Assembly: GCF_037975245.1 (NCBI RefSeq)
Contig: NC_092567.1
Location: 26,673,376-26,737,375 of the forward strand
Direction of reading: 5' to 3'
Origin: Apostichopus japonicus
Taxonomy: Eukaryota; Echinodermata; Holothuroidea; Aspidochirotida; Stichopodidae
Length of the DNA stretch: 64,000 nt
Below the pieces are notes generated by a model. That model saw only the letters and a list, made by a program, of their open reading frames with translations. It was not told the origin of the DNA and made no database searches. This document shows, one piece after another, positions 1 through 64,000 of the stretch. How positions within the stretch are numbered: position 1 is the stretch's first letter; each line of letters begins with the position of its first letter. The translations under genes and the position numbers were made by a program.

Positions 1-1097
1 ATGCGTACTTCATACGTGTGCTGTAGTTCCTCAGAAATGTAATGATCTCAAAATATTTATTGTTCTGTGCCTACGCAATGTACAATTGAGCAGAATTTGA
101 CCACAAAATGTCTGCCGTGTCAAGTTCTCACATACTTGAAATTGGCACATTCGCTGATAAGCCAACAATAAGTATATCCATTCATGATTGACTCTGACAG
201 GTCAGGTCCCAGAGAGCTGTGGTATCATGTTGAGGTATTTTTGGTTCTTTTTAGGGAGTAAGAATTTCAAATGCCACAAATATGTGCAAAACTGTGGGGA
301 GGATATTAAAAGCTTAAAAAAAAACACAATTTGATCAGCACATAGCTGAAATGAATTAAAAATCATGGAATATGTAACTCTGCTTCGCTGCAAAAAGTTT
401 AGGTTGCCTGCTGTATCGTTGCTACAGTAGTACTAAGGTTTGTCAAATTTGTAGGTGTGTAATTATATATGAAGCCTTTACTTAACTGTGTATCTAGCCT
501 TGGCCTAACTACTGTATTTATCGTGCACAATCATGACGATATAGTTTTTTGACAAAATTTTTACCTATTTGCAGAGAATCAGCAAATTTCACAGATCACA
601 ATAATAATTGGTTTGACTGTGGCAATGTTTACATTTCATGGTCAAAATTTAAAGTATGGGATGTCATCACCTGGATTCACAAGAGCCACAAGTAAAAAAC
701 AAGCATGGTCTGGATTATTTCTTACCAAAAAAAATAGAAGGAAATTAGAGGGAATCTAAGTGTTACTGTACATTGAGTAATTGAAATAACATGGGGGAGT
801 GAGTAAGGTACAGTAGCTATGTGTTTGGAGTAATATACTGTTGAGACAAAATGAGTAAGGAAACCAGTGTAGGATGATGTATTACCATAGATGTCTTGTA
901 ACCTGCAAAAATAAAATACAATGGGAGCACAAGGCATAGTCATAAAGTTACCAATGATGACTACAAAATCCATAATTCTACTTATAAATGCTTATTGTGT
1001 ACATCTACAATAATTTACAATATTCAGCCTGCATGGTTATTCACTGATTCTTACAGCATTTGCTTCCCAAAAATAATCTTGGTGTAGTCCAGTCAAG
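1..1097. other. Upstream flank of WDR45, no gene recognised
   Basis: AT-rich sequence before the WDR45 start codon. The open frames here are short and resemble no family I know. It presumably contains the WDR45 promoter and 5' leader, but I could not identify a TATA box, initiator or untranslated exon with confidence. Confidence 0.4.
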
Positions 1098-4000
1098 ATG
1101 GCTTTGAGAGGAGTTTATTCCCTGCAATTTAATCAGGATCAAGGTAATGTATTTAATTCTGCTTTAATTTACAGTCCATTTACACTTAGAATTGTTGTTT
1201 TCAAACTTTATCCACCAAATGCTTAATTAGATATCTTGGTTGTATGTTGATAGGGGTTGATTGGGATTCTAGTATAATGTTTACTTATGTTCCCTTAAAT
1301 ACTGTTGTTAATAGGGGTTGATTGGGATTCTAGTATAATGTTTACTTATGTTCCCTTAAATACTGTTTTTGATAGGGGTTGATTGGGATTCTAGTATAAT
1401 GTTTACAGTATGTTCCCTTAAATACTGTTGTTGATAGGGGTTGATTGGAATTCTAGTATAATGTTTACTTATGTTCCCTTAAATACTGTTGTTGATATGG
1501 GTTGATTGGGATTCTAGTATAATGTTTACTTATGTTCCCTTAAATACTGTTGTTGATAGGGGTTGATTGGGATTCTAGTATATGTTTACTTATGTTCCCT
1601 TAAATACTGTTGTTGATATGGGTTGATTGGGATTCTAGTATAATGTTTAATTATGTTCCCTTAAATACTGTTGTTGATAGGGGTTGATTGGGATAATGTT
1701 AACTTATGTTCCCTTACAGGTAAATACTGTTGTTGATATGGGTTGATTGGGATTCTAGTATAATGTTTACTTATATTTTCCCTTAAATACTGTTGTTGAT
1801 AGGGGTTGATTGGGATTCTAGTATAATGTTTACTTATGTTCCCTTAAATACTGTTGTTTAATGTAAGCACTTAATGATTTGTTCGCTCTCTAATTTTTAT
1901 GAATATTGCAATGTAACTACTTTTGATTTCTCTTCTCTGGAAAATTATGAAAAAATAACTTTGTTTTACATTTTTTGTTTGATCAGGATGTTTCTCATGT
2001 GCGATGGAATCTGGTGTTAGAATCTATAATGTAGAGCCCCTCGCTCCAAGGCTTCGATTAGGTTTGTATATGAATTAATTTATTGACCACAACCATGTTT
2101 TGTACTGTTCAAAATAAGTGGAGACTTGTGGTAACTATGAAACATCATTTTCTCTAATCCTGTATATCAGATATATTCTTTGGTAAAATGTTGGCTCGTT
2201 ATTTTTCGGATCATCTATCGCTAATATGAAGCACTGAGCTATTCTTTTAAATTCAGTTTTAATACTCATAGGACTCTCACACACATCAAAGTTTGATAAA
2301 TTTCAGTCTTACTGTATTTTTAGTAAATTAATTGCCAATCAATTCCACAAATTCATACAGTGTATACTAATGATATCCAACTTCCAGTTGTGTAATAATG
2401 AACTGCCAATATCTGCTACTTGTTTCATATTTTAGAGAAAGATGTTGTTGGCAGTGTCACCAGAATAGAAATGCTCAATAGAACCAACCTAATTGCTATT
2501 GTCGGTAAGTAAAAAGATGACCCACCCATTAGTATCTTTATGTGACAGTGATGTAGACAAGTAGTTTTATCCAAGTAACTGGTACTTCAGAGTTTCTTAA
2601 TTCTGGAGTACCAGCGTCCAATTACTTCTCTCTTTTTTATCTGATTCCCAAACTTTAAAAATCCAAGAACAGAGTACAAATATGTTTTTATCAGAGTACC
2701 TTTGATGTATTTAATATAAAAGAGCTTTGTGCTTGTAACTGCTACTGTTGTTGATTAAACAATTGAATATAGAAATGATTTCTTGGACCTTGTTATTCTG
2801 TGCCAATTTCGGTCAATATGTCTCAATACAGTATTTTCAAAAACTCCTCATATTGGAATCGCATGTTAGAAGTATTTTTTTACTGAGATGAACATACTGT
2901 TTTGCAAGAAAGGCATTTTTAAGTGAGCAAAGGGTACTTGAAATTTAGTACAAGTACTTTAACATCTGAATATGAGTACCAAATGATGAGTACAGATACG
3001 TTTTAATACTCAAGTACTCAAAAGTGAGCACAAGTACTTGCAAAGATTATGCAAGTACTTGCAAAGATTATGCAAGTACTTTTTAAGTACAATGACGCTA
3101 ATATACAGTACGAAGCATGCCTGGCGTCAACCCTTGTGAAAAGCTCCTAAATTTTCCTCATGGAGTGATTTTGTAAGGCAAATTTAAATATTAAATGGGA
3201 AAATTGTAATTTTACCAAAAGGTGTTTCTCTTTTGTTAAACTTCTTTAGAAGTGAATATTAGGCTTTACTGGTTTACAATTTATGTTGCCTAATATTTTT
3301 CGCTTCCAATATGAAACATCCGGTTACATTTATTTTATTTCAGGAGGAGGAAAAATGCCAAAGTTTGATGAAAACACAGTCCTCATTTGGGATGATTTTA
3401 TGAAGAAATTTGTCCTAGAGTTGACATTTCCAGCTTGGGTCCTAAATGTGAAACTCAGAAAAGATAAGTAAGTATAGTAATGGTCATGTTTGCTTCGAAA
3501 GGCACGCATAATTTGTCTGAAAGTTGAAAAAAAAAAATTAAACACAACTGCTCAATTTTCATATATATTACATTGATTCCCTGTTCTGTTAACACCCTCC
3601 ACCTCTTCCCATACCCAAGTTTCTTTGTCTGTCTTCCTCCTTTTGTTTTAATAATTGAAGTAGTTAATTACAGTTTCCTCAATTTAGTCCTGTACTCTAC
3701 TAAATTTTGACCACATTGGAAGCACACTACAGCCATGATCAAAGCTTTAGTAGGTATTTCCTGAACTCTGTTTTACACATCTACTGTTTTATTTTCTTTC
3801 TCTCTCTCTCTTTAGGATAGTTGTGGTTCTCTGCAACCAAATATATGTATATAGTTTTCCAAATGATCCACAAAAGCTTTTCACATTTGACACCAGGCCA
3901 AATCCTCAAGGTAAAGAATTTTTTTTTCTTTTTCTTTTTTCTGACAGTTTCAAAGTAAATGTATACCTCTTGATTGTAGGTGTAATTTCTTCCTCCAAAA

Positions 4001-7000
4001 ATGTTACTCAGGTGATGGAAAGAGAAAGATCAAGAAGGAGGTGCGGTGGCCGGGGGGAATCAATATTAACGAGAAGGGGACAGATGGTTCTTCCTGATGT
4101 GATCAAACTTTCAGGTTGTCAGGCTTCTCAAGCTTTACATTATACAAGCACTGCATATTTGGTGACTCAATTCCATTTGTGTGTTACAGTAAGGTGACCA
4201 TATTTTCCTGACTGGAATCAGGGACATTTATTGCATGACTGATATGGGGGAGAGGTGGGGGAGAGGGGAAAGGTGCTTAGATGTAAAATGGTGATACTTA
4301 GAAGCACTTTTTAAATCAATTTTATTTTCAAAAATGTAGCTTTTTCTTAGATGAAATTTTCTTACTTTACGTGCTTCTTTAAGAGCTCGTGAGTTGCTCA
4401 TGCTCACACTATAAGTGTCGTTGTGTCGCCGTAGTTGCCAATTATATGGTCGAAAGATACTAGATCGATCTAGCATATTTTAACAGTGTTTCCACTTTAC
4501 ACTGGCCCACCTGAAATGCTGGTTATAAGTTCCGTTCTGCGACTGCACACGTGACTAAATTTTGTTTTTTAAATTATTTTACTAATAATGTGGGATATTT
4601 TCGAAATTCCTGAACAATTTGACGAATCGGGGACATTTTCGGGGACACTTGTTTATCAGGGACAGCAGACTGTAATCGGGGACTGTCCCCAAAAATCGGG
4701 GACGTCTGGTCACCTTATGTTACAGTATCTCCTTTGGTTATTCCTGCAGGTGTCTGTGCTCTTTCCCCTTCCAGTGATCACCAGATATTAGTCTTTCCTG
4801 GTCACAAGCAAGGCAGTATACAGATTCCAGACTTGAGTGTAGTAGAATCAGGCTTTTCCAGTTCTCCTGTCACTATCAATGCCCATCAGGGTGAAATCCA
4901 GTGTATTGCAATAAACCAAGAGGGTACACGCGTGGCAACAGCATCATCAAAGGTAACAAAAGGGGCAAGGGAAGGGGGACATTGAATGGATACTACATGG
5001 TGTTTACCTTTAAAGAGAGATCGGAGCAGACCAAGTTAAAGCTGTTATAGCAGTGTACTATGGAGACCCAACCAACTTGCATGTCTGAGGTTACTAGGTT
5101 TTTTAAAAAGGAAATTTTTCTTTGTTGGTTCCAAGAATAATGACTATCAACTTTGAGAGAGATTTTTATGAATACTTGCTTGTAACACATACTGTAACTG
5201 TATAAACATAACAGTTTTTCTTGAGGTGGCTGTATCACTATTGGTAGTTTCTCAGGAATGTCAGGGAGTTATATACAACCATGGAGGGCAATAGTTATGA
5301 AAATGAAGTCAAGGCACAACAAAACTTGCAAACAGACACCATGGCTGCGGCTATGAATGGCATCATGTGAGTGTGGTTGGGTTGAATAACAGCTGTGTGC
5401 ACCATTTGGACAAGTAGAAATACTTGAATTAGTTTCTGACATGGTGCCCTAGACTCCCTTGATTGCATTATTCATCTGGTGTGGTGGGTGAGGTGTGGAG
5501 TGTAGGGTCGGGCAGTGTGCAGTAGGGTTTGTATAATTGTAGTTGTGAATTGCTCAGCTGATTTTTCAACAAAGGTTACTTACATGTGTTGTTAAGAAGT
5601 TTTAAACAATAATGGAGGAGAGTTATATTTAATCTAGGGTTAAATTGCTGCAGCTATGCTTGTGCTGACACAACAACAGAATTACATGACTCTACTCTTT
5701 GACACATGTTTCCTTTTATGCAGGGGACATTAATCAGAGTATTTGACACTACATCTCGTAAGCAGCTAGTGGAGCTTAGAAGAGGATCTGACCCTGCTAC
5801 CCTTTACTGGTAAGGGGGACAGGTTATCCTTCAATAAAATCCTTGTTTGCATGTAAATCACAGCAGAAGGCAAAAGATTCATTGTAAACAATTGTTGCAA
5901 AAAACTGTTTTCTTACGTAGTTGTGAACTGCTTTATTTACATTGAAAGTACTTGTATGCCAGTTTTCCACCACATACAAGAGTCAGTAGACCTACAAAGT
6001 GTTAAAATAAATGATAATTGCAATTCATCCAAATGCTGCATTTTCCATGATGTTTTTGTCGCTTAAAGAACCTGTAACTGTTTCTATGAATTCTAAATCT
6101 TGTCCCTGAAATAGTTCTCACATTAGTGTCAAACAGATCCACTAGCAGATTGGACATTTTGGAAAAAAGAAAGTGTTCTGGCATTTAAAGTACTCCAGAA
6201 GTATATGTGGTTGCACCCCTTCTCTATGCCCTGATTTAAAATTTGAGGGGGGAGGGGGCATGAAATTTGGCTTACATCCATTCTAGGGAGGGGTCAAAGT
6301 GGGGGGGGGGTGGTAAGGGAGCTTCAGTGCAGAGTTATGCTATCATTTCCATCACTTCAACTACATTTGTGTATTACAATTCAATCTTGGCCAAGTAAAC
6401 AACTTAGGGTACATACAAGTGGTGCTTTGCCATCCCGTTTTGACCCAAACATTTCTGTAGCAGAACTCTGAACCCCCCTCCCCTCTTCACCACTAATTAT
6501 GGCTACTTCATTTTGATTTTGACTGCATTTTAGAGGCTGTAGAAAAAACATAGAATTCAGTTATTAAACAACATCAATAAGAAATTATTTTATGGGTTGG
6601 AGATTTTATTCTTGTCTGTTTTCTCTTGCTGCAGCATCAACTTCAGTAACGATTCATGCTATCTGTGTGCATCTAGCGATAAAGGCACTGTCCACGTATT
6701 TGCCCTGAGTAACACCACATTAAACAGAAGATCAACGTAAGTAGTCTCATGCTATCTGTGTGCATCTAGCGATAAAGGCACTGTCCACGTATTTGCCCTG
6801 AGTAACACCACATTAAACAGACGATCAACGTAAGTAGGCTCATGCTATCTGTGTGCATCTAGCGATAAAGGCACTGTCCACGTATTTGCCCTGAGTAACA
6901 CCACATTAAACAGACGATCAACGTAAGTAGTCTCATGCTATCTGTGTGCATCTAGCGATAAAGGCACTGTCCACGTATTTGCCCTGAGTAACACCACATT

Positions 7001-8916
7001 AAACAGACGATCAACGTAAGTAGTCTCATGCTATCTGTGTGCATCTAGCGATAAAGGCACTGTCCACGTATTTGCCCTGAGTAACACCACATTAAACAGA
7101 TGATCAACGTAAGTAGTCTCATGCTATCTGTGTGCATCTAGCGATAAAGGCACTGTCCACGTATTTGCCCTGAGTAACACCACATTAAACAGACGATCAA
7201 CGTAAGTAGTCTCATGCTATCTGTGTGCATCTAGCGATAAAGGCACTGTCCACGTATTTGCCCTGAGTAACACCACATTAAACAGACGATCAACGTAAGT
7301 AGTCTCATGCTATCTGTGTGCATCTAGCGATAAAGGCACTGTCCACGTATTTGCCCCGAGTAACACCACATTAAACAGACGATCAACGTAAGTAGTCTCA
7401 TGCTATCTGTGTGCATCTAGCGATAAAGGCACTGTCCACGTATTTGCCCCGAGTAACACCACATTAAACAGACGATCAACGTAAGTAGTCTCATGCTATC
7501 TGTGTGCATCTAGCGATAAAGGCACTGTCCACGTATTTGCCCTGAGTAACACCACATTAAACAGACGATCAACGTAAGTAGTCTCATGGAACGCAGACTT
7601 CCGAGTGGTACTTGGTGGTTGGTACTCAGCAGTTTTTTTCATTATAGAAGTATGTTCAACCTCGCAAAACAATGTGGTTATGCTAATGAGCTGTACTTTG
7701 AAATTTGTGTTCAAGCACTTTCATCATAACATTTTTGAGGTTTTGTCACAAGAGTACTTCTTAAAAGCCTCTGTGTATGATGGCATCTCCTAAACCAGCC
7801 ATACAGTGAAATTAACTAGTCTGTCGTACATTGGATAGTGGAGCAGTGTGTATTTGCCTATGGCTACGAACAAGATTTAGCCAGTTTTCAGTTGCTGGCT
7901 TTAGGCAACAGTACAGTTATTCAGTGTGTGACAGTTCATGATATGTCCATTTTCAACAAAGTTATTACCAATCCTGGAAGAAACAATGTTTGCATAATTA
8001 CGAGTTTTCACCATCAAAAACTAAAACCGGACAGTTAATTTAAGTTATGTCTTTTTCAGTCGGGTATAGTGTGCAGATGGTTTTAAAATCTTGGTTGGTT
8101 GGGATGTAGAATTCTCAATGTAACTTCTCTGGTTGACGTCCTAATGTAATAGATTGTAGCTCTTTTACCTATGACCTTCAGTTTATGCATTTTAGAACAC
8201 ATATATACATTTGTATATCCTGAATTAATTTCATTGGTGGTTGACAACAAGGGAAGTAAAACAAAGCCAGTCTTATACAGTCTGTTTACAACCTTTCCCT
8301 GTCGAAATATTCACTTTCTTTTAACAATTGGAAGTATTTTGTACATGAAGCAAGTTGGACATTATCAGCTGGGTATGTTCAAACTGCTAGAAGTTGTCAA
8401 ATGGTCATTTCCTCCAGGTTCTGACAATTCCGATTCTATGACAATATTGAGGATTGTTCAGATAGAAACTTCAATATCTCTGGGTGGGTAAATGCCCTTT
8501 GGGTGGTAATAAAAAACTATTTGAGTTTATATAGCTATTACAACTTTATTTTAGAGCATTTTTCATGGAAATCCTGATTGTTTTTTTTAGGATGATATAT
8601 ACAGCCAATCAAAACTCATGAAAACTGACTGTCACTCATTATTACATTTAAGTTCTTTTGTTTATTTCATGTTCACTCCAAATATAGACTTGCCAAGGTT
8701 GGAATCAAAGGCCAGTACGTGGAATCTCAGTGGGATTTGGCTAACTTTACGGTTTCGGCAGAATGTGCGTGTATCTGTGCCTTTGTGCAGCCGTCCTCAA
8801 TCATCGCAGCCTGTGTCGATGGAACTTTCCACAAATACGTATTCACTCCGGAAGGCAGTTGTAACAGAGAGGCATACGATGAATACTTAGAACTCGGCGA
8901 CGATGAAGAATTTTAA
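1098..8916 (+). CDS. WDR45: WDR45 / WIPI4 autophagy beta-propeller, 9 coding exons
   Basis: PROPPIN protein that binds PI3P/PI(3,5)P2 on autophagic membranes and works with ATG2 in phagophore growth (family knowledge). Exons read by hand: 1098-1143, 1987-2061, 2436-2504, 3344-3467, 3816-3910, 4750-4952, 5724-5809, 6635-6736, 8688-8916. They join in phase to 342 codons plus stop; vertebrate WDR45 is about 360 residues. The product begins [20 protein letters not shown] and ends [11 protein letters not shown], which matches WDR45 rather than WDR45B. The lipid-binding LRRG motif is at residues 222-225 (exon 7). All introns are GT-AG. Intron 1 holds a 61-bp minisatellite and intron 5 a MITE. The 3' end of exon 8 with its donor is tandemly repeated into intron 8, so the donor at 6737 must be chosen over nine copies. 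The stop-codon region is also copied into the 3' flank. Confidence 0.95.
1247..1858. repeat. 61-bp minisatellite in WDR45 intron 1
   Basis: About ten head-to-tail copies of a roughly 61-bp unit containing GGGGTTGATTGGGATTC and TTCCCTTAAATACTG. Most copies are nearly identical, with small indels. The copy near 1681-1735 lacks an internal block and carries a short insertion that gives the motif TTACAGGTAAAT. Confidence 0.95.
4192..4715. mobile_element. MITE with TA target duplication in WDR45 intron 5
   Basis: A 524-bp element with short inverted ends: AGGTGACCA at 4192 and TGGTCACCT ending at 4715, flanked by TA on both sides. The right end contains repeated GGGGAC blocks. It has no coding capacity. 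Ends and TA duplication fit a Tc1/mariner-type nonautonomous element; the superfamily is an inference. Confidence 0.75.
6658..7587 (+). repeat. 93-bp tandem array copying WDR45 exon 8 end plus splice donor
   Basis: Ten copies counting the genuine exon; TGCATCTAGC recurs at 6668, 6761, 6854, 6947, 7040, 7133, 7226, 7319, 7412 and 7505, exactly 93 bp apart. Each unit has the last part of exon 8, its GTAAGT donor and a few intron bases. Copies differ at only a few sites (CGATCAAC against AGATCAAC in the true exon, CCCCGAG against CCCTGAG). No copy has a usable acceptor. Reading past the first donor meets TAA, formed by the donor itself, so only the first donor yields full-length protein. Confidence 0.97.
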
Positions 8917-9260
8917 ACTCATGTTATATGTGGACTGAGGTACAGCTGTATCTGCCTGTGTTTGGTACTCTGGAAGGTATATGGCAATGATAGATGATGA
9001 AGAATTTTAATGGTGGATTGAACTCATGTTATATATTGAATGGGGTTTGTTGAACCATATCTTCTTGTGTTTGGTACTCTTCTGCCTGTATCTACCTGTT
9101 TTTGGTACCCAGTAGGGTATATGGCAATGATAGATGATGAAGAATTTTAATGGTGGATTGAACTCATGTTATATATGGAATGGGGTTTGTTGAACCATAT
9201 CTTCTTGTGTTTGGTACTCTTCTGCCTGTATCTACCTGTTTTACCATATACCCAGTAGGG
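8902..9260 (+). repeat. Tandem copies of the WDR45 stop-codon region in the 3' flank
   Basis: GATGAAGAATTTTAA, the last codons of WDR45, occurs at 8902, 8996 and 9136. The sequence following each copy is also similar (ACTCATGTTATAT, CTGCCTGTRTCT, TTTGGTAC). The second and third units are closest, about 140 bp apart. The extra copies lie downstream of the real stop and should be 3' UTR. Confidence 0.85.
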
Positions 9261-9399
9261 TATATGGCACTGATAGACCTGTGTTATGTACAATGCTTAT
9301 GTAAATGTTAGTGGTGATGACTCGTATTCAATAGTTAACCAGACACTGCTCTTATTAATAACTGGGGTTTGTTCAACATCATTACAGTCTCCAGTGGCA

Positions 9400-9405
9400 A
9401 ATAAA
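9400..9405 (+). terminator. Candidate WDR45 polyadenylation signal
   Basis: Canonical AATAAA about 480 bp after the WDR45 stop. No transcript evidence is available, and other AT-rich hexamers occur further on. Confidence 0.4.
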
Positions 9406-9806
9406 TGTATCATAGAGCAATAGGCACAATTGGTGAGTATGTACAATACATCGATGAAGACAAAGTTAGTTTATCGATATGCAGGTCTCGATCAAGATTT
9501 TTAGAGGCACTTATTTACTCCAGAAGTCAGCTGAAAATGTGAGAATTGGGAGATCAGTTATGCTGTAAGACTTGCATCATGGATTTCATCTATTTGGTTA
9601 ATGTGAAGCTTGTTCATACATGGCCAATAATTAGGATCTGTTTATGAACCTACCTGCATCTAAAAGGTACACATTTATAAACCGTATACGGATAGAGATT
9701 CATACCTTGGAGCAGTTTTGAAAGTGGATAATCTTCACTTTTTCGAAAAGCATGCGCATTCCTGGAGTAGCTATAGACAATGGTATTTAGTGATTCTTGT
9801 ATACCT

Positions 9807-10277
9807 CAGGGATGAGACTGAGCCGGGGAAAAAAAATCTGAAATTTATCGATCGCCGTCCTGGCGGAGGGGTTTAAGGGGAGTAGGTGTCCCCCTCCCCT
9901 TTAGAATTTTTTTGTCAGGTAAGGAGGGCTTAGATGCAAAATGGTGGACTCTAGATGGAATCTATCACATCACGTCACTCGCCAAAAAAGTGTGGAATTT
10001 CTGCTTGTATAATTTATCCATTAGCTTTTTTGAACCAAAAAAAGGCTTTTTTCTTGCTTTGTGCTACTTGATTCCACCACTGGTCAAATTCGGTGTTCCT
10101 TCCCTTCACAGTCCAGCATGTTCGGCAAAAAAAAAATCAAAAAAATAAAAATCAAAAAAATCAAAAAATTTAAATTAAATCAAAAAAATAATAAAAAACG
10201 CGAATTACGAGAAAAAACGCGAAAATGAAAAAAAAAAAATCGGAAATCCGCGTTTCCGCGGAAGAGTCTCATGCCTG
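9807..10277. mobile_element. MITE, CAGGGATGAGACT termini
   Basis: Left end CAGGGATGAGACTG and right end GAGTCTCATGCCTG are inverted repeats with one mismatch near the tip. ATACCT occurs directly outside both ends (9801-9806, 10278-10283). The interior is G-rich then A-rich and noncoding, with a segment resembling the inside of the hAT-like MITEs at 22115 and 23452 (TTAGATGCAAAATGGTG). Confidence 0.7.
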
Positions 10278-10283
10278 ATACCT

Positions 10284-12214
10284 GTGTGCATCACCCTGTA
10301 ACATATTAAATGCGTCACATTTTAATATTCAATTAATATGCTTCGTACAATTATTCCATGTTTGTGTTTTGACAAATGTTTGATGCCAACTGCAAATCAG
10401 GGAATACTTTATCTGGTAGATTGCTTACCAGTGCAAAGATAGTAGAGTACTCTACCTAATAGTAGAGTGCTCTACCTGTGCAAAGTATAGCAGTTTACCT
10501 ACAGTATGTACAGAAACCATTGACAAAATTCAGCCTTCAAAACTACTAGATTTGAACTCTAAATTAAATTATTCCTCCAAGTTACACAACAGTTCATTAG
10601 ACTCACTACTCAAAGTCTCATATTAAATCATTTTGAAAAGTTTTGATTTTCATTTCTGTCTGCAGTTCATACTAGTATGTAAATAGTCTGGGGCAATTGT
10701 GTAAAGAATTGAGTGGATTCAAACTTGTCAAATAAGAGGAATTACTAAAACAAATAAAGAGCTGCTTAAGAGAATGTTTTGTTTTATGATCACAATGAAA
10801 GTGACTGCTCTGCCTATTGCACAACTAATGGTGTCGACTTGTGAATGATACATGACTTCACCACCTTCATACTGTATATATTAGTCCTGTGCCAAATGAC
10901 ACAAGATGATGAAAGAAGTTTATTTGCTATAATGCTATGTAGGTTTCTCAGATCTGGACACCAAAAGTACAGCATGCATACATATACAGTTTTAACTTCA
11001 GATGAGCTGTATTAAAATGATCTATGTATTTCACATCCAATATCCGACATCAGTTGATGAGTCCCCACCAGCATTGAAAGCCAGGATTTGTTCCTATCCT
11101 TAAGTCAAAACAAGATCCAACATAATGTACACTATTGCAGAATAACATTGTAAATAAATATTGTAATAATTATATATCTTCTAATATTTTGTAAATAAAT
11201 ATTAGAAGAAAAGGTAAACAATACAACCTGTTAAAACCATCAGTTCTCAATATCTGATAAATGTGTTTGTGTCTCCATTTTCTACTCAATTTTGTGATTC
11301 ATTGCAAACTTGGATAACTTGTAATATGCTCAGATTGAAAGATAACATCACCTTTGAAAATCTGAAAGTATTCTCCTTTTCATATTTCTGTGGTGAAAAC
11401 ATGTTAATGATACCAGCATAAAGAAGTCAAGTGCAAATCTAGGACAAGCTTGGAGAGCAGCCATTTGCAAATGAAATGTAAAACATGACAGCTTTGAATA
11501 ATATGAAGCGATTTCTGATAACAAAATAAATCAAAGTATCTACCAGCTTTGAATACATTTTTTTGTACGAAGTACCAAATGTTCGGTTAATATTAATTAA
11601 TATACATGTATGCAAGCGGCAAATCTTCATATATATTTGGCATACAAAATAGATTATGTTGTGATGCTTATTTTGCTGTCTAGCGATGGTGTACATTAGC
11701 TCATGCAAGTTATGTAACATCACAAACTGACACAGAGACATCGGACAGAGAGAGTGACTAATTACCAGGTTGTTTTGGATACATATTTATTCACGGGATA
11801 TTTGGAGTAAAGGGGAAATTTCCCTAGACCTGTTCCTTGTCCTAAACTCAATAAATCAAGTACAACTTCTGACAGAAAATATTAATAATACATGAAAAAA
11901 GAAACTGCTTAATCAAACATGTATGACTAATAAGGATTCTGGAAGGTTCATTAAAGGGGAACAAACTTGAAGGGGTTGGCCTATATAATGCCAATGCTGC
12001 AGTTATACCATTTTTCAATGCATGCATTTATGACTTTTTACTTATGGAGTAAAAACCTGGTCAATACTGGCAAGCAGCTGCTCTATAGGGAGCTCAACAT
12101 TTACTTTGGCAAACCCGCAACTACTGTATTGATTAGCCTTAAAATGTTCTTTGTTTATATAAGTTCTCCATTGAATCTCTTGTGTGGCTCAGGCCCGAGT
12201 TTGCCTAGTCCATC
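10284..12214. other. Intergenic between convergent WDR45 and RTN4IP1
   Basis: AT-rich spacer without a supportable gene. A minus-strand AATAAA at 11786-11791 could serve RTN4IP1, about 670 bp past its stop, but this is weak. The longest open frames are short and low-complexity. Confidence 0.4.
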
Positions 12215-12216
12215 AA

Positions 12217-12475
12217 TGTGCAACCAGACTGACACAAACAGTTACCATGATCACTGAAACAATTCTCAATGTGCAGCCAGACTGACACAAACAGTTACCA
12301 TGATCACTGAAACATTTCTCAATGTGCAGCCAGACTGACACAAACAGTTACCATGATCACTGAAACAATTCTCAATGTGCAGCCAGACTGACACAAACAG
12401 TTACCATGATCACTGAAACAATTCTCAATGTGCAGCCAGACTGACACAAACAGTTACCATGATCACTGAAACAAC
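12217..12475. repeat. 53-bp minisatellite overlapping the RTN4IP1 stop codon
   Basis: About five copies of a 53-bp unit containing CCAGACTGACACAAACAG and ACCATGATCACTGAAAC. The RTN4IP1 stop (TCA on +, 12463-12465) and its last codons lie in the final, partial copy. The array therefore seems to have grown from the gene's end into its 3' UTR. Confidence 0.9.
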
Positions 12476-15400
12476 TCAGGTGCACCTCTTTCAAACCCCT
12501 TTGCTGATTCTCCAGCCACATTTACAACCACTTTACCCCGAGTGTGACCATTTTCAACCTTTTTAAATGCTAAAGGCAGGTCCTGATAATCAAAAACTTC
12601 ATCAATAGCAGGCTTTATCTTGCCATCCTCAGCCAGCTTAGCCACCTCTTTCAATGCAAATCCATTTGGTTGAGCAAATGCCCATCTGAATGTTGCCCCT
12701 GCCCCTGCAAATTTTCTTGACTTCTTAAAGAGTTCTAAACTTGATGAAAGTCCACCTAACAGAGGTCCCTTTTTGTCGATTTCATTGAGAAAAGGAGTTA
12801 TAAGTGTAACATATTTTGCATAAGCTTTTTCTTTGATAACCTTGATAGCTAAGTCTTCAACTGCTTCTGTGGCTGCATTGAGGATGAAATCATATTTTCC
12901 ATGTTTCAACAATTCTTGTAAAATGTTTGGTGATTTATAATCTACTGCATGGTGGGCTCCTAACCTATACATCAAATCAAAGGCATTTTCACTGCATGTT
13001 ACAGTTACATTGGCTCCCCATGCATTCAGCAACTGGACACCAAATGTTCCTATTCCACCAGAACCACCAAAAATGAGAGCTCTTTTGCCTAAAGCGTTTT
13101 GGGGACGAAATTTTGCCACGGCATAAGCTGCACTCCAGTTAGTAATTGCCACATATGGTATGGAAGCAGCTTCGATATGGGTGAGATTCTTTGGCTTGCG
13201 GCTAAGTTCTTCCATTCCACAGACAACATATTCTGCGTGGCATCCTGCTTTGACAGCATTGACAGAAGTCCAGACTTCATCATCAACTGCAACGTCTTTC
13301 ACTCCTTTACCAACATCGACCACTACGCCAGAGCAGTCACGACCAAGGGTCAATGGAAATTCATCTCCAGGTTTTACTCTGCGGGCTTTGTTCAGAAGGG
13401 CTGCACCATAACCACCTCTGGTCCTAACATCTATAGGATTGACACTTGCAGCATAGACCTGTGGAATAGATTAATATATAGAAACTTAAAATATATTTAA
13501 ACAGGGTTTCCCCTGGGATTTCTTGTGTGAAAGGTAACTGGCTGGTGACACTGGCGGACATGTGCATATCTGGGGGCATGGTCGCCTGAAAAATTTGTTA
13601 AACATCCTAATGTCAATCATCCTTACAATAAATTAGATACAAATGCTATGTTAAATAGGCAGAAGAACATTTATTTGTTGCTATAATTTAGTGTCCACAG
13701 CCAATTTTTCAATATTAGATGCTGGCATGGGTAAAAAAGTTCGATTTGCACAATCAGTGCATCTTTTATACCTTCAAGGGGCTAGCAATTTGAGGGGCAT
13801 TAGGTTTCCAAATCTTATTGAATTAAACCTGGGACACTACAGTATCTGCACAGCAACAAAGCCCTACCATGGTGAAAATGATTCTGGAATCACTTAATAA
13901 ACAAAAAGAAAGGGAAGACATTTTTCATGAGATAAATCTTACATCAGAGATGAAGGCACATCGTCAAAACAGGGTGATCTGCCAAATTATGCCATGTACA
14001 GCTCTCAGTTATAACCAAATATGGCGAGTTTTATGCCATGTACAGCTCTCAGTTATAACCAAATATGGTGAGATTTAGGGATGCACTGGATCCAAATTTT
14101 GGATCCGGCCGGAACCGGATTTTGCCGGATAGTACCTGAAATTCGGCCGGATAAAATCCGGCCAGAACCAGATTTTTTCATTACACAATTTAAGAAAATC
14201 ATTTATAAGAAGTAGAAGTATGAAACAAAGAGCAAATCTTAGGTGAGGTACACGCAAAGTATAAAGAAGGTGAAATTAAGACCCCATTTATGAGATTAAA
14301 TATGACTTGCAGTGGTGTAATCTACATTCTTTAATAAAATAACTACAATATAATTTTTGACAAGCTTGATACAGTATGTAAATTTGTTTGCTGGAAAAAT
14401 ACTGCATACTACAGTACCTATGAAGTTTCTTTTAAAATGGGAAGCTACATTTCACAAATCTCATACCTTATACTGAATAAAAAGATTATTTAATTGTTGT
14501 AATAACACTTACTATCTGGATTTAGAATTGTCTTTTATTATTCATTATCTGTAAAATAAAAAGCATTGTATCTTTCCAGAAGTGGAAGAAACTTCTTATC
14601 TATCTTTTATCTATCCTTTAAAATAGAATTGAATGTTCATTAGAACACAAAATGATTTAGGTTTTTTTCATGAACTTTTAGGAGCTTTCAATATTATACT
14701 TTCAATATTATACTGATGAAGGCTGCAAGAAATGATTTCACTGCAAACTGTATTTGTTGTATATAGCTTCATATTATTACAGGTGGCATACTCCTATTAG
14801 AGTCTATATCAAACCGCTCGATTGTTCTCCTTCAGGAAAAGTGCCAAAAAGCAGCAGGGGAACATCTTTTGTGACTTGTTATCAATCATAATCTAGTTTT
14901 TTTGTGGCTTGCATGTTGAAGAGCATGAATGGAAGTACATGTGGTGAGAAAATTGGGTCAACTGAGGCAATTTTAGACCCCTTTAGGCCTCCCGGGAGCA
15001 GCGTAGGAAATTTGTTTACCACTGAGTGAAGAGGTTTGTTTACAAGTGACGAAAACTTCCGGCTCGGATAGCAAAAATTCTTCACGGTCATGGTACGGAA
15101 AATTGATGGTGCCATGAATGGCCAACTTGTCAGCTATCTGTTGTTTACAAATCCCGATGATCCAGTTTTGGCAAAGAACACCTTCAATTCTCTTTCTTTA
15201 TTCAAGTAGAAACTTAACAGTTGCACTGGAGTGACATGCAATATCAGTTTAACATGTTCCAAACAGTTCAGGAATACATTGGGGTATGTCCTGTGGGTCA
15301 GTTTGGGAGGAATCAGCTGAGCTAAACAAAAGTAGTTTTCATCACTTTTCAGAGCCAGAGACGAAAAAACCCTCACCGCTGACCCTTCTCTGGATGATGT

Positions 15401-18400
15401 TTCTGCAGGTAGGGCAAGCCAGACCAAGTGGACTGTGATCAGGGATACCAATAATACCTGCAAGAATCATAGATGCACCCAAATTGGTCAAGCTTATCAA
15501 AATTGGTGACTGGAAGTGTTGTTGCAGACATAGACCTGGTTACTGCTTACACAGTATTGCTCATATGTGTATTTACACACTGCACCTTGCATACTGAAAT
15601 CTCTGAAAATACATCTTTATGGACCTAAAATGATAATTGCATAGAATTCTGTTGTGGTTTATATTGTGACGACTATGAAAAGTATCATTTTGGTAAAAAA
15701 AAAAAAAATCATTTTTCACTTAAGGTGGCATACTCCTATTAGAGTCTATATCAATCCGCTCGATTGTTCTCCTTCAGGAAAAGTGCCAAAAAGCAGCGGG
15801 AGAACATCTTTTGTGACCTGTTATCAATCATAATCTAGTTTTTTTGTGGCTTGCATGTTGAAGAGCATGAATGGAAGTACATGTGATGAAAAAAATGGGT
15901 CAATTGAGGCAATTTTAGACCCCTTTAGGCCTCCCGGGAGCAGCGTAGGAAATTTGTTTACCACTGAGTGAAGAGGTTTGTTTACAAGTGACGAAAACTT
16001 CCGGCTCGGATAGCAAAAATTCTTCACGGTCATGGTACGGAAAATTGATGGTGCCATGAATGGCCAACTTGTCAGCTATCTGTTGTTTACAAATCCCGAT
16101 GATCCAGTTTTGGCAAAGAACACCTTCAATTCTCTTTCTTTATTCAAGTAGAAACTTAACAGTTGCACTGGAGTGACATGCAATATCAGTTTAACATGTT
16201 CCAAACAGTTCAGGAATACATTGGGGTATGTCCTGTAGGTCAGTTTGGGAGGAATCAGCTGAGCTAAACAAAAGTAGTTTTCATCACTTTTCAGAGCCAG
16301 AGACGAAAAAACCCTCCCCGCTGACCCTTCTCTGGATGACGTTTCTGCAGGTAGGGCAAGCCAGACCAAGTGGGCGGTGATCAGGAATACCAATACAACC
16401 TGCAGGAATCATAGATGCACCCAAATTGGTCAAGCTTATCAAAATTGGTGACTGGAAATGTTGTTGCAGTCGTAGACCTGGTTACTGCTTACACAGTGTT
16501 GCTCATATGTGTATTTACACACTGCACCTTGCATACTGAAATCTCTGAAAATACATCTTTATGGACCTAAAATGATAATTGCATAGAATTCTGTTGTGGT
16601 TTATATTGTGACGACTATGAAAAGTATCATTTTGGTAAAAAAAAAAAAAATCATTTTTCACTTAAGGTTGCATACTCCTATTAGAGTCTATATCAATCCG
16701 CTCGATTGTTCTCCTTCAGGAAAAGTGCCAAAAAGCAGCAAGGGAACATCTTTTGTGACCTGTTATCAATCATAATCTAGTTTTTTTGTGGCTTGCATGC
16801 TGAAGAGCATGAATGGAAGTACATGTGATGAAAAAATTGGGTCAATTGAGGCAATTTTAGACCCCTTTAGGCCTCCCGGGAGCAGCGTAGGAAATTTGTT
16901 TACCACTGAGTGAAGAGGTTTGTTTACAAGTGACAAAAACTTCCGGCTCGGATAGCAAAAATTCTTCACGGTCATGGTACGGAAAATTGATGGTGCCATG
17001 AATGGCCAACTTGTCAGCTATCCGGCGATGGGTAGCGTTTAGCTAGTGAAAACTTTTATCTAGACTTAGAGACCACATTACTTTTGTGATTTAGTGTGTA
17101 AGTCAATGGGGCTTTTAATGGGCGTATGCTACCTTAAGCAAAAATGCCAAATTTTTCATTTTAAGTGCTAGAAGTCCCAATTTTGGATCAAAGTAGTTGC
17201 TATGGTGTGTAAAAATGGTTTTCAAGCAAACGTCAGAAAATTTCAAGCTTGGGTGATCTTTACGCATAAATTAGTATTACAGCCTTAAAGTACCACAAAG
17301 AGCATATGCGTTTCCATACATTAGGCTAGAATAGCCTTCTGAGCATTTCTAACCAGTTTTCCTCCCCAATAAATATTGGGTCATTAAGCCTTGACCTACC
17401 AAAGCTTCCGTAGTATGATTCCTGCCTTGAATCTGCTAAGTTAGGTGCCAAATGCACGAAATTCAAACTCCTTCAGAATCAGAACAAAATGCCTGCAGTG
17501 TGTTTGACGTGAACGACTAAGTTCAGTGAAATTTGACATCTGTGGGCACCTAAAGTACATGGTAATCATACTTTGGGTTATTTTTGCTAAAGTTGGAAGT
17601 ACCTGGTGTTTAACTAAGGACAAAAACTCAGTTTCAATGCATGAAATACCCCTAATGTTGTTAGCTTAGGCCTAGGCCTCAGGTTCATAATGGCGCTACG
17701 TTAGTATCCTAGACCAAGTCTACACCAGCTGTAACACAATGTTGTATGAGGTCTGTATCCTAAGTGGAGTGGCTGCTGAGGGCTAATACCTTGCACAGAG
17801 AATGTTTTGAGTCTTATTTAGCAAATAATCCACAAAGGTATGCATTTTCTGCTTCTGCCAATGTGCATCAAGGGGTTTTTGAGCCTACTCACTCCTCATT
17901 AGCTTTCTGTTGTTTTGTTAATTTCAGAGAAAGTTGATGTGCTAAGTCCTCAGCATGCACAGCGATATACTTTGAATGGGTGTGGTATCAATGGACTCAA
18001 TTGGTTAGATGAGGTAACAACAAATCCCAAACAACTCTGACAGCAGAAAGAGATATCCTGATGCTTCCATGGGAGATCTACTGTAGTAACTATAGGAACC
18101 AGTGCTTGCCACCAATGGAAAATAAGGTAATTTGACGTTGTTGTTCTCTGCCGAGCAACAAATTTGAATGTTTTATCATGAAATAGGCCCCCCTATCCAC
18201 CTCTCTTCTCTTATAACTGTCTTTAATACATTGTAACAACCTACTGTACAGTATGCACAAACCTTTAAATGGACTGGATATGCTATTGAGGTGAACAGTG
18301 TATCTAGATAGCATTCCAGTAAGCTTTCCTTTTGACTACTGTAATACTGTTACAGTGAGGCTGTTGTTTACAAATCCCGATGATCCAGTTTTGGCAAAGA

Positions 18401-20263
18401 ACACCTTCAATTCTCTTTTTTTATTCAAGTAGTAACTTAACAGTTGCACTGGAGTGACATGCAATATCAGTTTAACATGTGCCAAACAGTTCAGGAATAC
18501 ATTGGGGTATGTCCTGTGGGTCAGTTTGTGAGGAATCTGCTGAGCTAAGCAAAAGTAGTTTTCATCACTTTTCAGAGCCAGAGACGAAAAAGCCCTCACC
18601 GCTAACCCTTCTATGGATGATGTTTCTGCAGGTAGGGCAAGCCAGACCAAGTGGACTGTGATCAGGGATACCAATAATACCTGCAAGAATCATAGATGCA
18701 CCCAAATTGGTCAAGCTTATCAAAATTGGTGACTGGAAGTGTTGTTGCAGACATAGACCTGGTTACTGCTTACACAGTATTGCTCATATGTGTATTTACA
18801 CACTGCACCTTGCATACTGAAATCTCTGAAAATACATCTTTATGGACCTAAAATGATAATTGCATAGAATTCTGTTGTGGTTTATATTGTGACGACTATG
18901 AAAAGTATCATTTTGGTAAAAAAAAAAAAAATCATTTTTCACTTAAGGTGGCATACTCCTATTAGAGTCTATATCAATCCGCTCGATTGTTCTCCTTCAG
19001 GAAAAGTGCCAAAAAGCAGCGGGAGAACATCTTTTGTGACCTGTTATCAATCATAATCTAGTTTTTTTGTGGCTTGCATGTTGAAGAGCATGAATGGAAG
19101 TACATGTGATGAAAAAAATGGGTCAATTGAGGCAATTTTAGACCCCTTTAGGCCTCCCGGGAGCAGCGTAGGAAATTTGTTTACCATTGAGTGAAGAGGT
19201 TTGTTTACAAGTGACGAAAACTTCCGGCTCGGATAGCAAAAAATCTTCACTGTCATGGTACGGAAAATTGATGGTTCCATGAATGGCCAACTTGTCAGCT
19301 ATCCGGCGATGGGTAGCGTTTAGCTAGTGAAAACTTCTATCTAGACTTAGAGACCACATTACTTTTGTGATTTAGTGTGTAAGTCAATGGGGCTTTTAAT
19401 GGGCGTATGCTACCTTACAGTAGTTGTATTATTTTGGTTGATCTTTAGAAACAGTGGGTCAGACCATTGAGAAAATTAAATTAAACATGTTAAACCTAAT
19501 TTTTCCTTACTTTGAATGTTTTAATTAATTGTTGGAAATGGTTTACATTGATTTAAGTTAATACCAACACCTTTTTAAGGAATTATTCAGGCCAGATTTT
19601 GAAAAAGATCCAGCCAGATTTTGAAAAAGATCCGACCGGATTTTGATATAAATCTGGCCGGAACCGGATAATTGCTCACTATCCGGCAGGATACTCCGGC
19701 CGGACCGGATATCCGGTGCATCCCTAGCGAGTTTTATATTAATTTGATGAATAAAAATAGTGATTTGTTGGTGGCATTCGACTAAGGTGTGATGTTGTAA
19801 ATTATGTTAAACTTGTAAGCTAGTGTGCCATTTTCCATATAACCATGTGGGCTATATTACAATGGATATAACTCTACAAGACAATTACCTTGATGAGAAC
19901 ATCATGTGGCTTTGATACAGTAGGTTTTAGCGTCTCAACCATCTGTAGCACTTGGTTTCCTCCATACTTTCCGATTTGCCATGCAGAAGATGTTAACGGT
20001 TCGGCTGATTGTGTTGAGTAAAACCTGCTTCTTCCGTAGACTGCTTGATTATGTATGGGACGAGTTCCACGACAATGATTTGTACAGATTGACGATGAAA
20101 ATAACATTAGCCTCATAGGCCTAGTGTTACTCTTTGCTTTGGTGGAGACGTAAACATTTGCACTTTCATTACGAAGAGAACTTTCCATACTCTTACGATG
20201 GAGAACTTCACGAAATGAAATAGTCTTTGAAAGAAGAACACATCCCTGACGCATGCATACCAT
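12463..20263 (-). CDS. RTN4IP1: RTN4IP1-like mitochondrial NAD(P)H oxidoreductase, 2 coding exons
   Basis: Medium-chain dehydrogenase/reductase of the quinone oxidoreductase branch. In mammals RTN4IP1 is mitochondrial and linked to coenzyme Q synthesis and complex I (family knowledge). Coding exons are 20263-19889 and 13458-12463; they join in phase 0 (AAG then GTC) to 455 residues, against 396 in human. The GROES-like part has YAASVNPIDVRTRGGYG and FPLTLGRDCSG; the Rossmann nucleotide loop GGSGGIGTFG starts near residue 256. It ends GHTRGKVVVNVAG plus a 17-residue tail that falls in the minisatellite. The first in-frame ATG is 20263. The open frame continues upstream without ATG, and the long basic N-terminus is plausible as a mitochondrial presequence but poorly conserved, so the start is uncertain. 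The 6.4 kb intron is almost entirely transposon-derived. Confidence 0.92.
13988..14068. repeat. Short direct duplication beside the hAT-like element
   Basis: Two adjacent copies of a segment containing GCCATGTACAGCTCTCAG and TATAACCAAATATGG. It lies immediately left of the element starting at 14076 and may have formed before or during that insertion. Confidence 0.75.
14781..17133. repeat. Tandem 942-bp units ending in a complete TTAA MITE
   Basis: Starts of the same sequence at 14781, 15723 and 16665 are exactly 942 bp apart. Units one and two combine about 355 bp of MITE left part with about 585 bp of another segment. The third unit continues to the true MITE right end. The complete MITE (16666-17133) has GGTTGCATAC and GTATGCTACC ends with TTAA on both sides (16662-16665, 17134-17137), as in piggyBac- or Kolobok-type insertions. 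The minus-strand frames repeated here show no recognisable domain. Confidence 0.85.
18362..19415. repeat. Second copy of the 585-bp segment plus complete TTAA MITE
   Basis: From 18362 the 585-bp segment recurs (TTGTTTACAAATCCCGATG onward) and runs into a second full MITE, 18946-19415. That copy is nearly identical to the one at 16665 and shares the left TTAA; its right flank is TTAC. High identity among copies implies recent amplification or gene conversion. Confidence 0.85.
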
Positions 20264-20834
20264 CGTCTTATATTTACAGCCTAAATTAAGCGACTTCAAA
20301 GAAATAGTGTTCAACGTGGTGCGGAATGTCGCAACTTACTCCTCAGAGACTAGGTTTAATTCGCAAGTATTTCATGCTTAAGTTCTCCATGGATATTACC
20401 CTACTGAGGTACATTTCAAAAGCATGAGACACTTGATAGGGAAACAATGGCTGCATGAACGTAAGTTGACTATTAAAGGGTGTGAAGACTCGCGCAAAAA
20501 GAAACGTCTAATGCCGGTAATCTTATTATTTAGTCTAACTTTTGTGATCATAATGCAACTGAGGTCAAACTTATGTATAGCACTAAAAGTAGTTATTTGG
20601 AGTCTAGTCGAAATAATGACAGAAAATTGTCGGACGAAGGTGATATTCAATGGTGCAAATTTTTAAAAATTTTAACTATTCACCAAAAAATATAAAACTT
20701 TTATATTGCACATATCCAATTAGTTCCATACAACTTGAAAGATGAATTTTCGAGTTATTATAGCCGACATTCCTCGAGAAATTAAGATACACAAGAAAAA
20801 AGTTGAAAATAATTCATAAATGACTCTCCTTAAA

Positions 20835-21330
20835 TCTGGAGTCCTACCTATAATTTTCAAGTAGTTTTCAATTGGTTACACCATAAGCTCACCTAGATTA
20901 ATATGGGGGCCGGGGGGGGGGGCGGACTCTGGCAGTGGTGGCCCACCAATATAAATTACCCGAATTTTCCATCCCTTACATATGAAGTGCATGATACCTA
21001 TCATTTTCCAGTAGGTTTCAACTGGTTACCTCATAAGCTGACCTAGGTCATGGAGGAGATGGGCATTTTGGGGGTACCTGGCAGGGGGACCCCACTAATA
21101 GAAATTACTGGAAATGCCCATCCCTTACATATAGAGTCCTGTCAAGTGGTTACCTCATGAGCTGACCTAGGCCATCCGTGAGGGGTCAACTATTGATGAC
21201 TGGCGAACCTACCCCACCACCAATAATCACTGGCGATGGCAATGTGTTGCCTTGGGGCCACACCTGCCACATGGTACTTACTTTGATGGGGTTACCAATG
21301 AAAGCTGATCTAGTTTAGCTTTTAGGTGAA
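20835..21330. repeat. Degenerate tandem repeat, about 130-bp unit
   Basis: Three to four diverged copies containing TTTCAACTGGTTACCTCAT, AAGCTGACCTAGG and CATCCCTTACATAT. No coding pattern. It forms much of the interior of the TTAA element. Confidence 0.6.
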
Positions 21331-21721
21331 TTTAAAGTTGCCCTCCCAGCCACACCCACCACTGCAGGTATGCCAGTCGACTGGTTTCATATACAGGAAT
21401 GCACTGTGAACATTGTGGTGTACAAGGCAATTGGTTACCTTCCCAGCTAACCAAACCCTCTGGGCTCCCGGTCTATTAGTTTATGCTTATACAGATAACA
21501 CTTAGCATTACAATAACATAGTTGTAATGTTATTGAATATGCATATGATACACGTGTTTAAACGATGCACTACATTGTAGAATCTGCACTTGTTGGTTAA
21601 CTTGAGCTGTGCATTTGTATATTGCTATATAAGTTAAAAGCATGCCGTATGTAGCATTGCTGCACTAGAGTCCATGACTGTCCAATCTAAATTAGACGTT
21701 TCTTTTTGCGCGAGTCTTCAC

Positions 21722-22025
21722 CAGGCGCGTAGCCAAGGGGGGGGGGTGATGGGGGCAGCCGCCCCCCCCCCCTTGAGCATATATTTTAAATGTTTTTATG
21801 ATATCGCTAGTAATTTCAAAAGAGAAAATGCTAAGATGCACTTACGAGGCCTGGGAAGTGCCATTTCCAGCGATCTGGGAGGCATTTTCAGCCAAAATGT
21901 TCTTGTATGCTTCGCGCCAACTATGGTGGCGCTAAGCTTGGATAGTTTGCAATGCCGTATCTACGGCTCTGATAGTTTGTCTACATTTTCGCCCCTCCCT
22001 TGTCAAATTCCTGGCTACGCGCTTG
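21722..22025. mobile_element. hAT-type MITE nested in the TTAA element
   Basis: A 304-bp insert with ends CAGGCGCGTAGCCAAGG and CCTGGCTACGCGCTTG. A perfect 8-bp target duplication GTCTTCAC flanks it (21714-21721 and 22026-22033). It interrupts the right terminal repeat of the 20477-22038 element and so is younger. The interior has the recurrent GCGCCAAC..GGTGGCGCTA module and a G/C homopolymer block. Confidence 0.9.
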
Positions 22026-22114
22026 GTCTTCACACCCTTTAAAAAAATTGTCGAAATGTCCTCATATAATATACTGTATAAATTAAATATCGAAATACGA
22101 TAAATATATACCTG

Positions 22115-22367
22115 CAGGGGCGTAGGAAAAGAAATCTCGGAAATCTAGGAAAGAAAAAAATCTCATTTGGAGCACCAAATTGCATCTAAGGCCAGGTGAA
22201 AATGCAAATGGAGTGGGTGTTGAAGTGTGCTACATTGCACCACATTGCATCTGAGGCCACCTGGAAATGCCAAAAAAATTCCACCCCCTTCCCTTGGACC
22301 CCCCCCCCCCCGGCCGGCCATCAGTCTTTAGCCCCCCCCCCCTCACTCAAAAATTCCTACGCCACTG
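22115..22367. mobile_element. hAT-type MITE, CAGGGGCGTAGGAA ends
   Basis: A 253-bp element with ends CAGGGGCGTAGGAA and TTCCTACGCCACTG. A perfect 8-bp duplication TATACCTG is at 22107-22114 and 22368-22375. The interior is the inverse of the related copy at 23452. Confidence 0.9.
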
Positions 22368-22593
22368 TATACCTGATTTTTTATTCAAAATACGTGTAGG
22401 TGCAAACTACAGGCGAAGGCCGGTTTGCATTGGGCTCAGCTTTTCATTTCCATTTTATTCGTTTACCTTTAGTTTTCTACTTCTTTTATGATTTTTTTAC
22501 ATGTTGGCTCTTACATTCAATTTTATTATTGCATTTACACCTATGTTTTCTTTTTCTAGCAATTGGGGAAGATAAGCCTCGACAGTCCGAGCT

Positions 22594-24616
22594 TATGGCA
22601 AGCCGTTTTAACATTTACCTCGCGATTCGACTTAAGTCGAATACATTTCACTTAAGTGGAATTCAATTTCACTTAAGCAGAATACTATTTAACTTAAGTG
22701 GAATTCTATTTCACTTAAGTGGAATACCATTCCACTTAAGCTTAATTGTATTTTACTTAAGCTGAATTCATCAACTTGTCACTGCATTTTACTTAAGCTA
22801 AATTCTATTTCACTTAAGTGGAATTGCATTCCACTTAAGTGGAATTGTATTCCACTTAAGTGGAAATGCATTTCACTTAAGTGGAATTGTATTCTACTTA
22901 AGTGGAATACAATTCCACTTAAGTGGAGGGTCCTGTCTATTTCACTTAAGTGGAATACAATTCCACTTAAGTGGAAATGCATTCCACTTAAGTGAAATGT
23001 GATTGGATAGTCTATTTCACTTAAGTGGAATGTGATTGGCTAGTCTATTCCACTTAAGTGGAATGTGATTGGCTAGTACATTTACCGCCAAATTTTACCC
23101 ATGCCTTTGCGCGCCATTATAAACAACTTGCCGCGATACGTGTACGTACGTACGTGGTGTCGATATGTGCACAATGAATATCGGCTGTCCATCGGGATCC
23201 AGCTAGCACTTAACATCCGTGCAAGGTGTGTACGTACGTACCTGACCTGGTACCTGACGAATACCATTACCAAAATAAAGCCATGGCAAATACATTATAA
23301 GTGGTTGGAGCTACAGCCGAAAACGCATTGACAAGGGCAAGAAAACGTTTTACTTTTTGTGGATTTGGGGTTTTGGATGGAATCTTTTATTTCGTCAAAA
23401 GTTTCACTATCTAAAAAATTACAAATTCTGCCTTTATTACTTAAACAAGATCAGTGGCGTAGGAAGGTACTTTTGAGTGGGGGGGCTGAAGACTGATGGC
23501 CGGCCTGGGGGAGGGGTCTAAGGGGAGGGGGTGTCCCCCTCCCCTTTGGATTTTTTTTGCATTTCCAGGTGGCCTCAGATGCAATTTGGTGCAATATAGC
23601 ACACTTCAACACCCACTCCATTTTGTAAAGAATTTTGCATTTTCACCTGGCCTTAGATGCAATTTGGTGCTTCAAATGAGATTTTTTTCTCATTTGGAAA
23701 TGAAAAAGGGGTTTTCTGACTTGCGGAGCGGGGGGGGCGGAACGATACTTCCGCCCCCCATATTTTTCACTGGGGGGGGCTGGCGCCCCCCCCAGCCCCC
23801 CCCCCCCGGTTCCTACGCCCTTGAACAAGATGTAAGTCGCCTCTGTTGTGCATCATACTGATTGTTCCCCTGTGCAAGTGAGGAAACAACACTTCGAATT
23901 GTGTCTCTAACAACAATTATTTGATCGCATTCCAGCAATGTTAGATGTGAATGATTAGCCGTAGCCATGATGTACACGTGCAACGAGGATCGACTAAATC
24001 ATCATATGTGATGAGCAATTGAATGCGTTACGACGAACAATACCCTAAATTGTATTTATATGTAAGCCACATATCAACATTTCCACTTAAGTGGAATTGT
24101 ATTTTACTAAAGCAGAATAGAATTCCACTTAAGTGAAATTGACGCCCAAAAGATGTTATTCCACTTAAGTGAAATTGAATTCCACTTAAGTGAAATTGAA
24201 TTCCACTTAAGTGGAATACATTTCCACTTAAGTGGAATTGTATTTCACTTAAGTGGAAATGCATTCCACTTAAGTGGAATTGTATTCCACTTAAGTGAAA
24301 TAGATGGGCTATTTAGCTTAAGTGGAATACAATTCCACTTAAGTGGAAATGTATTCCACTTAAGTGAAATACAATTCCACTTAAGTGGAATGCAATTCCA
24401 CTTAAGTGGAATTCATTTCCACTTAAGTGAAATAGAAATGTCCATTTCTACTTAAGTGAAATTGAATTCCACTTAAGTGAAATTGAATTCCACTTAAGTG
24501 GAATACATTTCACTTAAGTGGAATTCCATTTCACTTAAGTAGAATGTATTCCACTTAAGTGAAATGTATTCGACTTAAGTCTAATTGCGAGGTAAATGTT
24601 AAAACGGCTTGCCATA
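22594..24616. mobile_element. TIR element made of 21-bp-spaced CTTAAG palindromes
   Basis: A 2,023-bp element. Its ends TATGGCAAGCCGTTTTAAC are inverted repeats; similarity continues about 65 bp inward with few mismatches. A direct CGAGCT lies outside each end (22588-22593, 24617-24622), a candidate 6-bp target duplication. Inside each end is an array of palindromes of consensus TTCCACTTAAGTGGAA: about 19 CTTAAG cores at 22630-23065 and about 22 at 24085-24581, commonly 21 bp apart. The middle carries the hAT-type MITE at 23452-23823 and no convincing gene. I cannot assign a superfamily. Confidence 0.88.
23452..23823. mobile_element. hAT-type MITE nested in the palindrome element
   Basis: A 372-bp element with ends CAGTGGCGTAGGAAGG and GGTTCCTACGCCCTTG. 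A perfect 8-bp target duplication AACAAGAT flanks it (23444-23451, 23824-23831). Long G and C runs sit near both ends. It is the same family as 22115-22367 in the opposite orientation. Confidence 0.9.
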
Positions 24617-24622
24617 CGAGCT

Positions 24623-25260
24623 ACCCTCTCAAAATGACCTATATACTTACCCTCGAAAATACTTACATGACTATCTTGAATGACGCTATCTTCACACGGT
24701 AACAATAACACCTAGATGCCACCAATCATATGACGGTCCATCGAGGTAAATGAATCATTCACCTCGCTGTGACGGTCTAGGTTGGGCTGATTGTATAGCT
24801 TCCGCGTCAAATTAACAAACTCCCAAAGTAAGTGAAATTTCGGCACAACAGCTCAGCTCTACCGTGTAAAATAGCGTTTTTGTGTGGACACTATATATTG
24901 CGCATAGCTCGTTCGAACATATGTTGTTTTGTACATAAAGGGCTCGATACTATATCCAGTTTATAATAACACTCACATGATGTTTGATCATCAGTAAATA
25001 CGTAACAATGCTATTTGTGCGAACAATAACACAGTGACAAAGAAACTTACCACAATCTGCACGCTCGTGAGAACTTCACTGTGATTTGCTCGTTCAGGTG
25101 ATATGTTCCAAGCTATATGCCTACTTGTACAAAATTTGACTGACTAAATCAAGCAAAGACTGAAAGAGTATTGGAACAGTTTAAAGACATTTCTTTGAAC
25201 GGCTGATCCGACTACACATAGTATTCAAGTATTAATCGTCGTGTAGCTTTAACTTTAAAA
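24623..25260. promoter_or_regulatory. Upstream region of the cathepsin D-like gene
   Basis: About 640 bp between the palindrome element and the protease start codon. It should contain the promoter. I see no unambiguous TATA box or known motif cluster, so this call rests on position only. Confidence 0.35.
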
Positions 25261-37192
<11,932 letters not shown>

Positions 37193-37470
37193 ATTACTAA
37201 GAGACAAACATCCCTTAAACTTTCTCCTCCACTAATTAACAAGCTTAATTTTTTTTATGAAGCAGTAGATTTCTAAATTTCTTATTCAATGAATATACAA
37301 TGAAGTGTATTATTGGTGCAGGTTTGTAAGTAATATTGATTATCATTCAGAACTTTTAATGGAAATTCGTAGTGAAACGCTTATTTCGCAGCACCCTAAG
37401 TTGAGTTTTTTTTCTCTTATCGGGTCGTCTTTAGACTGTGTACATGTAAGCAGAAGGTATTTGTACTTGT

Positions 37471-37476
37471 AATAAA
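37471..37476 (+). terminator. Candidate cathepsin polyadenylation signal
   Basis: AATAAA about 280 bp after the protease stop. A second AATAAA lies at 37795-37800. Which is used cannot be told from the sequence. Confidence 0.4.
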
Positions 37477-37800
37477 GAGTTGAAGTCGGAAACATACATT
37501 TGTGGTTACAGACATTAGCTTTTGAAAGAAGCATTTCGATATTAAGAGTACAACCTTGATACATAGAGAATCGTAATTCACAGCATTAAAAGGCTTGTTA
37601 TGTTCAATGAACTATATCATAGTTGGATGGCTAGAGGTGCTGAGTAATATTTCAGACTTAAAACTTTATTTAGTAAGTTCAAATGGTAGTTTGTTATCAA
37701 AAATTAAGAGTATAAGACCCCTCCCCTTAGACCACTCCCCTTAAACCACTCCCATTAACTGCTAACCCGGATGATGTAACAATGTATCATTTGCAATAAA

Positions 37801-38918
37801 AAATGCAGTTTTTGATGCTTTGTTAATTTGAATTATTTTGGGACTCATTTGTGGAAGAATATTAACCTCCATCTTGTGGAAATCAAAGCAAACTGTTGCT
37901 ATTTTGTGTTACTTAGGCAAAAATGAATGTGAAATGTGAAATCTCATGGAGGGTGACCGGGACAGATTTATGTATTGTGAAAATTGTCCTTGGCCTTTCG
38001 AGTGGGGGGGGGGGATGATGATAGAAATATATTAAACTCAAGCAGGCATTCCTCTTCCACTTTTGGTTAGAAACAATAGCTTTTAAAATGAACCTTTAAC
38101 ATAGTAGCTATTATTACCTTACCTATTGATGAATTTTGAGCCAGTAAGTGGAAATGGCCTGCTGAATTCTTTCATTTTCTTTCAACGTTAAACTAAGTTT
38201 CTCTGAACATCTAAACACTTTTTTAGCACTTTACTTTTGGCTCTTTTTGTCATAATAGATACTTCCTGTTAGGAATTATGGGTAATCCATTGTTTTAATT
38301 GCGATTGTTTCCACTCATTGTTCAAGCTTATAATGCCTGACTGACTGACTATGGTCTATCATGTGGGGGGGGTCTGTTGTTATGAGGGATAGGAGGAGCC
38401 TACTGTTTGACTGATGCTGAGGTGTTAGCTTAGCTGCTACTGAATTTCGTATTTCTCATTTAAAGTAATCAAATTCATTCAAGTTGGATTCCTTTCTTTC
38501 ACAAACTGAAAGAAATGTTTGACAAGATTGAATAAATTACTTTCGCCTATGTGTTGGGATTGTTGATTTTCTTTAGATTCACTTTAGTGCAAATTTATAT
38601 AAATTCATTGTATTTCTTCAGTTTTCTTTTGCTCAGGAATTATTTTACTGATGTTGATCAGGGCAGAAGAGAAGGAGGCTGCTCCCCCTTCCCCTACCTC
38701 CCCCCAAAACTTGTAAAAGATATATGCATCGATGCAGTAGGGCACTAAAAATCCTTTCTCCCCCACCCCTCCCCCTTACCAAAAGTTTGAAGAAAAAGGT
38801 CTGTAGGACATTTCAACATTTCACTACTTGGCTACTATGGTAATGCTGTCAGCTAACCTGTAATTGCTGTCCCTCTTTCCACGGCTAAAGACAGTCTGCT
38901 ATCTCAACCTTTAAAGGT
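37801..38918. other. Intergenic, no gene seen
   Basis: AT-rich spacer with G-runs at 38005 and 38365. I see no conserved reading frame, RNA gene or element with matched ends. Confidence 0.4.
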
Positions 38919-39290
38919 TGGTCCATTGCTGGTTGGAGATGGGGCTGCCATTTATACCCTCAATTTGGGTCCCTTCCTGGTTGGAGATGGGCTGCCATTT
39001 ATACCCTTAATTGTGGGTCCCTCCCTGGTTAAAGATGGGCTGCCATTTATACCCTCAATTGTGGGTCCCTTCCTGGTTAAAGATGGGCTGCCATTTGTAC
39101 CCTCAATTATGGGTCCCTCCCTGGTTAAAGATGTGTTGTCATTTATACCCTCAATGGGGTCCCTCCCTGGTTAAAGATGGGCTGTCATACCCTCAATTGT
39201 GGGTCCCTCCCTGGTTAAAGATGAGCTGCCATTTTTACCCTCAATTGTGGGTCCCTTCCTGCTCGGAGATGGGCTGCCTCCTGATGTGAT
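38919..39290. repeat. About 48-bp minisatellite
   Basis: About eight copies containing GGGTCCCTCCCTGGTTAAAG and GGGCTGCCATTTATACCC. Length varies slightly between units. Open plus-strand frames across it are repeat-derived. Confidence 0.92.
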
Positions 39291-40684
39291 AAAATCATTG
39301 AAAATAATACATTGTTGAGTTCAGTTCGATATCATTTAATTGTTTTACCTAAACAGTGCGCGAGTCTTCACTCACTTTAATTCTATTTTCTATCTAGTAT
39401 AAGATAACCCTTTCATAAAAATGAGCATCTTTTGTTGTTTGATTTTGGTATGCAATGGTAATCTTAAGAAGTTTTTGATTTAAAGTATTCACAGGTTTTG
39501 TAATGTTCTATCTTCTTTAATCATCAAATATAGTTTGTTATGAATAAAATTTTGTTTTCCTTCTTATCTCTGGCATTCTTTATGTTTCTGTGAGGAGTTG
39601 GGGGTGGGGGGGGGGCTAAAGAGCATGTTGTCCCCAGAAATCCCCATGTAGGCGCATCCTTAGAAGATCTCACGGGAGGTCCTTGCCCAAGCGCAATAAC
39701 TATCCACATCAGTGGCGGAGATTTCTTGTCAGAAGTGGGGGGGTTGCAGGCCATTGATGAAATAAAAAGTCATAACTGCTGGCTCACTATCTAAGTGGAG
39801 CGCCACCATAAGTTGGCGCGAAGTGCACAAGAATTTTTTGGCAAATATTGCCTCCCAGATTGCAGTAAATGACACTGCCCAGGCCTTGAAAAGCTGCATT
39901 TAACCAGGGGCGTATGCAGGATTTTCTAACCCGGGGGCGCGTATTACTATCTAAGCGGAGCGCCACCATTGGTTGGCGCGCAGCGTACAAGCAAATTTCT
40001 GGTTTTGGTACCCCCAGATCACCGGAAATGGCACTTCTCGGGCTTGAAACTGACGAACCATGTGTACACTTTTGCCTGAGAACCGAGTTTCTTCCAAATA
40101 CTTTTTTTCTCATCTATAACCTTTTTGAAGATTGTCACCAGTCACACATCATGTTCGACTTCATCACATATCCTGTGGATCATTGCTTTTGTAGGTGATT
40201 CTTCATCGCGGCCCACAATATCCGTCAGCCCCACTGTTCAGAATTTGAAAATTCACAATTCTCGTGAATAAATTCACTTCAAAACATACCCATAATGTTG
40301 CACAAAATATCATCTATGGACAACCGATATAGAAAAACCTCCTTCAAACCCTAACAGACGGGTCAAAATTGCACGAGTATGATGAAGTATGATGAAGAAT
40401 GTAGGTTAGGGAATTTTCGAAAATTCAGACGGCCAAAAAAATTTCGTTGAAGGAAATAAAAATATTCCAGACCGAACACTACACACATCGTCAGTTTTGA
40501 GCATGGGCGCAGATCAGTCTTGGATAATGGTGGGGACGCGTGTCTGTTCTATGACACTATCTAAGCGGAGCGCGACCATGGGTTCGCGCGTAGCGTACGA
40601 TTTTTTGGGCAAATATACCTCCCAGATCGCCGGAAATAACACTTCCCAGACCTAATGATGCTCCTAAACCTCCTTAAGTTTTAG

Positions 40685-42400
40685 CAGAGTTGTCAACAAG
40701 TCCCTAGCTGCAAGTCTCAAGTCAAGTCTCAAGTCACCTTGAAAATTTTGAGCGAGTTTCAAGTCAAGTCTCAAGTCTTTGGAGGTCGAGTCTCGAGTCA
40801 AGTCTCAAGTCCCTATGAGCAAGTCCCAAGTCAAGTCTCAAGTCTTTGAAGTTTGAATACAATGATGCAGGCTACGAATAATGTAACAGTGTTCCAGGAA
40901 ACTGAGGAAAGCAAATAAAAGTTATTGTTACAATCATGGGCGTCAGCAGGTTTCAGAAAGTGAGGGGGACACTATACTATCTAAGCGGAGCGCCAAGATT
41001 GGTTGGCGCGTAGCGTACCAGAAAATTTTGGGTACATAAGACCCCCTAGATCGCAGAAGACGGCCTTCCTGAGTCGTTTTTAGTTACATCAGAACCAGAT
41101 CTGTGAGGAGAAATTTTGTCTCACAAAACTAAATTCCGACAGAAAGTACTGGTAGAAAGAACCGTTGTTTACGTGGGTTCTAGGCCTAATTTCGGTAGTT
41201 TGGTATCATATAATATCCTGCATACAGGCAGAATACTGTCTGTAGGGCCTAAAATATATGATATTACCTTCCTGGTGGGGTCATCGCCTTGTTTTCAAGT
41301 TGAAATGCGCCGTTGTTTTCTCTGATTCACAGTGTAGGGCAAGGGGAATTCCATTTCTGGCGAGAAGGGGTGCTTCCACAAAACACTCTAAAACATCGTT
41401 CAAACATCGCACAAACTTTTATCAGAGGTCTCGGACGAAGCGGGGAGGGTGAATATCGGAGGAAGGGGGATAAAGGGCCAAGCACTGTTCTAATTTCCAG
41501 TGCAATTCATTGATAATGATTCTTAAGTTAGATTCTACTTGAATCAGCTCAGCAATTGTGATAGAAAATCGCGCATATGCATGTGATTTTTTTTAATAAC
41601 TGCTCTGAAAAGTGGGTGGGACAAATGATATGATATCCCCTCCACTTTTGAAAGTGGGGGGGACATGTCCCCCCCCCCCGTCCCCCACCTGTTGACGCCC
41701 ATGGTTACAATTGAATACATGTGTTTGTATCCAAACGAAACTATCTTCGGAATTGGTACGTACGCCGCCATAATTGTGATTGCAGCATACAGATGGAATC
41801 GGGGCTACCAGATGAAATCAATGCTTTGCGGCCAAATTGATTTTTTACGCCAAAATAAATTCAGACAAAACTCAGTCAAACAATGACCGAAATTCTGCCA
41901 AATTTTCGGCTGCTGAACACTAGAATTATGTGGTATAAATTAAACAGCCGAATAGCAAAACCGGGGCACACGCCACGGAACAAATCACCTCAAAATTTGC
42001 TAGCCACTGTTTTATTGAAAAAGGCCAACTTTCAGGCAAACAGCAGCCCTGGATGGAATATTCAACCAAGCCAATGGTAGTTATGGTAACGCCTGTAGTC
42101 GTCGTTGGGCGCTCGTATTTCCAGCGTACACGAAACCATAATTATTTATTATCAATATCAACTTATGAAGTTATTTAATGATTAAAAAATTGTGAAATAC
42201 AAACAAGTCTCTAGTAGAAAAACCGAGTCTTTTGAAGGCAAGTCTCAAGTCAAGTCCCAAGTCTTTGCTAACTTTTTGGGCAAGTCTCAAGTCAAGTCCC
42301 AAGTCTCTGACAGCCGAGTCTCGAGTCGAGTCTCAAGTCCTAAAATTTGCGACTCGAGTCGGACTCGAGTCCGAGTCCCTGACTCGAGTCCCCAACTCTG
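40685..42400. mobile_element. Third-level nested element with CAAGTC subterminal repeats
   Basis: Ends CAGAGTTGTCAACAAGTCC and GACTCGAGTCCCCAACTCTG, with a perfect 8-bp duplication AGTTTTAG (40677-40684, 42401-42408). Dense AAGTCTC/AAGTCCC/GAGTC repeats fill 40705-40850 and 42205-42385. Subterminal repeat clusters of this sort are typical transposase-binding regions of hAT elements. Its own interior is interrupted by 40935-41703. Confidence 0.9.
40935..41703. mobile_element. Innermost nested element, CATGGGCGTCAGCAGG ends
   Basis: A 769-bp element with ends CATGGGCGTCAGCAGG and CCTGTTGACGCCCATG. A perfect 8-bp duplication GTTACAAT is at 40927-40934 and 41704-41711. It carries a GCGGAGCGCC..GGTTGGCGCG module at about 40985 and a G/C run near its right end. 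Confidence 0.9.
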
Positions 42401-43731
42401 AGTTTTAGATCTCATGGCTTAGAAATTTAGTTTGGAGAAATACATGGGCGTCTGCAGAAAGAAAATCAGGGGACAAATAATCCAAGTAGACTTTTGTATA
42501 TACGATGGGTCTGGGGTCCTCTCCCAGAAAACAAATATAGACTGCCGCAAATGCGATTTCCGTCCTATATTTAACAACTGTGGATAAAATACAATAAAAT
42601 GAAACTGCTGCATGTCATTTGCACAATGCTGGATCAAACTGCGCCAAAGTTCAATACAGGGGAACTTGAAATGCAGCTATTGGTCAAGACAAATTGGTGG
42701 GGACACGGTATATCATGTCCCCACTACTGAAAAAGTTGGTGGGGACGCGTCCCGCTGTCCTCACCAGGATCTGCGCCCATGGTTTGGAGGCTGTTTATCG
42801 TGGAACGCCATTTTCATGCTCACTGATATGATGTGATATCTGCTGTTTGCTTTACAAATTCGAATAATTTTGTCACTGTTCCTCTTTCTCTTCCCGTTTT
42901 CTTGCCGTATTTTCTACTCCATCCTTTTCTCTCTTTCTTCTTTTTCTTTTCCTTCCTTCACCTCGTTGAAGTTGGCAAGTGTATACAATTCCAAAGCTAT
43001 TCAACAGCAACAAAACGTTATTTTGTGTATGTCTGTTGTGGGGTGAAGTTAGCGCTATGAGCTACAAGTTCCAATGCGCAAGGTGGGGGGAAAGGGGCTA
43101 GAAATAATGTGTGGGTCAATTCTAACTCGGTTTTCGGTCGTTAATTGTTGATGTAGCCTACCAGGTAAACGGTAGAAATGACTTTAACAATTTCAAATTT
43201 AATAATTTGATTTATTAAGCCATTTGGAGCACATAACTTAGGCTATAACAGAACATTACTGGCAAAAACTTGGGGGGGTTGATTGTGTGGGCCAACCCCC
43301 CCTCTTCAAAAAGTGGCGGGGTTAAAACCCCCCCCCCCCCAACCCCCCCTGTTTCTCCGCCACTGATCCACATTAAGACTTCTCTCAAACCATGAATAAA
43401 ACGGAGAGTCAATTTCTAGATATGTACTTAGGAACCACTTGCTGCAATAATTCTACATTTGTCAAACTGTTGATAAATTGGAAAGGCACTTGTAGGGCAT
43501 CTCGGTCAAATCTTTAACTTTTATGTCCAGCACTTCAGAGGCCAGGGACATTTGTTTGTGTACTGTGGGGAGGGGGGTGGAGATATTAATTTGTCCAGGG
43601 GAAGGGTACCCTCTCCCTTTTGAGAAATTTTGGTGCAATTGAAGGAGCTTACATGCAAAATGGTGCTATATTTTGCAACTCTAAAAACAAGATGAAACTT
43701 TGTCGACTGTTTAGGTTGTACTGCATATTCA

Positions 43732-43733
<2 letters not shown>

Positions 43734-43791
<58 letters not shown>
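43734..43791. repeat. AT dinucleotide microsatellite
   Basis: Uninterrupted AT repeat of nearly 60 bp. It creates spurious Ile-Tyr reading frames on both strands. Confidence 0.97.
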
Positions 43792-43794
<3 letters not shown>

Positions 43795-45240
43795 CCTGTG
43801 TAGACTAGAATGGTCGTATACTATCCAGCTAATGAGGTAGGGGAGAGCTGGGTCCCCGGGTTTGTTTTCCTGGAGGGATAAAACCACCAGAAGTATACGT
43901 GGTTGTTCCAATGTCAGAGTCACGGAGAGCCAGGACCAGAGCACCAGGGACAGCTGTGGTCCCAAGCCCATTTTTTTCACCGTTGTTGTTACACTTACTA
44001 GCATATAATGCAAAAGAGAATATACTATTCTTTTCCATATTTTCCCTGCGGACCCGCAGGCTCGTCAATCATGCTGCGGAAAGAGATCTTATCTCTCCAG
44101 ATATATCTTACAGAGGTTTTTCATTAAACACCGCACCCCCCCCCCCCCCACACCCACATCTCTCTCTTTTTTCTCTTTCATCTCTGAGGCAACAAAGATC
44201 ATAAGAAAGTAAGTGTATATTTCTGCCACTCACATTTGCTATTAAGGATTCAATCCCAGGCGCAGTGCTACTGGTTATTATTCATGAGCATTTTTGTATT
44301 ATCAAAATGAATGCCAGACAATCAAATGATCTACTATATATTTACTACCTCGTTATACGTCTACTCGTCTCAAAATGTCAAGGTCGAGGTTTTGACGTGA
44401 TAATGAAAAATATATATGGAACAATGATATTCGAAAGGTTCGGAAAAGTAGAAATTTTGACGTAAAATAGTCAACATTTCCCATTAGTATCTAGAAGGCT
44501 TCTGGTGAAGACCCAAGTGATTTGTCTGCCCTTACTCCCCCACCCCCCCCCCCCCTGACCATTTTGGTAACCTCCTATGCCACTGATCTGCTTTCACAAA
44601 CTTGTACAAAATATCACAAATATAGGCTGCAGTTCATTTTGTGTTCTAATACTCAACTTTTTGCACATGCCCTGAATAAGGCTTTTCTGATATTTCGCTC
44701 TGCTAATGTACTGCTGATAATTACCATGGAGATGAATGCAGCAAGTCGAATAATTTCTACTGGATGAGCGATCAAAACATTGTTCGCTCCTAAATTGCTC
44801 TCAGTCTGAAAGCAACCGTAAAATCATACTGAACGCCTCATCCAACTTACAGTCAACTTAAGGTTATCAACTATTGGCACTCTATAATAACTTAAACACA
44901 CTTCTCAATCATACAACTTCCTAGGCCTAAACTCACGCACAGCGTTTAACATTACTGTCAAGTGCACACAAACATATGAGCCATATTTTTGCTGGAGAAC
45001 CCCAACTTGCAAATACATGAAGATCGCAATGAAGCCCTCCGTCAGTTGGGATTCTGTGGACTGACCAAACCAGGAGACTGGCAGCGGACTCGTGCAGTGT
45101 AAGAATATACAACAAAGTTAGTATGAGTACACGTAGAGTACCTTTCCGGGTAGAAATGCGTACTAGTTCGAGGAAAAGTAAAACCTAGTCTACCTAGACT
45201 TGCTCTAGGAGTATCTGCATGAGACTTTAAAATACCTCTA
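43792..45240. other. Intergenic, fragments of repeats only
   Basis: No supportable gene. CCTATGCCACTG near 44575 looks like the right end of another CAGTGGCATAGG-type MITE, but I could not find its left end. C-runs occur at 44138 and 44541. Confidence 0.4.
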
Positions 45241-45246
45241 CTAAGA

Positions 45247-45630
45247 GAACAAATCCATGAGTACTAGTATGCGAGAACACTGACAACCATTCTAGAATAC
45301 GGGTACAGAGTACAAATCCATGAGTACCAGTATGCGAGTACACTGACAACCATTCTAGAATACGGGTACAGAGTACAAATCCATGAGTACCAGTATGCGA
45401 GTACACTGACAACCATTCTAGAATACGGATACAGAGTACAAATCCATGAGTACCAGTATGCGAGTACACTGACAACCATTCTAGAATACGGGTACAGAGT
45501 ACAAATCCATGAGTACCAGTATGCGAGTACACTGACAACCATTCTAGAATACGGGTACAGAGTACAAATCCATGAGTACCAGTATGCGAGTACACTGACA
45601 ACCATTCTAGAATACGGGTACAGAGTACAA
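45247..45630. repeat. 63-bp minisatellite
   Basis: About six copies of a 63-bp unit containing ACAAATCCATGAGTACCAG and CTGACAACCATTCTAGAAT. Because 63 is a multiple of three and the unit lacks stops in two minus-strand frames, it gives two overlapping 110-125 codon frames of 21-residue repeats. Confidence 0.95.
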
Positions 45631-45659
45631 ATTCACTACTAGTCTCATGCTAGAATGTA

Positions 45660-47930
45660 AGTTCGTTTGCACAAGAGAAACCTATATATGACAGTACAAG
45701 ACCAAACCGGAAGTCTAACCGGAAAAAAAGAGACACGCATTGAGACTACACTAAACTGTATCCCATCTGTGCCTTACAGGAAACCTATTATATATACCTG
45801 GGGATACCATAATCATTTTACCAATCCTATTAGCTTACATCAGAATAATCCTGGGTGGATGGGTGCGTATATTCCATCAATACTGACATTGTGGGACAAT
45901 AGCATCATAATACATCATGTTACATGTGGGTAGGTTGGGCAGGTCGGGGGATTAAGCTGTTTGTTCAAGTTTCATGAACATGATCGTGTCCGTCATTGGT
46001 TTTTGTCGTAATTATGTAGATAATGTTGAGAGTTCTTAAGTTAAAGTCCTTCACCCACCAAGCCCTAGTGAAAATAAAGAAATGATCCCAGACACCGAAG
46101 ACAGGGAGTACGTATCATTACTCGAAAAGTTTTGACTGATTATCTTAACAGCTTATTGAAGTAAAAAAATATGTTCGGCTTTGAAATGACCCCACTTCTC
46201 ACAGACCTTTTCGAAACTCTTTCCCCTCACCGACTTCCACCCCCGCCCCCTCGTCCCCCAAAACAAACATTTATCGGACCCTTATAGGGGTCAGCGGACC
46301 TCGGGTGGAGAAAGATGAAACTTCACTGGATCATTAACCTGGTCGTTGCAACACGACTAATGCAATTATTTCTTCTCTAAATTGATTAAAATTTCCTTCT
46401 CGCAAAAAAGCATTGCCTGGTTCACTACCCTTAAATATTCTACTCGTTTCGAGTAAATGTCTCTTCAAGGAGGATGAGGATTTAATGAATAAAACTAGAC
46501 GGGATAAAATTCAATTTACAAGTATTGACCAATCGATAAAATGTCTTTTTTTATATGTCAGAGTGTATTTACTCATTGCCGACTACAATGTCCAGCATAT
46601 AAAACAATAGCACATATCCTACGGTAAGGGACCCTTGTTGATTTCATTTTATTACACGAAATGTAAGTGATATTACCAGCTATTAATGCAGATATTTTTA
46701 TGGCCATCAAATGTCAGTTCTTTAAATCGTTTCCTCAACACCTGTTTGAACGTAGCGGCCATTAAGAGTAGCCACTAACAGCAGCCAATAGTGTATACAT
46801 CAACGTTACACGCCGTTGGCCACTGATGTTTGTACACTGTGACGAGCGCATGGTACGCTGTGGCGGGAAAGTGGAACCCCAGCAGCCACTATGGGCAGCC
46901 TAAATTAGCGGACAATTACAAGACTTTACTTTTTCTTAACTGTTTTAAAGCGATAATAATTCACGCTATGCATCAATGAGGCTTCCTCAACGCCGTTTAA
47001 CTGTGGAAGTCATCGGTAGAATCTACCTTAATTAGTTACATCAACCATGCGATAAGGGACTGACTCGAATCGAAAAGTATACTCTAGGACTTTCATCTAT
47101 TACTATTGGAATTTGGAATATTCCTGTCTTAGGTGAGATGTTTTCTTAATTTGTCACACAATAAATGATTTCTATATTGCCTTCTTTTCAATGTGTGTAC
47201 TAATTGAGTTAGTATCCAGTGTAAGTGTAAAATGTATAGGCCTATAGCGAATTGTTCATGGAATCTTGAAACGTGCCTTAACGCATTGCACATTTTTTAT
47301 GATGAGACTGCGCTAAGTATAGTTACTTTGGTCAAATTGGGCCTATTTACTATTTACCCGTATTTTGGTAACCATCTCTCTGACCATGGCATGATGTATT
47401 TTGAACATGTAACCATGCATTGACCTACGTCTAAGCGGGCTATGGCTAAGTAGTAAAATTGGTTTATTCTTTCATTGGTAAAGTTTATGCAAAGACCTAA
47501 TATTGTCATTTCTGATGCGATTTTGGAGAACAAAAAGTAACGGAATATGTTTTCAGATATCTTATTATAATTTTCTTCTTTAGCTGACGATTTTTTTCAT
47601 CAGTATGTAGGAAATACAAACAGTGTGCAGCGAAATGCTACTGTTAAGTTAAGCACATAGCGCGGGATATAAGAATAGAGGGCGGACCCATATATACTAC
47701 CGCTGATACAAAACCGCTGTGCGGCCATTCGGACCCCGTCCGCCATTACCAAACCGGGCAAGACACAACACACTGTGCGCGTATGTTTGTACAAGATGTA
47801 AGACATGAGCTAGCTTAAACAAACCGTTGTGGGTTACTTTCGCCCCCCCCCCCTCTCATCTACAAAAGCCAAAAGAAGTAGGAAATGTGATCCACATCCT
47901 TCACAAAGTAAAAACATGACATTTATCTTA
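45660..47930. other. Intergenic, no gene seen
   Basis: Mostly unique-looking AT-rich sequence. Short open frames show no domain. No element ends with matching duplications were found. Confidence 0.4.
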
Positions 47931-48052
47931 CCTTCATATCAGCAAATCCGTGCGAATTTTCCTAAAGAATTTAATCCGGTATGAAATGGCGCCACGTACA
48001 AATGGTGACACGTAGATCGAAAGGGATGTTTCTTGTATGCATTCTTTACTTC

Positions 48053-49158
48053 CATGGGCGGCGATCCTGGGGGGGGGGGGAAGGGGGGATATATCCCCCC
48101 ATGAAAATGGGTGGAGGGGATGTAATACACCATATCCCCCCACCAAATGCCAGGGATAAGAATATTTTCATGCCTACATTTATGCATCATCGTTAATGTA
48201 CGGCTCTTTTATGTATGTATGGATGTGTGTATATTAGATCCTCCTGCAAGCAGGAACTCGCGAAGAAGCCTAATTGGCTTATCAAAGCCGCAAGCTGACC
48301 GAAGTCAGTCTCTCACATTCATATTTAACGTCCATGATTATGAATTGTTAATTGTCAACAACTCTGTAACTGGACGACATACATTAATCTGGGAGTGACT
48401 CGAACCGGGGACCTTATGATTGAAAGGCACCGGTGTTAACCACTGAGCTAACACTCCACTAAGCTAACACTCCACTCCACTTTTAGAGCTTCATTTCTCA
48501 CCTACCATAAACGCAGTGCGATCTTTTCAAATAAAGCGTCTTTATAAAGCAAGAATAGTTGACTGTAGGCTTCATTGGCCCTATAACAACAAAATGTATC
48601 ATTGCGCCCACGGTATTGATATAGTACATATATGCACCCCATAGGCCCTATAGTAGGCCTACACACGTACATGTTCCCTCGAACAGCTGAGAATCTCATG
48701 TTACCAGGGTAATGCTTAATACACGTTTCACCTGGATGCCCTAGCAATCGGTACCTAGGAATGTAACTATGTGTAATTGTGTATTGCATGTGTATAGGCC
48801 TATAAAAGCCTGCATGAGGCCATTTTCTTCATCGAATAATATAAAAGAACTCTCGAACATTCTAACGTAGCGCCTGAAACAAGATTGACAGGGGCAATTT
48901 TCCCAAAATAACAACCGAAATTTAAAAAAAAAAAGTATTTTGGATCCTGATTATAAGATATTTCGGACATTTTATCCCTATTTTAAAGTTGGGTATATGA
49001 CGCTTGGAAACCTCGGGAAGTGCCGTTTCCGGCCATCTAGAGGGTTTGTTAATCCCAAAATTTTCTTGTACGCTTCGCGCCAACTCATGGTGGCGCTACG
49101 CTTAGATAGTCAACAAGGTCATATCCCCCCCACTCGGAAGTATGGATCGCCGCCCATG
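48053..49158. mobile_element. hAT-type element, CATGGGCGGCGATCC ends, carrying a SINE
   Basis: A 1,106-bp element with perfect ends CATGGGCGGCGATCC/GGATCGCCGCCCATG. A perfect 8-bp duplication TTTACTTC lies at 48045-48052 and 49159-49166. The recurrent CGCGCCAACTCATGGTGGCGCTA module lies near its right end. The SINE at 48236-48457 sits inside. Confidence 0.92.
48236..48457 (-). mobile_element. tRNA-derived SINE, copy 1
   Basis: On the minus strand the head starts GGAGTGTTAGCTCAGTGG (A-box-like) and has GGTTCGAGTCACTCC (B box), spaced as in a tRNA gene. The acceptor-like arms GGAGTG/CACTCC pair. A body of about 150 bp follows, with AGTTCCTGCTTGC close to its end. The same 222-bp element recurs at 53054-53275. 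Confidence 0.8.
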
Positions 49159-49329
49159 TTTACTTCAGAGAGTTTATGTGGCCACGTCAATGTTTGATAA
49201 GATCATTAGAATTTGAAGGAGCACAGCAAGCAACATGAAATATTACACAACAGTTAACACATGCATAATCATGGTTGCTGGTAGTTTCAAACAGGTTTGA
49301 AGTCTGAAACTAATCATGTACATTGGCGC

Positions 49330-49984
49330 CAAGGGCGGCGGAACCGGGGGGGGGCACAGGGGGCACGTGCCCCCCCACTTTTCCTCAGGTTCAAAATGTG
49401 CCCTTTTTCTACATAAAAATTGAGGTGTCTCAAGTGAGCAAGAGGCCAGGGAACCAGAATGAACACTCGGAAAGGGCCGTTTCCGGCCATCTGAGGGGTT
49501 TGTAAAACCAAAAATTTCCTTGTGCGCTCCGCGCCAACCGATGGTGGCGTTCCGCTCAGATAGTCGTGCAGTACAACTTTGCAAATCCTGGCTACGCCCC
49601 TGACTTTTAAGGAATTTCTGTGGGTCCAATTCAAAGCTATTTCGATTGGAAAATATTTGTTAAGATATTAACAAGAAATAAACTCTAATTCGGAAGATTC
49701 CTACATTAGCAACTAGCATGATTTCACCTCATTTTGTCTCAAAAGAAAACTTGTTCCTTGTTTCCCAATTTGCACATTGGATATTGCAGTGCTAGCATGC
49801 ATATTTTCCTTGAGGGGGGGGGGGGGGCGTTGATGGAGTGATGTGTATACGCAAATAAGATAATACAATAAGAGTTATAAAGGGTACTAAATATAAGGCT
49901 GCATCAGTCCAATCGAATTTCTGCAAAGTGCCCTTTGATGTCGGTGCCCCCCCCCCCAGATTAAAAGTGCTTCCGCCGCCCTTG
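49330..49984. mobile_element. hAT-type element, CAAGGGCGGCGG ends
   Basis: Inverted ends CAAGGGCGGCGGAA and TTCCGCCGCCCTTG, with a perfect 8-bp duplication ATTGGCGC (49322-49329, 49985-49992). Long G and C runs occur at both ends. GGCTACGCCCCTG at 49600 looks like the right end of a further insertion whose left end I cannot place. Confidence 0.88.
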
Positions 49985-51040
49985 ATTGGCGCATATCATG
50001 GGGTCCTCTCAAGAACTGTTCATTTATACACAGCAAATATTTTCGTCAGTGCGCTTGTGGTCGATCATGCCCCTAATATTTTCAGCTATCAAGCCCTAGC
50101 TAGATCAGGTGTTCAGGAAGTATTCCTCAGGGGATAAAATATTTTCAGGGTTAGAATGAAAATGCAACACCTTTGTAGGTTGTCCAAAATTTATATAGGC
50201 GGCGCCGGACGCCCCCTGACTGATCTGATCTGCGCACATGAACGTGTGGTTAATGGTTGATTGCAAACATGCAGTAAATAAAATTATTACCATTAGAGGG
50301 CAATAGGTAATAAACCAGAATAGAACCATTTTAAAACGGCTTTTTGTAAAACAGAACAGGTTTCCTGGAATATTTAAAGAATAACCTGTGGGAACACAGG
50401 GACGGCACCAGATGTAACTCCATCGACCATCGGTGTCCACAGTAGGACCTCAACACTCAGATCAAGGAACTTCTGGAAAATTATACAGAAGCAAATTCGA
50501 CGGTGCGTGTCGGAGACATTTTTTATTCCTTGCTGAAGGCAAAAGGAATCCAAGCATTCAACATTTGTGTGTATGTATACGTGTGCGTGTGTGTACGATT
50601 TGTTTGTATGCATGGTCTCGGTGAAAAGATGACTTTGGTTATGCTAATATTCGGCACGTATGTTTCCTTTAATGCAAACATGATTCCTGATTCCAGGTGA
50701 GGACAAAGGTCATCGGAGGTCGATAGGCTTCAAATAGTGAAATCTTTGTAAACAGACTAATTTGATGCTTACTTGGATTGAAAACATATTTGGTATGTAG
50801 GTTCCTCATAATTAGTTAACGATACCTCTTGGTTTTAGTGGAGGCTAAAGGTCAGAGTACGAAAACCTGACATCACTCGTTTTTGGGTTGGATTGCCCCT
50901 CATACTTGGTAAATAAGTTCTCCTTCAATAAATAACAATGTATGTATTACTTAAGTGGAGGTGAACTTTAGATTTTCGTTACAAATTGCATTAATGCAAG
51001 AATACACAATAATGGGTGACATACCCTCTTTCATAGAAAA

Positions 51041-51210
51041 ATCCGCTCTGCACCCCCTCCCACCAAAGAAGTACAATCCGCTCTGCACCCCCTCCCATCA
51101 AAGAAGTAAAATCCGCTCTGCACCCCCTCCCACCAAAGAAGTACAATCCGCTCTGCACCCACTCCCACCAAAGAAGTACAATCCGCTCTGCACCCACTCC
51201 CACCAGAAGT
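51041..51210. repeat. 35-bp minisatellite
   Basis: Five copies of a 35-bp unit containing ATCCGCTCTGCACCCCCTC and CACCAAAGAAGTAC. Variation is minor. Confidence 0.93.
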
Positions 51211-51516
51211 AACCAGGATCCGCAGTATGTGCAAAAGATTGAATAATTTTGAATTAAGAAGTAGGCCTACACACCTAAAATCATTGTGTGTTGTTTAAAT
51301 ACTTTTGAAAACTCGGGCCTTTGTAAGTCATATTCTGTCTTTCCTTTCAATGATGACTGCCTGAGTACCATCAGCACAGCCTGTAACTGTGATCGTAGGT
51401 GTCATCATGTACTGTGTTGTTGTGCAAAGCAACACAGTACTTTGTATATTTGCAATGCTCCATCACATGTTTACACTAAATAACCAGCGATATAGTGTAG
51501 GACATGTTCGTGAAAT

Positions 51517-52790
51517 TCATGGAGCAGCTTTGCAAGCCGTTGCATACTTACTTACATTAGCCTGAAGTATAGATGTTGACTGTCTTCGCATGAATAGGGT
51601 GTCTTCTGGTTCCTCAATAGAGACATTCGCATTTGATTCTGTTTCTCTGCAAGATAGCCCGACGTGCCCATTTGAATTGCAGGCAATTTGGATTGTTATT
51701 CCAGTCCCTCTTCTTCGAATCCGACTGAAGAATGACTCCAAGTGGTGCTAGGACATCTTAAAGGTGCAGATACAGTGAACAGGCTGAGGATCAGTGAGAA
51801 GGTTATGGTATAATTCAGTGACTGACTCCCAGTGGTGCTGGGACATCTTAAAGAAGCAGATACAGTGTACAGGCTGAGGATCTATGAGAAGGTTATGGTA
51901 TACTTCAGTGACTGACTCGATCGTCACCATGAAACATACCCAAGCGATATTCCTTTAGTCAATTGGTCGTCCGCGGTATCTTTGAGTACACCCTAGTACT
52001 TCCCTGTTCCATCAGCTATGTTCGTCTGGCAGGATGGTTGGATGAACTCATAGGCTGCTTATAGCCTTCAACACGAGATTCCTGGAGTGCATGAAATCGA
52101 ACAATTTGTCCATCATACGAATGAACTCAATTGACTTTTCACTGCCAGGGAACTGAGGAAGATGTAGATCATCTCTTGAGAAATCGATCGCATCTGAGAC
52201 TTCAGTTTGTTCGTTAAGTTCAAATTGTCATTTTGTTGAATTTCGTCCAGTTTCTCGATGTATGACCATATTATTGGTGAAAGGAATTCCGAACCAATAT
52301 GACAAGATGGCAGGTATCAAAAGTGAAGTTTACCATTTCATTCATGTTTTGGATGTGTGAAATAGTTTCTTTGTCCCCCTGTGGTGACTGAACACCCTAA
52401 CAAATTGGCACATACTATCCCCAGGACGACCAGTCTAGCTTCTGTCAGAATCGAGCTGCTTTACAATAACAGCCTGTATAGCACCAGGCAAGTGATCTAC
52501 CACATTATAGGCTACAGGCAATTTCCAGTTACTGGTTAGGCCAACAGCCATGAACACAAGGGCTTCTGTAGCAAGGCTGTCACTGTCGGATGGCAGGATA
52601 TTGCAGCAGTCAACAAACCCGTCACACTTACCATCTTTGGGATCATTTAAACTTCTTTCTTTAGAGCCATGGCATCAAACATGAGTGTACAGGTCTTCTG
52701 AAATGGTTTGTCTGATACTATCGTTTTCAAAGATTCTGTTGCTCCCTGTCAGGATGCTGTGCTACAGTTCAAAGCAGCACCCCAATATCA
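51517..52790 (-). pseudogene. Decayed P-element / THAP9-type transposase
   Basis: Separate minus-strand blocks, in the expected order, resemble P-element-family transposases. About 52655-52690 reads FDAMALKKE; 52530-52620 reads GFVDCCNILPSD then LATEALVFMAVGL; about 52245-52275 reads YIEKLDEIQ; 52085-52200 reads PGSEKSIEFIRMMDKLFDF; 51705-51741 reads ESFFSRIRRRG. These correspond to the RNase H-like and GTP-binding-insertion parts of the family and to its conserved C-terminal region. Blocks lie in different frames with stops between them, and a roughly 92-bp stretch is duplicated at 51734-51920. No N-terminal THAP zinc finger was found. It is dead as a transposase; I see no sign that it is a domesticated gene. 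Confidence 0.75.
51734..51920. repeat. Two-copy direct repeat of about 92 bp inside the transposase remnant
   Basis: Copies share GTGGTGCTRGGACATCTTAA and AGGTTATGGTATA. The duplication postdates loss of the reading frame or contributed to it. Confidence 0.85.
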
Positions 52791-53053
52791 TATGATGCTT
52801 GGATGAGGTAGAGGTAGGTACTGACGCAGGAATACATATCAGCCTGGGCACTAGTGCAGGTTAACAGCAAACTGTTCTTAAATTTTTAGAGTACCGGTGT
52901 CCATGTTTTCAGTAAGTATAACAGCTAGGCCTGGGCAATCACGAATACTAGCACTGCGGTTAGGAAAGGCCTAGCCTAGGCCCTAGCCTAGGCCCTAGCC
53001 TGGACCGAAACTCTTGACAACAGCTTGCTTTTTCAACTTTATATATGCATTTT

Positions 53054-53275
53054 AGATCCTTCCGCAAGCAGGAACTCGCGAAGAAGCCTCATTGGCTTAT
53101 CAAAGCGGCAAGCTGACCGAAGTCAGTCTCTTAGATTCTTATTTAACGTCCATGATTATGAATTGTCAATTGTCAACAACTCTGTAACTGGACGACATAT
53201 ATTAATTTTGGAGTGACTTGAACTGGTGACCTTGTGATTGGAAGGCACCGGCGTTAACCACTTAGTTAATACTCC
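53054..53275 (-). mobile_element. tRNA-derived SINE, copy 2
   Basis: Same 222-bp element as 48236-48457, about 90 percent identical by eye. Its A and B box regions have more substitutions (CAAGTCACTCC in place of CGAGTCACTCC), so this copy appears older or less transcribable. Confidence 0.8.
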
Positions 53276-53943
53276 TCCATTGAGCTATCATTTCAACTTT
53301 AACGAGACTTCACATATGACAATATCCTTAGCTCCTTACTTTTGAAAGGAAATACCACTTCCTTTATGTCTCCGGTTGATGCAACCGTTTGCAAGACAGG
53401 TTTCGTGCAAGTTTCTACGAACGACTTTACGACAGTTTGGTCAGTTGGTAGTAACATTACTGTGTTGAACGTAAACAGTAAGCAGACGACGTTAACATGT
53501 TGCGCAATTTGCCTGGTTTGGTATAATGGCGCCGGAATCTCCATGCCGGAACAGCTATTTTGGGCAGACCTCCCTCTAATTTTTATATCGTGCTCTATGG
53601 TTAAACATGACGTTAACTGACGTCACGCATGACCTTTCGCCTTCAGTAATTATTCATTATTTGGGATGTCACGCTTAGTCCACTAATATATACGAGTAGA
53701 AGTTGTTCTTGATACGTTATATATGTTTCAAAAAATAATAATAATAACAATAAAATAAAATAAGGGCTAGTAATGTGTCTATAACTACTTACTTTCAAGT
53801 TATCCTGACTTTAAAATATGCTAATTCTATGCATGGACGGTCCCATTAAGGTGAAATTGATGATGACGTCAGCTCCTAAGTGCAGGCCTAAAAGTTAATG
53901 GAACTAGTCTTTCCGAATCACTTCTCTAAACAGATTTAAGCAT

Positions 53944-56062
53944 ATGACCGGAATAAAGATGACATGTTCAAACTTAACAATGAAGTTACATCGACAGTCG
54001 TGGTTCTACCTGATGTTCTTGTTGCTCGTGATATTTTTAGTTCTTTTTAGCATGTCATTGAGTTCTCGTCTGCTAAAGCTACAGGCAAACCTGCGATCCA
54101 GTGCCGTGACCAGTGAGAGCAGTGGTCTGCTAGTGAGTATCACAAAGTGACCATTAAAGTATTATCTCACATTCCGTTCCTTCATTTCTTCATTCTGTTC
54201 TTATATAACCTTTCTTTCTTTGTTTGTTATTTCTCTCCATTTTACCGAATATCTTTTTATCAATTTCCTTTCCTAATTGAAAGGTATAACAAAGTATACG
54301 CAAACTGACATCTGTGAATGATATGAATTGTAGCTCACTGCCAGGGGGCTCACCCCACTTCCTTCACCCCCCCTCCCCTCCCCCACCCATACACACACAT
54401 ACACCGGCAATTAGAGTAATACAAACATTCCATTTAAGGTACACAAATATATAACATGTACAACCTAACCTATCGAAATTCTTCACATTGTTTCAAATTT
54501 GGCGAAACATAGCAACATTTGGCATCAAAAAACCCTCAGTATTATCAACATCCCCCCTCCCACTGGACGACCTAACAACTCCCCGAACCCCTGCGCGAGC
54601 ACACACACACACAATACAGAAAGGGCGGTTGCGCCGCTTTCCATACTATACTTATACACTCTAGACACACAACTGAGCAAATGGGTTAAACTGCCCGACA
54701 GTGTTATGTCTAACACGCCCCTTTCCAATCCTCCATTGGTAAATTAGGCACCGGGCAATAACAAGCATATATAGGCTATATTCTTTATCTGAGAACACTG
54801 TAAAACTGACTACAAGTTTTCAAACTGACATTTGTGAACAGAGAAAGCAACCAGCTCAGTTGAAAGAAGCTCCTTTGGAAGAACGATGTCAGGAACTTAG
54901 GACTTTGAATTATTCCCGTGTTAGTAAAAAAAAATTATCTTTGATCGTTTTAAATTTGCTGAATAATTTCTCAGTCGGTTTTCCTATCTTCATTTTCTAA
55001 TACTTTGATTACAAATGGAATGTACTTTTCACGTCACGAATCACGCAGATGTTCATATGTTCATATTGTTGTATGATGTTCATATTATGTATCTGTTATT
55101 ACCACCAGCATCTTTTAGGGCTGGAAAAGAGCAATGACAACAGATATGAAACGGTATGGAGCGTGTGTAAGGAGAATATTGGAAATCACATTCAACACCG
55201 ATCCATAATTGATGACCCACCTCCAAATATTCTCGTTGACATGGAACATAAACTTATGTACTGTTCAGTACCTAAAGCTGCTTGTTCCAGTTGGAAGACA
55301 CTTTTCTTTGAACTAAGGGGAATTAATGTTACCAACAGTGTCCATAGCAGAGCAAAGAAAGAGTTAACCTTCTTGCATCAGTTATCGATCAACAGGCGAT
55401 GGGAGGTTCTACGTAGCTTCACTAAATTTATGATAACCAGAAACCCGTTTTTGAGGATTTTGTCCGCTTATCGAAACAAAATCCAACCAAACGGTACTTA
55501 CGAACAACTGAATGCAGATTGGAAACCGTACCGATGGCGGGAAATAGTGGGCAGGCCTATTATAGAAAAATATTATGGTAACGACGTTGCCATGGAGATG
55601 ATGACTAATAAAGACAAATATAACGTCACCTTTAGCGATTTCGTGAGATTTTTAGTGGACTTTCCTGACCTTCAAGCATCAAAAGATGTTCACTGGATGG
55701 ACATCAATAGTCTTTGCTACCCTTGTGACGTCAACTATGACGTAATTGTAAAATTTGAATCCATGGCAACGGAAATGCAGCTAGTATTTGAAAAGGCTGG
55801 ACTGGAAGCCAACTTACCAGAAGTCAGTCAACACTCCACAAACAGTTCGAGCATAGCCCAAGCTGTAGAGTATTATAAGACCCTACCACCTGATGTCGTA
55901 ACAAGGCTGTACAACCGCTATTATTATGACTTTACTGTATTTGAATACGACGCAAATCTTATTTATCCTGGTATTACAGACTTGAGGGCTCATCTGGAAA
56001 GCAGTGCTTCTTCACTGAGCACGACTACCCTCACTAAAGATGACAATAATAAAAATATTTAA
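53944..56062 (+). CDS. HNK-1-family carbohydrate sulfotransferase (CHST8-14-like), 3 exons
   Basis: Golgi type II membrane enzyme that transfers sulfate from PAPS to a glycan; the acceptor cannot be told from sequence. Proposed exons 53944-54132, 54842-54919 and 55109-56062 join in phase 0 to 406 residues, a normal family length. Short cytoplasmic N-terminus; signal anchor about residues 20-40 (FYLMFLLLVIFLVLFSMSL); stem; 5'-phosphosulfate site VPKAACSSWK (143-152; family form PKxxCTNWK, so SS replaces TN); 3'-phosphate site RNPFLRILSAYRNK (200-213); C-terminal YYYDFTVFEYD. Several NxS/T sequons. The catalytic domain is one uninterrupted exon and is certain; exons 1 and 2 rest on reading frame, splice signals and the membrane anchor. 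A candidate AATAAA is at 56277-56282. Confidence 0.85.
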
Positions 56063-56282
56063 AAAAAATATAAAAAAACAGAACGAACCATCAATCGATC
56101 ACAGAAAATGGATGATTCGTGCGATTTTCATTGGTCTATTGGACATAGTGACGTCACTTTGGGTTGCCCTGAGGTGAGGTGTCTGGTTGGGGTTTACATA
56201 GACTGAGTACATGCAGACCTCAATATTTCGCTACAATATGCAATACAATTAACATGAATGTTGTAGCGTAATTATCAATAAA

Positions 56283-59200
56283 TATATACTTAGATATGTA
56301 GACGTCTCGAATTCTCAAAATTTGATTTCGACTAAGGATTTTGCTTAGCCTATAACTGTTGTGATTCTCGAAGCCACTAAGACATTTTAGAAATGCATTC
56401 AATATAATATATAGCCACATGATACTGGATTTAAAAGCTAGACAGGTATCTGTATATATCACAAATGCAACATTTAGGACCACACCAATGGTCTTTAATA
56501 TAACTCTAAATGAAGCTGCCCCTTTGTTGTTTGAAACTTGTAAAATAAGTAAAAATGTAACTTAATTTCTTGTTGTAATTGACAGACAGAACTATAGGTC
56601 AGAAAGAAGTCTCATTCTGGAGCAACATTCTTTCGAATTCTTACAGCTCATAGCTCAATTCATTCCATTCTTCTCGCAAACTATATTCACAGCGTTTGAT
56701 ATGCGCCAATGTTGCTAAAATGGTTGGCGTTCTTCATAAACTAAACGCGTCATTCTTGTACTGTGCACACTCCTTTTCTCTATAATGTAATATCTACTAC
56801 ACAGGGTATATATGATTAATATTGGTTATATATTTCATTGTGTTGCTTCTTAAAGGAAGAAGACATATGTTGTACATGTCTCGTAATATGAATATTCATT
56901 GTTCTTTATAAAACAACGTTGAAGCTGCTTTCAAGAAGTGTATGTATCCATTGTGTCGCTTCTTAAAGGAGATTAGAAATTGAGTTTGTTTGATACGATC
57001 AATGTTGTGTTTATCATGTAGTTAGACTGCATGATTCCCTGAAACCCTGAAGGCAACATTGAAGGAACCGAAAATATGTTCTTGTTTGATATATTTTTAA
57101 AGTGGGTATGTCTGTTACCGTGCTGCTTCAAATAAGCTCGTTTGAGATGGTCAATGTTGAGGGAAGTTATATGATTTCGTCGAGCCAAGTCCGGAATGTG
57201 ATAGCCTATTCCGTCCCTCATTTTACAAGGTCAGTCTGTTGTCAGTGACTCGAACTTCCAGCGAACGAAAGAAAGGCAGATTTACTTCAATTTCTGAGTC
57301 TGACTATTTAAACATAATGGCTGCCAACTCTATGAAGAAATAAGTTGATCTGACAATTCTTAATCGTTTTCATATTTTATTGGAATAAAACTTGTCGATA
57401 AATATGATAAAGACAAATATCTTTATCGGTAATAAGAAGACCCCATATTTATGACAATTATTAAGATCCATATACACTTGTATCATGATAAAAAGATCAT
57501 CAATGGATCGAATACTCATAATAATAAAAACGATCAATACATGCCATATAGTCAATCTAACTCTGTCATAATCAATAATTATCCTCAAGTTCTTATCGAT
57601 CATATTTCATTACCTGTAGTATTATCAAAGCAGACCTATGTATCAGTTAATGTGATCCTTTACTACGATTTCACAATCAAGGTCACTTAATATAAGTCTA
57701 CATCCGTAATCGATGAAATCAATAATCAATAAAGATTCATCAATAAGATGGATCCTACCATAAGAATTCAACTATCCTTGTCTATCATATTCCATAACTT
57801 CGCTGCATATTGTTATCAATAAGAGCCGTATACTTAACTTATAATCAATAAGATCAATATCTTCGCAATCCATTAGATCCATATTTAACATAATCAATCA
57901 TTTCCGTACATCATATAACTTACCAGTGAAACAGGTTCAACTTAGGATTTATCAAAAGTAATGCTTTCTTCAAAGTTTGCATTAAGTAAGGGCGCCCTCT
58001 TTAGCATTACTTCAAAACTAAGTTGGATATCAAAGTCCAAAAGAAAATATTAATAATAACTTTCTGTATGACACGAGTTCTAGGATCAAACGTTTGAGTT
58101 ATGTAAGTTAAGCTCGAGTCACGTGGCGTGTAGGATGCACAAAAAATAGTAATATATGACAAATATAAAGAAATCAAATAAGGCGAAAATTCTAAATTGA
58201 CTTTAATTTGAAGGTCACTAACAATTGATGAGCAGGGAAACCTTCAATACCATCAAATGATTTCTTAGAAAGTCTGAAATTAAAACATAGTAATACAATC
58301 AAAAAAAATTATGTTGTTCTTCGTAATTATTTCAACAAACCATTTTTCGTTTTTGCTTCTCTTCTAATAGAATACTTGAGCCAAATCAAAGCTAGAAATG
58401 AAACGGAACAAATTTTCCCTCCCATACACTTTTTCTCGTGCCCCGAAAATGCACCAAAATTCACCCAAATACTTATTTTCTAATTTTCTGTTGTAGCATA
58501 TGCAATGCAATAAACCAAAAGTGTTGACCTATGGCGGGAAAGAAGTGTGGACATTAGGCATTATCGATACAGAACTCAATGATTTAGCTAGCCCATTGAG
58601 TATTTTATCCTTTGCTTTCAAATGCATTGATTTGTGTCAGGTCTAAACCATCTTCCTGATCTAGTCACTAAAGTGCAGTGGCAGTATTGCACTGCATTTT
58701 TTCATTTGTTTCTCATTATTATGGTTGAGCTTAAAATGATCAACATCCCCCCCCCCCTTTTCGATCACCACAAAGGACACAGCTAATGACATAAAGTGGC
58801 AGGTTGAAAAATGTTATTATCATCATCCAAAACAAAATAAATAAAAAATAAAACCGAGGATTGAAAAACCACCACCGTCAATAACGAATATGATATTTTC
58901 TTCTATATTGTTAATGTAAATGAGTCATATGTATATGTATTAGTTACTATAACTGTCAACCTTAACACAAAACGTTATCGCAAGAGATGGATATTAATAT
59001 ACCAATCGTGACAAGCTAAAGATAAGTTTTACTGAGTTAATGTCCCATGCATCATATCTTGTAACTGAAGTATTTTTACATCGATATAGCGAAAGGCTGA
59101 AGCTACAGCAACACGCGGGAAGATAGATTTTGAAATTATATATCGAAACGCCTCAGTTATTCCCAAAGGACCCTCTGCCTATCGCCTTGATCGTCTTCCA

Positions 59201-60056
59201 AAAATGCAACGCGCCAAGTAAACTGTTGTTTATGACTACATAATACGCTCCAGTTAGTTTACTAGTAGTGTACGTCGTAGATTTACTTTATGAATATTCA
59301 CGACTCCCAATAGAAAAAAGACCGCCAAGTGTTCTACTCCCCTAGAGTTAATTGAAAGCACATACTCTCTGCTGAGGCAGTGTTAACTTACGTCGTAGAC
59401 CTGGGACTCCAGACTCAAGTTGAGGTCTCATTTAGGAGAGAGTTTGAAATCTCTTTCTGATCACAACTAAAAAAAAGTTGGGATTTTTAGAAATATTGAA
59501 ATTACTGCTAGGATGTAACTTTAGAACTTTAAGAAAATAAGACAAGACGAATCCATTTGGGATTAGGGGGATTACTAGACGAGAAGAGGTTAGATTAGAT
59601 CAACAAAGCTAGAAGCGGTAGATTATTAAGCGTCTCTTTTTGTTTTGGAAATCATTTGCTTGAAGAGGCCTGTCTCCACTAACAACTTTGTGACATAATT
59701 TTTTTTTGCTCGCTCCGATAGTTTTTTTGGTACTCAAACTGCGGCTCTCCGGGTGATTGTTGACATAGGCTAAGGTGTTACATTGTATTAGATAACATGA
59801 TACGCGAATAACTTTGGGTTGTTGATTCAACCAGCGTAAACTACACAGTGCCTTTAAACCTCGTATCACCCTGGAATACATTGTGCTTCGCTCCCTCGCT
59901 TCCCCCAAGCGTACTGAACGGGGAAGGCGAAGCGCAGACGACAAGCCAAAGTTCGATAACGCGGGATTGAAAAACAAACGTAGCGACACAGGCGGTGCTC
60001 ACGTGAACAAATCAACCATCACAGCTCATCCTTCTGAATCAAGGAAAAGACAGAAA
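56283..60056. other. Intergenic before the tetraspanin-like exon
   Basis: AT-rich and free of supportable genes. About 57440-57960 is rich in ATCAAT/ATCAATAAG-like motifs on both strands. The last 170 bp (59883-60056) are less AT-rich, in frame with the downstream exon but lack an ATG, and probably are 5' UTR. Confidence 0.4.
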
Positions 60057-60125
60057 ATGGCCGTTCGCGGAGGTTGTATTTTCCTTGTCAAAATTCTTCT
60101 GTTTATCTTCAATTTCATTCTCTGG
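60057..60125 (+). CDS. First coding exon of a tetraspanin-like gene (partial)
   Basis: Encodes MAVRGGCIFLVKILLFIFNF then ILW, followed directly by a GTAAGT donor. The N-terminal Cys and Lys-x-Leu-Leu-Phe-x-Phe-Asn-Phe pattern is the start of tetraspanin transmembrane segment 1, and tetraspanin genes often have their first intron just after this FNFxxW. No later exon is visible in the remaining 3.9 kb. The large extracellular loop with CCG is not seen, so family membership rests on 23 residues. Confidence 0.65.
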
Positions 60126-60471
60126 GTAAGTTAAAATTCATAACATATCTTCCATTATAATTCATGTCAAAGTAATGACAAGCACCTTTTCGCCTTCTCG
60201 TAATTGCGGTCGCACAGGAAAGGAAGTGTGCGTTTGTTATTTCTGTCGTTTCCGTTAAGCCAACGTGACCGCGTTTATTATACTTTGATATACTTGTGGC
60301 TTTTAGTAACGTTGATTTTGATTGCCTCGGTCTCAATGCTAGTAAGAGATCTTAGCCACGGGATCTGACAATATGACGGTATATTCATACGAACCTGTTG
60401 ACAAGCCGTGTATCGACTCTCTCATAAACATGTGTAATGTACATTGGATTATGGAGGCCTACAGCATGAGG

Positions 60472-60481
60472 TATATATATA

Positions 60482-60525
<44 letters not shown>
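60472..60525. repeat. AT-rich microsatellite in the tetraspanin-like intron
   Basis: Nearly pure TA repeat with one TTTA interruption near its start. Confidence 0.95.
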
Positions 60526-60528
<3 letters not shown>

Positions 60529-61137
60529 GGAAAATAAAACTAGCGTCCATGGTTAGGCTATAGTATTAATGTTATTTCATTAAGTAATTCAATCTATGAG
60601 CAAAATTGTACTTCTTCGTTTCCGGTGTTCAAAAGTTTTTAGGTTTAAGGGCTACGGTACTTAGTAAGAACCAAAAATCGCAGGATAGATATTATTTGAA
60701 TTAAAAAATGAATGAAATACGAACAAATCGTCTAGAAAGAATTTATTTATCTGCATTTAGCCAAAAATGCATATCAATTACTGTTAGTTATATGTCCATT
60801 GAATGTGCATCAGGACCACACTTCACCGGTAACATATAAACTTCGTAATTTATAAGTCACAAAGGGATTAAAAGTCATAAAGGGATTAAAATCGATGTTA
60901 AGATGCTGTTATGGTCACATAACGTGCGATAAAGTATTAATGTAGCACATCTTAAACACCCCTATACACAAATTGCGAAAATGATAAATGTCTTCTTATC
61001 TAGTACAAGCACCCCCACCCCCCCCCCCCCACACACACACACACCTCAGCGACCCGAGAAAGAAGAACGCAAAATTCGGCTTTGGGTAGTAGTCCCCTTC
61101 ACTTTTTGATCATCATCTGAAAACTTGAAGGTCAAAT

Positions 61138-61350
61138 ATCATTGGCATCGTATTGACAGATTCACGCAGACTGCATATTCATGAAGTTGATGAACCCTCG
61201 GGTACCATTATACAAGCTAGTAAGTATCGGGTTGAATAATGTCATCGGCCTCGTATTGACAGATTCACGCAGACTGCCTATAATGCATATTCATGAAGCT
61301 GATGAACTCTCGGGTATCATTATATAAGCTAGTAAGTATCGTGTTCAATA
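61138..61350. repeat. Two-copy tandem duplication of about 105 bp
   Basis: Both copies contain CGTATTGACAGATTCACGC and AAGCTAGTAAGTATCG; the second has a small insertion (CTATAATG). Confidence 0.85.
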
Positions 61351-62730
61351 ACCATCTGATCTATTCCCCCATAAATTATCTCCACTAAATTCTGTTCTTA
61401 CATATGATAAGACAGTTGCTTAGCAACAACAGATGACGTCAGGGTTTGTAACGACGTTAATTTTTTAAGTCAACCGACCGAGTCAAGCATGTTTAATGTA
61501 TCATAAATACAATCCATCATAAACTGTTACGTGCTGATAAATGTTAAAGGTCACTTGTGGTCGATTATAATATATGGTTCCCATCTTTGGGGTCCATTTC
61601 TAAAATAGCTTCCATCCGATCCCGTAAGTTGACGTCTTTGCATTTAAACCTATTTGTGTTGATGATATGTTTATCTTTCCAATTAAACAATGTAACGTAG
61701 AACTTGTTACTCAACGGAACAGATATCATGAACAGAGAGAGAGAAATCAAAAGACGCGCCTGGGTTTTGTATTTAAAATTAAAACTCATTCGTGTGTGTT
61801 TGTTTTAATTGACCTGACCCGGAAGTACAACACAGATGTCCGCAGTTTTGAATAATGTGACACTATTTTATATAATCATGTTGGTCAACCTATTATGTGT
61901 TAATTCTGATTGATCATGATTAGTAAATGTCGTTTCACGGTGGATCATACTATTGAACCTATTTAATGTGATACGCTATCACCACGTGACCAGTTGTGTG
62001 GTCTTTGTAGAAGAGGCACGGACATTCGTGAAGAAATTGTTAGTTAAAAACCTTTCTTGAACCAGAGGATCCTTATATACCAACGCCAGTACAATACGTA
62101 ACAAGTTACAGAGGATGGGGAAGGGGCGGAGTGAGGGAGGGGAGGGTAGATTGCTTAATCACAAAGGTATTTACCGTACACAACATTTATTTCAACCAAT
62201 ATATCGTAATAGAATATATTCTTGAATTAATCTGAGGTATATGTTTGTCCATAATGCAGTATACAAAACGTTTCTTAGATTAACAAAGAATTGATATTTT
62301 AGATCTTGAAAGCTTTCTACGAATATCGAATAATCGGAAGATAATTTAATACATGTATCTTAACTTACGAAACACATGGGAGACATGCGAGCTCTAATGT
62401 CAACTGAACAAAACCAAAAAGCTCAAATGTCTCATTTACGTATTCAAATTCTATGGTAACCGTCCCTCAAAATAAACACCAAATGTACATCCAGGCAGGC
62501 GTGCATGCGCATATATGTCCCTGAACTAACAGTATACAAACTTGCACAGATTTTTCAAGTTCACTTTGCATAAGGAATATTTAATTACAGGCAGCCGAGA
62601 GCGGTTTATTATATTAAAACAATCTAGAACACCCTCCATGCGAGTTTGAGTCGTGTTCGCCGAAGAAAATCAATAAAAGATCTATGATGAAAAAGAAATA
62701 AAATTTTGATTGAAAATTTTCGGTTTCGAA

Positions 62731-62808
<78 letters not shown>

Positions 62809-64000
62809 ATGCAACACATGTGGTAAGTTGATGAAGTAGTAAGGTGTAAACATGTGGACAACACGATGTTATAGATGGTTATTAGACACATGTGGGTTGG
62901 CTCGAAGGGAGGAAGCCTGGTTATGAGATGGAGAATGATAGGTGGGGGGGGGGGGGGGTGGCGGATATTAACTGTACATATACACATATATATAATAACT
63001 GAGAATGGTGATATTTAATGTGCTGTATGTAAGTTGCTTAGAATCATATATTTTTTTTTTAAGAAACAATACTTAAAAATATTGTCAAGTATAACATATG
63101 TAGATACTTTATCGTTTAAGGGTTCATTTCCATGATTGATTATTGAAATATGCGTCTTCTCATGTTGATTAGTTTTTGACATTTATGAACTGGTTAGTTG
63201 GTTTCAAGGATTCTTAAATGCAAACAACAAACAATCAACATTACAAAGGAAATACACACCGATGTTTGTCATAATTGTCCAAAGGGGCCAATTGGATTAC
63301 GCAATAAAGCTATCACTTGTGTATGTTACTTACCAATGCTAATATAATATTCATGATACTTTGTTATACCAAGGCAATAATGGTATGAAACAGCAAAAAA
63401 ACGTAATACGTTCTTTATACCACAAGTAGTTTCACATTCTGTGTGATTATAGCCTCAAAACCGACTGAATATCAAACATAATTATTAACGGCTTCCAAAA
63501 CGACCAATATATTACGACTTGTGGCAAGTTCAGTTCTGTTGAGCAACATCTTAAGATGCATGCTACTATTATATTCATTTATGTGTTTTATCGCCAATTG
63601 TGTACAATGGGAAAAGGAAGTCTCCAATAAAGTCTTAAAAGGAAGAAAAGTGTACAAATATATATAATACAGTATATACGTAAGGATTGAATATACAGTT
63701 ATAATATCCTAATGATGCTGAGATGGATACGTGAATAGATTATATAATACTAGTAGGAGTTAATTAATTCCTTTTTCAAATGTCTGGTGAATGTGGGTTT
63801 TGAAGTACTAGCATATACTATATAGCATGAACTATACTAGCATAAATATGATTGTACTCATATAGCGCCTCGAGGCTTAGCATATAGACTGTGAAAACAC
63901 CATATACCCCTACTAGAATTACCATTTTGATGTTGACGGCTTTTGAAGTCGTGCAATTCCTAACGTCAAGACGTAAGAAATGTGATTATAGGCCATTATA
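61351..64000. other. Presumed tetraspanin-like intron 1, no exon found
   Basis: AT-rich sequence with a G-run at 62943 and no matching second tetraspanin exon. The longest open frames are short and low-complexity. Confidence 0.4.
62732..62805. repeat. AT dinucleotide microsatellite
   Basis: About 74 bp of uninterrupted AT repeat. It generates poly(Ile-Tyr) spurious frames. Confidence 0.97.

Follow-up and report, generated by a model that had tools for sequence, protein, structure and literature searches.

Helically phased palindrome arrays at the ends of an IS3EU-type transposon lineage in Apostichopus japonicus: candidate sites for transposase dimers

The window analysed here, a 64,000-nucleotide stretch of the Apostichopus japonicus genome, contains 56 copies of CTTAAG against 19.6 ± 4.45 expected from dinucleotide shuffles. 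Forty-one of them lie within positions 22594 to 24616, where the same expectation, scaled to 2,023 bp, is ~0.6. What is this structure, and what might so many palindromes do in it? A first-pass annotation, made from the sequence of the window, had counted about 41 CTTAAG in 2 kb, with one or fewer predicted by chance, and had described two facing arrays inside long inverted ends, inserted as a unit with a 6-bp duplication. All of this was borne out (Table 1). The interval is a 2,023-bp insertion with long inverted ends whose tips agree at 30/30 bases, and the similarity runs on through the arrays, of 19 and 22 palindromes, at 76% over 512 columns; CGAGCT stands on both sides. The further description, an element made of palindromes, applies to the two arrays and fails for ~640 bp of non-array sequence, which includes a relic of a transposase first exon, and for a nested hAT-like insertion. 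The relic is 46% identical over 50 aa to the 21.4-kb family-A element described below; another comparison gave E = 5e-6, and exon-1 identity is only 40–46% across the comparisons made. The hAT element Hermes makes target-site duplications of 8 bp. Elsewhere in the window, at 22116-22367, lies a second copy of the hAT-like short element found nested in the insertion (GCGTAGGAA..TTCCTACGCC; boundaries by eye).

Table 1. Parts of the window element, and the HECT-like gene of related loci (positions in the window unless a locus is named)
Feature	Position	Strand	Basis
Left target-site duplication, CGAGCT	22588..22593	.	sequence
Left terminal inverted repeat, first 30 bp (TATGGCAAGCCGTTTTAACATTTACCTCGC)	22594..22623	+	identity of the two tips
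Left array, 19 CTTAAG palindromes; first core starts 37 bases from tip	22631..23058	+	
Non-array middle, left part	23078..23443	.	
Inner part of exon-1 relic as in copy L001, aligned	23367-23443	-	
Left target duplication of nested insertion, AACAAGAT	23444..23451	.	
Nested 372-bp hAT-like insertion (CAGTGGCGTAGG..CCTACGCCCTTG), splits the exon-1 relic	23452..23823	.	
Right target duplication of nested insertion, AACAAGAT	23824..23831	.	
Relic of transposase first exon	23825..23968	-	similarity to 21.4-kb family-A element
Right array, 22 CTTAAG palindromes	24086..24579	-	
Right terminal inverted repeat, 30 bp, same as left	24587..24616	-	identity of the two tips
Right target-site duplication, CGAGCT	24617..24622	.	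sequence
HECT-like gene, locus L031	8342-9415	-	
HECT-like gene, locus L032	8720-9811	-	
HECT-like gene, locus L035	9368-10000	+	

Searching the 671.6-Mb genome with the 30-bp end, at up to two mismatches, gave 221 + 231 matches (reversed control, 0), and TTCCACTTAAGTGGAA gave 1,150 (control, 1). The first-pass annotation had proposed such a search to separate an element from a local satellite, and dispersed copies were the outcome. Twenty loci were taken among the 100 end matches listed, chosen to include long pairs and lone ends. Both ends were present at 18 of the 20 (L006 and L007 have one end only), and 13 of these 18 copies measure 1.40–1.65 kb. In the middle, agreement with the window copy is mostly 93–98% and at its lowest 86–88%. 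The order of spacings, odd steps included, recurs among copies, which indicates that the arrays descend from one ancestor. The three longest-looking of these loci (L001, L006 and L007) yielded no transposase ORF. Exact 27-bp ends without a C at the CTTAAG position, considered as a sign of an autonomous element, numbered only two, and both resemble indel mutants. L006 holds a 933-aa ORF that, by eye only, resembles a Penelope-type reverse transcriptase with a GIY-YIG end.

Across families, the 6-bp target-site duplication was exact in 25 of 33 end pairs, four further pairs having one mismatch and four having two or more; two pairs on contig C12 share flanks and are not independent. None of the 33 extends the duplication to 7 bp, and a mismatched-pairing control gave 13/1,056. 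One pair with two or more mismatches (L003) had been scored with a neighbour's end; using the inner end, TGCACG is exact. This copy is inserted in the middle of another copy, with TGCACG duplicated. When its flanks were joined with one TGCACG, they aligned across the junction with 15 of 20 other sequences (the window and 19 loci); the single gap, of 7 bp, starts by eye 3 bp past the junction. The joined empty site of the nested hAT-like insertion likewise aligned along its whole 80 bp in 14 of 19 other loci, and two further loci aligned with 77 and 73 bp of it. Dispersed copies with target-site duplications, together with one copy nested in another, rule out a local satellite. Seventeen of the 25 exact duplications, all families taken together, end in CG, which indicates a target preference. 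At C1:11141217-11147987 there is a dense cluster of nested or tandem element ends and palindromes, perhaps a satellite in the making.

Within the arrays of the window copy, 27 of 39 steps are 21 bp and four are 20 bp; the remaining eight are 27 (two), 29, 33 (two), 36 (two) and 42 bp, the last spanning one unit with an altered core. The first-pass claim that every palindrome faces the same side of the helix thus holds within blocks (31/39 steps of 20–21 bp) and fails across whole arrays, where 27–42-bp steps intervene. Measured from the tip, the first core is at 36–38 bp in 77 of 81 end matches, a set that includes duplicated loci. The four off register comprise one match (57) whose first core is mutated and three tip-like matches within elements.

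To which superfamily does the element belong? In the parts of the published descriptions drawn on here, IS3EU elements have TA..TA tips and a target-site duplication usually of 6 bp (PMC10045372), and those of rust fungi have TAYGG..CCRTA tips and inverted repeats longer than 30 bp (PMC12730594). The window copy and families A, C and D carry TATGG..CCATA tips, the duplications counted above are of the same length, and the terminal repeat exceeds 30 bp, the alignment continuing past the identical tip through the arrays. Families A, C and D also have a DDE transposase, the exact parent of the window copy not being among them. The first-pass annotation knew no named superfamily with this design; the matching termini, the duplication length and the relatives' transposase point instead to IS3EU. 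We consider it likely that the window copy belongs to an IS3EU-type cut-and-paste lineage as a non-autonomous member that has lost internal sequence, and that the palindromes of this lineage are sites for transposase dimers.

The transposase of the relatives matches Pfam rva_4, a DDE integrase-core transposase. Scored exon by exon, the genome contains at least 143 rva_4 matches (150 of 224 candidates scored), with scores up to 256.9 bits, and in all six cores measured 34 residues separate D and E, a DD(34)E arrangement. Matches to NCBIfam IS481/IS3 models were weak and far under the cut-offs (E = 1.4e-7 in family E, 0.0016 in D and 0.005 in C), and families A and F gave no such match. A large share of the rva_4 matches listed falls, by eye, on contig C17, which may be a repeat-rich or sex-linked chromosome.

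The DNA around 14 rva_4 loci, labelled A to N, was examined. The longer, transposase-bearing relatives that the first-pass annotation had suggested looking for are present in the genome, elements of 21–26 kb with related tips, arrays and a DDE core. A family A element at C16:5792413-5813831 is 21,419 bp long, has the duplication CGAACC and carries arrays of 20 and 23 CTTAAG on either side of its rva_4 gene; its tip is identical to the window tip at 29/30 bases. A second copy on C1 measures 22,667 bp (CGGCCG). On C12, family D has elements of 26.0 and 20.8 kb with GATATC arrays at both ends (8 or 11 palindromes at one, 28 at the other) and rva_4 matches between. These two, which share flanks and the duplication AGTACG, are probably one duplicated insertion. 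For the C (L031) and D (L032) loci, a further 8 kb of DNA did not reveal the right end. No autonomous parent of the window subfamily, which would combine CCACTTAAGTGG arrays with an rva_4 gene, was found, and the middle of the window copy gave no DNA match to the family-A loci tested, which leaves derivation from family A itself unsupported; the window copy is most readily explained as having arisen by deletion from a sister of family A. A 17.7-kb interval at C14:8561862-8579598, considered as an autonomous element, was rejected because its left tip is that of a 244-bp CTTAAG element with the duplication ATTCCC and its right tip that of a second short array, which has a diverged left tip but shares spacings and right flank with the first; the pair is probably a duplication.

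Arrays of at least nine palindromes occur at four of the 14 transposase loci (A, C, D and G) and short ones at two; at eight none was seen. The core is ACTTAAGT in A, AGATATCT in C and TGATATCA in D and G. Three short elements of family C, of 403, 440 and 571 bp, contain 16, 18 and 23 palindromes and little else apart from the tips, and the target-site duplication of each is exact; two 3.1-kb elements of family D have 21–28 GATATC per end. Family G showed nine palindromes at the single end seen (L053); only the position of this array, 7.4 kb from the rva_4 match on C12, connects the two. Family F ends have four ACGCGT palindromes (steps 19, 23 and 19) and family H ends two (step 21), family E has 22-bp direct repeats without a clear palindrome, and family I has a tip and lacks an array. 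At the remaining six loci (B and J–N) no recognisable tip was found in the surrounding DNA examined. The C tip gave 296 + 328 genome matches and the D tip 122 + 122, with controls at 0. At L042, two family-H tips stand head to head, at 1045 (-) and 1100 (+), 55 bp apart, each with its first ACGCGT at 36 bp.

Are the arrays functional, or are they by-products of an IS3EU derivative, in which one subterminal site was tandemly duplicated, spread with the copies and is dispensable for transposition? A single ancestral array predicts that odd spacings (27, 29, 33, 36) recur in other copies, as they do, and array length differs widely among families. Elements with few palindromes also have exact target-site duplications: the 244-bp element has eight intact palindromes, and with the F and H ends, at four and two, it indicates that long arrays are not needed for mobility. 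We nevertheless regard the by-product reading as unlikely. The A/T flanks of the units are conserved and the bases between flanks and core vary, unlike the result of simple duplication; the distance from tip to first core is kept across families with different cores; and at least nine palindromes are found in four families, at both ends of full-length elements in A and D. Family C shows both-end arrays in short elements only, and family D shows them in the C12 loci and the 3.1-kb elements.

The layout of the units argues for sites read by a dimer. In the window copy and in families A and C, positions 7–9 bp from the centre carry 1.4–2.0 bits and positions 5–6 bp from it 0.4–1.1 bits, and in family D (units of L032 and L049) the base 5 bp from the centre is the most variable; the unit sets were picked by their 6-bp core and are hence informative outside it only. 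Judged by sequence, the conserved A/T flanks with variable bases between would fit the dimer sites that the first-pass annotation had suggested. At 5 bp from the centre, T/A is the commonest choice in family-A palindromes, where those of the window copy have C/G. Should the arrays act instead as hairpins or cruciforms, the arms outside the core would be expected to pair. One strand of the right array does form a strong DNA fold (z = –18.5), but so would any array of palindromes. Arm complementarity at 4–8 bp from the centre, however, was not above that of shuffled half-sites in any of the four sets (window copy, 165 vs 167.1; A, 150 vs 146.7; C, 186 vs 201.0, where it was lower; D, 135 vs 138.9). 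Two single positions stood above the shuffles, one in the window copy at 5 bp from the centre (p = 0.01) and one in C at 11 bp (p = 0.007); these p-values are rough, as the units are related by duplication. Because the arms are no more complementary than shuffled half-sites, two protein half-sites are favoured, and we think it very unlikely that the arrays work as folded DNA.

A host protein might also be the reader. Both strands of the palindrome CACTTAAGTG contain TTAAGTG, in keeping with the Nkx2.5 consensus T(C/T)AAGTG as given in the part of PMC3322445 drawn on here; the element has 68 such sites and the remaining ~62 kb of the window 17. The palindromes would then be sites for an NK2-type homeodomain factor, and the copies enhancers or repressor-bound islands. 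Sister families, however, use AGATATCT, TGATATCA or ACGCGT in a like layout, and a shared host factor cannot explain such a design. We therefore judge this quite improbable as an account of the arrays.

The transposases of A, C, D and G themselves contain an exon with a GRP arm followed by a helix-turn-helix. Against Pfam HTH_7 ('resolvase', cut-off 23.8) the D segment scored 25.2 bits, over the threshold, and those of A and C (22.0 each) and G (15.6) fell under it. Compared with solved structures, the D segment had two matches, neither significant, to 2lvs (E = 0.14) and to the Hin-DNA complex 1hcr (E = 0.75). Hin is a serine recombinase whose arm enters the A/T-rich minor groove beside the major-groove helix, and the conserved A/T triplets of the units would suit this mode of binding. 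The GRP arm, the helix-turn-helix and the symmetric DNA sites are alike in the two systems, at weak similarity. In families E, F and H the segment is related but reads RG(A/S)P where the others have GRP. F and H share a core and have similar helices; D and G share TGATATCA and differ in their presumed recognition helices, which argues against a simple helix-to-core code, and over the seven families the relation of helix to core is strongly clade-structured.

Another protein of the element could be the binder. Opposite the transposase in A, C and D lies a HECT-like gene (Table 1; Pfam HECT, 3.6e-10 in C and 8.8e-8 in D); the opposing exon of family A gave no HECT match, yet is 41% identical to C over 186 aa. 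The product of such a gene might bind the palindromes and regulate the element, and its position in all three families speaks for it. The four ORFs scanned, which cover part of the gene, contained no DNA-binding domain, and the transposase itself has a helix-turn-helix, so we find this improbable. The gene, of ubiquitin-ligase type, may be a passenger acting on host control. In family A, a tandem array of a ~161-bp unit lies between the transposase and the HECT-like gene (L029, ~650–3060).

The comparison of sites and protein suggests that the arrays are candidate transposase-dimer sites, docking strips for the enzyme that moves the element. The terminal ~30 bp would be the inverted repeat at the cut site, and each palindrome would take one transposase dimer through its Hin-like arm and helix-turn-helix, the core being read in the major groove and the A/T triplets 7–9 bp from the centre in the minor groove. 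Since the first site keeps its distance from the tip and later ones are mostly spaced two helical turns apart, the dimers would sit on one face of the DNA, and the array could raise both end recognition and the local concentration of transposase. From family to family the tip stays similar and the core word differs. A bolder reading, which we hold to be less likely than not, is a two-layer end code in this animal lineage, in which a conserved cut-site tip would be backed by a helically phased array of as many as 28 dimer sites at each end, the transposase would form a filament-like complex on it, and the core word would be swapped together with the Hin-like domain, so that each family and its short derivatives would answer to their own transposase only.

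How much of this has precedent? The TU elements of sea urchins are echinoderm elements of the foldback type, with short tandem repeats (15 bp) in long inverted ends and 8-bp target-site duplications, and are likened here by general description. Polinton/Maverick elements, which have an integrase plus polymerase and capsid genes, agree in their 6-bp duplication when compared by this feature alone. The window copy belongs structurally to the Foldback type, with long inverted repeats made of tandem repeats and a non-autonomous middle; PMC4079207 mentions foldbacks of sea urchins. Among published elements, the nearest precedent for the arrays is Galileo. As far as the parts of PMC3688188 and PMC4079207 used here describe, Galileo and Foldback-like elements likewise have long inverted ends with internal tandem repeats and non-autonomous forms, and Galileo has conserved ~40-bp tips and family-specific long inverted repeats with several transposase binding sites (PMC3688188). 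It differs in being a member of the P superfamily with a THAP domain, and in having sites at ~70, 561–577 and 701–718 bp from the end rather than dense, helically phased palindromes; the relatives' exons scanned contained no THAP match and have rva_4 and a helix-turn-helix instead. In Hermes, according to the part of PMC10368747 drawn on, BED domains bind a quasi-palindromic AAGT-type pair beside the tip and need an A/T-rich region; it belongs to another superfamily, has few sites and uses a BED zinc finger rather than a helix-turn-helix. Given the parallels with Galileo and Hermes, the kind of arrangement is already known. IS3EU and GingerRoot elements share with the present lineage the tips, duplication length, inverted-repeat length and DDE core set out above, and also a second gene opposing the transposase, which in fungi encodes an alpha-kinase, with TET/JBP between (PMC10045372, PMC12730594); the phased arrays at both ends and the HECT-like gene are absent from those parts of the published descriptions. 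The PMC literature searched, with Repbase Reports lying outside it, gave no account of such arrays in an IS3EU setting, of their density, of helical phasing or of a core that changes from family to family. The palindrome array thus looks new as a design of this lineage.

Effects on neighbouring genes were also raised by the first-pass annotation, which placed the element 0.6–2.7 kb upstream of a cathepsin gene. Aspartic-protease ORFs (Pfam Asp, cathepsin D-like) do lie downstream, at 30424-30657 and 32519-32815, but no closer than ~5.8 kb; no Pfam match was obtained for a possible signal-peptide ORF at 25222-25407. Elsewhere in the assembly, contig C29 (14745-31219) carries COX1-like pieces with TGA codons, which may represent a copy in the nucleus, another mitochondrial contig or contamination. 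COX1 on contig C35 fits NCBI code 9 (TGA=W, AAA=N, AGA=S, ATA=I) at positions that we take to be conserved, and its sequence resembles COX1 of echinoderms.

In this lineage one kind of catalytic core and similar tips are combined with different palindrome words, which amounts to a natural experiment on how transposases are matched to their ends. It bears on why Foldback-like elements have long repetitive ends, a question left open in the part of PMC3688188 drawn on here. The sites are short and dense, and binding is therefore approachable with a single domain. For the host, the matches to the Nkx2.5 consensus are a lead, read from sequence: if host factors also bind TTAAGTG, the dispersed copies could have spread ready-made clusters of sites through the genome.
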